DNA from: Collinsella ihumii
GTDB taxonomy: Bacteria > Actinomycetota > Coriobacteriia > Coriobacteriales > Coriobacteriaceae
Length of the DNA: 64,000 nt
Direction: 5' to 3'
Assembly (NCBI RefSeq): GCF_900046475.1
Contig: NZ_FCOU01000003.1
Coordinates: 159,713-223,712, forward strand
Positions 1 through 64,000 of the stretch are shown here, one piece after another. The stretch's first letter is position 1, and each line of letters opens with the position of its first letter. The translations under genes were made by a program, and so were the position numbers. Below the pieces are notes generated by a model, which was given only the letters and a program-made list of their open reading frames with translations, did no database searches and was not told the DNA's origin.

Positions 1-290
1 GGCGGCGCCGGGCGCCAGCACGCCGATCTTGCGGCCGAAGTACGCGCTCGCCATGGCGGGGTTGTTCTGGAACAGCATCGTCATGGCCTCACCCCAGCCC
101 ACGTTGGGCATAGCGGCGTTGTGGCGCTGGATGATGAGGAAGACCTTCAGGCTCTCGAGCATGTCGTGCGTGTAGGCATCGGTGCCCATGTGCACCGGGA
201 TGCCGCGACGGAAGAACTCGAGCACCGGCGCGCAACCCACGGCGTTGCCCATGTTGGACTCGGGGTTGTTGACGACGTCGGTGCCGGTCT
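1..290 (-). pseudogene. Duplicated internal fragment of ssnA (assembly artefact)
   Basis: These bases repeat 3058-3347 almost exactly; I see two mismatches, at 276 and 279, near the junction. They encode residues of about 278-374 of the SsnA protein annotated at 2827-4179, with no start or stop of their own. The copy ends where a Tn5 mosaic-end sequence begins at 300, so it is best explained as a chimeric read or scaffold join, not a natural duplication. Nothing here should be counted as a gene. Confidence 0.9.
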
Positions 291-299
291 AGTTGGTGA

Positions 300-337
300 C
301 TGTCGCTGATACACATCGAGATGTGTATAAGGGACAG
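300..337. other. Back-to-back Tn5/Nextera mosaic ends (library artefact)
   Basis: Positions 300-318 match the 19-base Tn5 mosaic end at 16 of 19 positions, and 319-337 match its reverse complement at 18 of 19. Two facing mosaic ends with no insert between them are the signature of adapter dimers or ligated tagmentation fragments. Translation across it gives peptides such as LIHIS or MCIRD, which are typical of adapter read-through. It marks a false junction between the ssnA fragment and the ygfK gene. Confidence 0.95.
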
Positions 338-2623
338 GGTCTCGCCCGTCGGCTCGGGCGCGCGGCGGCCGGAGGCGTCCGGCTCGCCGAGCTTCATGAC
401 GTTGCAGGTGAGCTGGCCGTCGGCGAGCGACACCGGGGCGAGCAGCTCCATGAACTCGACGCCGTCGGCGAGCGCGAAGTCCAGCTCCTCCTCGTCGGCG
501 GGCATCTGGGCCTTCGTGCGGCGGTACACCAGGCGCACGTTCTCGACGCCGTCGGCGCGCTTGGCCACGCGTGCGGCGTCCATGGCGGTGTTGCCGGCGC
601 CGATGACCACGACGTCCGTGCCGAGATTCAGGGTCTCGGGAGCCTTCTTGGCGGCCTCGAGGAACTCGAGGACGTCCATCTCGGCGCCCTCTGCCAGACC
701 GGCGGAACCGGGCAGCCAGGCGCCGGTCGCCACGACGACGTCGGTGTAGCCCTCGGCCTTGAGCGCGTCGACGGACTCGACGCGGGCGTTCAGCTTGACC
801 TCGACGCCGAAGGCGCGGCAGAGCTCGACGTCGGCGTCGATGTCGGCGCTCGCGATGCGGAACTCGGGGATCACATGGCGCACGATGCCGCCCAGGGAGT
901 CCTTGGCCTCGAAGATGGTGACGGGCACGCCGGCGCGCGAGAGGAAGAACGCCACGGCCAGACCGGCGGGGCCGCCGCCCACGACGGCGACGTTCTTGTC
1001 GGAAGCCACCTTGCCCGCCTGGGCCTGCAGCTTGGGCAGCACGGTCGCGAACGCCTCGCGCGCGGCGCGCAGCTTGCTCGCGCGGATCTGGGCACCCTCG
1101 GGCTCATAGAAGGCGCGCTCGCAGCTCTTGCCGCACGGATGCGGGCAGATGGTGCCGGTGATGTGCGGCAGCGCGTTGCGCTCGATGATGATGGAGAACG
1201 CGTCCTCGAAGCGGCCCTCCTCCACGGCGGCCAGGTAGGCAGGGATGTCCTGGGAGATCGGGCAGCCGGTGCGGCAGGGCGCGGTGAAGCAGTCCGTCAG
1301 CGGCACGCCGCCGGGGACCTTGGCGGAGGGCAGCTTGCGCAGCGGGTTGCGATACAGCGGGTTCACGAGCGAGTCCGCCTGGATCTTGGTCACGGCCTCG
1401 AGGGAGACGCCCTCGAAGGCGCGGCCGTCCAGGTTGTCGAACTCGCCGGCGATCTGGCTCATGCGCTCGTAGCCGCCGGGCTTGAGCACATCGGTCGCCA
1501 GGGTGATCGGCCAGATGCCCGCGTCGTACAGCGAGCGGATGTTGTAGATGGTGGCGCCGCCGGAATAGGAGATGCGCAGGCGGCCGTCGAACTGCTCGGT
1601 GATGCGGCGCGCGAGCTCGATGGTGAGCGAGAACAGCGTGCGGCCGCTCATGTACATCTCGTCGCTCGGCAGCTCGCCGCGGGTGACGTCGACCGGGAAG
1701 GTGTTCGTGAGCTTGACGCCGAAGTCCAGGCCGCGCTCGGAGGTGAGCTTGATCAGGCGCTCGAACATCGGGACGGCGTCGGCCCACTGCAGGTCCTCGA
1801 GGAAGTGCTTGTCATCGAAGGCGATGTAGTCGAATCCGAGCTCGTCGAGGCGCGCGCGGGCGAAGTCGTAGCCCAGCAGCGTCGGGTTGCACTTGATGTA
1901 GGTGTTCAGGTTCTTCTCGGTGATGAGATAGGTCGCGATGCGCTCGATCTCATCGGGCGGACAGCCGTGCAGCGTGGACTCGGTGATGGAGTTGGACACG
2001 CGCGCGGGGATGGCGTCGACGAAGTCAGCGTCCACGTGCTCGAAGCGGTCGAGGTTCGCAAGCGCCCACGCGCGGCACTCGGCCCAGACCTCGGAGCCCG
2101 AGGCGTCCTTCATGCCCTCGATGTAGGCGTCGACCTTGGGCGACTTGATGCCCTCGAGGTCGTACCCGACGCTCATGTTGAACACGAAGCCGTCCGGCTC
2201 GCCCAGGCCGTACTCACGCGCGATCAGGTGGCAGGCGAACCACGCCTTGACGTACTCGGCATAGGCCTGCGGCACCTCGAGCTCGGTGGACCACTCGCAG
2301 TTGTAGCACTCGTCGGCCGCGGTGATGCAGGGCTTGTTCACGCATGCGGACAGCTCCTCGCCGTCCATGATCTGCACGGTCTTCAGCTCGAAGAAACGCG
2401 AGCCGGCCACGTAGGCGGCGATGATGTTCTGCGCGAGCTGCGTGTTGGGGCCGGCGGCCGGGCCGAAGGGCGTCTCGATCTTCTCGTCGAAGATGGGAAG
2501 CGCGCCCTCCTTGTTGGCGGTCACCATCTTGCGCACGCCGAAGATGGAGCCCTGGGTCTCATGCTCGGTCAGCACCCAGTCCATCAGGTTCGAAAACGGG
2601 ATGGGCCTCATGATGTCGCTCAT
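338..2623 (-). CDS. ygfK: YgfK-type FeS/FAD oxidoreductase, C-terminus missing
   Basis: About 762 residues of a YgfK-family oxidoreductase. Residues 1-430 form a dihydroorotate-dehydrogenase-like barrel. Cysteine motifs near 444 (CFTAPCRTGCP) and 494 (CPHPCGKSC) are Fer4_20-type iron-sulfur sites. A first nucleotide-binding motif (VVGGGPAGLA) lies near 547 and a second (VVIGAGNTAMDAA) near 674. E. coli YgfK is roughly 1030 residues, so the last 250 or so, including the expected ferredoxin-like tail, are absent. The reading frame runs straight into the adapter artefact at 337, so the truncation is technical. The gene precedes ssnA on the same strand, as in known purine and selenium-dependent hydroxylase loci, where YgfK is thought to act as a redox partner. 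The start has AGGAG about 7 bases upstream. Confidence 0.88.
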
Positions 2624-2826
2624 ACTGATCTCCTCTGTGCCATGCGGGGCACTTCCCCCGCATGCGTTGCGCCCGCGATGCGCCCACGGGCGAGTACCGA
2701 TTGCAAGCGGGGCCGCCGGTCGGGTCGCTGCCGGCGATGCAGCGCCCCGACCGCGGTTGCGCGGCCCCGCGTGATGCCATATCGTGCGAACCCGGGCGTC
2801 GCCGGGGCCGCACAGGGCACCCGCGC
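2624..2826. other. ygfK-ssnA spacer
   Basis: About 200 GC-rich bases between the ygfK start and the ssnA stop. I see short GC hairpins but no T-run terminator and no convincing promoter, so co-transcription or a separate promoter for ygfK cannot be decided from sequence. Confidence 0.4.
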
Positions 2827-4179
2827 CTAGTAGACGCGGTCGTTGAGCGTGCCCCAGAGCTTCTTGGACTGCTCCATCGTCCAGGCGTTGATGCGCTCCT
2901 CGTCGAACGCGACGAACTCGCGGTCCTTGTAGAGCACGCGGCCGTTGACGATGGTGGTGCGGCAGTTCTTGCCCATCATGCCGAACAGCATGTGGCCGTC
3001 GACGTTCTCCTCGGAGAACGGCGTGAACTTCGGGTAGTCCATCACGATGACGTCGGCGGCGGCGCCGGGCGCCAGCACGCCGATCTTGCGGCCGAAGTAC
3101 GCGCTCGCCATGGCGGGGTTGTTCTGGAACAGCATCGTCATGGCCTCACCCCAGCCCACGTTGGGCATAGCGGCGTTGTGGCGCTGGATGATGAGGAAGA
3201 CCTTCAGGCTCTCGAGCATGTCGTGCGTGTAGGCATCGGTGCCCATGTGCACCGGGATGCCGCGACGGAAGAACTCGAGCACCGGCGCGCAACCCACGGC
3301 GTTGCCCATGTTGGACTCGGGGTTGTTGACGATGTTGGTGCCGGTCTCCTTGATGATGTCCATCTCGGCGGGCGTCACGTGGATGCAGTGGCCGAGCATG
3401 GTGCGCGGGCCCAGCAGGTCGTGCTGCAGCAGGCGCTCGATCGGGGAGATGCCGCCGCGGTTCAAGCGGGAGTCCCACACGTCGTTCATGCCCTCGCACA
3501 CGTGGATGTGGAAGCCCGTGAGGCCGTTGTTGGCCTCGGCCATCTTGTCCATGGTCTCGTCGGACAGCGTGAAGGTGGCGTGCCCGCCGAACATGGCGGC
3601 GATCATGGAGTTGCCCTCGGCCTGGGCCTTCGCCGCCCACTGGGCGAACTCGGCGTTCTCGGCGATGGACTGGTCGCGCTTCTCGTCGCCGCGGCGGTCG
3701 GAGGTCTCGTAGCACAGGCACGCGCGGATGCCCGTCTCCTCGCAGACGTCCTTGATGGCGAACAGCGAACCGGGGATCTCGCAGAAGCTCGCATGGTGGT
3801 CGAAGATCGTGGTCACGCCGTCGCGCAGGCTGTCGAGTACCGTGGCGTAGGCGCTCGCACGCGTGCCGTCGAGCGTGAGGTTGTCATCGATCTTCCACCA
3901 CTGCTGCTCGAGGTTCTCGAGGAAGTTTGTGGGGTTGCAGCCCTTGATGGCAAGGCCGCGGGCAAGGCCGGAGTAGATGTGGGTGTGGCAATTCACGAGA
4001 CCGGGCATGATGATGCCGCCGTGGGCGTCCACGTACTCCGCATCGGGGTGCGCCGCAGCCAGCTCGTCTTCTGCGCCCACCTCGACGATCGCGTCGCCGT
4101 CGATGAGCACCGCCCCGCGCTCCAGATAGGGCTTCTCCTCGTCACGCGTGACGACTGACCCGTTACCTACGATGAGCAT
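2827..4179 (-). CDS. ssnA: SsnA-family aminohydrolase
   Basis: A 450-residue metal-dependent amidohydrolase-superfamily enzyme of the SsnA type, the family found beside selenium-dependent molybdenum hydroxylases and purine degradation genes. Metal ligands are visible as H65 and H67 (NCHTHIYSG), H226 (HIHVCEG) and D315 (GTDAYTHD), with H200 (GGHATFT) nearby. The chlorohydrolase/guanine-deaminase fold suggests hydrolytic deamination or ring opening of a purine-derived intermediate in the cytoplasm. The exact substrate is not settled for the family. The gene sits between ygfK and the purine permease on the same strand. Part of it is duplicated at positions 1-290 through an assembly artefact. The start ATG follows an AAGGAG ribosome binding site. 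Confidence 0.9.
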   Translation of the reverse strand: MLIVGNGSVVTRDEEKPYLERGAVLIDGDAIVEVGAEDELAAAHPDAEYVDAHGGIIMPGLVNCHTHIYSGLARGLAIKGCNPTNFLENLEQQWWKIDDNLTLDGTRASAYATVLDSLRDGVTTIFDHHASFCEIPGSLFAIKDVCEETGIRACLCYETSDRRGDEKRDQSIAENAEFAQWAAKAQAEGNSMIAAMFGGHATFTLSDETMDKMAEANNGLTGFHIHVCEGMNDVWDSRLNRGGISPIERLLQHDLLGPRTMLGHCIHVTPAEMDIIKETGTNIVNNPESNMGNAVGCAPVLEFFRRGIPVHMGTDAYTHDMLESLKVFLIIQRHNAAMPNVGWGEAMTMLFQNNPAMASAYFGRKIGVLAPGAAADVIVMDYPKFTPFSEENVDGHMLFGMMGKNCRTTIVNGRVLYKDREFVAFDEERINAWTMEQSKKLWGTLNDRVY

Positions 4180-4298
4180 GGGTTCTCCTTTCGTCGTCTA
4201 AGGCGGGGTTTAACACCTCGGACTATGTGTTGTGCGGCGCGCCGAGAACCGGCCGACGGGCACCTCCCCCGCCTTCGCGCCTAAATGCCGAAACGGAA

Positions 4299-4328
4299 GC
4301 GGACCCGGACGGCATGCGCCGGGTCCGC
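4299..4328 (-). terminator. Terminator downstream of the purine permease
   Basis: Inverted arms GCGGACCCGG (4299-4308) and CCGGGTCCGC (4319-4328) form a strong hairpin. On the minus strand it is followed by TTCCGTTT. It lies just after the permease stop codon, so it probably ends that transcript and separates it from ssnA. Confidence 0.75.
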
Positions 4329-4362
4329 TGCACGGGATAACGCCCCCGCACGCGATCGCGTC

Positions 4363-5769
4363 TTATTTCTTGTGGTCGGGCAGAACGGCGCCGACGGCGG
4401 CCTCCTTGGCGGCATCGACGTGCTGGTCCACAGGAGGAGTCGGAGGAAGCACCAGGTTCAGGATGATCGCCATGATGGCGCACGGCGTGATGGCGTTGGA
4501 GCCCACGACCGTGGAGATCCAGGTGGGCATGCCCTCGCCGGCCAGGCAGCCGGAGGCCATCCAGATGCCGAGGCCGAACACGACCGAGGTGCCCACGATG
4601 GTGGCCACGCGCTGGGTCAGGCCCTCCTTGGTGAACATGCGGATGCCGTTCATGGTGATGGTGCCGAACACGCCGACCGTCGCGCCGCCGATGACCGGCT
4701 GCGGGATGGCGGTCAGCACCGCGGAGAGCTGCGGGAACAGGCCCGCCAGCGCGAAGACGGCGGCAACGATGACGAACACCCACTTGTTGATGACCTTGTT
4801 CGAGGCGATGATGCCGACGTTCTGGCCGAGAGCGCTCGTGGGCAGGCCGCCCAGGAAGGCGGAGATGATGCTCGTGACGCCCTGGGAGACGATGGCGCCG
4901 GAGAGCTCGCGCTCCTCGGGCATGCGGTCGATGGAGCCCAGGCAGGCGGCCGACACGTCGCCGATGACCTGGATGGCGACCATGGGGTACACCACGGCGA
5001 GCGTGATGCAGACCTCGGGATGGAACTCGAGCGGATAGGGCATGATCTTGGGCAGCGCGAAGATGCCCGCGGAGCCCACGCTCGAGAAGTCGAGCATGCC
5101 GAAGGGCGCGGACACGAGGATGCCCACGATCATGCCGAAGAACACGCTGCCGAGCTTCAGGGTGCCCTTGGTGAAGTTGGACAGGAAGAACACCACGGCG
5201 AACGTGATGAGCGCCACGATCCAGCTCTGCGGGGTGCCCCAGATGGGCGTGCCCTCGCCGCCGGCCATGTACTTGACGGCCGTCGGATACAGCGAGACGC
5301 CGATGGTGAAGATGACCGTGCCGGTCACGACCGGCGGGAACAGGTTCTTGAGCTTGCTGTAGAACAAGCCGAACAGGATCGCCGCGATGCCGCCGACGAT
5401 CTCGCCGCCGAGCAGCGACCCGAAGGAGAAGTCGGCGCCCATGGCCTGCAGAGCCGGCAGGAAGGCGAACGAGACGCCCATGACGATGGGCAGGCCGCCG
5501 CCGATGCGGCGGAACGGGGCGAACGCCTGCAGCGCGGTGTCGATGGCGGACAGGATCAGTGCGACCTGGATGATGTCGGTGCGCTGCTGGGCGGTCCAGC
5601 CGTAGACCGACGCGATGATGATGGCGGGCGTGATGATGCCGGCAAACGAGGCGAGAACGTGCTGCAGGGCGCACGGCAGCATGTCCTTGATGGGGGGCAA
5701 GCCCTCGCGCGTGAATAGGAAGTCGTGCGCACTCGCAGACTTCGTTGCCGAAGCGGTCTGTTGCGTCAT
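4363..5769 (-). CDS. NCS2-family purine (xanthine/urate) permease
   Basis: A 468-residue polytopic membrane protein of the nucleobase-cation symporter-2 family, with about 12-14 hydrophobic helices by eye. Family marks are the QH motif in the first helix (ALQHVLASFAG) and the later signature LGQNVGIIASNKV, which resembles xanthine and urate carriers of the UacT/PbuX kind more than uracil carriers. It would import a purine base with protons for the hydroxylase and SsnA encoded beside it. I start it at 5769 because a GAGGGG ribosome binding site lies about 8 bases upstream; an in-frame ATG at 5787 lacks one. A promoter overlapped by a perfect inverted repeat lies upstream (5924-5990). The exact purine is not certain. 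Confidence 0.88.
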   Translation of the reverse strand: MTQQTASATKSASAHDFLFTREGLPPIKDMLPCALQHVLASFAGIITPAIIIASVYGWTAQQRTDIIQVALILSAIDTALQAFAPFRRIGGGLPIVMGVSFAFLPALQAMGADFSFGSLLGGEIVGGIAAILFGLFYSKLKNLFPPVVTGTVIFTIGVSLYPTAVKYMAGGEGTPIWGTPQSWIVALITFAVVFFLSNFTKGTLKLGSVFFGMIVGILVSAPFGMLDFSSVGSAGIFALPKIMPYPLEFHPEVCITLAVVYPMVAIQVIGDVSAACLGSIDRMPEERELSGAIVSQGVTSIISAFLGGLPTSALGQNVGIIASNKVINKWVFVIVAAVFALAGLFPQLSAVLTAIPQPVIGGATVGVFGTITMNGIRMFTKEGLTQRVATIVGTSVVFGLGIWMASGCLAGEGMPTWISTVVGSNAITPCAIMAIILNLVLPPTPPVDQHVDAAKEAAVGAVLPDHKK

Positions 5770-6112
5770 AGGCGTGTCCCCTCTCATGAGTTGCGCGCCT
5801 GCAGCACCCGTAGCTTCAACAAGCGCGCCGCCGCCCCCTCATGAGGCGGCGTTCCATATACATGACGGGGGCCGGATTGGCCCCAACATTGATGAGCGAT
5901 CCCTCGTTGCTTCTCAATGCTTACAAACAATCAGTTAGGCTAACTGATTGTTTGCAGTTCTTGTATAACCCTCCGTTCACCCGCATTCAAGAAATTACCT
6001 GCAAGGCGTCGGTGAGCGGTCTGTTCCTACCGCTCACCGACCGGTGAACGGTAACCAAACTTTTTGTTTGGCATCTCCCCGGTGAGGATAAGCTCGTCGC
6101 CTTGTCTTGCTT
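5770..6112. other. Purine permease control region
   Basis: This 343-base gap holds the permease promoter and operator (listed separately). It also holds an inverted repeat around 6014-6044 (CGGTGAGCGGT paired with ACCGCTCACCG) that may end the upstream lipoprotein transcript. No additional gene is visible. Confidence 0.6.
5924..5990 (-). promoter_or_regulatory. Permease promoter with a 31-base palindromic operator
   Basis: On the minus strand a -35 TTGAAT (5985-5990) and a -10 TATACA (5962-5967) are 17 bases apart. Immediately downstream lies a perfect inverted repeat with 15-base arms, CAAACAATCAGTTAG (5924-5938) and CTAACTGATTGTTTG (5940-5954), around one base. It would overlap the transcription start, a usual place for a repressor site. 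The half-site CAATCAGTTTG recurs at 7135-7145 upstream of the lipoprotein gene. Confidence 0.7.
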
Positions 6113-7099
6113 CTACCCGATAAACGTGCCCTGTGCGATCTGGTCGGCGATGCCGGCATAGCGCTCTTGGATGAACGGTTCGACCAGCACGTCGGACAGG
6201 GTCCCGATGCCCACGCCGCCGGTCGAGGCGTCCCCGGTCACCGTCTTGTTGCCGAACGACCCGCTCTCGATGTCGCGGAAGGCGTTGCGCATCATCATGT
6301 CGTTGTCGGTGAGCACCGATCCCGCGATGACCTGGTCGTAGGAGCTTCCCGCGTCGTTGGGCTGGGCGATGGCCATGCCGCGGCCGAGGTCGTACAGGGC
6401 GCGGCGGGCACCGGCGTCCACGATCGACGCGTCGCCGAACAGGACGTCCACGTTCTTTTGCTCGACCATCTCGGTCGCGATCTCGTAGCCGCGCTCCTCG
6501 TCGGCAAACGAGTCGGCGTAATCCTCGACCACCTGGATGTTCGCGTTGATGGCGCGCGCGGCCGCCTCGTAGTTCGCCACCTTCTCCTTGGTGCCCTCAA
6601 GGCCCGTGCCGCCGATGAACCCGATGACGCCGGTCTTGGAGATGAGGCCCGCGAGCGCGCCGGCGAGCTGGCCGATCTGCGCGTTGTTCGGGACGAGGTT
6701 CTCGACGTTGTCGCGCTCGAAGTCGCCGTTCAGCACGATGAACTTGATGTCCTCGTGCTCGGCGGCAGCCTGGTCGACGGCCTCGGCGTACTGCGCGCCC
6801 GGGGCGAAGATGATGGTGCAGCCGTCGTCGATGAGATCCCCGATGGCGTCCTCCCAGTCGTCCTTATCGACATGCTGCGTGTAGGTGTGCTCCCACTGGT
6901 GTGCCTCAGAAGCGCTGACCAAGGCGTTGTAGCAGCTCTCGCCCCAGCCGCCGTCATCGATGGCGCCGTCGATGAACATGCCCGCCTTGTAGGAGCGCTC
7001 CTCGGCGCAGGCGGAAAGCGACAGGGGCAGCGCGGCGGCGCAGGCGGCGGCCACCGTGCAACGGATCACGTTTCTGCGGCTGATCGAATGTGCGTCCAT
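6113..7099 (-). CDS. BMP/PnrA-family substrate-binding lipoprotein
   Basis: A 328-residue exported lipoprotein of the basic membrane protein family, whose best-known members (PnrA/TmpC) bind purine nucleosides for ABC importers. The N-terminus has twin arginines (ISRRNVIR), a hydrophobic stretch and a lipobox ending in LSAC. The mature part has the BMP pattern (GAIDDGGWGESCYNA, GFIGGTGLEG). Its place between the purine permease and the molybdenum hydroxylase supports purine or nucleoside binding. No ABC ATPase or permease gene is present nearby, so it either docks with a transporter encoded elsewhere or acts as a sensor. I use the ATG at 7099, which has AAGG at good spacing; a GTG at 7108 is the alternative. 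Confidence 0.82.
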   Translation of the reverse strand: MDAHSISRRNVIRCTVAAACAAALPLSLSACAEERSYKAGMFIDGAIDDGGWGESCYNALVSASEAHQWEHTYTQHVDKDDWEDAIGDLIDDGCTIIFAPGAQYAEAVDQAAAEHEDIKFIVLNGDFERDNVENLVPNNAQIGQLAGALAGLISKTGVIGFIGGTGLEGTKEKVANYEAAARAINANIQVVEDYADSFADEERGYEIATEMVEQKNVDVLFGDASIVDAGARRALYDLGRGMAIAQPNDAGSSYDQVIAGSVLTDNDMMMRNAFRDIESGSFGNKTVTGDASTGGVGIGTLSDVLVEPFIQERYAGIADQIAQGTFIG

Positions 7100-7234
7100 G
7101 TCAATCACCTTTCAACCATGAAAAAGTCTTTCACCAATCAGTTTGTTGAACCTGCCGGACCTTGCCCCCAACAGGGCAACCAGCGGTGGGAATAATCGGT
7201 ATACGGTGCGCTAACTCGACATTCCTGAAATTCC

Positions 7235-7246
7235 GGGGACAGTCCC
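7235..7246. repeat. Short GGGGAC extragenic palindrome
   Basis: GGGGACAGTCCC is an 11-base GGGAC-A-GTCCC palindrome in a spacer. It resembles the cores of the longer GGGGACG hairpins at 12748-12813 and 30741-30806. On its own it is weak evidence for a REP-like element. Confidence 0.35.
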
Positions 7247-7367
7247 TAATAATTCACCATGAGGGGGTCGCTGATTCATGCGGGACCGAACGGCGCGCGC
7301 GGAGGGATCTTGAGGGGACGGCGCGTGCCGCTCGGCCCCGCATGATGCTTCGACCCGGATTGCAGAC

Positions 7368-7411
7368 GGGGCGAGGGCCTGGCGGATCTATCCCCGCCGG
7401 ACCCTCGCCCC
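7368..7411 (-). terminator. Hairpin after the hydroxylase operon
   Basis: Arms GGGGCGAGGG (7368-7377) and CCCTCGCCCC (7402-7411), with an inner GGCGG/CCGCC stem, lie directly after the 2Fe-2S subunit stop. There is no T-run on the minus strand, so it may stabilise the 3' end or act only weakly as a terminator. Confidence 0.5.
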
Positions 7412-7417
7412 CATCGG

Positions 7418-7932
<515 letters not shown>

Positions 7933-7936
<4 letters not shown>

Positions 7937-8811
7937 GCGTCAGCACCTCCCTTGATGGCCGTCTCGCGAATCAGGCGGCGGGACAGCTCGGCGATCAGCT
8001 GAAGGCGGAACTCCTTGGAAGCACGCCAGCTCGTACGCGGGTTCATCTCCTCGCAGGCAAGATCGCCCACGGCGGCCACGGCCTCGTCGACGGCAAGCCC
8101 GCGAAGCGCGTCCTCGGTGGCGACGGCGCGCTTGGGATAGGGTCCCGCCACGCCGAACGCCAGGCGGATGTCGGCGATGCGAGCGCGATCGGCATCCATC
8201 TTGACCAGGCAGCTCACGCCCATCGTGGCGATCTCGAGCGCCTCGCGCTTGCCGTACTTGTAGTACGTGCCGGCAAACCCCTCGTAGCCCGCACGGGGAA
8301 AGCGGATGCACACGAGCACCTCGTCGTGCGCGCGGCTCGTGCGGCCGGGCCCCGTGTACCACTCGGATACCGGGATGTCGCGGTCGCCTTTCGGCCCCCG
8401 CACGCGCATGACGGCATCGTAGGCCACGACGCTCGAGGCGGTATCGGCCGACGTGATGCCGTTGCACACGTTGCCGCCGATGGTGCCCACCGCGCGCAGC
8501 TGCGGGCCGCCCGGGGTGTCGGCCGCCATGCACAGGGCCTGCAGGTGCTCGGCCACGATCGGATCCTCATGGATCTCGCGGAACGTGCACGCCGCGCCGA
8601 TCTCGATGGTGCCGTCGTCGCACATGCGGATGCCGCGAAGCTCGGGCAGGTTGTGGATGGACACCAGGCGGCAGCCGGCGTGGCGCCCCTCGCGGATCTG
8701 CACGAGCACGTCGGTGCCCGCCGAGATGATGATGGCCTCGGGGTCCGCCGCAAGGGCAGCCACGGCGTCGTCCACCGAGGTGGAGAGGTGGATGGATTCG
8801 AAGTCGTACAT
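7933..8811 (-). CDS. xdhB: Molybdenum hydroxylase, FAD-binding subunit
   Basis: A 292-residue FAD-binding subunit of the CO dehydrogenase/xanthine dehydrogenase flavoprotein family. FAD-contact motifs are visible near residues 30-43 (SAGTDVLVQIREG) and 109-118 (GTIGGNVCNG), followed by the usual C-terminal CO_deh_flav_C domain. It would receive electrons from the 2Fe-2S subunit and hand them to NAD or another acceptor. One base separates it from the molybdenum subunit gene, and it overlaps the 2Fe-2S gene by 4 bases, so the three genes form one operon. Confidence 0.93.
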
Positions 8812-8812
8812 A

Positions 8813-11158
8813 TTAGATGAGCCCCTCTTCCTTGAACTTGGCGACGAGACGCTGCTGCGTCATCGGGATCTGGAAGAACGCGCAGCCCGTGGCGTCGAGA
8901 ATGGCGTTGCGGATGGCGGGAGTCGGCGGCATCAGCGGCGGCTCGCCCAGCGCCTTGTTGCCGTACGGGCCGCTCGGGTCGTCGGTCTCCACGAACAGGC
9001 ACTTCAGGTCGGGCACGTCCATAGACGTCGGGATCTTGTAGTCGAGCAGGTTGGGGTTCAGAAGGCGCCCGGTCGCAGGGTCGATGAGCTGCTCCTCGTA
9101 GAGCGCGGCGCCGATGCCCTGCGCCATGCCGCCGTGCACCTGGCCCTCGGCGGTCGCCGGATTGATGATGCGGCCGGAATCGTGGACGTTCAGGATGTCG
9201 AGGATCTTGACGCGCCCGAGCGGCATGTCGACCTCGACCTTCACGAAGCACGTGCCGAACGCGAAGGTGTTGTCGCGCACCTGCGCGGTCTCCTCGGCAT
9301 GGATGTGCACGGAATGGCGGAAGGAGTAGAACGCCTCCTGGGCGAGCTCCTCCATGCCGAGCAAGACCTCGCCCGCCTCGTCCACGATCTCGCCGCCCGC
9401 GATGGTGAGGCCGCGCGCCTCGGGCTTGAGCTCGTAGGCGTAATCGAGGATGTTCTGGCGGAACTTCTCGGCCGTCTTGCGCACGGCGTGCCCGGTCACG
9501 TAGGTCTGGCGCGACGCGTAGGCGCCCGTGTCGAAGGGGGTGACGTCGGTGTCCTGGAAGCTCACGATGTGCACCCAGCTCGTCGGCACGCCGATGGTCT
9601 CCGCGGCCATCTGCGAGAACACCGTGTCCGCGCCCTGGCCGATCTCGGTGGCGCCGACCGACAGCTGGCAGGTGCCGTCCTGGTTGAGTACGAGGCGCGC
9701 GGTCGAGGTCTCCAGCGAGATGGGGTACACGCCCGTCTTGTACACGAAGGCGCTCATGCCGATGCCGTGGCGGATCGGGCCGGTCTCGTCTTTGTATCGG
9801 GCCTTGAAATCGTCCCATCCGCTCGCCTCGCGCCCGGCGATCAGCGTCTGCGGGAAGCCGTTGGCGTGGTTCGTGATGCCATTGAACGGATCGGAGTACC
9901 CTTCCGGCATGAGGTTCTTCAGGCGGAAGTCGATGGGATCCCACCCCTCCTTGCGGGCGATGTCGTCCATCATGCACTCGACGGTGAACTGGCCCTGCGG
10001 CATGCCGTAGGCGCGCATGGCGCCCGGCGCGGGAATGTTGGTGTAGACGGTGCTCGCCTGCGTGTGGCAGCCGACCTTGTCCTTATACGCCCAGCGGAAC
10101 GCGTTGATGGCGTTGGCCGCGAGCGCGTGGCCGTGGCTCGCGTAGCCGCCTTGGTTGGACAGGCAGGAGCAGGAGCGGGCGATGATGTTCATATCGTCGT
10201 CGTAGGCGCACTGCACGTCGAAGCTCATGGGATGGCGCGAGCGGGTGTTCTGGAAGACCTCCTCGCGCGGGAGCTCGATCTCGACCACGCGGCCGCCGAG
10301 CTGGGAGGTCAGCCATGCGCACAGCGGCTCGTACAGCACCTCCTGCTTGTTGCCGAAGCCGCCGCCGATATAGGGCTTGATGACGCGGATGGTGCCCCAG
10401 GGCACGCCGAGCGCCTGGCCGCACACACGGCGCACGATATGCGGGATCTGCGTGGAGGACACCACGGTGATGCGGCCGGACTCCATGTAGGCGTAGCAGA
10501 CGTTCGTCTCGATGTGGGTCTGGTCGACCTGCTGGGTCTCGGTATGCGCCTCGTAATGGTGGTACCTCGGATCGGCGAGGGCCTCCTCCACCGAGTCGTA
10601 GCCGGTGCCCTCGAGCGGGGTCACCATGTCGGAGCGCGCGAGCACGTTGGTCTCGCGGACCTCGGGGTGCAGCACGGGGGCGTCCGGCGCGAGCGCCTGG
10701 GCCACCGTGGTCATGGGCGGCAGCTCCTCGTAGTCAACATGCGAAAGCACGCTGCGGACGCCGCGGTCCGCCGCCACGTTGTCCTCGGCCACGACGACGG
10801 CGATGTCGTCGCCGTAGATGCGCACACGGTCGTCGAGCAGGCGACGGTCGGCGACATCCTGGTGCGCAGGCTCAACGCTCCACGGATGGCCGGGCGTCGG
10901 GAACCGGTGCTCGGGCACGTCCTTGAACGTGAAGACGGCGACCACGCCGGGAAGCGACTCGGCCTCGGTCGTATCGATCGCGCGCACCCAGCCGTTGGCG
11001 ATCTGCGCATGGACGACCCTGGCGACCAGGCACGGCTTGGGGCACAGGTCATCGGTGTACTTGGCCGTGCCCTTCACCTTATCGATCGCGTCGACGCGCT
11101 GCACGGCCGCACCGACCTCGTGCATCGGAGCGACCTTTTTCCAGAACTGCTGCTCCAT
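8813..11158 (-). CDS. xdhA: Molybdenum hydroxylase, molybdopterin-binding subunit (xanthine dehydrogenase type)
   Basis: A 782-residue catalytic subunit with an Ald_Xan_dh_C a/b hammerhead domain (roughly 20-130) followed by the Mo-binding domain. Motifs include GGGFGNK at 265-271, RAYGMPQGQF near 380, EIGQGADT near 528 and ALGEPPLMPP near 735, where the conserved glutamate acts as the catalytic base. Within a locus holding ygfK, ssnA and a purine permease the likely substrate is a purine such as xanthine or hypoxanthine. Selenium dependence cannot be judged from this sequence. The start at 11158 has GGAGAAGGG directly upstream; a longer upstream frame lacks a binding site. Confidence 0.92.
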   Translation of the reverse strand: MEQQFWKKVAPMHEVGAAVQRVDAIDKVKGTAKYTDDLCPKPCLVARVVHAQIANGWVRAIDTTEAESLPGVVAVFTFKDVPEHRFPTPGHPWSVEPAHQDVADRRLLDDRVRIYGDDIAVVVAEDNVAADRGVRSVLSHVDYEELPPMTTVAQALAPDAPVLHPEVRETNVLARSDMVTPLEGTGYDSVEEALADPRYHHYEAHTETQQVDQTHIETNVCYAYMESGRITVVSSTQIPHIVRRVCGQALGVPWGTIRVIKPYIGGGFGNKQEVLYEPLCAWLTSQLGGRVVEIELPREEVFQNTRSRHPMSFDVQCAYDDDMNIIARSCSCLSNQGGYASHGHALAANAINAFRWAYKDKVGCHTQASTVYTNIPAPGAMRAYGMPQGQFTVECMMDDIARKEGWDPIDFRLKNLMPEGYSDPFNGITNHANGFPQTLIAGREASGWDDFKARYKDETGPIRHGIGMSAFVYKTGVYPISLETSTARLVLNQDGTCQLSVGATEIGQGADTVFSQMAAETIGVPTSWVHIVSFQDTDVTPFDTGAYASRQTYVTGHAVRKTAEKFRQNILDYAYELKPEARGLTIAGGEIVDEAGEVLLGMEELAQEAFYSFRHSVHIHAEETAQVRDNTFAFGTCFVKVEVDMPLGRVKILDILNVHDSGRIINPATAEGQVHGGMAQGIGAALYEEQLIDPATGRLLNPNLLDYKIPTSMDVPDLKCLFVETDDPSGPYGNKALGEPPLMPPTPAIRNAILDATGCAFFQIPMTQQRLVAKFKEEGLI

Positions 11159-12070
11159 ACCCTTCTCCTCTCCATCCGGGCATCTCCGGAAACGGTATGC
11201 GTATGCCAAGGGGCTCGAGCGCGCGGCCCGTCCCATACCAGGTGGTTTTATGCGCCATGACCAGCGAACGCGCTGCCGCCCGATCATGCACAGGCATTCG
11301 ATCGCGGCCCTCGCCTTCGCGGAAAAGCGCGCGGATGCGTCTATTTAGCTGTTATTTGCGTTGCGTGCGAATGGTGAACGCGCAGTATGCGGACCCCATA
11401 GGTAACCCCCTTATCAGCTGCGGCCCTCTTCCGCAGCATTCATACGCAGACCGGAGGTTCAACGGACTCTTGCACCTTCAAAACCAACGGGCCCTGCGTA
11501 GCCTAGGAGCTCTAGCAGGTATTATACGCACTGGATAACGCCAGAAGCGGTGCATGACGAAGATTTTTTATCACCCGTATTATCCATGGTGTGAGAATAA
11601 TTTTGAGCTGCACGGATGCTGGTGCGTTCAGGGACATATGAAACAACGCCGCCGTTCACCGTCGATTTTCGACCGCTTGCCTTGGACAGGATGGGTTGGT
11701 TGGGGACGGGTTCGTTTCAACCCATCCCCCAGGGAGACACAGCCCGATCGCTATCACGCCGGGCGGTACAACATGATTCGTTTGGCGTATCCCTAAGGGC
11801 GGCGGCGCAGCCGGCAGGCTCATGTGCCCTGTATGCGCACGGTGGGTCTAGTGACGGGTGTTATCCCCATCGGGGTAAAATGACAAACATTTGTTATCTT
11901 GTTACAAGGATAATGGAGCATCAGCGGTTTTTCTGATGCGTGATAATAAAAAGTTGTAGCGCAAACCGCTTACAGTCGAAAATCGACCGTTTACAGCCCA
12001 TTCCTTCATTGCATTTGTGCTGGTAGCACGGGAAAATGAGAGGAACGTATCACACATTCAGGAGAGTCGC
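11159..12070. other. Long divergent spacer between xdhA and a YheO-like regulator
   Basis: About 900 bases with no convincing gene. The xdhA-proximal half is GC-rich and the half near the regulator is more AT-rich. It contains a 35-base repeat (11691-11725) and a small hairpin near 11921-11940 (CATCAG...CTGATG). It should hold the promoters for the hydroxylase operon and the regulator, but I cannot assign either with confidence. Confidence 0.5.
11691..11725 (+). repeat. 35-base GGGGACGGGTTCG repeat, copy 1
   Basis: The 35 bases, beginning ATGGGTTGGTTGGGGACGGG and ending CAACCCAT, occur again in reverse orientation at 60645-60679 with no mismatch. The ends are mutually complementary (ATGGGTTG and CAACCCAT), so each copy can fold. 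It behaves like a REP-type extragenic element. Confidence 0.85.
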
Positions 12071-12736
12071 ATGAACAAGACCGTCGAGAGCTATCTGCCC
12101 TTCTTCAATTTCCTCGGGACCATCGTGGGCGGCAACACCGAGGTCGTCCTGCACGACTTCACCGATCCCTCGCGCTCCGTCGTGGCCATCCACAACGGAT
12201 ATATCTCGGGCCGCCACGTGGGGGCGCCCGCGACGGACTTCGCTCTCAAGATGATCAACAGCGACATCCCCGACGATCAGAGCCATACTGACATCTACAT
12301 GTCGCACAACGCGAACGGCAAGCCCCTGCGCTCTTCGACCATGTTCATCCGTGAGGAGGGGCGCCTCGTCGGCATGCTGTGCGTGAACACGGATCCCTCG
12401 ATCATCGTGCAGCTCAAGACGCTTGTGGACACCATCGTCGAGACGCTCCCGCCCGGCGTCGAGCAGAGCGTCGATACGGTCCAACCGTCCAGCGTCGTCG
12501 GCGAGCACCTCACGACATCCGTCGACGACCTTGTCGGCAAGACGGTCGCCGAGTTCGCCGCGAGCCACGGCAAGGCCGTTGCGGATCTGTCCGCGCAGGA
12601 GCGCCAGGACCTGGTGCGCGTGCTCGATGGCGACGGCGTGTTCCTGCTCAAAGGCGCCGTGACCGTCGTGGCCCAGTTCCTGGACATCTCCGAGCCGAGC
12701 GTCTACCGCTACCTGCAAAAGGTTCGCCGCCGCTAG
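12071..12736 (+). CDS. YheO-like PAS/HTH transcriptional regulator 1
   Basis: A 221-residue protein with an N-terminal YheO-like PAS domain (PAS_6, residues about 5-115, including GNTEVVLHDF and NGYISGRHVG) and a C-terminal HTH_22 DNA-binding region (about 165-220, ending LDISEPSVYRYLQKVRRR). Such proteins are presumed ligand-sensing regulators. It is divergent from the xdh operon, which makes it the obvious candidate regulator of purine catabolism; that is inferred from position. ATG at 12071 is preceded by AGGAG. It converges on a second member of the same family at 12860-13567. Confidence 0.82.
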   Translation: MNKTVESYLPFFNFLGTIVGGNTEVVLHDFTDPSRSVVAIHNGYISGRHVGAPATDFALKMINSDIPDDQSHTDIYMSHNANGKPLRSSTMFIREEGRLVGMLCVNTDPSIIVQLKTLVDTIVETLPPGVEQSVDTVQPSSVVGEHLTTSVDDLVGKTVAEFAASHGKAVADLSAQERQDLVRVLDGDGVFLLKGAVTVVAQFLDISEPSVYRYLQKVRRR

Positions 12737-12747
12737 ACTCGACCCCA

Positions 12748-12813
12748 TGCAAATCGGGGGACGTACCTTCCGCGTGCATGTTTGCACGCGGAAGGTACGT
12801 CCCCCGATTTGCA
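12748..12813. repeat. Perfect 31-base-arm hairpin between convergent regulator genes
   Basis: Arms 12748-12778 and 12783-12813 are perfectly complementary over 31 bases around a 4-base loop. A partial third copy of the outer arm (GTCCCCCGATTTGCAC) follows at 12818-12833. It separates two convergent genes and shares the core AAGGTACGTCCCC with the hairpin at 30741-30806. It could act as a two-way terminator and also qualifies as a REP-like element. Confidence 0.88.
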
Positions 12814-12859
12814 CTCGTCCCCCGATTTGCACTCTCGCCGCCACTTGGAAAAGAAGGGG

Positions 12860-13567
12860 CTACTCGGCCGCACCCTCGCCTTGACGGGTGCGGCGGACGC
12901 TGCGCAGGCCGCGATAGATCGTGGGTTCCGAGATATCGAGCAGGCGCGCGACCTCGCCGACCGCGCCCTTGATGCGGAAGACCCCCTGCGCGTCGAGCAC
13001 GCTCAGCAGGCGCAAGCGTTCATCGACCGGAATGTCCAGGTCCTCGAACCCCAGCAGACGGCAGGCGTCGCGCACCGCCAACTCGATGGAATCGGCCGCA
13101 GGCGCCATGTGGCGCTCGGCGGCGACAGTGTCCAGCTGGCTGCGCACCATATCCAGGCGCCGCTGGCGCTGGTCGTCCGCACCGCCCGGGATGTAGGACT
13201 CGATGAGCCCGTGCAGCGCGTCCTCCAGCGTGCGGAATGCGGAGATATCTCGGTTGACGCACAGAAAGCCGATGATGCGCTCCCCTTCGCGGATGGGATA
13301 GGAGCCTGAATACAGCGTGCGCCCGTCAAGCGACTTGGTGGGATATCCCGAGCGATAGTCCCCGAGCTGGTCGGGATGCTCGACGAGCTCGGCCAGGTGG
13401 TCGGGCAGCGGCGCGCCCTCGCGGCGCCCCGAGACGTACGGGTGGACGAGCTTCACGAGCGAGTGGGCGGGGTCCTCGACATCGTGCAGGGCGATCTCCG
13501 TCTGGGCACCGAACATGGCGCCCAAAAACTCACACAGGGGGATATAGCGAGCCAGAAGCTGATTCAT
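12860..13567 (-). CDS. YheO-like PAS/HTH transcriptional regulator 2
   Basis: A 235-residue paralogue of the regulator at 12071-12736, with the same PAS_6 (GAQTEIALHDV, HPYVSGRREGAPLPDH) plus HTH_22 (LLDISEPTIYRGLRSVRR) layout but only moderate similarity. It lies downstream of a ridA gene on the same strand, separated from it by a terminator. Two related sensors end to end suggest an old duplication with different ligands. The start at 13567 matches the MN-start of the paralogue; an ATG at 13579 is also in frame but has its GAGG too close. Confidence 0.78.
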   Translation of the reverse strand: MNQLLARYIPLCEFLGAMFGAQTEIALHDVEDPAHSLVKLVHPYVSGRREGAPLPDHLAELVEHPDQLGDYRSGYPTKSLDGRTLYSGSYPIREGERIIGFLCVNRDISAFRTLEDALHGLIESYIPGGADDQRQRRLDMVRSQLDTVAAERHMAPAADSIELAVRDACRLLGFEDLDIPVDERLRLLSVLDAQGVFRIKGAVGEVARLLDISEPTIYRGLRSVRRTRQGEGAAE

Positions 13568-13677
13568 GCAGATTCTCATCCTCTATCGATGTCGCATCGG
13601 ACCGTTCAGTCCACAGCATACCACCGCGGCGCGAACGAACGGGAACAGCCGCCCCGCCCGCCAGCGTTACGCAAAAA

Positions 13678-13703
13678 GGCGGCGCACCTCTCGATGCGCC
13701 GCC
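13678..13703 (-). terminator. ridA terminator
   Basis: GGCGGCGCA (13678-13686) pairs with TGCGCCGCC (13695-13703), and the minus strand then reads TTTTT. It lies just past the ridA stop codon. Confidence 0.8.
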
Positions 13704-13734
13704 TTCGCGTCTCACGCTTTCGTCGCGCTCCGCC

Positions 13735-14112
13735 TTAGAGGGCGACGACGACCTCGATCTCGACGAGGCCGCCGGCCGGAAGGGCGGCAACCTGGAACGC
13801 GCTGCGCGCCGGATAGGGCTCGGTGAACTTGGTGGCATAGACCTCGTTCACGGCGGCGAAGTCGGCGATGTCGGCCAGGTAGACGGTGGTCTTGACGACG
13901 TTGTCGAACGTGGCGCCCGCAGCGGTCAGCAGCGCCTCGATGTTGGCGAGGGACTGCTTGGCCTGCTCGACGGCACCCTCGGGCATCTTGCCCGTAGCGG
14001 GGTTGATGCCCAGCTGGCCGGACATGAACACGAGGTTGCCGGTCTTGATGCCGGCGGAATACGGGCCGAGGGCGGCGGGAGCGTCGGGGGACGAGATAAC
14101 GGTCTTCTCCAT
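13735..14112 (-). CDS. ridA: RidA family enamine/imine deaminase
   Basis: A 125-residue RidA/YjgF/UK114 protein of standard length. The family C-terminus is clear (YPARSAFQVAALPAGGLVEIEVV), including the arginine that binds the substrate carboxylate. RidA proteins hydrolyse reactive 2-aminoacrylate and related imines formed by PLP enzymes; members also occur in purine and pyrimidine catabolic loci. AAGGAG precedes the start. A terminator follows, so it is probably monocistronic. Confidence 0.93.
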   Translation of the reverse strand: MEKTVISSPDAPAALGPYSAGIKTGNLVFMSGQLGINPATGKMPEGAVEQAKQSLANIEALLTAAGATFDNVVKTTVYLADIADFAAVNEVYATKFTEPYPARSAFQVAALPAGGLVEIEVVVAL

Positions 14113-14493
14113 GTGCCTACTCCTTCACTTGAGGGGAACAAGACGGCTGCGCTGCAACGGCAGCCCGGCACGAACCACGAACCGTGCGAACCGCCGTTGC
14201 GAAGGGGCCCAATAAAGCACGAACGGCCCCGCGCGTGCGCTACCTCGATGCTATCCCACACCCCATGCTTCTGCAAGATAATTATTAGGTCTGATAACTT
14301 TTTATCCACAAGCGGCAGATTCGACCCCCTGACGGGCCGGTATCGACGCGGCATCGGGAAAAGACCCCCGACCCGACGCGCGGGCAGGGCGCCGAGCGCA
14401 GCTGCGTGTGCGCTTTTGGGGAGGCGCGCTCGCGCGGCGGGCGCTCACGGTATACTCTGGACGTTTACCGCAATGACCTGCAGAAAGAAGCAT
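14113..14493. other. Divergent spacer between ridA and the U32 gene
   Basis: About 380 bases. The ridA-proximal part includes an AT-rich patch (14275-14310) suitable for a promoter. A -10-like TATACT near 14451 precedes the U32 gene. No coding potential is convincing. Confidence 0.4.
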
Positions 14494-17007
14494 ATGACCA
14501 CCATCGCCGAACACCTTTGCGCCCCACGCCGCCCCGAGCTGCTCGCGCCCGCCGGAGGTCCCGAGCCGTTCGCGGCCGCGCTTGCCGCCGGCGCCGACGC
14601 CATCTACTGCGGCATGGGGGCGTTCAACGCCCGCCGCAAGGCCACCAACTTCACCGACGAGACCTTCGAGGCCGCCTGCCGCACGGCGCACCTCGCGGGA
14701 ACCCGCGTCTACGTGACCGTGAACATCGTCATCAAGGATACCGAGATGGCCGATGCGCTCGAGCTCATCCGCCGATGCGCGCAGCTCGGTGCCGACGCGT
14801 TCATCATCCAGGACTGGGGCCTGTTCTTCGAGGTGCACCGGCTCATGCCCGACCTGGAACTCCACGTCTCGACCCAAGCCAACATCCATGACCTGCGCGG
14901 CGCCATCTGGTGCCGCGAGGCGGGGGCCGACCGCGTCACGCTTTCCCGCGAGCTCTCCGTCGCTGAGATCAAGCGCATCTCGCAGGTCGGCGTCGACCTC
15001 GAGATCTTCGCCCACGGCTCCATCTGCTTCTCCTATTCCGGCATCTGCCTGCTGTCGAGCTTTGCATGCGCGGGCCGCTCCGCCAACCGCGGCATGTGCG
15101 CCCAGCCCTGCCGCCTGCCCTACGAGCTGCTCGACGAGTCCGGCCGCGTCATCCCCACCCCCGGACGCGAGCGCGCCCTGTGCCCGCGCGACAACTGCAC
15201 CTCCGAGATGCTTCCCGAGCTCATCGACGCCGGTGCGGGCGCCCTCAAACTCGAGGGCCGCATGAAGGCCCCCGATTACGTCCACTCCGTCACCCGCGCG
15301 TACCGCGAGGCGCTCGACGACGCCATCGCGGAAACGACGCCTTCCGCAGACGACGCCCGCGACCGCGCCCGCCGTCTCAAGCGGTGCTTCAACCGCGACT
15401 TCACCTCCGCCTACCAGCACGGCACGTCGGGCGACGAGATGATGAGCTACGAGAGGTCGAACAACCGCGGCCAGGTCGTGGGCGAGGTGATCGGCAGCCG
15501 CCACGCGGGAAACACCCGCGACCTTCATCCCGATGACCGGCGCGTGCGCGCCGCGCTCGTGCGCATCCGTCTCGATGAGCCCGTCGGCAAGGGCGATCTT
15601 CTCGAGCTGCGCCATGACGACGAGTTCGACCAGTTCCTGACCGTTATCGCGCCCAACGACGCGCGGGCGGGCGACATCATCGAGGCCCGCGCTGCCCGCG
15701 CCATGCCCCAAGGGGCGATCGTTCGCCTCATACGCAGCCAGGCCGCCCTGGACGAGGCCGCTGCCGCCCTGCACCGCGATGTCCCGCGCAAGCGCGCGGT
15801 CGACGTATCCGTCCGCGCCCGCTTGGGAGAGCCGTTCTCGGTCACGCTCACCTGCAGCGATGACCCGAGCTTCACGGCGACGGCGACGGGATTTACGGTC
15901 GAGGCGGCGCGCACGCGCCCGGTTGGCGCCGAGGACCTCATCGAGCACGTGGGGCGCATGGGCTCCTCCCCCTTCGAGGCCGCCCGCTTCGACATCGACC
16001 TGGACGAGGGCTGCGGCATGGGGTTCTCCGCCGTCCACAAGGTTCGCGCGCAGGCGTGCGAGGCGCTCGAGCACGCCATGCTCGCCGGATATGCCGCCCG
16101 CGCCGGCCGTCTCGCCGGACTTCCCGCCTTCATCTCCGTCGCGATCTCGGCAGACGGCCTTGAAACGGAGCGGGCGCAAGCGAAGACCGCTGGGGTACCC
16201 GAGATCTGCGCCGTCGCGACGACGCTTGAGGCGGCTCGCGCCGCATACGAGGCGGGCGCCGCGCGCATCTACATGACCTGCGACGACCTCCACGCCGCCG
16301 GGTTGCATCCGGACCAGTCATTCGACCTGCCGCTCGTTCCGGTGGCGGACGAGATCTGCCGCGAGGCCGACCACGCGCGCATCGATCCGTGGATCCGCTC
16401 CGGGGCGCCCGTCGCGGTGGGCAACATCTCCGAGCTCGCCCTTTCCGCCGAGCGGGGAGCCGCTCCCGAGATCCGCAGCTGCCTGCCGGTCCACAACGTC
16501 GCGTGCATCCGCGCGCTCGAGCAACGCGGGGCCGCGGGCTTCTGGCTCTCCCCCGAGCTGACGCTCGACGAGATCGAGCGCATCGCCCCGCACGCCGCGA
16601 CGCCGGTCGGGATCATGGTGTCCGGCGCCCCGCGCGTCATGACGAGCGAGCACTGCATCCTCCAGGTTGCCGACGCCTGCATCCACGATTGCGCCCGCTG
16701 CCGCCTGCGGACCAGATCCCTTTCGCTGCGCAATATCGACGGCAAGGTGCTGCCTGTGCGCACCGACCTGCACGGGCGCAGCCGTCTGTACGACGGCTAT
16801 CCGCTCGACCTGACGCCCCAGATGCCGCGCCTTCTCAAAGCCGGCGTCACGCGATTCGCCGTCGATGGCACGCTGCTTGAACCCAGCGAGCTTGCCGAGC
16901 TGGTCGCCCGCGCCGTGCGCGCGCTCGAGGCGGCGCGCGCCGGCCGCAAACCGGCCAAACGCCTCATGGGCGCTACGGCGGGCTGCCTGTTCGTGGGAGT
17001 TGACTGA
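14494..17007 (+). CDS. U32 peptidase family protein (RNA C-hydroxylation type)
   Basis: An 837-residue U32-family protein. The N-terminal barrel starts RPELLAPAGGPEP, and the family signature with its cysteines lies around residues 169-215 (EIFAHGSICFSYSG, RGMCAQPCR). The long C-terminal extension (DUF3656-like) places it with the RlhA/TrhP group, whose characterised members hydroxylate cytidine in 23S rRNA or uridine in tRNA and need iron-sulfur and prephenate. More cysteines near the C-terminus (CIHDCARCR) may complete a cluster. The next gene, an RluA-type pseudouridine synthase, overlaps its stop by one base, so both probably modify RNA. I use ATG 14494; ATG 14473 is possible. Confidence 0.83.
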   Translation: MTTIAEHLCAPRRPELLAPAGGPEPFAAALAAGADAIYCGMGAFNARRKATNFTDETFEAACRTAHLAGTRVYVTVNIVIKDTEMADALELIRRCAQLGADAFIIQDWGLFFEVHRLMPDLELHVSTQANIHDLRGAIWCREAGADRVTLSRELSVAEIKRISQVGVDLEIFAHGSICFSYSGICLLSSFACAGRSANRGMCAQPCRLPYELLDESGRVIPTPGRERALCPRDNCTSEMLPELIDAGAGALKLEGRMKAPDYVHSVTRAYREALDDAIAETTPSADDARDRARRLKRCFNRDFTSAYQHGTSGDEMMSYERSNNRGQVVGEVIGSRHAGNTRDLHPDDRRVRAALVRIRLDEPVGKGDLLELRHDDEFDQFLTVIAPNDARAGDIIEARAARAMPQGAIVRLIRSQAALDEAAAALHRDVPRKRAVDVSVRARLGEPFSVTLTCSDDPSFTATATGFTVEAARTRPVGAEDLIEHVGRMGSSPFEAARFDIDLDEGCGMGFSAVHKVRAQACEALEHAMLAGYAARAGRLAGLPAFISVAISADGLETERAQAKTAGVPEICAVATTLEAARAAYEAGAARIYMTCDDLHAAGLHPDQSFDLPLVPVADEICREADHARIDPWIRSGAPVAVGNISELALSAERGAAPEIRSCLPVHNVACIRALEQRGAAGFWLSPELTLDEIERIAPHAATPVGIMVSGAPRVMTSEHCILQVADACIHDCARCRLRTRSLSLRNIDGKVLPVRTDLHGRSRLYDGYPLDLTPQMPRLLKAGVTRFAVDGTLLEPSELAELVARAVRALEAARAGRKPAKRLMGATAGCLFVGVD

Positions 17008-17672
17008 TGCCCCGTCTCGACGCACTGGACGTCCTCTTTGAATCCCCGACGTTGATCGCCGTGGACAAGCCTGCCGGCATCATCGTCCACGGCGACGGCA
17101 CCGGCGCGCAGACGCTTACCGATCAGGTTCGTTCTTTGCTCGAGCGCCGTGGCACCGAGGCAGACCGTATTGCAGCCCGCGATCTTCAGTGCCTGCAGCG
17201 ACTCGACCGTGAAACCACCGGCATCGTGCTGTTCTCGAAATCCAAGGCAACGCAGGGCACCTATGACCGCATGGTCGCGGAGCACGCGTTCGAAAAACGC
17301 TACCAGGCCTTGGTAGAAGGTGCGCCTGCTTGGCGCGAGCGCACCTTCACCTGGCCTATCGGCCGCGACCGTCACGACGCGCGCCGCATGCGCGTCAGCC
17401 GGACGGGAAAAGCCGCCGTGACGCACGCGACCGTCGCACGCGAGCTCAAGCAGGGAAAACGCGTCCGAACCCTGCTCAACGTCGCGATCGAAACCGGCCG
17501 CAAGCACCAGATCCGCGTGCATCTCGCCCATGCCGGCTCCCCCATTGTGGGCGATCAGCTATACGGCCGCTTTGACCCGGCAGGCCTCATGCTCCACGCG
17601 TGCCGCCTCATCTTTGACGACCCCATCAGCTGCGAGCATATCGACATTCGATCCCCCGCCCCTTGGGCATGA
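17007..17672 (+). CDS. RluA-family pseudouridine synthase
   Basis: A 221-residue RNA pseudouridine synthase. The catalytic motif appears as LQRLDRETTGIVLFSKS near residues 67-83; the aspartate is the nucleophile. The usual HRLD histidine is replaced by glutamine here. Later family motifs (ETGRKHQIRVHLAHAGSPI, VGDQLYG) are intact. There is no S4 domain, so it is a small RluA/YqcB-like member whose RNA target cannot be named. It is translationally coupled (TGATG) to the U32 gene. Confidence 0.9.
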   Translation: MPRLDALDVLFESPTLIAVDKPAGIIVHGDGTGAQTLTDQVRSLLERRGTEADRIAARDLQCLQRLDRETTGIVLFSKSKATQGTYDRMVAEHAFEKRYQALVEGAPAWRERTFTWPIGRDRHDARRMRVSRTGKAAVTHATVARELKQGKRVRTLLNVAIETGRKHQIRVHLAHAGSPIVGDQLYGRFDPAGLMLHACRLIFDDPISCEHIDIRSPAPWA

Positions 17673-18269
17673 TGCTGCGTCTGTTAGGGATCGGGCGCGG
17701 TTCGATCCCCGTTTCGCCTTCCTCCCGAGCAGCTGTGCATTTCTTCGATGGTCAATAGGCGCACTCCCATTGCACATGCAGGCGCGTGAATCGAATCTTG
17801 GTCAAAAGCATCATTCCCATTGCAATTCGAGATAGTTGTCTGAACCGCTGCAGGTCGAATAGCAATATATAATAATATTTTATTGCAGATTGATTCAGAC
17901 GAATCCTTCTAGTTCGATGCTAAGGCGCGTTCGCTGGGCCATTGCTACCGATTCGCATCCCCTTCGGCGTCTAGGTTTGCAATGGGAGCGACCCTTTTGA
18001 CCACGATTCGAATCCTGTACGCGCATTTGCAATGGGGGCGTACTTTTTGACCACGAACGGAAAGCGGCCGACCTCTGAGCGCACGCAACCTCTCCTTCCC
18101 CGTGAACTCGGCTACCATGAATATGGGAGAAATCCCGGGAAACCCCTATCGGCCCCACGGGACATCGAAGCAAAGGGGATTCGAGCCGCACGCACCGCCG
18201 AGCGGTCCTGCACCGGATGCGGAGCGGACACGGACACACCGGATACTACCGGCCGCAAGGAGGCAGCAC
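17673..18269. other. Spacer with 50-base repeat units
   Basis: About 600 bases with no credible gene. It carries an inverted and direct arrangement of a 50-base unit (17766-17823 and 17979-18060) flanking an AT-rich core (17845-17890). Confidence 0.6.
17766..18060. repeat. 50-base unit repeats flanking an AT-rich core (MITE-like)
   Basis: The motif CCCATTGC recurs at 17766 and 17816, 50 bases apart. The reverse complement GCAATGGG recurs at 17979 and 18029, also 50 bases apart. Between them each unit reads TTTTGACCACGATTCGAATC or a close variant. The left pair is inverted relative to the right, giving imperfect terminal inverted repeats of about 60 bases around an AT-rich centre. This looks like a small non-autonomous mobile element or REP cluster. 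No cas genes and no variable spacers are present, so it is not a CRISPR array. Confidence 0.7.
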
Positions 18270-19625
18270 ATGCGCCGCTATATCACGACCGCCGACGGCT
18301 CGCGCTCGCACGAAGTATCAGAGCTGTCCTGGATTACCGACGAATCCAGCGAGGAGCGCCAAATCGTCTGCTACCCTCAGCACCTGCGCCAGCGCATCAT
18401 CGGCTTTGGCGGAGCCCTCACGGAAGCTTCCGCACGGGTATTTGCGAGCATGCCCGCCGAGCTACAAGACGAAGCGCTGCTGCGCTGCTTTGGACCCGCC
18501 GCTCGGGGCGGCAACGCGTACACCTTCTGCCGAACCCATCTCCAGAGCTGTGATTTCGCATGCGGGATCTATGCATACGTCTCTCGCCTCCGCCGCGGCC
18601 GCCCCATGCTGGATACGTTCAGCATCGAGCGCGACCAAAGTCTTCTTATCCCTTTCATCAGGTGCTGCATGGCCCTTCAGCCCGACCTGACGCTCGTCGC
18701 GGCACCCTGGAGCCCTCCGGCGTTCATGAAGACGAATCGCTCCATGTGCCGCGGCGGCAAGCTCAAGCCAGAGTCATACAGCGACTGGGCGCAGGTGCTC
18801 GCCCGCGCCGTCTCCGCATGGCGAGCCGAGGGCATGCCGCTCGCCTACCTTTCGGTCCAAAACGAGCCCATGGCAACGCAGACCTGGGACTCGTGCATCT
18901 ATACGGCCGCCGAGGAGGCCCGCTTCGCCGCGCAGCACCTTCTGCCCGCCCTGGATGCCAACGGCGTCGGCGATGTCAAGCTCCTCGCCTGGGACCACAA
19001 CAAGGAGCGCCTGGTGGCACGCGCGGCCGATATAGCCTGCACGTTGAAGGAGCTGAACAAGGCCGTCGACGACGTCTTCTCCGGCTTCGCCTTCCACTGG
19101 TACACGGGTGACCACTTCGAGGCGATCCGGGTGCTTCGGGACCTCTACCCGGAGATGGAGCTCATTCACACGGAAGGGTGCGCGGCGTTTTCCGCAGGCG
19201 ACAGCGCAGCGCAGGCAGCCGATGCCGAGCACTATGCCCACGATATGATCGGCGACCTCGATGCGGGCGCAAACGGCTACATCGACTGGAACATCCTGCT
19301 CGACGAGCAGGGAGGGCCCAACCACGTGGGCAACTACTGCGACGCCCCGCTCATGTACGACCGCTCCGCCCGCCGTCTCGTCGTCAACCGATCCTTCGAC
19401 TATATCGGCCACATGACGCGCTATATCAGGCCGGGGGCCCAAGTATTCCCCACCTCAAGCTACACCGCGGCGCTCGAGACGCTCGGCGCGCGCAATCCGG
19501 ACGGAACCCATGCACTCGTTGTTCTCAACCGAGGCGAAAGCCGGCACCGCGCAACGCTGCGAACCGGTTCCAACACCGCGCATATCTCGGCTCCCGCCCA
19601 CAGCATACAGACGATCGTCTGGTAG
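18270..19625 (+). CDS. GH30-family glycoside hydrolase (cytoplasmic)
   Basis: A 451-residue glycoside hydrolase of family 30 (glucosylceramidase/beta-glycosidase clan A). The acid/base glutamate is E199 in SVQNEPMATQTWDS and the nucleophile is E302 in LIHTEGC, both at expected spacing. There is no signal peptide, so it acts on imported glycosides; beta-glucoside or beta-1,6-glucan fragments are possible but not shown. I chose ATG 18270 because AAGGAGG lies 7 bases upstream; a longer frame from 18102 lacks one and has non-family sequence. No transporter or regulator is adjacent. It converges on the ribosomal operon. Confidence 0.88.
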   Translation: MRRYITTADGSRSHEVSELSWITDESSEERQIVCYPQHLRQRIIGFGGALTEASARVFASMPAELQDEALLRCFGPAARGGNAYTFCRTHLQSCDFACGIYAYVSRLRRGRPMLDTFSIERDQSLLIPFIRCCMALQPDLTLVAAPWSPPAFMKTNRSMCRGGKLKPESYSDWAQVLARAVSAWRAEGMPLAYLSVQNEPMATQTWDSCIYTAAEEARFAAQHLLPALDANGVGDVKLLAWDHNKERLVARAADIACTLKELNKAVDDVFSGFAFHWYTGDHFEAIRVLRDLYPEMELIHTEGCAAFSAGDSAAQAADAEHYAHDMIGDLDAGANGYIDWNILLDEQGGPNHVGNYCDAPLMYDRSARRLVVNRSFDYIGHMTRYIRPGAQVFPTSSYTAALETLGARNPDGTHALVVLNRGESRHRATLRTGSNTAHISAPAHSIQTIVW

Positions 19626-19693
19626 CGGAAAAGCAGGGCCGCACGAGCGGCCGCATGGGCAAACTGTCCCGGCCCTAACGCGCCGAAACAAAA

Positions 19694-19721
19694 AGCGCTC
19701 CCGACGTGAATCGGGAGCGCT
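19694..19721 (-). terminator. Terminator of the S10/spc ribosomal operon after rplX
   Basis: AGCGCTCCCGA (19694-19704) pairs with TCGGGAGCGCT (19711-19721). The minus strand continues TTTTTGTTT. It lies about 25 bases after the rplX stop, so transcription of this ribosomal block ends here. Confidence 0.88.
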
Positions 19722-19745
19722 TGTTCGCACAATGCTCGGAATGGC

Positions 19746-20057
19746 TTAGAACTCAGCGCCGCACTTCTTGCAGATGCGCAGCTTGTTCTTGCCGTCCTTC
19801 TTGTGGCCGACGCGAGTGGCCTGGCCGCACTTGGGGCAGATGAGCATCACGTTGGAGGCGTCGATGGCGGCCTCCTGGGACACGATGCCGCCCTGCTGGT
19901 TCTGAGCGGTGGGCTTCATGGCCTTCTTGACGATGGCCACGCCCTCGACGACAACCTTGCCCTCAGCGGGAAGCGCGCGCAGGACAGTACCCGTCTTGCC
20001 GCGATCCTTGCCGGAGAGCACCTTGACGTTATCGCCCTTCTTGATGGACATAGACAT
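19746..20057 (-). CDS. rplX: 50S ribosomal protein L24 with C-terminal zinc ribbon
   Basis: 103-residue L24, an early assembly protein of the large subunit. The KOW motif lies near residues 7-35 (KGDNVKVLSGKDRGKTG). The C-terminus has C74, C77, C96 and C99, a likely zinc ribbon that many L24 proteins lack. It is the last gene of this operon here. The usual next genes (rplE, rpsN, rpsH) are not present, and a terminator follows directly. Confidence 0.95.
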   Translation of the reverse strand: MSMSIKKGDNVKVLSGKDRGKTGTVLRALPAEGKVVVEGVAIVKKAMKPTAQNQQGGIVSQEAAIDASNVMLICPKCGQATRVGHKKDGKNKLRICKKCGAEF

Positions 20058-20073
20058 AACGGTCTCTCCCTAA

Positions 20074-20442
20074 CTACAGGGTCTCGGGTGCAAGCGAGAC
20101 GATCTTCATGTACTTCTTGTCACGAAGCTCACGAGCGACGGGCCCGAAGATACGGGTGCCGACGGGCGAGCCGTCCTTGTTGATGACGACGGCAGCGTTG
20201 TCATCAAAGCGGATGTAGGAACCGTCCTTGCGACGGACCTCCTTCACGGTGCGGACGACGACGCAACGCACGACGTCCTTCTTCTTGACGTTAGCGCCCG
20301 GGGTGGCCTCCTGGACGGCGGCGATGATCACGTCACCGATGCCGGCATAACGACGCTTGGAGCCACCGAGCACCTTGATGCAGCGAACCTTGCGCGCACC
20401 GGAGTTGTCAGCAACCGTGAGCATGGTTTGCATTTGAATCAT
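20074..20442 (-). CDS. rplN: 50S ribosomal protein L14
   Basis: 122-residue L14 with the standard N-terminus ([16 protein letters not shown]) and the C-terminal [17 protein letters not shown]. It binds 23S rRNA at the subunit interface. GGAGG lies 8 bases before the ATG, and the gene follows rpsQ as in the usual order. Confidence 0.97.
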
Positions 20443-20542
20443 GGTAGTTCCTCCGAATGAGAGAACGATGAGAGGTGCGCCGGCCTATGTGGCGGGTTGC
20501 GCCGGCGCGGCGCACGTCATCGCAGAAGCGTACGGTTGGTGA

Positions 20543-20809
20543 TTACTTAGCGCGCTCGATGATCTCGACGAGACGCCAACGCTTCATCTTGGACAGAGGA
20601 CGGGTCTCCATGACGCGGACGGTGTCGCCCACGCCAGCGGTGCACTCCTCGTCGTGAGCGTGAAGCTTCTTGGTGCTGGTCATCATCTTGCCGTACTTGG
20701 GGTGGCGCTTGCGCTCCGTGGTCTGGACAACGATGGTCTTGTTGCCCGAGATGGAGACGACGACACCCGTGCGGACCTTGCGCGAATTACGCTCAGTCGT
20801 TTCAGTCAT
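20543..20809 (-). CDS. rpsQ: 30S ribosomal protein S17
   Basis: 88-residue S17, an OB-fold protein of the small subunit, recognised by [19 protein letters not shown] and the later [14 protein letters not shown] end. It sits between rpmC and rplN. AGGAG precedes its start. Confidence 0.97.
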
Positions 20810-20825
20810 GCTCTAACTCCTGAAT

Positions 20826-21040
20826 CTACTCGGCCGCAGCGGTCTTCTCCGCTGCAATCTGACGGGCGCGCTGCTCCGTGAGGACACGAGCGATGTCCTT
20901 CTTCACGGTCTTGACGCGAGCGGTGTTGTCCAGCTGGCTGGTGGCCATCTGGAAACGAAGGTTGAAGAGCTCGGCGCGCATCTCCTTCAGCTTGTCGGCA
21001 AGCTGAGCGTCCGTGAGCTCACGAATCTCTGCGGGCTTCA

Positions 21041-21041
<1 letters not shown>
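20826..21041 (-). CDS. rpmC: 50S ribosomal protein L29
   Basis: 71-residue L29 with the typical helical hairpin (REL...LADKLKEMRAELFNLRFQMAT...NTARVKTVKKDIARV). It lies at the polypeptide exit tunnel. Its ATG shares one base with the stop of rplP (TAATG), so translation is coupled. Confidence 0.97.
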
Positions 21042-21474
<433 letters not shown>

Positions 21475-21475
<1 letters not shown>

Positions 21476-22185
21476 TACTGACCCCTCCTCTCGGAATTAC
21501 GACGGCGAGGACGCGAAGGACCCTCGAGAGCCGGGTTGGGAACCGGCTGACCCGGAAGTTTCTCGCCCAGGTAGATCCAAACCTTGACACCGCAAGCGCC
21601 CATGGTGGTGTGGGCGACGGCCGTGCCGTAGTCGATCTTGGCGCGCAGGGTGTGCAGAGGCACGCGACCCTCGCGGTACCACTCGCGGCGGCCCATCTCG
21701 GCGCCGCCCAGACGGCCGGAGCACTGGATACGGATACCCTTGGCGCCGGACTTGCGAGCGGTCTGAACAGCCTTGCGCATGGCGCGACGGAAGGCAACGC
21801 GGCCCTCGAGCTGCTCGGCGATGGACTGGGCGACGAGGTTGGCGTCAAGCTCGGGACGCTTGATCTCGATGACATCGACGGACAGGTGGCCGCGGTCGAC
21901 GCCGACGACCTTCTCGAGGTCGGTGCGCAGGGTGTCGATCTCGGCACCCTTCTTGCCGATCACGATGCCGGGACGGGCGGTGAAGATGATGATCTTCACC
22001 TTGTCGCCGGCGCGCTCGATCTCCACGCGGGAGACGGCGGCACGAGACAGGCGCTTCTTGAGGTACTTGCGGATCTCAAGATCGTTGCCGAGGGTCTCGG
22101 CGTAGTTCTTGTCGGCGAACCAACGGGAACGCCAGTTCTCGGTGATACCGAGACGGAAGCCGGTGGGATAGACTTTCTGACCCAT
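21475..22185 (-). CDS. rpsC: 30S ribosomal protein S3
   Basis: 236-residue S3 with the standard start [14 protein letters not shown], a KH domain ([20 protein letters not shown]) and the S3 C-terminal domain. It forms part of the mRNA entry channel. I use the ATG at 22185, with AGGAGG 9 bases upstream; the longer frame to 22212 overlaps rplV and is not family-like. Confidence 0.97.
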
Positions 22186-22189
22186 GGCT

Positions 22190-22561
22190 CTACGCCTCCT
22201 TTCCGGGAGCAACGATAACGGTGATGTGGCTCGTGCGCTTGAGGATGCGGGAAGCGGAACCCTTAGCGCGAGGACGGATGCGCTTCAGCGACGGGCCCTC
22301 GTCCACGTAGGCGTACTTCACGACGAGGTCGGAAGCGCGCATACCGTTGTTGTTCTCGGCGTTGGCCACGGCGGACTTGAGAACCTTCTCAACGTCCACA
22401 GCCACGGCGCGGTTGCAGAAATGCAGGATATCGAAAGCCTGAGCCACGGACTTGTTGCGGATCAGGTCGACCACCAGGCGAGCCTTGCCGGGGGACACGC
22501 GAACGTACTTGGCCGTCGCGCGGACCTCGCGGGTCGCGGTGTCGGTTGACTTAGTTGCCAT
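22190..22561 (-). CDS. rplV: 50S ribosomal protein L22
   Basis: 123-residue L22, recognised by [20 protein letters not shown] and the hairpin end [20 protein letters not shown] that lines the exit tunnel. The macrolide-relevant loop appears normal, with no insertion. Confidence 0.97.
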
Positions 22562-22576
22562 TTACGAAGAACCCCC

Positions 22577-22837
22577 CTATTTGGCCTTGTGGCCGCGGAA
22601 CGTACGGGTCGGCGCGAACTCGCCGAGCTTGTGACCAACCATGGACTCGGTGACATACACGGGCACATGCTTGCGGCCGTCGTGGACGGCGATGGTGTGA
22701 CCGACCATCTCGGGGAAGATGGTGGACGCGCGGGACCAGGTCTTCACGACGTCCTTCTTGCCGGCCTCGTTCATCGCGACGATACGCGAGAGAAGGCGAG
22801 CTTCTACGAACGGGCCCTTTTTGAGACTTCTGCTCAT
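22577..22837 (-). CDS. rpsS: 30S ribosomal protein S19
   Basis: 86-residue S19 with the conserved [12 protein letters not shown] start and [10 protein letters not shown] end. It lies in the small-subunit head, between rplB and rplV as usual. Confidence 0.97.
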
Positions 22838-22866
22838 AAGTGCTAACTCCTAAAACTCGGTATCGA

Positions 22867-23697
<831 letters not shown>

Positions 23698-23858
23698 TAC
23701 CTATCCCTTTCATTTCAATCCGCTCGCCACCGCAAGCAGGGACGCGGGTGCGGTGACACCGGATTTACCACGGTACCGGGCGGCTCCATCTTTTGAGCCC
23801 GGTACATCCAAAACTCCCTCGCTGCTCGCGAGGCTGGAATGCATGCGGGGCTCGATCT
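23698..23858 (-). other. rplW-rplB spacer with hairpin potential
   Basis: This 161-base gap is long for the middle of a ribosomal operon. On the minus strand GAGCCGCCCGGTACC can pair with a GTACCGGGCTC segment upstream of it, giving a stem of about 12 bases. It may be an internal attenuator or processing site. No small gene is visible. Confidence 0.45.
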
Positions 23859-24146
23859 TTAGGCCTGGTTGCCGAAGATCTCGATGGACTGGCCCTCGGC
23901 CACGGTGACGATGGCCTTCTTCCAGGAGCGAGTCTGGCCGGCGACGTAGCGCACGCGCTTGGTCTTCGGCTTGACGCGCAGGGTGTTAACGCGGGTGACC
24001 TTCACATTGAAGATCTCCTCGATCGCGTCCTTGATCTGATACTTGTTAGCATCCTTGTGGACCTCGAACGTGTAGCGATTCTGCTCCATCTCAGCGTAGG
24101 AGCGCTCGGACACGATGGGGCGGATGATGATCTCGTGAGCGGTCAT
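23859..24146 (-). CDS. rplW: 50S ribosomal protein L23
   Basis: 95-residue L23 (MTAHEIIIRPIVSERSYAEM start), the exit-tunnel protein that docks trigger factor and SRP. It starts directly after the rplD stop with no gap. Confidence 0.97.
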   Translation of the reverse strand: MTAHEIIIRPIVSERSYAEMEQNRYTFEVHKDANKYQIKDAIEEIFNVKVTRVNTLRVKPKTKRVRYVAGQTRSWKKAIVTVAEGQSIEIFGNQA

Positions 24147-24773
24147 TTATGCGAGCACCTCCCCGAAGTGGGTCGCGACGTCAGCGGGCATCAGCAGGGC
24201 GCCGTTGTTGAGGAGGTCATAGGTGTTGGCCTCGGACGGCGTGATGATGAACGTCTTGGGGATGTTACGGAACGACAGGTAGGCGTTGATGTCGTCCTCA
24301 CGCACGATGATCGTGAGGCGCTTGCCCTCGATACCGAGGTTCTTGAGCAGGGCGACGGCAGCCTTGGTGGACGGCTTCTCGAAGCCGTAGTCGTCGACGA
24401 GGAAGAGCTCGTTGTCGCGCAGCTTGGCGGACAGCGCGGAGCGCATGGCGAGCTTGACCTCCTTGTTGTTCATACGCTTGGCGTAGGAACGGGGCTTCGG
24501 CCCGAAGATGACACCGCCGTGACGCCACTGGCCGGCACGGGTCGAACCCTGGCGGGCGTGACCGGTACCCTTCTGACGCCAAGGCTTCTTGCCGCCACCG
24601 GAGACCTCGGAACGGCCCTTGGTGGACTGGGTGCCCTGACGCCAGCATGCCCTCTGGCACGTGACGATGTGGTGCATAACGTGGACGTTCGGCTCGATGT
24701 CGAAGACCGCAGGCGCGAGCTCGACCTCGGCGGCCGCCTTGCCCTCGCTGTTCTTTACTTCAAACTTAGACAT
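24147..24773 (-). CDS. rplD: 50S ribosomal protein L4
   Basis: 208-residue L4 with the tunnel-loop motif (GGGKKPWRQKGTGHARQGS) and the C-terminal globular domain. In many bacteria L4 represses its own operon by binding the S10-operon leader, which makes the structured region upstream of rplC worth noting. Confidence 0.97.
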   Translation of the reverse strand: MSKFEVKNSEGKAAAEVELAPAVFDIEPNVHVMHHIVTCQRACWRQGTQSTKGRSEVSGGGKKPWRQKGTGHARQGSTRAGQWRHGGVIFGPKPRSYAKRMNNKEVKLAMRSALSAKLRDNELFLVDDYGFEKPSTKAAVALLKNLGIEGKRLTIIVREDDINAYLSFRNIPKTFIITPSEANTYDLLNNGALLMPADVATHFGEVLA

Positions 24774-24821
24774 GTTCTGTTCTCCTTGGTATGACTCTAG
24801 GACCTACTGGACCTGAGGCCC

Positions 24822-25442
24822 TTAGGCCATACGGATGGCGACCAGAGCGTTCTTGCCACCAGGGACGGCACCCTTGATGAGCATGAGGTTCTGCTCGGCA
24901 TCGATGCGGACAACGGTGAGGTTCTTCACGGTCACGCGCTCATCGCCCATGTGACCGGCCATCTTGACGCCCTTGAGGACGCGGGCGGGATAGGCGCACT
25001 GGCCGATGGAGCCCGGATGACGCTTGAAGTGGGAACCATGAGTCATAGGACCACGGCGCTGACCCCAGCGCTTGATGCGGCCCTGGAAGCCCTTACCCTT
25101 GGAGGTACCGATGACATCGACCTTGGCGACGTCGGCAAAGTCAGCGACAGTGACGGTCTCGCCGACCTTGTGATCCTCGCCGTTCTCGACGCGGACCTCA
25201 CGGAGGTAACGGACGGGCTCGACGCCGGCCTTGGCGAAGTGACCAGCCATGGGCTTGTTCACGTTCTTGGCCTTGATGTCGCCGAAACCGATCTGGACGG
25301 CATCGTAGCCGTCGGTGGCCTTGGTTTTAACCTGCGAGACCGCGCAGGGGCCAGCCTGGATGACCGTGACGGGGACGACGTTGTCGTTCTCGTCCCACAC
25401 CTGGGTCATACCGATCTTGCGGCCGAGAATCATGCTGATCAT
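24822..25442 (-). CDS. rplC: 50S ribosomal protein L3
   Basis: 206-residue L3 (MILGRKIGMTQVWDEND; GTSKGKGFQGRIKRW) that shapes the peptidyl-transferase centre. Here it is the first gene of its transcription unit because rpsJ lies separately upstream behind a terminator and a histidine-phosphatase gene. ATG 25442 has AGGA 8 bases upstream; ATG 25433 is an in-frame alternative. Confidence 0.96.
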   Translation of the reverse strand: MISMILGRKIGMTQVWDENDNVVPVTVIQAGPCAVSQVKTKATDGYDAVQIGFGDIKAKNVNKPMAGHFAKAGVEPVRYLREVRVENGEDHKVGETVTVADFADVAKVDVIGTSKGKGFQGRIKRWGQRRGPMTHGSHFKRHPGSIGQCAYPARVLKGVKMAGHMGDERVTVKNLTVVRIDAEQNLMLIKGAVPGGKNALVAIRMA

Positions 25443-25792
25443 TCAATGATCCTAACTCTCGGTGGTCTTGGGACACTGCGTCCGCCCCTTGCGGACGCCC
25501 CTAGAGGACCACTATCGGACGTGCGTGCCACGTAGCTTTGCATTCGACTTGCGTCGGCGCGCTCGGCAACCCATTCGCGAGCGTGCTCTCCGCAGGTGGA
25601 ATCCTCCCCTAACGAGGCACAGCTTGATTAGTATACACGGCCACGGGCGTGTCCATATTTTCTTCGCATTGAATTCGCAGCGTAGGGCACATGCGCGGGC
25701 ACATTCGATCGTCCTGGGGAGAATGGCGGAGTGGATGATACCGAATTCAGGCGGATGCATCTGCCGGTGCAGTCGAAGCCGGCCCGTCCACG
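25443..25792 (-). promoter_or_regulatory. Leader region of the rplC operon
   Basis: A 350-base gap. A -10-like TATACT (25630-25635, minus strand) with a poorly spaced TGGACA upstream suggests a transcription start near 25622. The resulting leader of about 180 bases contains a long hairpin at 25462-25513: outer arms GTGGTC/GACCAC and inner perfect arms GCGTCCGC/GCGGACGC. This resembles an autoregulatory ribosomal-protein leader, but it does not match any leader class I can name. Confidence 0.55.
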
Positions 25793-26404
25793 CTACAGCT
25801 GGGGGTTCACGATGGCCTGGTTGATGAAGGCCCGGCGCTCGCGATAGTACGTGTAGACGAGGATGCAGCAGTTCCCCAAGGGAACGTCTTGCGGGCAGCG
25901 GGCGAGATGCTCCCATGCCTTCTTGAACTGCAGCGTCGCAGAACCATGGCTCGTGGCCAGAACGGCGGCATCGTCGTCGGCGTGCTCCATGATGTCCGTC
26001 AGCGTGGCGACCATGCGCTCCCGCAGCGCCGCGCTCCCCTCTCCCCCATATGGGACGAGGGCCTCGCCGGGATCCCACAGCTCGCAGGGAACATCGGCGG
26101 CAGGACCGCCCTCAAAAGGACCGTAGCTGCGCTCCATCAGACCGTCGACGGGCTCGATCTCCGGAAGGTCCGTAACGCCTGCGTCCGCAAGATCAGCGCG
26201 GACGAGCCCGAGGGTCGCCTTCGCCCGCCCCAAGGGCGACGTGCAGAGCCGGTCGAAGCGCACGTGCTGCCCGATGAGCCAGCGGGCAGCGGCGTGCGCT
26301 TGTGCGATGCCCAGCTCGGTAAGAGGCGCGTCGCACCGTCCCTGGACGAGGTGTTTGAGATTGAACTCCGTCTGCCCGTGACGGAGCAGATACAGCTGGG
26401 ACAT
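25793..26404 (-). CDS. Histidine phosphatase (phosphoglycerate mutase-like) family protein
   Basis: A 203-residue protein of the histidine phosphatase superfamily. The N-terminal RHG motif (LYLLRHGQTEFN) carries the phospho-accepting histidine, and a second catalytic histidine is seen in LATSHGSATLQF near residue 140. The substrate is not predictable; cobalamin phosphatase, sugar phosphatase or broad-specificity roles are possible. It is inserted between rpsJ (with its terminator) and rplC. The start at 26404 has AAAGGAG upstream; an earlier in-frame ATG at 26533 would overlap the terminator and is not family-like. Confidence 0.85.
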   Translation of the reverse strand: MSQLYLLRHGQTEFNLKHLVQGRCDAPLTELGIAQAHAAARWLIGQHVRFDRLCTSPLGRAKATLGLVRADLADAGVTDLPEIEPVDGLMERSYGPFEGGPAADVPCELWDPGEALVPYGGEGSAALRERMVATLTDIMEHADDDAAVLATSHGSATLQFKKAWEHLARCPQDVPLGNCCILVYTYYRERRAFINQAIVNPQL

Positions 26405-26499
26405 CCCGCTCCTTTCAGCTCCTGTTCCGCACGCCATGATACCGCAGCGGGCCCGATGCATGCGAGGCGAGCCGGACCGGACCCGCGCAAAACGATAAA

Positions 26500-26524
26500 G
26501 GCCCCCGGCGCGATGCCGAGGGCC
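26500..26524 (-). terminator. rpsJ terminator
   Basis: GGCCCCCGGC (26500-26509) pairs with GCCGAGGGCC (26515-26524) apart from one mismatch. The minus strand then reads TTTATCGTTTT. It ends the str operon after rpsJ. Confidence 0.8.
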
Positions 26525-26548
26525 ATACAGCAAGCTATCGAGTTTGGC

Positions 26549-26857
26549 TTAGAGCTTGATCTCGATGTCGACGCCGGCGGGCAGGTCGAGACGCATCAGC
26601 GAGTCGACGGTGCCGCTGGTGGGATCGAGGATGTCGATGAGGCGCTTGTGGGTGCGCATCTCGAACTGCTCGCGGGAGTCCTTGTCCTTGTGCGGCGAGC
26701 GGATGACCGTGTAGAGGTTGCGCTCGGTGGGCAGGGGGATGGGACCGGACACGCGGGCGCCCGTCTTCTGGGCGGTGTCGACGATGAGCTTCGCGGACTG
26801 GTCGACGACCTCGTGGTCGTAGCCCTTGAGGCGAATCCTGATCTTCTGGCTAGACAA
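26549..26857 (-). CDS. rpsJ: 30S ribosomal protein S10
   Basis: 102-residue S10 ([20 protein letters not shown]; later [20 protein letters not shown]), a head protein that also takes part in transcription antitermination with NusB. The start is best placed at the TTG at 26857: GGAGG lies directly upstream, and an ATG at 26869 overlaps that binding site. It belongs to the str operon here (rpsL-rpsG-fusA-rpsJ), with no tuf gene in the usual place after fusA. Confidence 0.94.
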
Positions 26858-26920
26858 CGTTACCTCCAAATGGCGTGCGAGGGCTTCCTCGCAATCAAAC
26901 TAGTGTACGTGCGAGGGGCC

Positions 26921-29044
26921 TTAGGCGTTGCCGCCGGCCTTGGCCACGACCTCGTCCGTGATGGACTTCGGCGCGGGCTCGTAGGAATCGAACTGCATGG
27001 TGTAGGACGCGCGGCCCTGGGTCTGGGAGCGGAGGTCGGTCGCGTAACCGAACATCTCGCCCAGAGGCACCTTGGCGCGAATGACCTTGGCACCGGAACG
27101 ATCGTCCATGCCCTCGATCTTGCCGCGACGGCCGGACAGGTTGCCCATGACGTCGCCCATGTACTGCTCGGGGGTCTCGACCTCGACGGCCATGACCGGC
27201 TCGAGCAGGATCGGGTCGGACTTCTTGAGGGCGTCCTTGATCGCCATGGAGCCGGCGATCTTGAAGGCGGCCTCGGAGGAGTCGACCTCGTGGTAGGAAC
27301 CGTCGAACAGGGTCACCTTGACGTCGACCACCGGGTAGCCGGCGATGACACCGGTCTCGAGGGCCTCCTGGATACCCTTGTCGATGGAGGGGATGTAGTC
27401 CTTGGGCACGACGCCGCCGACGATGGCGTTGACGAACTCGTAGCCGAAGCCCTCTTCCATCTTCTCGAGCTTGATGACGGCGTGGCCGTACTGACCGCGA
27501 CCACCGGACTGACGGACGAACTTGCCCTCAGCGCGGTCGACGTCGTGGCCGGGAGCCTCGCGGTAGGCGACCTGGGGCTTACCGACGTTGGCCTCGACCT
27601 TGAACTCGCGCAGCAGACGGTCGACGATGATCTCGAGGTGCAGCTCGCCCATGCCGGCGATGATGGTCTGGCCGGTCTCGTGGTCGGTGCGGACGGTGAA
27701 GGTCGGGTCCTCCTCGGCGAGCTTGGCGAGCGCGAGGCTCATCTTGTCCTGCTCGGCCTTGGTCTTGGGCTCGACGGCAACGTCGATAACGGGATCGGGG
27801 AACTCCATGGACTCGAGGACGATCTCGTGACCCTCCTCGCACAGGGTGTCGCCGGTGGTGGTGTTCTTGAGGCCCACGGCGGCGAGGATGTCGCCGGCGA
27901 AGGCGCCGTCGACGTCGACGCGGTCGTTCGCGTTCATCTCGAGGATGCGGCCGAAGCGCTCGCGCTGGCCGTTGGTGGCGTTGACCACGTAGGAGCCGGC
28001 GTCGATGTGACCGGAGTACACGCGGAAGAAGGTGAGCTTACCGACGTAGGGGTCGGTCATGATCTTGAACGCCAGGGCAGAGAACGGAGCGTCGAAGCTC
28101 GTCTCGCGGGTGTCGGCCTCGCCGGTGTCGGGGTCGGTACCCTCGACGGCCGGGATGTCGAGCGGGCTCGGCAGGTAGTCGACGACGGCGTCGAGCAGCT
28201 CCTGGACGCCCTTGTTCTTGTAGGCGGAGCCCACGAGGACCGGGTTGAGGTCGTTGGCGAGAACGCCCTTGCGGATGGCGGCCTTGAGCATCTCGACGGG
28301 GATCTCCTCGTCCTCGAGGACCATCATCATGAGCTCGTCGTCGTACTCGGCGGCGGCGTCGAGCAGCTCGGCGCGCTTCTCAGCGGCGATCTCGGCGAAC
28401 TCGGCCGGGATCTCATCCATGGGCTCAGGGTAGGTCATGCCCTTGTCGTCGGCCTTGAAGTCCCAGGCGACCATGGTCACCAGGTCGATGATGCCCCAGA
28501 AGTTGTCCTCGGAGCCCATCGGGACCTGGATGGCGACCGCCTTGGCGTGCAGGCGCTCCTTCATGGTGTCGATCGCGTGCCAGAAGTCGGCGCCGATGCG
28601 GTCGAACTTGTTGATGAAGGCGATGCGCGGGACGTTGTAGGTGCGGGCCTGGCGCCACACGGTCTCGGACTGGGGCTGAACGCCGGCAACGGCGTCGAAG
28701 ACGGCGACGGCGCCGTCGAGGACGCGCAGGGAGCGCTCGACCTCGGACGTGAAGTCCACGTGGCCCGGGGTGTCGATGATCTGAATACGGTAGGCGGGGC
28801 CGTTGTTCACGTCGCCGCCCTTGTGCCAGAAGCACGTGGTGGCAGCGGAGGTGATGGTTACGCCGCGCTCCTGCTCCTGGACCATCCAGTCCATGGTGGC
28901 AGCGCCGTCATGGACCTCACCGATCTTGTGGGTCTTGCCGGTGTAGTACAGGATGCGCTCGGTCGTCGTGGTCTTACCGGCATCGATGTGGGCCATGATG
29001 CCGATGTTACGGGTGTCGGACAGTTTGTACTTAGGCTTAGCCAT
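26921..29044 (-). CDS. fusA: Elongation factor G
   Basis: 707-residue translocation GTPase. G1 (AHIDAGKTT) is near residue 20, G3 (DTPGHVDF) near 90 and G4 (NKFD) near 144, followed by domains II-V. It is encoded right after rpsG. AAGGA precedes the ATG. Confidence 0.97.
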
Positions 29045-29065
29045 GTGTATCTATCCTTCCTCGGT

Positions 29066-29539
29066 TTACCAACGGTAGTGAGAGAATGCGCGGTTGGCCT
29101 CGGCCATCTTGAAGACATCCTCGCGACGCTTCACGGAAGCGCCGACGCCGTTGGAGGCGTCGAGAATCTCGTTGGCCAGACGCTCGGCCATGGTCTTCTC
29201 CTTACGGGCGCGGGCGAAGTTGACGATCCAGCGGATGGCGAGCTGGGTGGCACGACGGGAGTTGACCTCCATGGGCACCTGGTAGGTGGCGCCACCGACG
29301 CGCTTGGGCTTGACCTCGAGGGTCGGGCGGACGTTGTCCATGGCCTTCTTGAAGACGGCCAGGGCGTCCTGCTCGGACTTGGCGGCGACCATGTCGAAGG
29401 CGCTGTAGACGATGCGCTCAGCGGTGGCCTTCTTGCCGTCCAGCAGGATCTTGTTGATGAGCTGGGTCACCAGGCGGTTGTTGTACACGGAATCCGGCTG
29501 GATCTCGCGATGAAGATTCTTAGTCTTGCGACGAGGCAT
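29066..29539 (-). CDS. rpsG: 30S ribosomal protein S7
   Basis: 157-residue S7 ([20 protein letters not shown]), the primary 16S 3'-domain binder. It sits between rpsL and fusA as in the classical str operon. AGGAG precedes the start. Confidence 0.97.
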
Positions 29540-29626
29540 AGGTATTTCTCCTCTGGTATTGAAGCGACGCGATGCCTGTTCGGCGAATGTTCGTGACGTC
29601 GCGGAAACGGTTCGTTACAGATCTGC

Positions 29627-30004
29627 TTACTTCTGCTTAGGACGCTTGGCGCCGTAGCGGGAGCGAGCCTTCATGCGGTTGTTCACCGGAGCGCAGTCGT
29701 AGGCGCCACGGATGATCTTGTAGCGAACACCAGGGAGGTCGCGCACGCGGCCGCCGCGGACGAGCACGATGGAGTGCTCCTGCAGGTTGTGGCCCTCACC
29801 GGGGATGTAAGCGGTGACCTCGATGCCGTTGACCAGGCGAACACGGGCAACCTTGCGCAGAGCCGAGTTCGGCTTCTTGGGGGACGTGGTGAACACGCGG
29901 GTGCACACGCCGCGCTTCTGCGAGTTGTGCTGCAGAGCGGCGTTCTTGGACTTGGCCGGCTTGGACTGGCGGCCCTGACGAACCAGCTGGTTAATAGTAG
30001 GCAA
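29627..30004 (-). CDS. rpsL: 30S ribosomal protein S12 (arginine at position 88)
   Basis: 125-residue S12, the decoding-centre protein. The start codon is TTG (30004), shown by GAAGGAG about 6 bases upstream and by the family start [11 protein letters not shown]. Lysine 43 ([12 protein letters not shown]) is present. Position 88, normally lysine in GGRVKDLPGVRY, is arginine here (codon CGC). K88R is a known streptomycin-resistance substitution in other bacteria. Whether it confers resistance here or is the lineage's normal residue cannot be told. Confidence 0.96.
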
Positions 30005-30098
30005 AGCGTACTCCTTCTCGAAATGATTCCAGCTTTCTATAATGTGCAACGGCTTGAATCGAGGCGTCAGCATCCACCTTCGAAACACGCAGTTCGCA

Positions 30099-30126
30099 AT
30101 TGTACGCCCGCTTGCAGCGCTGTCAA
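30099..30126 (-). promoter_or_regulatory. str operon promoter
   Basis: On the minus strand a consensus -35 TTGACA (30121-30126) and a -10 TACAAT (30099-30104) are separated by 16 bases, about 95 bases upstream of the rpsL start. This is the strongest sigma-70 match seen in the window. Confidence 0.8.
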
Positions 30127-30237
30127 CACACCACGCCGCCGGGCGTATCCTATTTTGGCCCCCTTTCCGCCAAATCTCCACATCGAGTTCTCTATAATGG
30201 TCGGCGCATGTATCTTCCAGTCATAAGGAGAAGCCCC

Positions 30238-30600
30238 ATGAGGATCGCCATCCCCGTCGAGACCGATCAGGGACTCGACGCACCCCGCTCCGGCCACTTC
30301 GGCCATGCCGCCTACTTCACCATCGCGACGGTCGAGGACGGCACCGTCACGAGCGTCGAATCCGTCAAGAACGTCGAGCACGACGAGTGCGGCTGCGGCG
30401 GCGTGATCCAGCACGCGCTCGACCAGAACATCGACGCCATCATCGCCACCGGCATGGGCATGCCGCCCTACAGCCGCTTCACCGCGGGCGGCGTGGCCGT
30501 CTACGCCGAGCGCGAGACGCCGATCGCGGGCGACGTGCTCAAGAAGTTCCTCGCGGGCGACGTGGAACCCATGGACCCGAACGCGGCCTGCAGGCACTGA
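30238..30600 (+). CDS. NifX/NifB-type (dinitrogenase Fe-Mo cofactor) domain protein
   Basis: A 120-residue protein consisting of one Nitro_FeMo-Co domain (SGHFGHAAYFTI near residues 18-29; CGCG at 51-54; ATGMGMPPYSRF). Such stand-alone proteins are common in strict anaerobes without nitrogenase and may carry an iron-sulfur or Fe-Mo-like species; their role is not settled. AAGGAG precedes the ATG, and a -10-like TATAAT lies at about 30193-30198. It is divergent from rpsL and has no Mrp/NBP35 partner nearby. Confidence 0.83.
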   Translation: MRIAIPVETDQGLDAPRSGHFGHAAYFTIATVEDGTVTSVESVKNVEHDECGCGGVIQHALDQNIDAIIATGMGMPPYSRFTAGGVAVYAERETPIAGDVLKKFLAGDVEPMDPNAACRH

Positions 30601-30740
30601 GGAAGCGCTCGTCGAAGCGGCACCGTTTTTGGCAACCTCCGCCATACCACCGTGGATGCGGTTGCGTGGCGGGGGTTTTCATGAGTAAGCGCGGTGCCGT
30701 AGGAACGCGGACGGCCAAGGGGTGTCCCCAGTTTGCAAAC

Positions 30741-30806
30741 ATGCAAATTCAAGGTACGTCCCCGATTTGCAAAAGTGCAAATCGGGGACGTACCTTGAAT
30801 TTGCAT
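30741..30806. repeat. Perfect 31-base-arm hairpin between convergent genes
   Basis: Arms 30741-30771 and 30776-30806 are fully complementary over 31 bases with a 4-base loop (AAAG). The arms share the core AAGGTACGTCCCC...GATTTGCA with the hairpin at 12748-12813, and both lie between convergent genes with arms and loops of the same length. It is probably a REP-family element that may also act as a terminator. Confidence 0.9.
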
Positions 30807-30863
30807 TCACTCGAATAGGGGCGGGCACCGAGTGCTCGCCCCTTTTGAGTGAATGCTTGGTGG

Positions 30864-31094
30864 TTAGTCGAGGTTGACGGTGGTTCCAGCGGTACCGGGG
30901 ATGATGAAGGTTCCATCGGGGCCCGGGATCGGGGAAACGCTCGGGGCCTCCTGCTCTTTTTGAATCAGGATATTGATCGGATCATTGGGGTCGAACGGCT
31001 TGAACGCATCGGGGTCGATGCCGGTGCCGCCGCCCGCGACGTCTGCGAGCTCGTCGTCATTCAGCTGGGTGTCCATCATCTTATCGTCTGCCAT
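30864..31094 (-). CDS. Small double-glycine-leader peptide (bacteriocin/RiPP-like precursor)
   Basis: A 76-residue acidic peptide. Residues 11-22 (LNDDELADVAGG) match the double-glycine leader cleaved by C39-peptidase ABC exporters. The predicted core (23-76) has no cysteine, is rich in proline, glycine and aspartate (DPDAFKPFDPNDP; PIPGPDGTFIIPGT), and ends TTVNLD. AGGGAG lies 10 bases before the ATG. It is on the rpoC strand but beyond the rpoC terminator. No exporter, peptidase or modifying enzyme is visible in the window. I call it a candidate secreted peptide; the leader could also be fortuitous. Confidence 0.6.
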   Translation of the reverse strand: MADDKMMDTQLNDDELADVAGGGTGIDPDAFKPFDPNDPINILIQKEQEAPSVSPIPGPDGTFIIPGTAGTTVNLD

Positions 31095-31288
31095 GTTTGA
31101 AGCTCCCTTCAGGCGGAATTACCTTCGCAGAGCCCGTGTCCCGCGAAACCAGCATATCCACTCGAAGGGTCGGCGCCGACGACAAAGGAACGAATCGGCG
31201 GTATCCGGTATGAATGACATCCGGCAGGCAGATGGGACACCCCCTCCCCCATGGAGACGGCTTCGCGCATGCCCCTACCTACGCAAAA

Positions 31289-31319
31289 GGCCCGCTCTCC
31301 CCTGTGGGGAAAGCGGGCC
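31289..31319 (-). terminator. rpoBC terminator
   Basis: GGCCCGCTCTCCCC (31289-31302) pairs with GGGGAAAGCGGGCC (31306-31319) with one mismatch. The minus strand continues CTTTTGC. It lies about 20 bases after the rpoC stop. Confidence 0.82.
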
Positions 31320-31340
31320 GAACGGGTTCAGGCGGAAACC

Positions 31341-35816
<4,476 letters not shown>

Positions 35817-35822
35817 AGTCAC

Positions 35823-39317
<3,495 letters not shown>

Positions 39318-39404
39318 CAGGTGTTTCCTCCTTCGCGGGAAAAACGGGTGGTCGGCATCCGTCCGTGCATACACGAAGACTTCTGCCAGTTATCGCAACC
39401 TATT

Positions 39405-39432
39405 AGTTTAGCAGGTGCCTTCCGTTCGGCAA
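39405..39432 (-). promoter_or_regulatory. rpoB promoter
   Basis: Minus-strand -35 TTGCCG (39427-39432) and -10 TAAACT (39405-39410) with a 16-base spacer, giving a leader of about 80 bases before the rpoB GTG start. Confidence 0.6.
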
Positions 39433-39509
39433 GAAAAGTCTTGACTTACGGAAGTTTTTGGACTAGCTATTTTTTTCGTTCTTAAAGCCGCTGGTAAACC
39501 TCGTTATCA

Positions 39510-39523
39510 CGAACATATGTTCA
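39510..39523 (+). promoter_or_regulatory. Candidate LexA/SOS box
   Basis: CGAACATATGTTCA contains the 12-base perfect palindrome GAACATATGTTC and fits the Gram-positive SOS box CGAAC-N4-GTTC(G/C) except for the last base. It lies 133 bases upstream of the AlbA_2 gene and also upstream of rpoB. No LexA gene is in the window, so this is a motif-level prediction. Confidence 0.5.
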
Positions 39524-39655
39524 TGAGTTTTCCGTGAACCGCCGCCCGATCTCTCGGATGCTGAGGGCACAGGGCCCCGTCCCGAAAAGTTCCAGCCCGA
39601 AGGAACAGGTTGGTGGGTATAAGCCGCACAAAGAGGCGCGAGGAAGGCGGCACCG

Positions 39656-40897
39656 ATGTTCAGCCCATTCAAAGATGCCCACGGACGGCCGAAGACGCTT
39701 GCCGAGGTGACCTACGCGGATCTCGACCAGCTGCGCGAGCTCGAGGAGGGCTACGCGCTCGAGTTCAAGCGGAGCCTCTCCCCCACCGTGCTGAAGAAGC
39801 TGCCCAAGATCATCGCCTCGTTCGCCAACTCCGCAGGCGGCTGGCTCGTCATCGGCATCGCCGACGACGACAAGAGCACGTGCCCCTTGCCGCGCCTCTC
39901 GGCGGACTACAGCCAGATCATCGGCGAATCCTGCCGCCGTCACATCACGCCCGCGCCGCGCATCGACGTGCGCTTCGTGACCGACCCCGCCGCGCCCGAC
40001 GAGGGCGTCGTCATCGTGCAGGTGCTCGAAGGCGACTTCCCGCCGTATGTGGCCGATGGCGTCGTGGACGTGCGCGAGGGCTCGACCTCGGGGCCCGCGG
40101 CGAGCTCGGCGCTCGTCGAGCTGTACGGCAAGGCGACGCGAAGGCGCCTAGAGGTCCGGGAGTTCTGCCGCCGCACGGTGTTCTACACGGCAGAGGACAT
40201 GCCGCTGTTCAACCTGTACGTGTTCCGCATGGGAAGCCGGGCCGCAGACGCCCCGTCGCGCGACGAGCTCAACGAGCACGCCGCCTGCATGCGGACCGCC
40301 TTCAAGCGGCAGGGGCTCGCCTGCCGCGTCCACCACGCGCACGACTCCCTCATCTTCAGCGTCCCCACGCGCGACGATCCGCGCACCCCGCACTCGGCCA
40401 TCGAGCTGTTCGGCGACGAGTCCATCAAGCTCTCGGTGCCGGCGGTGCTGGTCGGAGGCGACGAGTACGAGCACGCGCTCGCGCGGCTCAACCTCACGCG
40501 CCACGAGCGGGCGGGAGGGCAGGCGCCCCTGCGCATCATGAGCGCGAGCGACACCCTCGCCCGCGTGACCCGCATGGCGTCGATCCTCGACCGCTACGTC
40601 CGCGCGCGCGGACTCGCCTGGCAGCAGTTCGCCGTGGCCTACGAGCTCGAGAACCTCGCCGGCGTGGTGCTGTGGAGCGAAGAGCCGCTCTACCTCGAGT
40701 ACGTCGACGAGCGCGGGCCGCTGTACTGCGCCACCACCGACTGCCTGTCGCGCGTGCGCTACCTCGACGACGGGGCGCACAACTCGTTTAGGGCTCGACA
40801 GTTCGCCGGCAGCCATTTCTTCGAGGCCTGCGGCCTGCCCCTCGGCTCGCCCGACGCGCGGGACAACCAGCTCGTCGACGCCCTCTTGCGCAGTTAG
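39656..40897 (+). CDS. AlbA_2 (Schlafen-type) domain protein
   Basis: A 413-residue cytoplasmic protein. Residues about 25-150 form an AlbA_2 domain, seen in EGYALEFKRSL and ASFANSAGGWLVIGI, a nucleic-acid-binding fold shared with Schlafen proteins and divergent AAA-4 regulators. The rest (about 170-413) matches nothing I recognise and lacks the usual ATPase-C helix-turn-helix end. Roles reported for the family include transcription control and phage or stress responses. A possible SOS box lies upstream. It is monocistronic, divergent from rpoB and convergent with an aquaporin gene, sharing a terminator region with it. Confidence 0.72.
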   Translation: MFSPFKDAHGRPKTLAEVTYADLDQLRELEEGYALEFKRSLSPTVLKKLPKIIASFANSAGGWLVIGIADDDKSTCPLPRLSADYSQIIGESCRRHITPAPRIDVRFVTDPAAPDEGVVIVQVLEGDFPPYVADGVVDVREGSTSGPAASSALVELYGKATRRRLEVREFCRRTVFYTAEDMPLFNLYVFRMGSRAADAPSRDELNEHAACMRTAFKRQGLACRVHHAHDSLIFSVPTRDDPRTPHSAIELFGDESIKLSVPAVLVGGDEYEHALARLNLTRHERAGGQAPLRIMSASDTLARVTRMASILDRYVRARGLAWQQFAVAYELENLAGVVLWSEEPLYLEYVDERGPLYCATTDCLSRVRYLDDGAHNSFRARQFAGSHFFEACGLPLGSPDARDNQLVDALLRS

Positions 40898-40978
40898 GGA
40901 AACGCCGATCGATTGCTTTCGCGGAGCACGCCACAGTGCCGACCGGCGCGGAATGAATTGGTCGGTGTTTCCCAAAAA

Positions 40979-41018
40979 GACGGGGTCCGGCGCTTCCCGA
41001 GAAGCACCGGACCCCGTC
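40979..41018. terminator. Aquaporin terminator (possibly two-way)
   Basis: GACGGGGTCCGG (40979-40990) pairs with CCGGACCCCGTC (41007-41018). The minus strand then has TTTTT. It lies between convergent genes, so it may serve both. Confidence 0.88.
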
Positions 41019-41060
41019 CCCTCAAGCACCAGCCCGAAATATCGGTTGGCGGAAGGCCGT

Positions 41061-41780
41061 TTATGCCTCCTGCTTGTAGAAGCTCTTTAAGGCGCCGAAG
41101 ATGACCGCGGCGAGAGCGGCGCCCACGAGCGGCGCGAAGATGAACACCCAGACCTGGTCGAGCGCCACGGCGTTGCCCTCGAAGGCCATGACGAGCGCAG
41201 GACCGAAGCTGCGCGCCGGGTTGACGGACGTGCCGGTCAGAGGAATGCCCATGATGTGCACGAACGCGAGCGTCAGGCCGATCACCAGGCCGGCGAAATG
41301 CCCGGTCTTGCCGTCGGCGGTCACGCCGAGGATGGTAAGCACGAACACCATCGTGAGGATGACCTCGACGAGGACGGCGCCGAACATCGAGATGCCGGTC
41401 GAGGAGGCCTCGCCGTAGCCGTTGCAGCCAAGGCCGGTCGCGGCGACGCCGCCGAGGTCGGCACAGTTGTTGATCACGAGCATGAGCACGAGCGCGGCGA
41501 CGATCGCGCCGATGAACTGGGCGATCCAATAGCCGAACAGGTCCTTCAGGGAGATGCGCTTGTCAACGAACAGGCCGAAGGTCACCGCAGGGTTGATATG
41601 GCAGCCGGACACGTTGCCGATGGCGAACGCCATGGCGACGATCGACAGGCCGAACGCGAACGCGATGCCGAGGTTGCCGAGCACCGAGCCGGCGACCGCC
41701 GCGCTGCCGCAGCCGAAGAACGTGAGCACGAAGGTGCCGAGCGCCTCGGCGCCATACTTCTTGATCGAATTGCTATCCAC
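41061..41780 (-). CDS. Aquaporin (AqpZ-like water channel)
   Basis: A 239-residue major intrinsic protein with six membrane helices and two NPA loops, NPA 63-65 (HINPAVTFG) and NPA 187-189 (SVNPARSFGPAL). Histidine 175 (FVHIMGIPL) and arginine 190 match the narrow water-selective filter of AqpZ better than the wider glycerol facilitators. It is probably a passive water channel. It stands alone with its own terminator. Confidence 0.9.
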   Translation of the reverse strand: MDSNSIKKYGAEALGTFVLTFFGCGSAAVAGSVLGNLGIAFAFGLSIVAMAFAIGNVSGCHINPAVTFGLFVDKRISLKDLFGYWIAQFIGAIVAALVLMLVINNCADLGGVAATGLGCNGYGEASSTGISMFGAVLVEVILTMVFVLTILGVTADGKTGHFAGLVIGLTLAFVHIMGIPLTGTSVNPARSFGPALVMAFEGNAVALDQVWVFIFAPLVGAALAAVIFGALKSFYKQEA

Positions 41781-41929
41781 TGGAAACCCTCCTTCAGATG
41801 CGCCGCCCCCTGCGGCGCAAACGTGCGGTAGTTAACCAGCGGCGAAGGTTTCAGACAAGGCCTTTCGGCCCTCTTCAAGGAGATGTTGAAGGCATGGACC
41901 TGCAGACGGGCCCGCTTCGCGCAGAAAAA

Positions 41930-41955
41930 GACCCGACGGCCATCGCCGCCGGGTC
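41930..41955 (-). terminator. galU terminator
   Basis: GACCCGACGG (41930-41939) pairs imperfectly with CCGCCGGGTC at 41946-41955. The minus strand continues TTTTTCTG. It lies after the galU stop. Confidence 0.75.
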
Positions 41956-41982
41956 CATACCGATCGAATGCTTGCCGCCGCG

Positions 41983-42888
41983 TTAGCGCTTGAGGCCGCC
42001 GCGCTCGTCGATGGCCTCCCAGAAGGCGTCGCGGAACCGCGGGTCCTCGGCGGCCATCAGGGCGTTCGTGGCCATCCAGCCGCTCGGCGTGCCGGTGTCG
42101 TAGCCGGACAGCGGGTCGATGACCACGGCGTACATGGCCTCGCGCTCGAGGCTGCGCGCCATGGCGTCGGTGAGCTGGATCTCTCCGCCCTTGCCCGGCT
42201 CCTGGTCGCCCAAAAGGTCCATGACCAGAGGACTCAGCAGGTAGCGGCCTACGATGTAGAGGTTGGAGGGGGCGTCCTCGGGAGCGGGCTTCTCCACCAG
42301 GCCGGAGACGCGCCACACGGCACCGGGCTCGTCGTCGGCCGGCTCGCCGCTGCCCGGGACCGTGCCCACGCGCTCGCCGGCGATCACGCCGTAGCGGCTG
42401 ACCTCCTCGGGCGAGCAGGGGGCGACGGCGATCACGGAGGCGCCGGCGTGGGCCTGCGAGACGGCCATCATCTTGGTGCAGATATCGCGCGAGGGCACGA
42501 CGTAGTCGCCCAGCAGCACCAGGAAGCTCTCGCCGGCGACGGCGTCGGCGGCGGAGCGGATGGCGTGGCCGAGGCCGCGGGGCTCGTACTGATAGCGGAA
42601 GTCGACCGGCATGCTGCCGGCAGCGGCGACGGCGTCGGCGTAGGCCGCCTTGCCGCGCTCGCGCAGCAGGCCCTCGAGCGAGCGATCGGGCTGGAAGTAG
42701 CTCAGCAGCTCGGGCTTGCCCGGCGACGTGACGATGATGACGTCATCGACCTCCTCGGGAGCAAGCGCCTCCTCGACCACGTACTGTATGACCGGTTTGT
42801 CGAGCACCGGCAGCATCTCTTTGGGGGTGCACTTGGTCGAGGGCAGGAAGCGGGTGCCTAGACCAGCGGCAGGTATGATGGCCTTCAT
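41983..42888 (-). CDS. galU: UTP-glucose-1-phosphate uridylyltransferase
   Basis: A 301-residue nucleotidyltransferase. The activation motif GLGTRFLPSTKCTPKEMLP (residues 9-27), VEKPAPEDAPSN and GYDTGTPSGWM are typical of GalU. It makes UDP-glucose for envelope polysaccharides and galactose metabolism. It appears monocistronic, with a terminator after it and an AT-rich spacer before it. Confidence 0.94.
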   Translation of the reverse strand: MKAIIPAAGLGTRFLPSTKCTPKEMLPVLDKPVIQYVVEEALAPEEVDDVIIVTSPGKPELLSYFQPDRSLEGLLRERGKAAYADAVAAAGSMPVDFRYQYEPRGLGHAIRSAADAVAGESFLVLLGDYVVPSRDICTKMMAVSQAHAGASVIAVAPCSPEEVSRYGVIAGERVGTVPGSGEPADDEPGAVWRVSGLVEKPAPEDAPSNLYIVGRYLLSPLVMDLLGDQEPGKGGEIQLTDAMARSLEREAMYAVVIDPLSGYDTGTPSGWMATNALMAAEDPRFRDAFWEAIDERGGLKR

Positions 42889-43101
42889 CTCAGAAATCTA
42901 TTCCTTTCGCAAACGCGCATGCAAAGCAAGCGCATCTAAATAACAAGCGCATATCTCTGCGCTCGGGATACCTATTGAGCCAGCGTACCCCAAAGCGGCC
43001 GCTTATGGGGCAGAAGGGTGAAAATTGCGCCGGAAATGCGCAGATATAAAGCGTCCGTTACGTCCATTTCCATACCAGTGTAAACGAATGTAAAGCCCCC
43101 C

Positions 43102-44244
43102 TTACAGCATCTGATGGAACGAGGCGGCCATCGTCGCCATGGAGACGCGCCAGGCGCTCCCCTGCGGGTCGAGATTCCTCGAGCCGTCCTCCATGGTCTT
43201 GCCGCTCATGATGCCGCGATCGACGATCCAGCCCATGGCGGGACGCGCCCATTCCGACACGTTCTCCCAGCCGGGGATGGATGCCGCCTCATCGAGGTCG
43301 CTCGAGACGTCCAGCCCGGCGACCCGGGACGCGTAGTTGCACAGCATGACGGCGAGCTGCTCGCGCGTCACCGGCTCATTCGGACCAAACGTCGTGTACG
43401 CGCCGCTCTCGTCCCTATAGCCGTTGATGACGCCCGTGGCACGCGCCCACGCGATGGCGGGGGCGTAGTACGCGTCTTCGTCCACGTCGTCGAACGGGTC
43501 GGCTGCAACCGTCGGTTCACCCGCCATGCGGTGCAAGATCACCGCGACCTGCCCGCGCGTGATGGGGTCGTAGGTGCCGAACAGGTCGGAATCGGTGTAT
43601 CCGGACATCAGCCCATGGTCGACGGCGTATTCGAACAGGCCACCCTGGGTGTACCACTCGCCCTCGCGGATGTCTGAGAACCCGTAGTAGCCCTGATCCG
43701 GCTCGGGGTCCGGCTCAGGCTCGGGCTCGACGTAGCGCGTGATGCCGTACATGAACCCGCGGGAAAGCTCGCCGAACGAGATGACGCGCCCCCAGTGGAT
43801 AGATGCGTTGTAGTTGCCCTCGGCGACAACGACGCCCCCGTCGCGCACCTCGAGCACCACGACCGTGTGCGTGTCGTAATTGACGCGCAGGATGTCTCCG
43901 ACCCGAACCTGGGAGAGGTCCTCGTACGTCGTGCCGGGATTGGACCCGAAGGCCGCGTCGCTCAGGATGAGCGCGAACGCGTGGCAGCCATAGCCCGCCT
44001 GGTAGAGTGCCGGGCTGAGATAGTAGTCGTCATTCGTCCATCGCATGCCCTCCGGGTACTGGGCGCGCAGCGCGACGATGCGCTCATAGGCCTCCTGCTC
44101 GCTGACGGAGGCGCCCTGCGCCGCATATGCCGGCTGGGCCCCGATCGCGAGCGCTGCGGGCATGCCCATCACCAGCGCCAGCGCCGCCATGAGCGCCAAC
44201 GCGAAGCGCCGCGCGCGTCCGGAGATTTCCGACAGTCGTTGCAT
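43102..44244 (-). CDS. Secreted CHAP-like amidase with three SLH domains
   Basis: A 380-residue exported protein. The signal peptide has basic residues (GRARRFALALMAAL) and a likely cleavage after AYA at 41. Residues about 75-170 resemble a CHAP/NlpC-type cysteine hydrolase: C87 in GYGCHAF and H126 in YDTHTVVVLE are the candidate catalytic pair. A linker of EP/DP repeats (172-183) leads into three S-layer homology domains (about 186-380). It would be held on the cell wall through the SLH domains and might cleave peptidoglycan. The hydrolase assignment is tentative. I start at ATG 44244, because the longer upstream frame has no signal-peptide logic. Confidence 0.75.
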   Translation of the reverse strand: MQRLSEISGRARRFALALMAALALVMGMPAALAIGAQPAYAAQGASVSEQEAYERIVALRAQYPEGMRWTNDDYYLSPALYQAGYGCHAFALILSDAAFGSNPGTTYEDLSQVRVGDILRVNYDTHTVVVLEVRDGGVVVAEGNYNASIHWGRVISFGELSRGFMYGITRYVEPEPEPDPEPDQGYYGFSDIREGEWYTQGGLFEYAVDHGLMSGYTDSDLFGTYDPITRGQVAVILHRMAGEPTVAADPFDDVDEDAYYAPAIAWARATGVINGYRDESGAYTTFGPNEPVTREQLAVMLCNYASRVAGLDVSSDLDEAASIPGWENVSEWARPAMGWIVDRGIMSGKTMEDGSRNLDPQGSAWRVSMATMAASFHQML

Positions 44245-44495
44245 CCCGATCACCCTGTCCCCTTGGCAATAGAACTTCAGACTCGAATCGCCTCGACTAT
44301 CGCACAGCCGCGGGACGCCCGATGCGGCCCTTAGGCGAGCGAGGGCCATGGTCCGGCAACCGTCAAGAAGCCGCCGGGGCGCTGCCGGGGCGCGAGGACA
44401 GACCCGGAAAGGCGACGATGGACAGCTGCGCGCCCGCAGGCACTCCCCCGCAGGCGCGCAGCCGCCCCTCACCACCCCCGAAAAGGGATGTATAC

Positions 44496-44630
44496 GAGTT
44501 TGTCATTGTTTTTTGGTGCCATCTCGCCACATGCGCCGCACCCGTTTGCATTTCCGCAGGATTCAACTGGGGAAATGCTGAGGGGTGCAGCGCGTGTGCA
44601 GAAAGGGCGCTCAAAAACAATGACGAACTC
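44496..44630. repeat. 135-base fold-back element
   Basis: The outer arms GAGTTTGTCATTGTTTTT (44496-44513) and AAAAACAATGACGAACTC (44613-44630) are complementary at 17 of 18 positions. Further paired blocks lie inside (GCATTTCC with GGAAATGC; GCACCC with GGGTGC), so the whole segment folds into one long, interrupted hairpin. This is typical of a MITE or a large extragenic palindrome. I see no other full copy in the window. Confidence 0.75.
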
Positions 44631-44761
44631 AACCTATGACCCTTATAGGTTTTATTTTGAGCAGATTTTTATGCAGTTTCTTGATGAGAATATACAATTT
44701 GCACTATAAGGGTGCTCAGGCCGGCGAATCGCTCGGCTCAGGCCCCGCTCATCCGCACAAC

Positions 44762-44788
44762 AAAAGGCCCGGACGATCCGGGCCTTTT
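44762..44788. terminator. Two-way terminator after the EF_08xx-type operon
   Basis: AAAAGGCCCGGA (44762-44773) and TCCGGGCCTTTT (44777-44788) are perfectly complementary around a short loop, with T-runs on both strands. Confidence 0.88.
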
Positions 44789-44839
44789 CGACGATATGCA
44801 CATCGCCGCGCTATCAGATGAAGGCAGATGACGCAAAAG

Positions 44840-44881
44840 GGCGCCCGCCCGCGGAAAGGAAAGCGAAGACGGACGGGCGCC
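44840..44881 (-). terminator. First terminator after the KDGP aldolase gene
   Basis: GGCGCCCG (44840-44847) pairs with CGGGCGCC (44874-44881). The minus strand continues CTTTTGC. With the hairpin at 44762 it makes a tandem stop for the operon. Confidence 0.7.
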
Positions 44882-44896
44882 GTGCCATACAACCTG

Positions 44897-45640
44897 TTAG
44901 CCGACGAGCTCCTTGACGACGGCAAGCAGGTTCTCCACCTCGTCGATCTTGGTGCAACCGGTCTGCTTGTCGATGATCGAGCTGTAGACGTGCGGGATGA
45001 TCTTGGGCACGCCCGCGTCGAGGATGATCTGCATGATCTCGCGGAAGTTCTCGGGCGTGATGCCGCCAGTCGGCTCCAGGCAGAAATCCGCCTCGGCGCA
45101 TGCCTCGGACACGGCCTTGAGCTCATCGGCGCACTTGAGACCACCCATCGGGAAGAACTTGATGGAGTTGCCGCCCATCTCCTTGATGATGGCGATGGCG
45201 GTCTTCACGGGGATGTCGGCGGGCTCGGCGCACTCGCGCGACAGCGGGCCGGTGGACACGCGCACCAGGCCCGGCGTGCCGGACGGAGCGACCATCGCGT
45301 TGATGTGGCAGTCATCGTTGCCCACGTTGGCGCGCGTCCAGCCCACGGCGCAGAACGCCTGGTTGAAATGGTGCGCCTTGACCGTCTTGGCGACCTCCGC
45401 CACGGCGCGCCACTGGTTGGGGTTGCCGCCGCCCAGGCCCACGGACAGGTTGCCCTCCAGCACGTCCATGTAGCGCTCCATGTCCTCGACCGCGCTCGGG
45501 ACATCCGGATAATCGGCGGTCAGGACGCCGACCTCGACGTGCTTCTCGGCCGCCTCGTAGATCTCGCGCGCGTTGTCCAGGCTACCGGCCAGGACGTTCA
45601 AGCACACACGGTCGTTGTAGTAGTTGATTCCAGTTGCCAT
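44897..45640 (-). CDS. dgaF: KDGP aldolase (DgaF/EF_0839 family)
   Basis: A 247-residue aldolase of the family first grouped as EF_0839 (TIGR03581). Salmonella DgaF of this type splits 2-keto-3-deoxy-6-phosphogluconate to pyruvate and glyceraldehyde-3-phosphate. The likely Schiff-base lysine is K161 in NSIKFFPMGG, followed by the phosphate-binding PTGGITPENF. It is the last gene of the operon, 6 bases after the PLP enzyme gene that would supply its substrate. Two terminators follow. The symbol follows the Salmonella dga nomenclature; the substrate is inferred. Confidence 0.88.
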   Translation of the reverse strand: MATGINYYNDRVCLNVLAGSLDNAREIYEAAEKHVEVGVLTADYPDVPSAVEDMERYMDVLEGNLSVGLGGGNPNQWRAVAEVAKTVKAHHFNQAFCAVGWTRANVGNDDCHINAMVAPSGTPGLVRVSTGPLSRECAEPADIPVKTAIAIIKEMGGNSIKFFPMGGLKCADELKAVSEACAEADFCLEPTGGITPENFREIMQIILDAGVPKIIPHVYSSIIDKQTGCTKIDEVENLLAVVKELVG

Positions 45641-45646
45641 GTTGCT

Positions 45647-46762
45647 CTATGCCTCCATAATCTTCTTTAGCTTCTCGACGATAAGCTCCTTGTCGCCCTC
45701 GACGAGCGGGCGAGGATCGAAATCGATCTTCCCGAGGTTCAAGAACTCGGTGCGCGCCCAAACGGTCGGATCGCCGTCAAGAAGCGCGTCGTTGACGGCA
45801 GTCATGGTCTTGCCCTGGGCGGCGTGAGCCGATGCGTCCAGCGTCACGCGGCAGCGCCAGATGGCACGGCCCGCCTCATCTTGGATGACCTCCGCGTTGA
45901 GGCCGTCGATGGCGCCCACGTGCTCGGCGAGCCAGGTGGCGCACTCGAGGTTGTGGCGCGCCTGCGCCTCATGGTCGCGCTCGTCGTACTGGTCGAGCGC
46001 CGCCAACAGGCCCATGATCTGCTCCTTGCCCACCTTCATTGCGCGACCGATGCCGTGGTACTGCTTGCGCACGGCGTCGATGATGTCGGCGCGGCCGCAC
46101 ACGAAGCCGGACGTCGTGGCCTCCAGCGCCTTCGCGCCGCTGTAGCACACCAGGTCGGCACCGAGGGCGATGTATTTGCGGAAGTCCTCTTCTGCCGCAC
46201 AGTCCATCATGAACGGGAGCCCGTGCCGATGCGCGATGTCGCGCATGGTCTCGATGTCTACCATGCCCTTCTGCACGCAGTGATGGCTCTTCACGTAGAA
46301 CAGGGCCACCGTCTTATCGGTGATGGCCTCCTCGATATCGGCGGGAACCACCTCGTTGGCACAACCGACCTCGACCGGCACGCCTCCGCCAAGACGGATC
46401 ATGGTCGGCATGGGGGCGCCATACTCCACCGAATGGCCCTTTTGGATGATGATCTCGTTGGGCAGACCGTGCGCGTCGGGCAGGCGCACGACATCGCTCC
46501 ACCTACCATGCGTCACGAGCGCGGCAACCGACAGGGCGATGGCCGCGGACGCGCACGACGTGGGGCAAGCGTCCTCGGCACCGGTATGCTGGGCAATCAG
46601 CTCACCGGCGCGCTTCATGAGGTCGTCGATGACCACGTAGGACTGCCCGCCCGCCACCGCTGCGGCCGCCACGCGGTCGCTGATGGTCGAAACGCCGAGC
46701 TTGGTCATACGGCCGCTTGCGTTAATCACGCGCGGCAGGCCTATCTCCGTGTAAACGCTCAT
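45647..46762 (-). CDS. dgaE: DgaE-type PLP enzyme (2-amino-2-deoxy-sugar-acid-6-phosphate ammonia-lyase)
   Basis: A 371-residue SelA-like fold-type I PLP enzyme. The cofactor lysine is K211 in CYSGAKALEATTSGF, and D187 in FMMDCAAEED probably contacts the pyridine nitrogen. Salmonella DgaE converts D-glucosaminate-6-phosphate to KDGP and ammonia, which fits the aldolase encoded directly downstream. The related YhfS and SelA-like families are alternatives, but the gene order matches dgaEF. In this cluster the PTS permease of the Salmonella system is replaced by the DUF4310/4311/4312/SFCGS genes. Confidence 0.85.
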   Translation of the reverse strand: MSVYTEIGLPRVINASGRMTKLGVSTISDRVAAAAVAGGQSYVVIDDLMKRAGELIAQHTGAEDACPTSCASAAIALSVAALVTHGRWSDVVRLPDAHGLPNEIIIQKGHSVEYGAPMPTMIRLGGGVPVEVGCANEVVPADIEEAITDKTVALFYVKSHHCVQKGMVDIETMRDIAHRHGLPFMMDCAAEEDFRKYIALGADLVCYSGAKALEATTSGFVCGRADIIDAVRKQYHGIGRAMKVGKEQIMGLLAALDQYDERDHEAQARHNLECATWLAEHVGAIDGLNAEVIQDEAGRAIWRCRVTLDASAHAAQGKTMTAVNDALLDGDPTVWARTEFLNLGKIDFDPRPLVEGDKELIVEKLKKIMEA

Positions 46763-46844
46763 TGGCTCTCCTTCGTGCGCGCCCGGATGAACCGGGCGCG
46801 CGTTATCGACATAGTGGTGAAAGTCACCGGGCAGGCGCGCTCGC

Positions 46845-47501
46845 CTACTGAATGAAGATCGCGCCCAGGATCATGGCGCCCAGGATTGCGCCGCCGGTCA
46901 TCTCCTTGCCCCACTTGTAGAAGATGGCGGAGCCGATGATGGCGCCGATACCTGCGTAGACGTTGTAGGTGGTGGCGCAGATGACGATCATGGGGGCAAG
47001 ATAGCGACCGGAAGCGTTGCCGGCGCCCATCATGATGCCCGTGCCGCCCACGGCGACGCCGGAGGGAACCAGCTTGCGGATGATGATGATCACCGCGCCG
47101 ATTACCAGACCCACGATGGCACCGAAGATGAGGGCCACGAAGAAGTTGGACAGCGGGAAATCCCAGCCCATGGAAAGCAGCAGGCCCGGGATGCCAATGC
47201 CCACGCCGGTCATGAGGGAACCACCGATATCGAGCAGGCCCACAAGCGGACCCTCGAGGATGCGTGCGATCAGGAAGCCGGCGGCGAAGCCTGCTGCCGC
47301 GCTGAAGTCGCCCGTCTCCAGGCCGCCCTGGAGCATGGCCACGATGGACACCTCGTTGAACGCTCCCGTACCGTGGCTGATGTAGAGATACGTGCCGGCG
47401 AAGATGGACGCGGCGGCACCCATCACGAGCAGGATGAAGGTCCAGTCCTTCATCAGGAGCTCGTTGAGCTTATCCATAAAGGACATCTTTTCGTTTTCCA
47501 T
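46845..47501 (-). CDS. DUF4310 membrane protein (EF_0833 family)
   Basis: A 218-residue integral membrane protein, about six hydrophobic segments, belonging to DUF4310 (EF_0833/AHA_3914, TIGR03579). Glycine-rich membrane loops (GLLDIGGSLMTGVGIGIPG; GVAVGGTGIMMGAGNASG) resemble those of solute carriers. No function is established. It always travels with the DUF4311, DUF4312 and SFCGS genes, as here, suggesting one membrane complex. I start at the ATG at 47501, which has AGGGG upstream; an in-frame GTG at 47510 is weaker. Confidence 0.88.
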   Translation of the reverse strand: MENEKMSFMDKLNELLMKDWTFILLVMGAAASIFAGTYLYISHGTGAFNEVSIVAMLQGGLETGDFSAAAGFAAGFLIARILEGPLVGLLDIGGSLMTGVGIGIPGLLLSMGWDFPLSNFFVALIFGAIVGLVIGAVIIIIRKLVPSGVAVGGTGIMMGAGNASGRYLAPMIVICATTYNVYAGIGAIIGSAIFYKWGKEMTGGAILGAMILGAIFIQ

Positions 47502-47513
47502 AAAGCACACCCC

Positions 47514-48239
47514 TTACGCTGCCGCGACGAAGAACTGGTCGAAGAACCCGCGGAAGTACGCGATGGCCACGAACATGATGATGACGATGGCGATGAGGAG
47601 GCGCACCACGTTGGACTTGTAGCCGTGCTCCTCAGCGGACTTGCCGACCAGGATGCCGAGCACCAGGCCGGGCAGAGCGTTACCGGTCACCAAAGCGGAA
47701 ATGCCGCCCAGGACCGTGGCCCACATGCCGCACATCTTGCCGCCGTCGATGGCCGCCAGCCAGAAGATGGCGGGCATGACCGGGTTGATGAGGTAGGTGG
47801 TGGCGGGGACCAGGACCTCGGAAGCGATGGTGGAGAGCTTCTCCGGGATGATCGCGGAGAGCGTGTTGAGGAAGGCCACCACCACGGCGCCCACGCCGGC
47901 GCCCGCAAAGAGCATCTTCGCCGGGTTCTGCAGGGTCTCCTCGACCTTCTTGTTACCCATCAGCAGGATGCCCGCAGCCCAGTTGGGGATGATGCGGTGG
48001 AACACGTCCTGGGTGAGCGAACCGGCTGCCACCGCGGAGGCCGCGGAGGAGAACAGGAAGCCCAGGCCGAACGAGAAGTGCGAGATGGGGTCTCCGCCGC
48101 AGGCGTTGAGCTCGCCCAGGGTCCTGAACGAACCCATGGCCTGCACTTCGGGAGCGCGGAACATGCGCGCGGCACCCGCCGCGAGGCAGCCGCCTCCGAT
48201 GGCACCAATGATGAGCGAATAGATAAGAACCTCGATCAT
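47514..48239 (-). CDS. DUF4311 membrane protein (EF_0832 family)
   Basis: A 241-residue membrane protein of DUF4311 (EF_0832/AHA_3913, TIGR03580), with about seven hydrophobic segments and a conserved cytoplasmic-type segment after the first helix (MFRAPEVQAMGSFRTLGELN). Its start overlaps the DUF4312 stop by 4 bases and its stop lies 12 bases before the DUF4310 start. It is probably the partner membrane subunit of DUF4310. Function is unknown. Confidence 0.88.
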   Translation of the reverse strand: MIEVLIYSLIIGAIGGGCLAAGAARMFRAPEVQAMGSFRTLGELNACGGDPISHFSFGLGFLFSSAASAVAAGSLTQDVFHRIIPNWAAGILLMGNKKVEETLQNPAKMLFAGAGVGAVVVAFLNTLSAIIPEKLSTIASEVLVPATTYLINPVMPAIFWLAAIDGGKMCGMWATVLGGISALVTGNALPGLVLGILVGKSAEEHGYKSNVVRLLIAIVIIMFVAIAYFRGFFDQFFVAAA

Positions 48240-48574
48240 CTGTTTTCCCTTTCGTTGATGTTCAGGTACTTGACGTCCACGACGATTCGCGCCGTCACCT
48301 CATAGGTGCGCTTCTGGCGGGGCCAGAAGAACAGCATGAAGTGCTCGGTGGTCTCCTCCACATCGACCTGGTCGAAGTAGACCTCCTTGGCCTCCATGTG
48401 GATGATCGGCTGCGTGATCTCCTGGAAGATCTGCTTGCGCATGCGCTGGAACAGCTTCCCGGTCAAATCCTGCAGCGACTCGCCGCGGGCCGTGACGGTC
48501 ATCGTGTGTTCCTTTTGCTCCAGGAGCTGCACGTCCGAACCGTCGGCGGCGATAGGGGCGGTCTCGCTACTCAT
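48236..48574 (-). CDS. DUF4312 protein (EF_0831 family)
   Basis: A 112-residue soluble protein of DUF4312 (EF_0831/AHA_3912, TIGR03578), mostly beta-strand in character (VTARGESLQDLTGKLFQRM; IIHMEAKEVYFDQVDVEE; YEVTARIVVDVKYL). It has no membrane segment or known catalytic motif. It overlaps the SFCGS gene before it and the DUF4311 gene after it, so its product is needed in step with them. I start at ATG 48574; the longer upstream frame lies inside the SFCGS gene. Confidence 0.85.
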   Translation of the reverse strand: MSSETAPIAADGSDVQLLEQKEHTMTVTARGESLQDLTGKLFQRMRKQIFQEITQPIIHMEAKEVYFDQVDVEETTEHFMLFFWPRQKRTYEVTARIVVDVKYLNINERENR

Positions 48575-48935
48575 CGCCGTGCGCTTCGCGGTAGGCCTGC
48601 ACCAGGCGCTCGCCCAGCTCCTCGGTATCGAGGAAGCCGAGGCCGACGACCTTGCAGCCCTCCTTGACGGCCGTGTACGCGGCGTCCACGCTGCGAAGCT
48701 CATAGCGCGCCGGGTACCCATACTTGGTCTGAGCAGTGAGCGCCCCCGCGCCGCCGCTTCCGCACTGGCTCACGCCGAGATCGGCGTCCATCTCCTTCAT
48801 GACGTCACCGAGCTTCATGTCGGCAGCCATGCCGGGAATGACATAGGCCTTGCCGCCGGCCTTCTCGACGCCGCGCGCGATAGCGTCGCCCTTGCCCAGG
48901 CGATGCCCGATTACCACCAAGATCTCTTTACTCAT
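48567..48935 (-). CDS. SFCGS-type glycine-rich protein (EF_0830 family)
   Basis: A 122-residue soluble protein of the EF_0830/AHA_3911 family (TIGR03577), named for its Ser-Phe-Cys-Gly-Ser motif. Here the motif reads SQCGSGGAGALTAQTKYGY (56-74), with glutamine in place of phenylalanine, and C58 kept. The N-terminus (KEILVVIGHRLGKGDAIARG) looks like the first strand and loop of a Rossmann-like or RpiB-like fold. The cysteine in a glycine-rich loop recalls PTS IIB phospho-cysteines, but the position differs and no phosphorylation is known. Confidence 0.85.
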   Translation of the reverse strand: MSKEILVVIGHRLGKGDAIARGVEKAGGKAYVIPGMAADMKLGDVMKEMDADLGVSQCGSGGAGALTAQTKYGYPARYELRSVDAAYTAVKEGCKVVGLGFLDTEELGERLVQAYREAHGDE

Positions 48936-49312
48936 TGCTCCAGTCCTTCCTTTTCCTTGGCCATTGCCACATCGAGGTGCGTCGCGAGCATAAGCACCTC
49001 AGTCTTGTCGGGCTCTTGGCCCGCTTTCGAAAACGCGTCCGCCATGAGATCCGAGGCCATCTCGCGCGCTCGGTCGGAAAGCTCGGCGAAGAGCTCCTCG
49101 TCCATCGCGGGCACGTATTCACCTGTTTCGATTCGCTTGAGCAGGCACATCACGTGGTTCGAGAACATGAGGTCGGCGTTGTCGTCCATGTGCACGCCCA
49201 ATCCGTCGTAGCGACGGGAAATGTCCTCGTACGCGGCGCACAGCGCGTCATCCACGTCGGCGAGGTTGGGGCAGCGATTCTTAAGCTCGGTTAAGGACAG
49301 CACTGCTATCAC
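48932..49312 (-). CDS. PRD-domain protein (EF_0829 family)
   Basis: A 126-residue protein made up of a single PTS-regulation domain (EF_0829/AHA_3910 family, TIGR03582). Histidines H53 (SNHVMCLLKRIETGE) and H112 (ATHLDVAMAKEKEG) occupy the positions phosphorylated in antiterminator PRDs. It has no RNA- or DNA-binding domain, so it may sense PTS phosphorylation state or act as a phosphoryl relay for the cluster. Its start overlaps the amidohydrolase gene. GTG 49312 and GTG 49303 are both possible; the latter has AGGGG at better spacing. Confidence 0.8.
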   Translation of the reverse strand: MIAVLSLTELKNRCPNLADVDDALCAAYEDISRRYDGLGVHMDDNADLMFSNHVMCLLKRIETGEYVPAMDEELFAELSDRAREMASDLMADAFSKAGQEPDKTEVLMLATHLDVAMAKEKEGLEQ

Positions 49313-50405
49313 CCCTGCTGTAGATCGTCGTGTGGACCGTGAGGCGCTTGCTCAGGGTCACGCTCTCGCCCATCGCGTCCTGGACCGACTCATCGCAGTC
49401 GTCGAGGCTGACGATGTTGAAGTCTGCGACCATGCCGGCCGCGATCTCGCCCAGGCCCGTCAAGCCGAAGTAACGCGCAGGAACGCTGGTGCACTTGCTG
49501 ACCGCGTCCTCGAAGGACTCGCCGCACGCGATGAGCTTGGACAGCGTCGTCGCCATGTCGAATACCGGGCCGCCCCAGTTCTCCACGTGCAGGTCGCTCG
49601 AGATGGAATCGCAGTCAAAGCCCGCGTCCATGGCACGCTGGAATGTCTTGAAGGCGAAACTCGCCACGCCGTGGCCCACATCGAAACGCACCCCGCGCTG
49701 GCGACCCTTGACGGCCTGCTCGATGATGGAGCCGTCCTCGTTGAGGATGCCGCCCGGCTTGCCGTGGTAGGCGTGGGTGATGATGTCGCCGGTATCCAGC
49801 AGGTCGATGACCTCGCCGAGCGCCGGCGGATAGTTGCCCACGTGCACCATGAGGGGACGGCCGAGCTCATGCGCGGTGCGCGCGGCGATGGCGATGGGCT
49901 CCAGGCCCTGATCGCCCACGACGCTTGCGCTCGCACGGGCCTTCAGGCCCACGATGTTGTCGGGATGGGCCAGCACGCACGCCTTCGCGGATTCCACGTC
50001 GACCTTTGCCGGATCGTCCAGCTCATGGCCGCGCAGCAGGCCCTCGCGGGAGATGTTCAGCAGCGTGAACACCTTGGTCTGCGCGGTGTCGATGTAGTTG
50101 GCGCGAAAGTCGTCGTATGTGTCAGCGCCGCTGCTTCCGGCATCGACGATCGTGGTCGCGCCACGATCGAGCCCCAGCACATCGGGGGCAAGACCCAAAA
50201 ACGCCTTGGGGTAGCAGTGCGTGTGGATATCGATGAATCCAGGGGTGACGAAGCGGCCTTCCGCATCGATGATCTCGCCTTGCGGCTCGATCTCGGTGCC
50301 CACTTCAGCGATGCGCCCGTCTTTGACGAGAATGTCGCCGAACTCGCCGTGCAGACCGGTGCACGGCGACAGCAATCGACCGTTTCTGATGGTCAAGAGC
50401 TTCAT
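49281..50405 (-). CDS. Amidohydrolase/deacetylase (EF_0837 family)
   Basis: A 374-residue dihydroorotase-like amidohydrolase (EF_0837/AHA_3915, TIGR03583). Binuclear metal ligands are evident: H61 and H63 (DIHTHCYP), a probable carboxylated K155 (VGLKARAS), H188 (MVHVGNYP), H211 (THAYHGKPGG) and D271 (SSDLHVENW). In the pathway sense it would remove an N-acyl or other amide group so that the amino-sugar acid can be deaminated by the DgaE-like enzyme. It is the first gene of the operon, divergent from the GntR regulator, with AAGGAG upstream. Confidence 0.87.
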   Translation of the reverse strand: MKLLTIRNGRLLSPCTGLHGEFGDILVKDGRIAEVGTEIEPQGEIIDAEGRFVTPGFIDIHTHCYPKAFLGLAPDVLGLDRGATTIVDAGSSGADTYDDFRANYIDTAQTKVFTLLNISREGLLRGHELDDPAKVDVESAKACVLAHPDNIVGLKARASASVVGDQGLEPIAIAARTAHELGRPLMVHVGNYPPALGEVIDLLDTGDIITHAYHGKPGGILNEDGSIIEQAVKGRQRGVRFDVGHGVASFAFKTFQRAMDAGFDCDSISSDLHVENWGGPVFDMATTLSKLIACGESFEDAVSKCTSVPARYFGLTGLGEIAAGMVADFNIVSLDDCDESVQDAMGESVTLSKRLTVHTTIYSRGDSSAVLNRA

Positions 50406-50685
50406 GTACCACGCTCCTTATCTCACTCGCAGCATGTTCCTTCCGTACGCATCGATGCGCCCGACAGACAGTCCGACTCGCAACCAGGCGCGCATATATA
50501 TCGGCACAGTCGTTCTGTCTATATCAGGACGGTCCTTATATTATCCCGATACAATTTCTTGGCTATATCGATTCTGTTAATCGGTAGTTTCGGGACGCTG
50601 AACGGTTTATTACCTTGCCTAGGGTGCTTTTCGCTAAAATTGGTCCATACCGTTTGCTATAAAAGACTGGGCCTGGAGGATAAGG
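50406..50685. promoter_or_regulatory. Divergent control region of the EF_08xx operon and its GntR regulator
   Basis: 280 AT-rich bases containing several TATATC motifs, the palindrome at 50521-50541, and a second weak dyad (ACAG...CTGT) near 50500-50515. Promoters in both directions are likely, but I cannot fix the -35/-10 pairs. Confidence 0.55.
50521..50541. promoter_or_regulatory. 21-base palindromic operator candidate (GntR)
   Basis: ATATCAGGAC (50521-50530) and GTCCTTATAT (50532-50541) are complementary at 9 of 10 positions around one base. It lies midway between the divergent amidohydrolase and GntR genes and overlaps AT-rich promoter-like sequence, a natural site for the GntR protein. 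Confidence 0.6.
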
Positions 50686-51408
50686 GTGTACAAATATGAG
50701 GAGATCGCCGAGGACATCGAGAACGCGATACGCGAGGGCGCCCTCAAAGCCTATGATCAGCTCCCGACTGTCAAAGAGCTCTGCGAGACCTATAACGTCA
50801 GCAAAAGCACCATTACCCAGGTAATTAATGAACTCTCTGCGCGCGGACTCATTGCACGGCGCCGCGGATCGGGCATGTTCGTGAAGAGCTTCGCCAACGA
50901 GGCCGATGACTACTGGAGCAAGTACAACCAGATCATCAACTACACCGAGGAGACCGCGCGCAGCGAAGCGGACCAACCCATCACCATCGAGGTCTATGAC
51001 TTCACCGTCGTGCAGCCGGAAGCAGCCGTGTGCCAGGCGCTCGACCTCGATCGCAAGAGCTTCACGTATTTCGTTACGCGCGGTCGCAAGACCGAGACGG
51101 GAACGTTTCTCATCGAGTACATCTATGTCCCGCTGGAGCTCGCCGCGGGCTTCAAATACGACCACGCCAACGGGGCCATCCACACCTTCATCGAAGACAA
51201 TCTCGGGCTGAAAATCGGAAGCATCCACCGCGCCATCCGCGCGGTCATGCCCACCACCGAGGAACGGGCCCGCCTGCAAATCGCGTATGGCACGCCGCTG
51301 CTCGAGATCGAGCAGGTGGGCTTTCTTGCCGACGGCAGGCCATTCGAATACATCCTGTCGCACTACCGTGGCGACCGATACGAATTCCGAACGGTCGACA
51401 ACCTGTAA
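50686..51408 (+). CDS. GntR/HutC-family transcriptional regulator
   Basis: A 240-residue regulator. A winged HTH covers residues 1-65 (DQLPTVKELCETYNVSKSTI; RGLIARRRGSGMFV) and a UTRA ligand-binding domain about 95-235, placing it in the HutC subfamily that often senses amino sugars or their phosphates (for example NagR). The start codon is GTG with GGAGG 6 bases upstream. It is divergent from the EF_08xx-type operon and very probably controls it through the palindrome at 50521-50541. Confidence 0.9.
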   Translation: MYKYEEIAEDIENAIREGALKAYDQLPTVKELCETYNVSKSTITQVINELSARGLIARRRGSGMFVKSFANEADDYWSKYNQIINYTEETARSEADQPITIEVYDFTVVQPEAAVCQALDLDRKSFTYFVTRGRKTETGTFLIEYIYVPLELAAGFKYDHANGAIHTFIEDNLGLKIGSIHRAIRAVMPTTEERARLQIAYGTPLLEIEQVGFLADGRPFEYILSHYRGDRYEFRTVDNL

Positions 51409-51492
51409 GAGGGCCCGCGGGAGAATCGGGCGGAGAGGCGCCAGGGCGTCCAGAGCCTCACGATGCCGCGCAGCCGCCCGCGGCGCACGCGC

Positions 51493-52353
51493 CTACACGT
51501 GCACGTTTCCGCTGCCGATGCCCATGACCGGCTCGTCGAGCGGCAGCCAGTCCACCACCCGCTCGATGGCGCGGTTCCAGTATTCCCAGGTATGGCCGCC
51601 GGCGGCCTCCTCGTAGGTCACCGAGAACCCTTGTGCGTCCAGCTCGCGGGCCACATCCCGGTTCGCGGCGAGCAGCGAGTCCTCCGTCCCGCACGACACG
51701 TAGATCCGCGGAAGCGGCCCGCCCGATGCGACCAGCCGACCCGCAAGCCACAGCGGGTCGCGATCGCTGCCCGCGACGGCATCCGGATCGCCGTAGACCG
51801 CCTTCGCGAACCTGCGGGACTGGAAGAACGTCGAGGTGTCGTCGGTCCGCTCGGATACCCCGTCGACGAGCAGCGCGCCCGACATCGAGGCGATGGCGCC
51901 GAACGTATCCGCGTATTTGAGCCCGTTGCGGAGCGCACCGTAGCCTCCCATGGAGAGCCCGCCGATAAAGGTGTCCTCGCGGCGACGGGACAGGGGGAAC
52001 ATCGCGCGCGTGAGGGCGACGAGCTCCTCGCCGATAAAGCGGCCGTAGTAGTCGTGGGCCGCGGGCTGGTCGAGGTAGAACATGTTGTCGCCCGAGGGCA
52101 TGACGACGGCCAGGTCGCGCTCCTCGGCCCAGCGCTGAATGCAGGTGCCGCTTACCCAGTCCGTATAGTTGCCGAAGATGCCGTGCAGCAGATAGAGCGT
52201 CTTGAACCCGCCCGTGGGCTCGTTGGGCATGTAGCGGGCGCCGTCCTCCTCGGCGCGAACCGCCTCGACCTGCTTGTCCACAGGAAGAATCACGTTTATC
52301 GGCACCGTTCTCATGAGCATGGACGAGAAGCAGTTTACGGTGATCAGCGCCAT
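51493..52353 (-). CDS. Alpha/beta-hydrolase esterase (EstA/tributyrin-esterase type)
   Basis: A 286-residue cytoplasmic esterase of the esterase D/antigen-85-like group. S134 is the nucleophile in GGLSMGGYGAL; an aspartate near 227 (CGTEDSLLAA) and a histidine near 257 (AGGHTWEYWN) complete the triad. Homologues hydrolyse short-chain acyl esters; deacetylation of acetylated sugars is possible next to two sugar-catabolic clusters but not shown. I use ATG 52353, with AAGGGG upstream. It is separated from the fucose genes by about 400 bases. Confidence 0.82.
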   Translation of the reverse strand: MALITVNCFSSMLMRTVPINVILPVDKQVEAVRAEEDGARYMPNEPTGGFKTLYLLHGIFGNYTDWVSGTCIQRWAEERDLAVVMPSGDNMFYLDQPAAHDYYGRFIGEELVALTRAMFPLSRRREDTFIGGLSMGGYGALRNGLKYADTFGAIASMSGALLVDGVSERTDDTSTFFQSRRFAKAVYGDPDAVAGSDRDPLWLAGRLVASGGPLPRIYVSCGTEDSLLAANRDVARELDAQGFSVTYEEAAGGHTWEYWNRAIERVVDWLPLDEPVMGIGSGNVHV

Positions 52354-52761
52354 GGGTACCCCTTTGGATGAGGCGCGACCCATCTCAGATGGTCGCGCAA
52401 AACCCCTCGGCCCCGCACGGTGGGGAAACCTCACCGCAAAACAGCAGGAACGAGGGGGTTGCTATTTCTTGAACATGAATTTGGTATCAAATCGGGAAGT
52501 ACAGATGGAAAACGGCCATATCCGACAAGCCTGTGGACTGCGGTTTCTTTGCCAGACCGATTCCGGAGACCCCGGAAGGGGCCTTCGACCCGCCTCAAAG
52601 CAGCCCTTCTTGCACGCGAGTTGATACCAAATTCAAAACAGGGCGTCTCCGCACCTTGATAAAATCTTTTACCTCTGCGGTTCTGCACGCGGGCGGATAC
52701 AGCGGCCTCCCCACGCGTTCCGGACGCCCCGCACGGCCAAGACCGGTGAGAAATCGCTGCC
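52354..52761. other. Spacer with a fold-back element
   Basis: About 400 bases lying upstream of the esterase and downstream of the DapA-like aldolase, with no gene. It carries an inverted repeat (52476-52490 with 52621-52635). No T-run terminator was recognised. Confidence 0.5.
52476..52635. repeat. 160-base element bounded by 15-base inverted repeats
   Basis: TGAATTTGGTATCAA (52476-52490) and TTGATACCAAATTCA (52621-52635) are perfect inverted repeats about 130 bases apart. The interior is GC-rich and non-coding. It could be a small non-autonomous element. Confidence 0.55.
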
Positions 52762-53649
52762 CTACTGCACCGACGCCAGCAGCGAGCGGATCGACTCCAT
52801 CTGCTCGGGCGTCGCCTGGACGGCCGGCTCGTTGATCTTGGTGGAGATCGGAAGGCCCTTGATGTTCACCGCGGCCTTGATCGCCGAGATGAACAGGTCG
52901 CACGTGTCGTACACCGCCATGAGCTGCGAGATGCGCTCGGCGCACGAAACCGCGGTCGCGAAGTCGCCGCCCTGATAGGCGGCATGCATCTTGGCGAACA
53001 GCTCGGGCTCGACGTTGGTGAGACCGCACAGGACGCCGTTGCCGCCGGACACGCGGTTGACGAGGTAGTACTCATCGAAACCGGACAGCACGGAGAACTC
53101 CGGGTTCACCTTGCGCACCTCGGCGATCACCTTGCGGGTATGGCTGATGGTGTCGACCGTGTCCTTGATGCCGCAGATGTTCTTGTGCTCGCGCGCCAGG
53201 TTGGCCACAAGATCAGGGGTGAGATCCGAACCCGTGCGGGCGGGGAAGTTGTACAGGATGACGGGCAGCTCGGTCGCCTCGGCGATGGCGCCGAAATAGG
53301 CCTTCGCGGTCGGCGCGGACGGCCCGAAGTAGTACGGGGAGACCGCCACGACGCCATCGGCCGCGACCTGCTCGGCGAACTTCGTGAACTCGATCACGTT
53401 GGCGAGCATGGTGTCGCCCACACCTGCCAGCACCTTCATGCGGCCCGCGACGCGCTCGACCGCAAACGCCAGCGCCGCCTTCTTGTCCTCCAGCGAGAAG
53501 CTGAAGAACTCGCCGATGCTGCCGAACAGCAGCACGCCGTCGATCCCGGCATCGGCCAGATGGTCGAGATGCTTGCCCCACAGCTCGTAATCGATCTTGC
53601 CCTCATCGTCGGTGATGGTGATCGACGGGCAGTAGATACCTTCAAACAT
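52762..53649 (-). CDS. DapA-family aldolase (2-keto-3-deoxy-L-fuconate aldolase candidate)
   Basis: A 295-residue dihydrodipicolinate-synthase/N-acetylneuraminate-lyase family aldolase. The Schiff-base lysine is K162 (CGIKDTVDT), the proton-relay tyrosine is Y133 (ILYNFPARTG), and the carboxylate-binding loop is GSIGE at 43-47. In the Campylobacter jejuni fucose locus the DapA homologue Cj0481 fills the last step, cleaving 2-keto-3-deoxy-L-fuconate to pyruvate and L-lactaldehyde. The neighbouring genes here match the same pathway, so I infer that role over lysine synthesis. Confidence 0.85.
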   Translation of the reverse strand: MFEGIYCPSITITDDEGKIDYELWGKHLDHLADAGIDGVLLFGSIGEFFSFSLEDKKAALAFAVERVAGRMKVLAGVGDTMLANVIEFTKFAEQVAADGVVAVSPYYFGPSAPTAKAYFGAIAEATELPVILYNFPARTGSDLTPDLVANLAREHKNICGIKDTVDTISHTRKVIAEVRKVNPEFSVLSGFDEYYLVNRVSGGNGVLCGLTNVEPELFAKMHAAYQGGDFATAVSCAERISQLMAVYDTCDLFISAIKAAVNIKGLPISTKINEPAVQATPEQMESIRSLLASVQ

Positions 53650-53733
53650 GGTTGACGCTCCTCTCGGGGCACAGCCCCGCCTATCAAGGGATACCAGTGC
53701 GAGGCTCAGACGGCCCCACGCATTCCGTGCGCC

Positions 53734-54531
53734 CTACAGCGTAAGACCGTAGGCGCGCACGGCGTTGTTCATAAAGAAGCCCTCGTCGTCGCCGAACGCA
53801 TCGCGCAGGAGGCCGAAGTGCTCCTCGAAGGAGGAGTACATCTCCACGACCGGCCAGTTGGACGCATAGAGCAGCCTGTCGGCGCCAAACGTCTCGCGCA
53901 CGAACGCAAGCAGTTCGGACACGAAGCCGCGATCGGAAGTGGGGTAGCCCGAAACCTTGACGTACAGGTTGGGCAGGTCGGCGAACTTCCTCATGACCGC
54001 GCACCACGGCTCGTCGAGCGCCTCGACATTGCCCAGATGGTTGAGGATCACCGTCTCCTCGGGCACTTGGGCGAACGCCTCGTAGGCGTCCTCGAGCTCG
54101 GACACGCGGTTGCACGACTCGAAGGGTATGCCGGCCGCGGCGAGCGCGCGCAGGCCGTCGATAAACGACTGCTCCAGGCAGCGGCCACGGAGCTCGCTAT
54201 CGATATGCAGTGGCTCGCGGATGCCCGTCGCATGCAGCGGCACGCGCATGCTGGGGCTCACCGTGCTACGCAGCATGGCCGCGCGGATCTTCTCATGCCG
54301 AACCATGAGATCGTAGACGATCCGGTCCTCCGCGACGGGGTCGGCGCAATCCACCTCGACGTACACGCCGCCCGCGAACTCGACGCCCGGGAGCTCGCCG
54401 TAGAGCGCCTCCAGGTCATCGAACGTGTAGGTACGCGTGATGCTGCCATCGGTGCCCTCGAGCCAAGGAAGGCTTTGCGTCTCGAGGTCCCACACATGGA
54501 AGTGGGAATCGATGACCTTCAGATCGGCCAT
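53734..54531 (-). CDS. Amidohydrolase_2 family lactonase (L-fuconolactonase candidate)
   Basis: A 265-residue cytoplasmic hydrolase of the amidohydrolase_2 group, which includes L-fuconolactonase and C. jejuni Cj0487. H10 and H12 (IDSHFHVWD), H165 (ILNHLGNVE) and K192 (LYVKVSG) are conserved. The position usually held by aspartate in the GSDWP-type motif is asparagine N225 here (YASNWPVV). It would open the lactone made by the dehydrogenase encoded next to it. Confidence 0.82.
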   Translation of the reverse strand: MADLKVIDSHFHVWDLETQSLPWLEGTDGSITRTYTFDDLEALYGELPGVEFAGGVYVEVDCADPVAEDRIVYDLMVRHEKIRAAMLRSTVSPSMRVPLHATGIREPLHIDSELRGRCLEQSFIDGLRALAAAGIPFESCNRVSELEDAYEAFAQVPEETVILNHLGNVEALDEPWCAVMRKFADLPNLYVKVSGYPTSDRGFVSELLAFVRETFGADRLLYASNWPVVEMYSSFEEHFGLLRDAFGDDEGFFMNNAVRAYGLTL

Positions 54532-54543
54532 GGGCCCTCCCCC

Positions 54544-55335
54544 TTACGCCAGCGAGCGGTCAAGGTTGACGTAGCCGCCGTCGACGTTCAGCCATTGGCC
54601 CGTGGTGTGCGAGGAGCGGTCGGACAGCAGGAAGCACGTCGTGTCGGCGATCTCCTCGACCGTCGTCATGCGATGGCCCAGCGGGATCTTGTCGGTGATG
54701 AGGCTCAGGCGGGCCTGCTGGGCCTCCTCGTCGCCAAAGGACTTGATCCACTTGGCATACAGCGGGGTCCATGCCTCGGCGACCACGATGGCGTTCACGC
54801 GGACCTCGTCGGCGACGAGGGCGGCGGCCCATTCGCGCGTGAGGCCAAGGATCGCGCCCTTGGCGGCGGCATAGGCGGACGTCTTGCCCTGGCCGGTCAG
54901 CGCGACCTTGGACGAGATGTTCACGACGGAGCCCTTGGACTCCTTCAGATACGGCACCGCCTGGTGGACGAGCTCGAAGTAGTGCGTCAGGTTGTTGTGC
55001 AGCGACGCCTCGAATTCCTGCCAGCTCGTGGACTCCAGATCGAGGTTGTCGTTGCGTCCGGCGTTGTTCACGATGCCGTCGATGTGGCCGTACTTCCTGT
55101 AGACGTCCTCGACGATGGGCTTGAGCTCATCGGTGTCGTTCAGGTCGATGTAGTGGATGTCGTACTCGTCGGTGATCTCGGAGATCTCCTTGATGAACTC
55201 GTCCTCGACACCGTCTTTGCGGTTCAGCACGACCGGGATGGCGCCCTCGCGCGCGAGCTGGAAGACGATTCCCTTGCCGATGCCCTTGAAGCCGCCGGTG
55301 ACGATGACGACCTTTCCCTTGAGATGCAGATCCAT
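54544..55335 (-). CDS. SDR dehydrogenase (L-fucose dehydrogenase/FucX candidate)
   Basis: A 263-residue short-chain dehydrogenase. The nucleotide motif is TGGFKGIG (13-20), NNAG is at 90-93 and the catalytic set is S141/S142, Y155 and K159 (SAYAAAKGA). The C-terminal DGGYVNLDRSLA resembles that of characterised L-fucose dehydrogenases, and the gene neighbourhood matches C. jejuni fucX (Cj0485). It would oxidise L-fucose to L-fuconolactone with NAD(P). 2-keto-3-deoxy-fuconate dehydrogenase is the main alternative. AAGGAG lies 7 bases before the ATG at 55335. Confidence 0.85.
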   Translation of the reverse strand: MDLHLKGKVVIVTGGFKGIGKGIVFQLAREGAIPVVLNRKDGVEDEFIKEISEITDEYDIHYIDLNDTDELKPIVEDVYRKYGHIDGIVNNAGRNDNLDLESTSWQEFEASLHNNLTHYFELVHQAVPYLKESKGSVVNISSKVALTGQGKTSAYAAAKGAILGLTREWAAALVADEVRVNAIVVAEAWTPLYAKWIKSFGDEEAQQARLSLITDKIPLGHRMTTVEEIADTTCFLLSDRSSHTTGQWLNVDGGYVNLDRSLA

Positions 55336-55375
55336 GGGTTTGCTCCTTATCTCCGTGCGCGCCCGGCGCGCCCGC

Positions 55376-56884
55376 TTACATGTAGTTGCACAGGTGCGGC
55401 AGCGCCGTCTCGGTGTAGCCGAGCGCCTCCGCACGGGTCGGCCTGCCGTTGCAGACGTCGATGATCTGGTCGATCAGCCGGTCGCGCAGCTCGATCATGG
55501 ACTCGGGGCCGTAGATGGTCGCCGAGGCGTCGAAATCGATGTTGTCCGCCATGGTCTGCGCGGTGTTGCGGTTTGCGGTCAGGCGCAGCACGGGCGCCAC
55601 CGCGTTGCCCGTCGGCGTGCCGAGACCCGTGGAGAAGACCACGAGCTGGCACCCGCCGGCGATGATACCCCCCACCGAGGACGCGTCGTTGCCCGGCGTG
55701 TCCATGATGACCAGGCCCTCCCCCGCCTTGAGCGGGGCCGCGTACGGGTAGACCGCGGAGATGTCGCTGTGACCGCCCTTGTGGATGCAGCCGAGCGACT
55801 TCTCCTCGAGCGTCGTGAGGCCGCCGGCGATATTGCCGGGGCTGGGGTTGCCCTCGCGCATCTCGGCGCCGAACATCTGCACGTACTTCTCGTAGTCGGA
55901 CACGATCTTGAGCGTCTGCTCGGCGACCTCGGGCGTCTTGCCGCGGCGCGCCAGGATGTGCTCGCCGCCGAAGAGCTCGGGCGTCTCGCACAGCACGGAG
56001 GTCGCCCCCTGGGCGACCATCCAGTCCGAGACCTCTCCGATCAGCGGGTTGGCACCCAGGCCGCTCGACGTGTCGGAGCCTCCGCAGTTGGTGCCGAAGA
56101 TCAGCTCGGAGACGGGGCATTCGACGCGCCGCTCCAGCGACGCCTCGTCGGCGAGCTCGCGCGCGATGCGCGTGCCCTCCTCGACGGCCTTGATGGAGCC
56201 GCCGACCTGTTGGATGACAAGCGTCCTGACCGGTTTGTCCGTGCGCTCGCGGATGGCGTCCACGACCAGGTCGTTCTGGCAGCCCTCGCACCCCAGCGAC
56301 ACCGCGAGCACCGAGGCGATATTGGGGTTGGAGGCGAGCCCCGCCATGGTGTCGATCGTCATCTGCTGATCGCGCGCGACCTGCGAGCAGCCGTTTTGGT
56401 TGTGGAACGTGACGCAGCCGTCGACCGCGCGCGCGATGCGCTCGGTGGTGTCGGAGGCGCAGATGCTCGTGGGGAGGATGAGCACGTGGTTGCGGATGCC
56501 CACGCGGCCGTCGCTGCGGCGATAGCCCCAAAAGGTGCGCGTCGGCCCCGCCTCGACATGCCGCTCGGCGACGCGCGAGGTGTCCTGCCTGGCGGCATCG
56601 GCGTCTTTGAGCTCGTCGGAGCTCGCACAATTGTGCACGTGCACGTGCTCGCCCGCCTTGATGTCCGATGTCGCGACGCCGATGTACTCGCCGTACTTCA
56701 CCACGGTCTGCCCCTTGGCGATATCGCAGCGCGCGATCTTGTGGAACAGCGGGATGTCCTGCACCGCCGTCACCGCCCCCTCGCTGCCGTCGGGCAGCGA
56801 GAAGACCGCGGTCTCGCCCGAGCTCAGCGGGTAGATGGCGACCACGACATTGTCCCTGGCATCGATAGCTACGGAGTTCCTCAT
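55376..56884 (-). CDS. UxaA-family dehydratase (L-fuconate dehydratase candidate)
   Basis: A 502-residue altronate-hydrolase-family enzyme with an N-terminal SAF domain (about 1-95; GEHVHVHNCAS) fused to the UxaA domain (about 115-502; RSDGRVGIRNHVLILPTS, NGCSQVARDQQ, GTNCGGSDTSSGLGANP). Cysteine-rich positions fit a metal or iron-sulfur site. In C. jejuni the two halves are separate genes (Cj0482/Cj0483); here they are one. It would dehydrate L-fuconate to 2-keto-3-deoxy-L-fuconate. It is the first gene of the operon, divergent from the IclR regulator. Confidence 0.87.
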   Translation of the reverse strand: MRNSVAIDARDNVVVAIYPLSSGETAVFSLPDGSEGAVTAVQDIPLFHKIARCDIAKGQTVVKYGEYIGVATSDIKAGEHVHVHNCASSDELKDADAARQDTSRVAERHVEAGPTRTFWGYRRSDGRVGIRNHVLILPTSICASDTTERIARAVDGCVTFHNQNGCSQVARDQQMTIDTMAGLASNPNIASVLAVSLGCEGCQNDLVVDAIRERTDKPVRTLVIQQVGGSIKAVEEGTRIARELADEASLERRVECPVSELIFGTNCGGSDTSSGLGANPLIGEVSDWMVAQGATSVLCETPELFGGEHILARRGKTPEVAEQTLKIVSDYEKYVQMFGAEMREGNPSPGNIAGGLTTLEEKSLGCIHKGGHSDISAVYPYAAPLKAGEGLVIMDTPGNDASSVGGIIAGGCQLVVFSTGLGTPTGNAVAPVLRLTANRNTAQTMADNIDFDASATIYGPESMIELRDRLIDQIIDVCNGRPTRAEALGYTETALPHLCNYM

Positions 56885-56964
56885 ACCGTTCCTCCCAGTT
56901 GATCGCCGAGCAAGACCGCTCGCTCGTGTTTCATGAAGACAGGCGGGTTGTGGTGTTTCTAATT

Positions 56965-56997
56965 GTTCCTATATAGGAACTCTGTTCTGTATTACAA
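56965..56997 (-). promoter_or_regulatory. Fucose-operon promoter overlapped by a perfect palindrome (IclR operator)
   Basis: Minus-strand -35 TTGTAA (56992-56997) and -10 TATATA (56970-56975) are 16 bases apart. The -10 lies inside GTTCCTATATAGGAAC (56965-56980), a 16-base perfect palindrome of the kind bound by IclR-family proteins. Binding there would block the promoter. Confidence 0.7.
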
Positions 56998-57061
56998 CTT
57001 CAGTATAGCCTCACGAAACGCGTTTTCAAGTGAGTTGGACCACGATTCCGAGGAGCAGACC

Positions 57062-57814
57062 ATGGAGCAGGACGTCAAGCAGCATCGCGCGACCCAACGC
57101 GTCCTCGCCGTGCTGGAGCAGCTGACGGCGCACCCCGAGGGCCTCACGTTCACCGAGCTCTGCCACGCGCTCGATGCGCCCAAAAGCAGCCTCTCCCCCA
57201 TCTTGCACACCATGGCGGGCAGCGGGTTCATCGCGCTCGACGAGCACGGGGCGCGCTACCGCGTGGGCATCAAGACCTATGTGGCGGGCAGGGCCTACGA
57301 CCGCACCGATTCGGACATGCGCCTGCTCAGAGAGGTGGTCAGAGGCGTTGTCGACGCCTGCGACGAAACGGCGCAGGTCGGCATCCTCGATGGCGCGTCG
57401 GTGCTCTACATCCTGCGCATCGATTCCTCACAGCCCGTCCGCCTCAAATCCGAGGTGGGGACCCTGCCGGCGTACTGCACCGCGATCGGGAAGGCCCTGC
57501 TGAGCGAGAAGGCCCGTCCGGACCTGGAGGCGCTGCTCCCGCAGCGATTCGAGCGCTTCACGGATGCAACGCTTCGCTCTATCGACGAGCTTGAACCGGA
57601 GCTCGAGGCGATCCGTTGCACCGGGTTCGCCTACGATCGTCGCGAGACCGACGATGCGATCACCTGCGTGGCCACCCCCGTGCACGCGCGCGGCTCCGTG
57701 GGCTACGGCCTGGGGGTCTCCGTCCCCGCGTACCGGTTCACGCCCGAGAAGGAACTGCTCATCAAGCAGGCGCTGTCCTCTGCGCGCGCCGAGCTCGAGC
57801 GGGCGCTGTCGTAG
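57062..57814 (+). CDS. IclR-family transcriptional regulator
   Basis: A 250-residue IclR regulator: N-terminal winged HTH (about 12-70; LTFTELCHALDAPKSSLSPI) and a C-terminal effector domain (about 80-245; the DETAQVGILDGASVLYI and AYCTAIGKALLSE segments are typical). It is divergent from the UxaA-first operon, matching IclR Cj0480c beside the C. jejuni fucose genes, and very likely represses it. GAGGAG lies 7 bases before the ATG at 57062. Confidence 0.9.
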   Translation: MEQDVKQHRATQRVLAVLEQLTAHPEGLTFTELCHALDAPKSSLSPILHTMAGSGFIALDEHGARYRVGIKTYVAGRAYDRTDSDMRLLREVVRGVVDACDETAQVGILDGASVLYILRIDSSQPVRLKSEVGTLPAYCTAIGKALLSEKARPDLEALLPQRFERFTDATLRSIDELEPELEAIRCTGFAYDRRETDDAITCVATPVHARGSVGYGLGVSVPAYRFTPEKELLIKQALSSARAELERALS

Positions 57815-57898
57815 GGATCCAGACCTGGAGAAGCTCTGACCGATCGCCCGCGCGCCACGCTGTCGCACCGATGCGGGCGTCTTGAGCCATAAAAAAAC

Positions 57899-57920
57899 GG
57901 GGCCCGGTTGCCCGGACCCC
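57899..57920 (-). terminator. rplJL terminator
   Basis: GGGGCCCGG (57899-57907) pairs with CCGGACCCC (57912-57920) apart from one mismatch. The minus strand then reads GTTTTTTTA. It ends the rplJ-rplL transcript. Confidence 0.88.
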
Positions 57921-57973
57921 GCATGCGTTCCGCTTATGCGGCGCGCGAAAGCAGACGAGTCGTCTGCAAGAAG

Positions 57974-58354
57974 TTACTTGATGGAGACGGCAGCGCCGGC
58001 AGCCTCGAGCTTCTCCTTGGCAGCGTCGGCGTCCTCCTTCTTGACACCCTCGAGAACGGCCTTGGGAGCGCCCTCGACGACCTCCTTGGCCTCCTTGAGG
58101 CCGAGGGAAGTGAGCTCGCGGACGACCTTGATGACCTGGATCTTGTTGTCGCCGAAGCCCTCGAGCACGACGTCAAACTCGGTCTTCTCCTCCTCCTCGG
58201 CGGCACCGCCAGCAGCGGGGGCGGCGACGACGGCGGCAGGAGCAGCGGCGGAAACGCCGAAGGTGTCCTCGATAGCCTTCACGAGCTCGGAAGCCTCGAG
58301 CAGGGTCATTTCCTTAAGGGCCTCGATGATCTCATCGGTGGTAAGCTTAGCCAT
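57974..58354 (-). CDS. rplL: 50S ribosomal protein L7/L12
   Basis: 126-residue stalk protein: N-terminal dimerisation helices ([21 protein letters not shown]), alanine-rich hinge, and C-terminal factor-binding domain ([20 protein letters not shown]). It follows rplJ and is closed by a terminator. rpoB does not follow. Confidence 0.97.
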
Positions 58355-58462
58355 TTTAAAAATCCTTTCGGTTTCCCTGCGTTTCGCAGGGAGATGTGTG
58401 CGATGGCGCTAAGCGCCGGGAACGGGTGCGGCTATGCGGCCGCCTGAAGACGAACCTGGAAA

Positions 58463-58984
58463 CTAGGCTGCCTTCTGCTCGGAGACCTGCTGGATCGAGC
58501 GAGCAAGACCGCTGGAAACGCCGTTGACGCAAACAGCGATGTCGCGCGCGAAACCAGAGATGAGGCCGGCGATCTGACCCAGGAGCTGATCCTTGGTGGG
58601 CAGCTCGGCGATAGCGTTGACCTCCTCGGCGTTGACCGCCTTGCCCTCGGAGATACCGCCCTTGATCTCAAGGACGCCCTTGGACTTCGTGGCGAACGTC
58701 TTGAGGCACTTGGCGGCCTCGACGGGCTCGTTCTCATAGAACACGTAAGCGACCGGACCGACGAGGATATCGTCGATTGCGGGCTGCTCCTGGTTCTGGA
58801 GAGCGATGCGCACGAGGTTGTTCTTGTACACCTTCATCTCGGCACCGGTCTCGCGAAGCTGGTGACGCAGCTCCTGAGCCTGCTTAACGGTCATACCCTT
58901 GTAGTTGACAACGAACATGCCGTTGTTCTCCTGCAGACGAGACTCGATCTCTGCAACCATGTCGACTTTGTACTGCTGTGGCAT
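58463..58984 (-). CDS. rplJ: 50S ribosomal protein L10
   Basis: 173-residue L10, the stalk base that binds L7/L12 dimers (MPQQYKVDMVAEIESRLQ; FVVNYKGMTVKQAQELRHQL). It is preceded by an L10 leader RNA and its own promoter, as in operons autoregulated by the L10-L12 complex. AAGGAGG precedes the start. Confidence 0.97.
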   Translation of the reverse strand: MPQQYKVDMVAEIESRLQENNGMFVVNYKGMTVKQAQELRHQLRETGAEMKVYKNNLVRIALQNQEQPAIDDILVGPVAYVFYENEPVEAAKCLKTFATKSKGVLEIKGGISEGKAVNAEEVNAIAELPTKDQLLGQIAGLISGFARDIAVCVNGVSSGLARSIQQVSEQKAA

Positions 58985-59063
58985 TGTTACACCTCCTTCT
59001 CGCTTTTCTTAAGGCACGGACCCGTGCAGGACGTGACGGGGGCATGTCTTTAAGAAAAGAAAA

Positions 59064-59188
59064 CCCCCGCGCTGTAGAGAGCGACGGGGGCGAGAAGACA
59101 TATCTGCTCGACCACCTCGGCTGGCGGGTTACCCCATTGAGCTTTGGAGTCGCTGGGACTCCTTAGCACCGGCTGTCTCTGGCAGCGG
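59064..59188 (-). ncRNA. L10 leader (ribosomal protein autoregulatory RNA) with attenuator
   Basis: On the minus strand the segment 59188-59105 contains the conserved elements AGACAGCCGGTGCT, AATGGGGTAACCCGCC and GCCGAGGTGG of the Rfam L10_leader class. It is followed by a terminator hairpin with CCCCCGCGCT (59064-59073) paired to AGCGACGGGGG (59080-59090) and a TTTTC tail. L10(L12)4 is expected to bind the leader and promote termination. Confidence 0.88.
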
Positions 59189-59209
59189 ATTCGTGCGTGA
59201 ACCTGTTGT

Positions 59210-59238
59210 AGTATGCCGTGGCGCGCAGACCGCGTCAA
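59210..59238 (-). promoter_or_regulatory. rplJL promoter
   Basis: Minus-strand -35 TTGACG (59233-59238) and -10 CATACT (59210-59215) with a 17-base spacer. Transcription would start near 59203, just upstream of the L10 leader. Confidence 0.72.
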
Positions 59239-59322
59239 GCGCGCGGTCTAAATTCACGTCCACGACACATGAGCCGTGCGCAGCCCGTGTACGACCGGTG
59301 CGTGGCCCGGTCGACGGGCTCC

Positions 59323-60468
59323 CTATCCCCGCAGCGAGGCGACAAAGCGCTCGAGCCTGCGCAGGCCCTCGTCGAGCGCGTCGTCCGCCACGCAGTAGGA
59401 AAGGCGCACGAAGCCCGCGCACCCGAAGCACTCGCCCGGCACGAGCCCCACGCCCGCCTCGACGATAGCGCGCTCGCAGAACTCCTCGGAGCCGAGCCCG
59501 GTCTGCGTCACGGGGATGAACGCGTAGAAGGCGCCGGCGGGCTTGACGGCCGGCGGCATGCCCATCTTGTCGAGCGCCTCCAGCACGCGGGTGCGGCGCG
59601 CGCGGTAGATATCGAGCATGGGGGTCGGGTCGACCTCGAGCGCACGCGCCGCCGCCGGCATGACGAAGGCGGGCACCGAGGACACCATATATTGGTGCGC
59701 CTTGGCGATCTCGGCGGCAATCGGAGCGGCCGCGCTCACCCAACCCAGGCGCCAGCCGGTCATCGCCCACGGCTTGGAGAAGCTGTCCACCACGACGGTG
59801 CGGTCCGCGAGCTCGGGGTGGCGCACGGCGAAGCGCTCGTAGGGCCCCTCGTACACCAGGCGGTTGTACACGTCGTCGCAGATCACGAAGATGCCGGCCT
59901 CCTCCGCCACGGCGGCGACCGCGTCGAGCGAGGCGGCATCGAGCAGGCAGCCGGTCGGGTTGTTGGGCGTGCAGATGATGATCGCCTTGGTCGCCGGCGT
60001 GACGAGCGCGCGCAGCTCGCCCTCGTCGATCTGGAACCCGGCCTCGACCGTGCTCATGAGCACCGGCGTGCCGCGGTTGATGTGCACCGCCGCCTCGTAG
60101 AGCGTGAAGGCCGGCACCGGAATGATGACCTCGTCGCCGGGGTCGAGCAGGGCGGCGAGCGTGGCCGAGATGGCCTCGGTGGCGCCGGCCGTCACGGTGA
60201 CGGCCTCGGGGTCCGCGGGGATTCCCTGGCGCGCCATGTACGCGGCGATGGCGCGGCGCAGCTCCGGCGTGCCGCAGTTCGGCGGATAGTGCGTCTCCCC
60301 GCGCGCGAGGGCCGCCGCGACCTCCGCCGAGATCGCGGGCGGCGTATCGAAATCCGGCTCGCCGAGCGCCAGGGGGATGCAATCGGGCTGCTGGGCGGCA
60401 AGGGTGTTGATGCGGCGGATGCCGGACGGTTTGATCCGGGCGAACGCCGAGCTTGTTGACTTCATCAT
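59323..60468 (-). CDS. Class I/II pyridoxal-phosphate aminotransferase
   Basis: A 381-residue fold-type I aminotransferase (AspC/PatA-like). NNPTG is at 169-173, the PLP lysine is K232 in DSFSKPWAMTGWRLGW, and a C-terminal arginine in GFVRLSYC binds the substrate carboxylate. It would transfer amino groups between aspartate, aromatic or similar amino acids and 2-oxoglutarate; the exact pair is not predictable. It is monocistronic and lies upstream of rplJ on the same strand. AAGG precedes the ATGATG start. Confidence 0.9.
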   Translation of the reverse strand: MMKSTSSAFARIKPSGIRRINTLAAQQPDCIPLALGEPDFDTPPAISAEVAAALARGETHYPPNCGTPELRRAIAAYMARQGIPADPEAVTVTAGATEAISATLAALLDPGDEVIIPVPAFTLYEAAVHINRGTPVLMSTVEAGFQIDEGELRALVTPATKAIIICTPNNPTGCLLDAASLDAVAAVAEEAGIFVICDDVYNRLVYEGPYERFAVRHPELADRTVVVDSFSKPWAMTGWRLGWVSAAAPIAAEIAKAHQYMVSSVPAFVMPAAARALEVDPTPMLDIYRARRTRVLEALDKMGMPPAVKPAGAFYAFIPVTQTGLGSEEFCERAIVEAGVGLVPGECFGCAGFVRLSYCVADDALDEGLRRLERFVASLRG

Positions 60469-60644
60469 GGTGAGACCTTCCGTTATACGTGCTGTTCAGC
60501 ATAGCACCCGATGGCCCACAGCCTCCCGCACGCGTGTTCTAAACATGGCTGCAATCTTTATCCTTAGCCCCCGCTAGACCTCGTGGATACGGGCCCCTCC
60601 GCGTTCATGAGATGGCGTGGAGCGGCGGGACGCTTCCGGTTCCG

Positions 60645-60679
60645 ATGGGTTGAAACGAACCCGTCCCCAACCAACCCAT
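60645..60679 (-). repeat. 35-base GGGGACGGGTTCG repeat, copy 2
   Basis: This is the exact reverse complement of 11691-11725. It lies between the divergent aminotransferase gene and the gene at 60741. Confidence 0.85.
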
Positions 60680-60740
60680 AGAGGCCTGCTGCGGCCGATG
60701 CGCTACCATAGGTGCAGCATGCCGTGAAAGGAGGGGTGCG

Positions 60741-61499
60741 ATGCGAGGGGCAAAACGCGATTCTTGTCGCGGCGAGCACGATGCAGCGAGCTTTGCGAAC
60801 CCGCATGCGCAGCAAGTTCTGCGGCGGGCACGGCCCGTCGAGCTGCATGCCCCTGGCCGTATCGCGCTCATCGACACGAATCCGAATACCGCCGATCCGG
60901 CAGCTCAAGCTGTGTTCGACGATTTTTCCGACGCGCTGACCGCCTACGCACGGTCCTCGAGCAGCTCGGTGCCCGACATGGTCCGTTTCGCCTGCAACAA
61001 ACAGGTCGAGGTTGCTCGCGACGATTCCGATGAACCGAAAGGTTTCGATGCGGCAGTCATCGCCGTATCCCTACCAGCCGATGCGTCGTCCGCCCATCAC
61101 GTCGACATGCTTGAGCGCGCGTGGCGTGCGTGCACCTTGGAACAGCATGCGCGCGTGTACGCTATCGCCATGACCGACGCCTACGCGCCCGACGCGGCGC
61201 GCGACGCGCTGCTCGACCTTGAGACATATTGCGACAGGGGGTACGCGATCTGGTGCGGAGGCATCGCGCTCGGCGCGGGGAACCTGATCGTCCGCACGCG
61301 TACGAGTCCTCGCATGGGAACGCTGCGCCGCACGCGCTCGCAGGCGATCGACAGGCTTATCGCCGCAGTCCGCCTTGGCACCAACGTCGACCAGGCGCTT
61401 GAGCTCGCCGGCGGCTCGGGCGACCCATCCACCCCCGACATCCTCACCGTGTCCTGCCCCCTCCCCCGCTTCCTCTACCGCCACATAGCGAAGGCATGA
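60741..61499 (+). CDS. Unrecognised protein, possibly flavodoxin-fold
   Basis: A 252-residue protein with GGAGGGG 6 bases before its ATG and normal high-GC codon use, so it is probably real. The first 40 residues are basic and low-complexity. The rest alternates strand- and helix-like segments (FDAAVIAVSLP; RVYAIAMTD; IWCGGIALGAGNLI; SQAIDRLIAAVRLGTNVDQA) in an order reminiscent of flavodoxin-like oxidoreductases. I see no signature that fixes a family. It stands alone next to insertion-sequence remnants. Confidence 0.6.
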   Translation: MRGAKRDSCRGEHDAASFANPHAQQVLRRARPVELHAPGRIALIDTNPNTADPAAQAVFDDFSDALTAYARSSSSSVPDMVRFACNKQVEVARDDSDEPKGFDAAVIAVSLPADASSAHHVDMLERAWRACTLEQHARVYAIAMTDAYAPDAARDALLDLETYCDRGYAIWCGGIALGAGNLIVRTRTSPRMGTLRRTRSQAIDRLIAAVRLGTNVDQALELAGGSGDPSTPDILTVSCPLPRFLYRHIAKA

Positions 61500-61502
61500 C
61501 CG

Positions 61503-61938
61503 CAAGGGGCTGTATCGAAAGCGATTTTGGTGCAGCCCCTCTTCCATGCCCGGAATCCCGCGGCGGCCGCGCCCGCCGCGGAAATGAAAAAGGGCGGGGG
61601 CCGGCCCTACGCCGGCGCCCCCGCCCCCGCCTTCCTCGATTCCGCGAGGAAGGGCTTGCGTATGTTGTGGCCCGTGGCGACCAGCCTCCACTCGAGCTCC
61701 ACCTTCTCGAGCCCCCTCAGCGTGAACCTCGTGAAGCCGAGGTTGCGCTTGATGTTGCCGAACGCGGTCTCCACGTCGACGGAGCGCCTCTTCCTCAGGG
61801 CGGACCCGGCCTCGCTTCGCAGCATCTCGCTGGCGCGCCCCCTGAACGCGTTCAGGGTCGGGTTCACCCGTATCCGCCTGGGCCGGTCGGCGTCCTCCGA
61901 CCTCGAGCACCTCGCCCTGATCTGTTTCAATATATCGG
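61503..61938 (-). mobile_element. IS1182-type transposase remnant (C-terminal part and end)
   Basis: Minus-strand codons from about 61936 to 61607 encode the end of an IS1182/DDE_Tnp_1_6 transposase (RKRRSVDVETAFGNIKRNLG, LRGLEKVELEWRLVATGHN). Beyond the stop, 61503-61545 holds a GGGGCTG...CAGCCCC hairpin that may be the element's terminal repeat. The upstream part is missing because an IS3-family element has inserted at 61939. It is not expected to be functional. Confidence 0.82.
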
Positions 61939-61956
61939 ACAGGCAGCCGGTCGGTT

Positions 61957-62541
61957 CTAGGCTGCCAACGGCACCTCCCCTCGGGGACCCTCGTCCCCCG
62001 CGAGGGCCGTCTCCATGCGGGACATGAAGGCCTCCATGCGCTCGGCCGGTATCTGGTACCCGATCGTGGAGTGGGGGCGCTGGCGGTTGTAGTAGGCCTC
62101 GATGAACTCCACGACCGCGTGCCGGGCCTCCGCCCTGGTCGCCCAGCCCCGGAGCGAGCACATCTCGTTCTTGAGGGTGGCGAAGAAGGACTCCGCCACG
62201 GCGTTGTCGTGGCAGCTGCCCGTGCGGCCCACCGAGAGCCTCACGTCGTGCGCGGCCGCCCATTCCGCGAGTGCCCGGCTCGTGTACTGCGAGCCGCGGT
62301 CGGAGTGGAATATGGCGCCCCCGGCCACGTAGCCGCGCGACCACGCCATCTCGAGCGCCGAGACGGCGAGCCCGGCCGTCATCCGCTCGGACATCGACCA
62401 GCCCACCACCATGCGGGCGGAGAGGTCGATGGCGACGGCCAGGTGGAGCCACCCCTGGCCGGTCCGGAGGTAGGTGATGTCGCCGGCGAGCACGGTCGTC
62501 GGCACGGGCGGGCGGAAGCGGCGGCGCACCCGGGCGGGCCC
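61957..62541 (-). CDS. IS3-family transposase OrfB (C-terminal part)
   Basis: Encodes the rve integrase core. The catalytic D-D-E is complete: aspartate in LAGDITYLRTGQGW, aspartate in IFHSDRGSQYTS and glutamate in CHDNAVAESFFATLKNE, followed by YYNRQRPHSTIGY. About 195 residues remain; the start of OrfB lies beyond the artefact and about 70-80 residues are missing. An ATG at 62529 exists but is unlikely to be the natural start. Confidence 0.85.
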   Translation of the reverse strand, partial: GPARVRRRFRPPVPTTVLAGDITYLRTGQGWLHLAVAIDLSARMVVGWSMSERMTAGLAVSALEMAWSRGYVAGGAIFHSDRGSQYTSRALAEWAAAHDVRLSVGRTGSCHDNAVAESFFATLKNEMCSLRGWATRAEARHAVVEFIEAYYNRQRPHSTIGYQIPAERMEAFMSRMETALAGDEGPRGEVPLAA

Positions 62542-62644
62542 ACGTGTGTAGAGGAGACAGCACTGACGCCCACGGACTGCGTGGCGACCGGCGCATGGGC
62601 ATTGATCTTGCTCTTATACACATCTAGATGTGTATAAGAGACAG
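62542..62644. other. Tn5/Nextera mosaic-end artefact inside the IS3 element
   Basis: 62626-62644 is a perfect 19-base Tn5 mosaic end. 62607-62625 is a facing copy intact at its inner end. 62542-62560 is a third degraded copy (15 of 19). The 46 bases between (62561-62606) are of unknown origin. The segment joins two parts of OrfB falsely and removes genuine sequence. Confidence 0.93.
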
Positions 62645-63011
62645 CGCCCAGCATCCTCGCCATCATGCCTATCGGGAAGTTCGCCCTCTCCGCCTCCATC
62701 AGAAGGTAGCGCTCGGCTACCCCTGGGTCCTGGCGAAGAAGGCCGCGGCTTTTTTTCAGGAACTCGTTCTCCATCTCCAGCTCGCGGATGCGCTTCCTGG
62801 CGGACCGCAGCTCGGCGGCCTGGTCGCCGGACGGCCCGGGAGCCGTCTCGCCCAGCTCGCGGCGCCTCTTGAGCACCCAGTCGTTCACGGTTTTAGAGTT
62901 GAGCCCGAGCTCGCGGCAGTACTCGGTGATCGGCCTGCCCGACGCTATGACGAAGTCCGCGGTCTCCCTGCGGAACTCGGGCGTGTACTTGTTTGCCGGG
63001 TTCTGTCCCAT
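62645..63011 (-). CDS. IS3-family transposase OrfA, running into the start of OrfB
   Basis: Starts MGQNPANKYTPEFRRE, with an HTH (PITEYCRELGLNSKTVNDWV) and a leucine-zipper-like coiled coil (ELRSARKRIRELEMENEFLKK), both typical of IS3 OrfA. A run of seven A residues (minus strand, about 62750-62756) marks the OrfA/OrfB shift site. In the frame as assembled, translation continues into OrfB-like residues (EAERANFPIGMMARMLG) until the adapter. With one base fewer it would end AAAFFARTQG and stop, the usual OrfA end. Homopolymer length or frameshifting decides which. Confidence 0.82.
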
Positions 63012-63088
63012 GGTCCTGCACCTTCTTTCGGAAGTTTATAGATCGGGATGGCCGGGGTCGGGCCCCCGGGACTCCCTGTCCGATAAAA

Positions 63089-63579
63089 GAGTACAGCTCA
63101 AACGGCAGGTACGAGACGCGCCGGCACGCGCTCGAGACGGAGCCCCAGCCCTTCTGGGGATACTGGGAGGCCAAGGCGGCGTAACCGCATATCCACGGTG
63201 ATCTAACAGAGGCACTATCAAAACTATAAGGCCGTACGCAAATAGGACAGGCCAATCAGGATTCCGAAGCCGAGACCGATGAACGCCGGTTTTTGTAGAG
63301 CAAGGTCCAGGTACCACATACCACACGCGCCCCTGTATGTTCGACGATTTCCGTTATAGGGAGACAGTGATTTTTCATGGCGCACGTATTGTCGATGTCC
63401 TAGCAGGAATCTAGAAATAAGTGACGAACCTTTTACCGATTCGAATGCCCATTAACCGATGAATAGGAATTCATAAAATACCGACTGAGAAAAGGATTGC
63501 TATCATATTTTTAAATATTGGTCAACTTCTAACGAAAGGAGAATATGCATAGCAGCCAAACCTCTGGCAAAGGAGGGAC
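63089..63579. other. Transition to AT-rich sequence
   Basis: From about 63330 the composition changes sharply to AT-rich. No gene is convincing between the IS3 end and 63545. A 12-codon upstream frame (63545-63583) overlaps the next gene's start. Confidence 0.5.
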
Positions 63580-63583
63580 ATGA
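63545..63583 (+). CDS. Possible 12-residue leader peptide
   Basis: AAAGGAG stands just before ATG 63545. The frame encodes MHSSQTSGKGGT and stops at TGA 63581-63583, which overlaps the tandem start codons of the next gene. The reading frame contains that gene's AGGAGG. This suggests translational coupling, but so short a frame can be chance. Confidence 0.35.
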   Translation: MHSSQTSGKGGT

Positions 63584-64000
63584 TGAAGCGCATACGGATT
63601 ACAGCATTATTCACACTAATAGTCTCATCTTTGCTATTTAATCCACACGCCGCATTCGCCGAAAATAGAGACGAACAAACATATTTCTCTACAAGCGATT
63701 ATATCGATGCCGTAACCAACGAATATAAGCGTTTTGGTATCGAATTCGAGGTTGTCGGCGATCAGGAATCTGAGGCAAAGCTGACAGTTGGCGACCTCAA
63801 TCGAGAGATTGAGCAGATTAGAGAGGCTTCTCGTCAGGCAGCGCTAGCAACAGTCGATATTGTTGATTTGGATCAAAATCAGAATCAACAAGTATTTCGC
63901 GCTATGCCATATAGTAAAGAGTATACAAAATCCATACGTGCCACGTCAGTCCCCGCTCTTGCTTATGCTGACATCACCTACGTTGTTCAGGCAACTGTCA
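63583..64000 (+). CDS. Secreted protein of unknown function (5' part, runs off the window)
   Basis: The first 139 residues of an exported protein. The signal peptide is MKRIRITALFTLIVSSLLFN then PHAAFA, with cleavage likely before ENRDEQ. The mature part is acidic and polar (SDYIDAVTNEYKRFGIEFEV; LNREIEQIREASRQAALAT; DLDQNQNQQVF) and matches no family I recognise. AGGAGG lies 6 bases upstream of ATG 63583; ATG 63580 is also in frame. Codon use is AT-rich, unlike the rest of the window, suggesting recent transfer next to the insertion sequences. Confidence 0.75.
   Translation, partial: MKRIRITALFTLIVSSLLFNPHAAFAENRDEQTYFSTSDYIDAVTNEYKRFGIEFEVVGDQESEAKLTVGDLNREIEQIREASRQAALATVDIVDLDQNQNQQVFRAMPYSKEYTKSIRATSVPALAYADITYVVQATV

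Follow-up and report, generated by a model that had tools for sequence, protein, structure and literature searches.

A conserved operon of Collinsella ihumii and its possible role in PTS-coupled uptake and breakdown of an amino sugar acid

The closest described system is the dgaABCDEF operon of Salmonella, for D-glucosaminate utilisation. According to two reports (PMC4987338, PMC9529869), this system is PTS-linked; the genes beside those for its lyase and aldolase encode the permease, which belongs to the mannose family (DgaABCD), and there is a LevR-like regulator. A second point of reference is the unexplained yhfZYXW-php-yhfUTS operon of E. coli. This encodes a stand-alone PRD (YhfY), the protein YhfU (DUF2620), a membrane protein (YhfT) and PLP enzymes. 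Finally, NCBIfam holds hypothetical equivalog models (TIGR03577-TIGR03583) for a cluster known as EF_0829-EF_0839 or AHA_3910-3917. The cluster is described but uncharacterised. Its listed model names assign no role to the SFCGS, DUF4312, DUF4311 and DUF4310 proteins, and no paper naming the families DUF4310-DUF4312 was found in the literature searched.

Composition and distribution of the operon

We analysed a stretch of 64,000 nucleotides from Collinsella ihumii, hereafter the window. A sequence-only reading had placed an eight-gene operon at positions 44897-50405, and this proved real. Each of its eight genes is an open reading frame at those coordinates, on the minus strand, with Pfam and NCBIfam family matches. 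Since the gene set recurs in the related loci that we fetched, chance is excluded. The order is amidohydrolase, PRD, SFCGS, DUF4312, DUF4311, DUF4310, DgaE-like lyase and KDGP aldolase. The features are as follows.

50686..51408, plus strand: divergent GntR/UTRA regulator gene (Pfam UTRA 1e-28, GntR 1e-18), omitted from the earlier reading
50522..50540, no strand: imperfect palindrome in the divergent promoter region, a weak candidate operator spotted by eye
49281..50405, minus strand: amidohydrolase/deacetylase-family metallohydrolase, EF_0837-type (NF006689, 381 bits, cut-off 371)
48932..49312, minus strand: stand-alone PRD, EF_0829-type (Pfam PRD, E 6e-5, the sole Pfam match)
48567..48935, minus strand: SFCGS glycine-rich protein, EF_0830-type (Pfam E 7e-54)
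48236..48574, minus strand: DUF4312 small soluble protein, EF_0831-type (Pfam E 5e-18)
47514..48239, minus strand: DUF4311 membrane protein, EF_0832-type (Pfam E 1.5e-99)
46845..47510, minus strand: DUF4310 membrane protein, EF_0833-type (Pfam E 3e-81)
45647..46762, minus strand: DgaE-family PLP ammonia-lyase (TIGR01437, the selA_rel/DgaE subfamily model, 439 bits, cut-off 385)
44897..45640, minus strand: KDGP aldolase, DgaF/EF_0839-type, the last gene of the operon (Pfam KDGP_aldolase, E 1e-91)

The operon belongs to the EF_0829-EF_0839 cluster. Curated cut-offs are passed for four of the seven NCBIfam models: EF_0830 (176 vs 141 bits), EF_0832 (313 vs 301), EF_0833 (226 vs 215) and EF_0839 (342 vs 222). 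Four models fall under their cut-offs, yet each stands first or second in its list: the DgaE equivalog (448 vs 600) and those for EF_0829 (34 vs 69), EF_0831 (53 vs 90) and EF_0837 (343 vs 432). A dga-type enzyme pair is present, with the lyase at subfamily score and the aldolase at equivalog score; the aldolase also passes NF047796 (357 bits vs 300). The two enzymes are of the same families as in dga and are encoded in the same order. In contrast, the window has neither a mannose-family permease nor a LevR-like regulator; SFCGS, DUF4312, DUF4311, DUF4310 and the PRD are found instead, together with an extra amidohydrolase and the GntR regulator.

The phosphate site is kept in both the dga lyase and that of the window. 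Arginines R303, R337 and R351, which correspond to the phosphate-site arginines of the Salmonella enzyme, are each present in 78 of 78 sequences, and this points to a phosphorylated substrate. In the amidohydrolase, D59, H61, H63, K155, H188, H211 and D271 are invariant (82/82) and presumably serve as metal ligands. Solved relatives are 8wzy, 2ics, 2ogj and 8je0, of which 2ics is EF0837 and 2ogj is Atu3266. Ornelas and co-workers, in 2013, reportedly found that Atu3266 hydrolyses acetyl-R-mandelate. The aldolase has the solved relatives 3m0z and 3nzr.

Conservation across phyla had been claimed, and is borne out. The cluster has at least 531 confirmed relatives, and the gene set was found again in Bacillota, Coriobacteriia, Gammaproteobacteria, Fusobacteriales and on Bartonella plasmids. 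Counts below refer to 85 loci, including an Aeromonas record (L005) in which several genes have missing or broken open reading frames. The divergent GntR/UTRA gene is likely the operon's switch, and a similar gene, also divergent, is present in three relatives (L008, L009 and L010). The core of the candidate operator, AGGACNGTCCT, is found a single time in the window, where 0.01 occurrences would be expected; L008, a close relative, lacks the palindrome. In most relatives, a BglG-type antiterminator takes the place of this regulator.

Linkage to HPr and enzyme I

We recognised HPr genes by the active-site motif G[IL]H[AS]RP; enzyme I likewise has an active-site motif. An HPr gene lies inside, or adjoins, the operon in 19 of the 85 loci. 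Three arrangements occur: after the aldolase gene, before the antiterminator gene, or fused to enzyme I. No HPr is found in the other 66 loci, which counts against PTS coupling. By gene run, rather than by locus, HPr or enzyme I is present in 18 of 84, where the run of one locus (L056) ends at a gap and the Aeromonas record is excluded. Note that an enzyme I-like match of 864 aa, in L015, was dropped from the HPr count because, in our judgement, its length fits pyruvate phosphate dikinase.

Both HPr and enzyme I are present at the operon in eight Paenibacillus loci, and two Bartonella plasmids carry the operon together with an HPr-enzyme I fusion. One survey (PMC2405797) lists ptsH as present, and ptsI as lacking, in Bartonella. 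A figure legend in the same source gives multi-domain PTS proteins for two Bartonella species; hence, an enzyme I domain may still be present in Bartonella. In that survey, dedicated HPr and enzyme I genes accompany PTS transporters or dihydroxyacetone kinases, systems in which phosphate reaches a substrate.

At the level of genomes, enzyme I is encoded in 46 of 49 that have the cassette; for a sample of the phylum, the figure is 154 of 388 genomes, a difference with Fisher p 5e-14. Among Bacillota cassette genomes alone, sorted by hand from their record titles, the count is 37 of 38. The three genomes in which enzyme I was not found (L019, L041 and L065) count against PTS coupling. That of L019 does encode HPr. 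For L041, a metagenome bin, and L065, where the contig ends within the antiterminator gene, HPr was also not found. The C. ihumii genome encodes both enzyme I and HPr, away from the operon.

The PRD, SFCGS and membrane proteins

The PRD gene adjoins that for SFCGS in 82 of the 85 loci, and the two are fused in the remaining three. This fusion, and the HPr/enzyme I linkage above, are both seen in the sequence and are new relative to the description of the EF_0829-EF_0839 cluster. Residues H53, R60, E105 and H112 of the PRD are kept in all 78 sequences aligned; in YhfY, and in Cetobacterium, only the first histidine is retained. No DNA- or RNA-binding domain was found in the stand-alone PRD. It had been proposed as a phosphorylation-linked regulator. 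We retain the link to phosphorylation as a proposal, but not a role in regulation only. The PRD also lies next to SFCGS in 10 loci where no antiterminator open reading frame was seen, some of these loci being cut short. Because of this, and of the three fusions, we regard the PRD as a probable working component of the complex.

Despite its conserved histidines, the PRD is a family other than IIA. At E up to 1, the Pfam matches of PRD, SFCGS, DUF4312, DUF4311 and DUF4310 in the window include no PTS IIA family, and no IIA, IIB or IIC homology was detected in these five proteins. A likeness to a classical enzyme II is part of the model proposed below, where soluble carriers fed by enzyme I and HPr would serve a membrane pair.

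In SFCGS, C58 (within CGSGGAGA), R12, D39, K71 and R81 are kept in 78 of 78 sequences. Its sequence is not IIB-like: with E up to 10, Pfam scans of 51 SFCGS members gave no match to a PTS IIB family. The 13 families that were matched include LacAB_rpiB and DUF2620. SFCGS is homologous to YhfU/DUF2620 over its whole length: an hhalign comparison based on 12 YhfU sequences gave a probability of 90 and a score of 41.8 over 117 columns (best of 20 column shuffles 18.6). The E. coli YhfU alone gave no match. Similarity to the LacAB/RpiB sugar-phosphate isomerases is weak and centres on a Cys-Gly-(Ser/Thr)-Gly loop. Of the 51 members, 32 weakly match Pfam LacAB_rpiB (best E 5e-4), and profile comparison scores 28.5 (best of 30 shuffles 21.6), with the loop aligned; the RpiB alignment used 25 open reading frames, out of 30 loci, selected by the loop motif, the others being dropped. 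The window's SFCGS has no LacAB_rpiB match. We claim no relationship between YhfU and RpiB because the score (23.4) does not reach the highest value from 30 shuffles (26.8).

DUF4312 adjoins SFCGS in 85 of 85 loci, and no His or Cys column is conserved at 95% or more among its 80 sequences. In a single record (L077), which may contain a sequencing error, SFCGS and DUF4312 form one open reading frame; we draw no conclusion from it. DUF4311 and DUF4310, each with about six hydrophobic stretches (hydropathy peaks), occur together in 84 of 84 gene runs. Fully conserved residues (84/84) are R25, E43, N45, D50, H54, H81 and R82 in DUF4311, and N52, R83, E86, D94, T101, N165 and R169 in DUF4310. No PTS family was matched by 54 DUF4310 members in a Pfam scan, nor by 52 DUF4311 members among the matches listed (25 of 27 families). 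Using hhalign, with reversed alignments as the yardstick, both proteins gave noise against Man IIC, Man IID and Gut IIC. Because the IIC-IID control was missed as well, this result is no evidence of absence. DUF4310 and DUF4311 gave noise against each other by the same method, which carries the same failed control.

The yhf operon has a comparable arrangement, with enzymes other than those of the window. Of 13 YhfT clusters, 10 have YhfY, YhfU and YhfT side by side and one has HPr; all 11 genomes in which YhfT passes its cut-off encode enzyme I. Profile comparison detected no homology of YhfT to DUF4310 or DUF4311. A similar T-x-D-x-x-H-R motif appeared in a single hhalign alignment to E. coli YhfT. 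The idea that DUF4311 or DUF4310 equals half of YhfT was rejected, since this motif is not conserved in 13 YhfT proteins and profile comparison returned nothing.

A possible phosphate route and its alternatives

We give an even chance to the proposal that the operon encodes PTS-coupled uptake, and breakdown, of an N-acylated 2-amino-2-deoxy sugar acid. Enzyme I and HPr would carry phosphate from PEP to the stand-alone PRD, which would accept it on a histidine (H53, perhaps H112) and act as a IIA-like phosphocarrier. The PRD would pass phosphate to SFCGS, probably onto the invariant Cys58, with SFCGS in the place of IIB. Together with DUF4312, SFCGS could then phosphorylate the substrate during entry through the DUF4311/DUF4310 pair. 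The amidohydrolase would take the N-acyl group off the sugar acid, either before or after phosphorylation. Next, the DgaE-like lyase would generate 2-keto-3-deoxy-6-phosphogluconate, or an epimer, and the aldolase would release pyruvate and glyceraldehyde 3-phosphate. The sequence itself gives the parts, their order and the conserved residues, besides the HPr/enzyme I linkage and the fusion noted above. Here, we infer phosphate flow along the path, transport by the membrane pair, the substrate's identity and the order of deacylation.

That a PTS-linked uptake complex stands where dga has its permease had been suggested previously. HPr and enzyme I genes at relatives, co-occurrence with enzyme I and the lyase phosphate site argue for it; the resemblance of SFCGS to an isomerase family, rather than to a phosphocarrier, argues against. 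One Paenibacillus operon (L025) has the order HPr-antiterminator-PRD-SFCGS-DUF4312-DUF4311-DUF4310 and none of the three enzymes. Here the module occurs apart from the catabolic enzymes, and we count this for PTS-coupled uptake. Somewhat short of an even chance is our broader suggestion of a new phosphotransferase transporter class, with the PRD in the role of IIA, an RpiB-like SFCGS in that of IIB and a membrane pair formed by DUF4311/DUF4310, and with YhfY-YhfU-YhfT as a second branch. If so, the yhf branch would share the PRD and SFCGS/YhfU pair, and use another membrane protein, while the PRD, so far a regulator domain, would become a working phosphocarrier. Few bacterial uptake systems have been studied as well as the PTS, and an enzyme II class of unrelated proteins would be unexpected. 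Four uncharacterised families and, by analogy, the yhf operon would become concretely testable.

PRD-bearing antiterminators are controlled by HPr. Hence, PTS linkage could be regulatory only: DUF4311/DUF4310 would import an unphosphorylated substrate, the PRD and HPr would gate the transporter or antiterminator, and a kinase encoded elsewhere would act before the lyase. We consider this unlikely, if worth serious weight. It fits the antiterminators of most relatives, where a PRD was present in 47 of 47 scanned, out of 71 long open reading frames listed, and compares with DgaR in the dga literature. One Enterococcus and two Paenibacillus loci have PfkB-type kinase genes, the only type searched for across loci; none was seen in the other 82. 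The Bartonella cassette has HPr-enzyme I, and the sequence inspected there shows no gene annotated as a kinase. Furthermore, the PRD is kept in loci where no antiterminator was seen, its fusions are to SFCGS rather than to a DNA- or RNA-binding domain, and dedicated HPr and enzyme I genes have the associations surveyed above.

Less probable still is that SFCGS is an enzyme, namely a divergent LacAB/RpiB-like isomerase or epimerase of a phosphorylated sugar, with another carrier relaying phosphate. The loop alignment and LacAB_rpiB matches favour this. Conversely, SFCGS is shorter than these isomerases, the Pfam gathering score is unmet wherever bits are given (16.3 vs 24.7 in L029), and a pathway from an aminated aldonic acid should require no isomerase. 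L025 retains SFCGS without catabolic enzymes, and fusion to the PRD points to phosphotransfer or its control. We think it very improbable that DUF4310/DUF4311 form some other membrane complex, with uptake by a separate permease. For neither protein did Pfam scans, PDB sequences or the profile comparisons reveal homology to a transporter, and in Enterococcus a PTS IIC gene lies inside the same gene run. However, IIC genes like this one are found in only 3 of the 85 loci, the two membrane proteins occur together in all 84 gene runs, and in the dga reports permease genes accompany the same two enzymes.

The operon and its relatives

The eight-gene operon proposed by the sequence-only reading is confirmed in the window, and Pfam and NCBIfam name the families as that reading did. 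From its promoter end, the order is amidohydrolase, PRD, SFCGS, DUF4312, DUF4311, DUF4310, DgaE-like lyase and KDGP aldolase. Note that matches to the NCBIfam families EF_0829, EF_0831 and EF_0837 fall below their cut-offs, yet rank first or second in their lists. The features are as follows.

50405-44897, minus strand: all eight genes, in the order stated
50686-51408, divergent from the operon: GntR/UTRA regulator gene

A hairpin downstream of the aldolase gene, seen in the centroid structure only, may be a terminator.

A DUF4311 alignment, used to scan species genomes, confirmed at least 531 relatives. We selected the best 80 of these (L008-L087) and added five from plasmid records. Counts across the resulting 85 loci therefore describe the closest relatives among the matches listed, not a random draw. 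Searches with single reference proteins found DUF4311 and SFCGS in 85 loci each, DUF4310 in 84, the amidohydrolase in 82, the lyase in 81 and the aldolase in 77; several misses are contigs cut short. DUF4312 was present in 85/85, using family profiles built from these loci. The operon is rare in the window's phylum, since only the window's own genome, among 296, passed the DUF4311 cut-off. A near relative, with 95% identity, occurs in Collinsella phocaeensis (L008), from a different collection. Among 5,426 E. coli genomes, blastn found no match to the Klebsiella DUF4311 gene.

Most loci (75 of 85) have a BglG-type antiterminator ORF; Coriobacteriia and Companilactobacillus loci have a GntR gene instead. 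All 47 antiterminators scanned contain a PRD, 18 have a PTS IIB match and 8 an EIIA_2 match.

No paper found in our search, which mostly covered work outside subscription, names DUF4310, DUF4311, DUF4312 or EF_0837. A Tn-seq study discusses EF0839, suggesting amino-sugar metabolism (PMC7701990). EF0839 also appears in an in vivo expression screen (PMC2912369).

HPr and enzyme I at the loci and in the genomes

An HPr gene lies in, or adjoins, the operon at 19 of 85 loci; this count leaves out L015, a locus where the match is of dikinase length. All 19 proteins, two fusions included, keep the motif G[IL]H[AS]RP. In 11 Paenibacillus loci HPr precedes the antiterminator, and 8 of these also have an enzyme I gene. 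In Caproiciproducens, Amazonia, Mobilisporobacter and Brevibacillus, HPr follows the aldolase. The operons of two Bartonella plasmids encode an HPr-EI fusion. The GGxTSHxA site is kept in all ten locus-borne enzyme I proteins. Each of three position-matched Paenibacillus genomes (loci L051, L054 and L056) has three enzyme I copies, one of them being the operon's.

Enzyme I is present in 46 of 49 operon genomes, compared with 154 of 388 genomes sampled across the phylum to which a Paenibacillus member belongs (Fisher p 5e-14), a test weakened by relatedness, genome size and incomplete bins. The 49 genomes come from 50 of the 80 loci. For operon genomes assigned to Bacillota by record title, the count is 37/38 (Fisher p 4e-13). 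Two of the three operon genomes lacking enzyme I show no HPr either.

The Bartonella plasmids, of about 55 kb, hold the whole cassette (fusions at L006:8047-10062 and L007:15405-17420). Possibly, this is a mobile catabolic cassette. According to a published survey, Bartonella has ptsH and lacks ptsI (PMC2405797). Yet a figure legend in the same source names B. henselae and B. quintana as origins of multi-domain PTS sequences (PMC2405797). Hence, going by that legend, the plasmid HPr-EI may not be the sole enzyme I domain in Bartonella. The survey also describes dedicated HPr/EI genes adjoining PTS transporters or dihydroxyacetone kinases (PMC2405797). These set a precedent for relay proteins encoded in an operon and serving substrate phosphorylation.

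At one locus in Paenibacillus oralis (L025) the order is HPr, antiterminator, PRD, SFCGS, DUF4312, DUF4311 and DUF4310, between a methyltransferase-like gene and a catalase gene. All three catabolic enzymes are absent from the 20.7 kb examined. Since the module occurs here without the enzymes, its core is the putative relay parts plus the membrane pair.

Components of the proposed uptake complex

A small PRD ORF directly adjoins SFCGS in 82 of 85 loci (the ORF is short in L042). Among these 82 are all 10 loci without a visible antiterminator ORF, some of which are cut short. In the remaining three loci (L029, L030 and L037, the first two from one isolate) PRD and SFCGS form one fusion protein, with the PRD at the N-terminus. 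Fusion residues 1-122 match the PRD profile (94-96 bits) and residues 132-247 the SFCGS profile (190-192 bits); Pfam agrees. A PRD that lacks a nucleic-acid-binding domain and is fused to SFCGS is more readily understood as a component of the complex than as an antiterminator. Residues H53, R60, E105 and H112, numbered as in the window's protein, are kept in 78/78 aligned PRD sequences. Outside that alignment, the L024 PRD has, by eye, glutamine at the second histidine. The PRD histidines, and the invariant Cys58 of SFCGS, are candidate sites for the phosphoryl group.

None of 51 SFCGS members matched a PTS IIB family at E values up to 10. Hits to LacAB_rpiB came from 32 of them (best E 5e-4) and hits to DUF2620/YhfU from 21. 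Against a 12-protein YhfU alignment, hhalign gave a probability of 90 over 117 columns, with a score of 41.8 (maximum 18.6 in 20 column shuffles). Nothing was found with E. coli YhfU alone. Comparison with 25 RpiB-type proteins scored 28.5, above all 30 shuffles (maximum 21.6), and aligned a Cys-Gly-(Ser/Thr)-Gly loop. This is only suggestive of a relationship to RpiB-type proteins.

No His or Cys position of DUF4312 reaches 95% conservation. The window's protein (48236-48574) has a pattern of a strand, a helix and further strands, opening with G-x-G, that may resemble dodecin-like folds. In one Providencia stuartii record SFCGS and DUF4312 form a single ORF (L077:9275-9952), which may reflect either a fusion or an error in the sequence.

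DUF4310 and DUF4311 each have around six hydrophobic stretches along with numerous invariant polar positions, consistent with a transporter. Neither could be convincingly related to a known transporter or a solved structure. Note that the lack of profile similarity means little, because the one control, in which Man IIC was compared with Man IID, failed too.

Overall, the earlier proposal of PTS-like uptake is strengthened by evidence that it did not have: HPr and enzyme I genes carried by the operon in some relatives, the co-occurrence with enzyme I across genomes, the fusion of the PRD to SFCGS, and a module that lacks the enzymes. The roles it gave the PRD, as a regulator, and SFCGS, as a coupler, are revised. 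A PTS-coupled mechanism for the operon is our prediction.

The E. coli K-12 yhf operon (L093:4936-12345) has a similar set of PRD, YhfU and membrane protein, with YhfU homologous to SFCGS. We collected 13 YhfT clusters, ten of them from genomes of the Paenibacillus phylum and the others from E. coli, Cetobacterium and Vibrio halioticoli. Of the 13 clusters, 10 have PRD, YhfU and YhfT adjacent, in that order. The PRD gene is set apart in the E. coli and Vibrio clusters, and none was detected in the L111 cluster. One cluster has an HPr gene, at its end (L112:13671-14000). In the same 388-genome sample, all 11 genomes with YhfT over the cut-off have enzyme I (hypergeometric p 3e-5). No relation between YhfT and DUF4310 or DUF4311 was detectable. 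YhfY and the Cetobacterium PRD keep the first histidine, while the second is asparagine. This points to the first as the likely shared site.

The lyase, its substrate and neighbouring genes

According to two studies, a Salmonella permease supplies D-glucosaminate 6-phosphate to DgaE (PMC9529869, PMC4987338). With docked substrate, the phosphate is near DgaE Arg301, Arg332 and Arg346, as described in one of them (PMC9529869). By alignment, the counterparts in the window's lyase are R303, R337 and R351, each kept in 78/78 sequences, which suggests that this lyase too acts on a phosphorylated substrate. At the position of the DgaE carboxylate ligand, Arg226, 24 of these lyases have Arg and 54 have Lys. 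A gene for a PfkB-type kinase, the only kinase family searched across loci, occurs in 3/85.

Other genes lie nearby. HAD-type hydrolase genes, clustered by blastp and annotated from one representative per cluster, lie beside the operon in 14 loci (cluster of L017:4909-5793) and 7 loci (cluster of L064:13296-13958). In Enterococcus faecalis (L004:10548-13283) the gene run also encodes a PTS IIC, a MupG-type 6-phospho-muramidase and a protein of 99 aa, so the pathway may be connected with muramic acid or sugars of peptidoglycan. The Klebsiella operon has a lactonase gene after that for the aldolase (L003:13504-14658), which suggests that one way into the pathway is through a sugar lactone.
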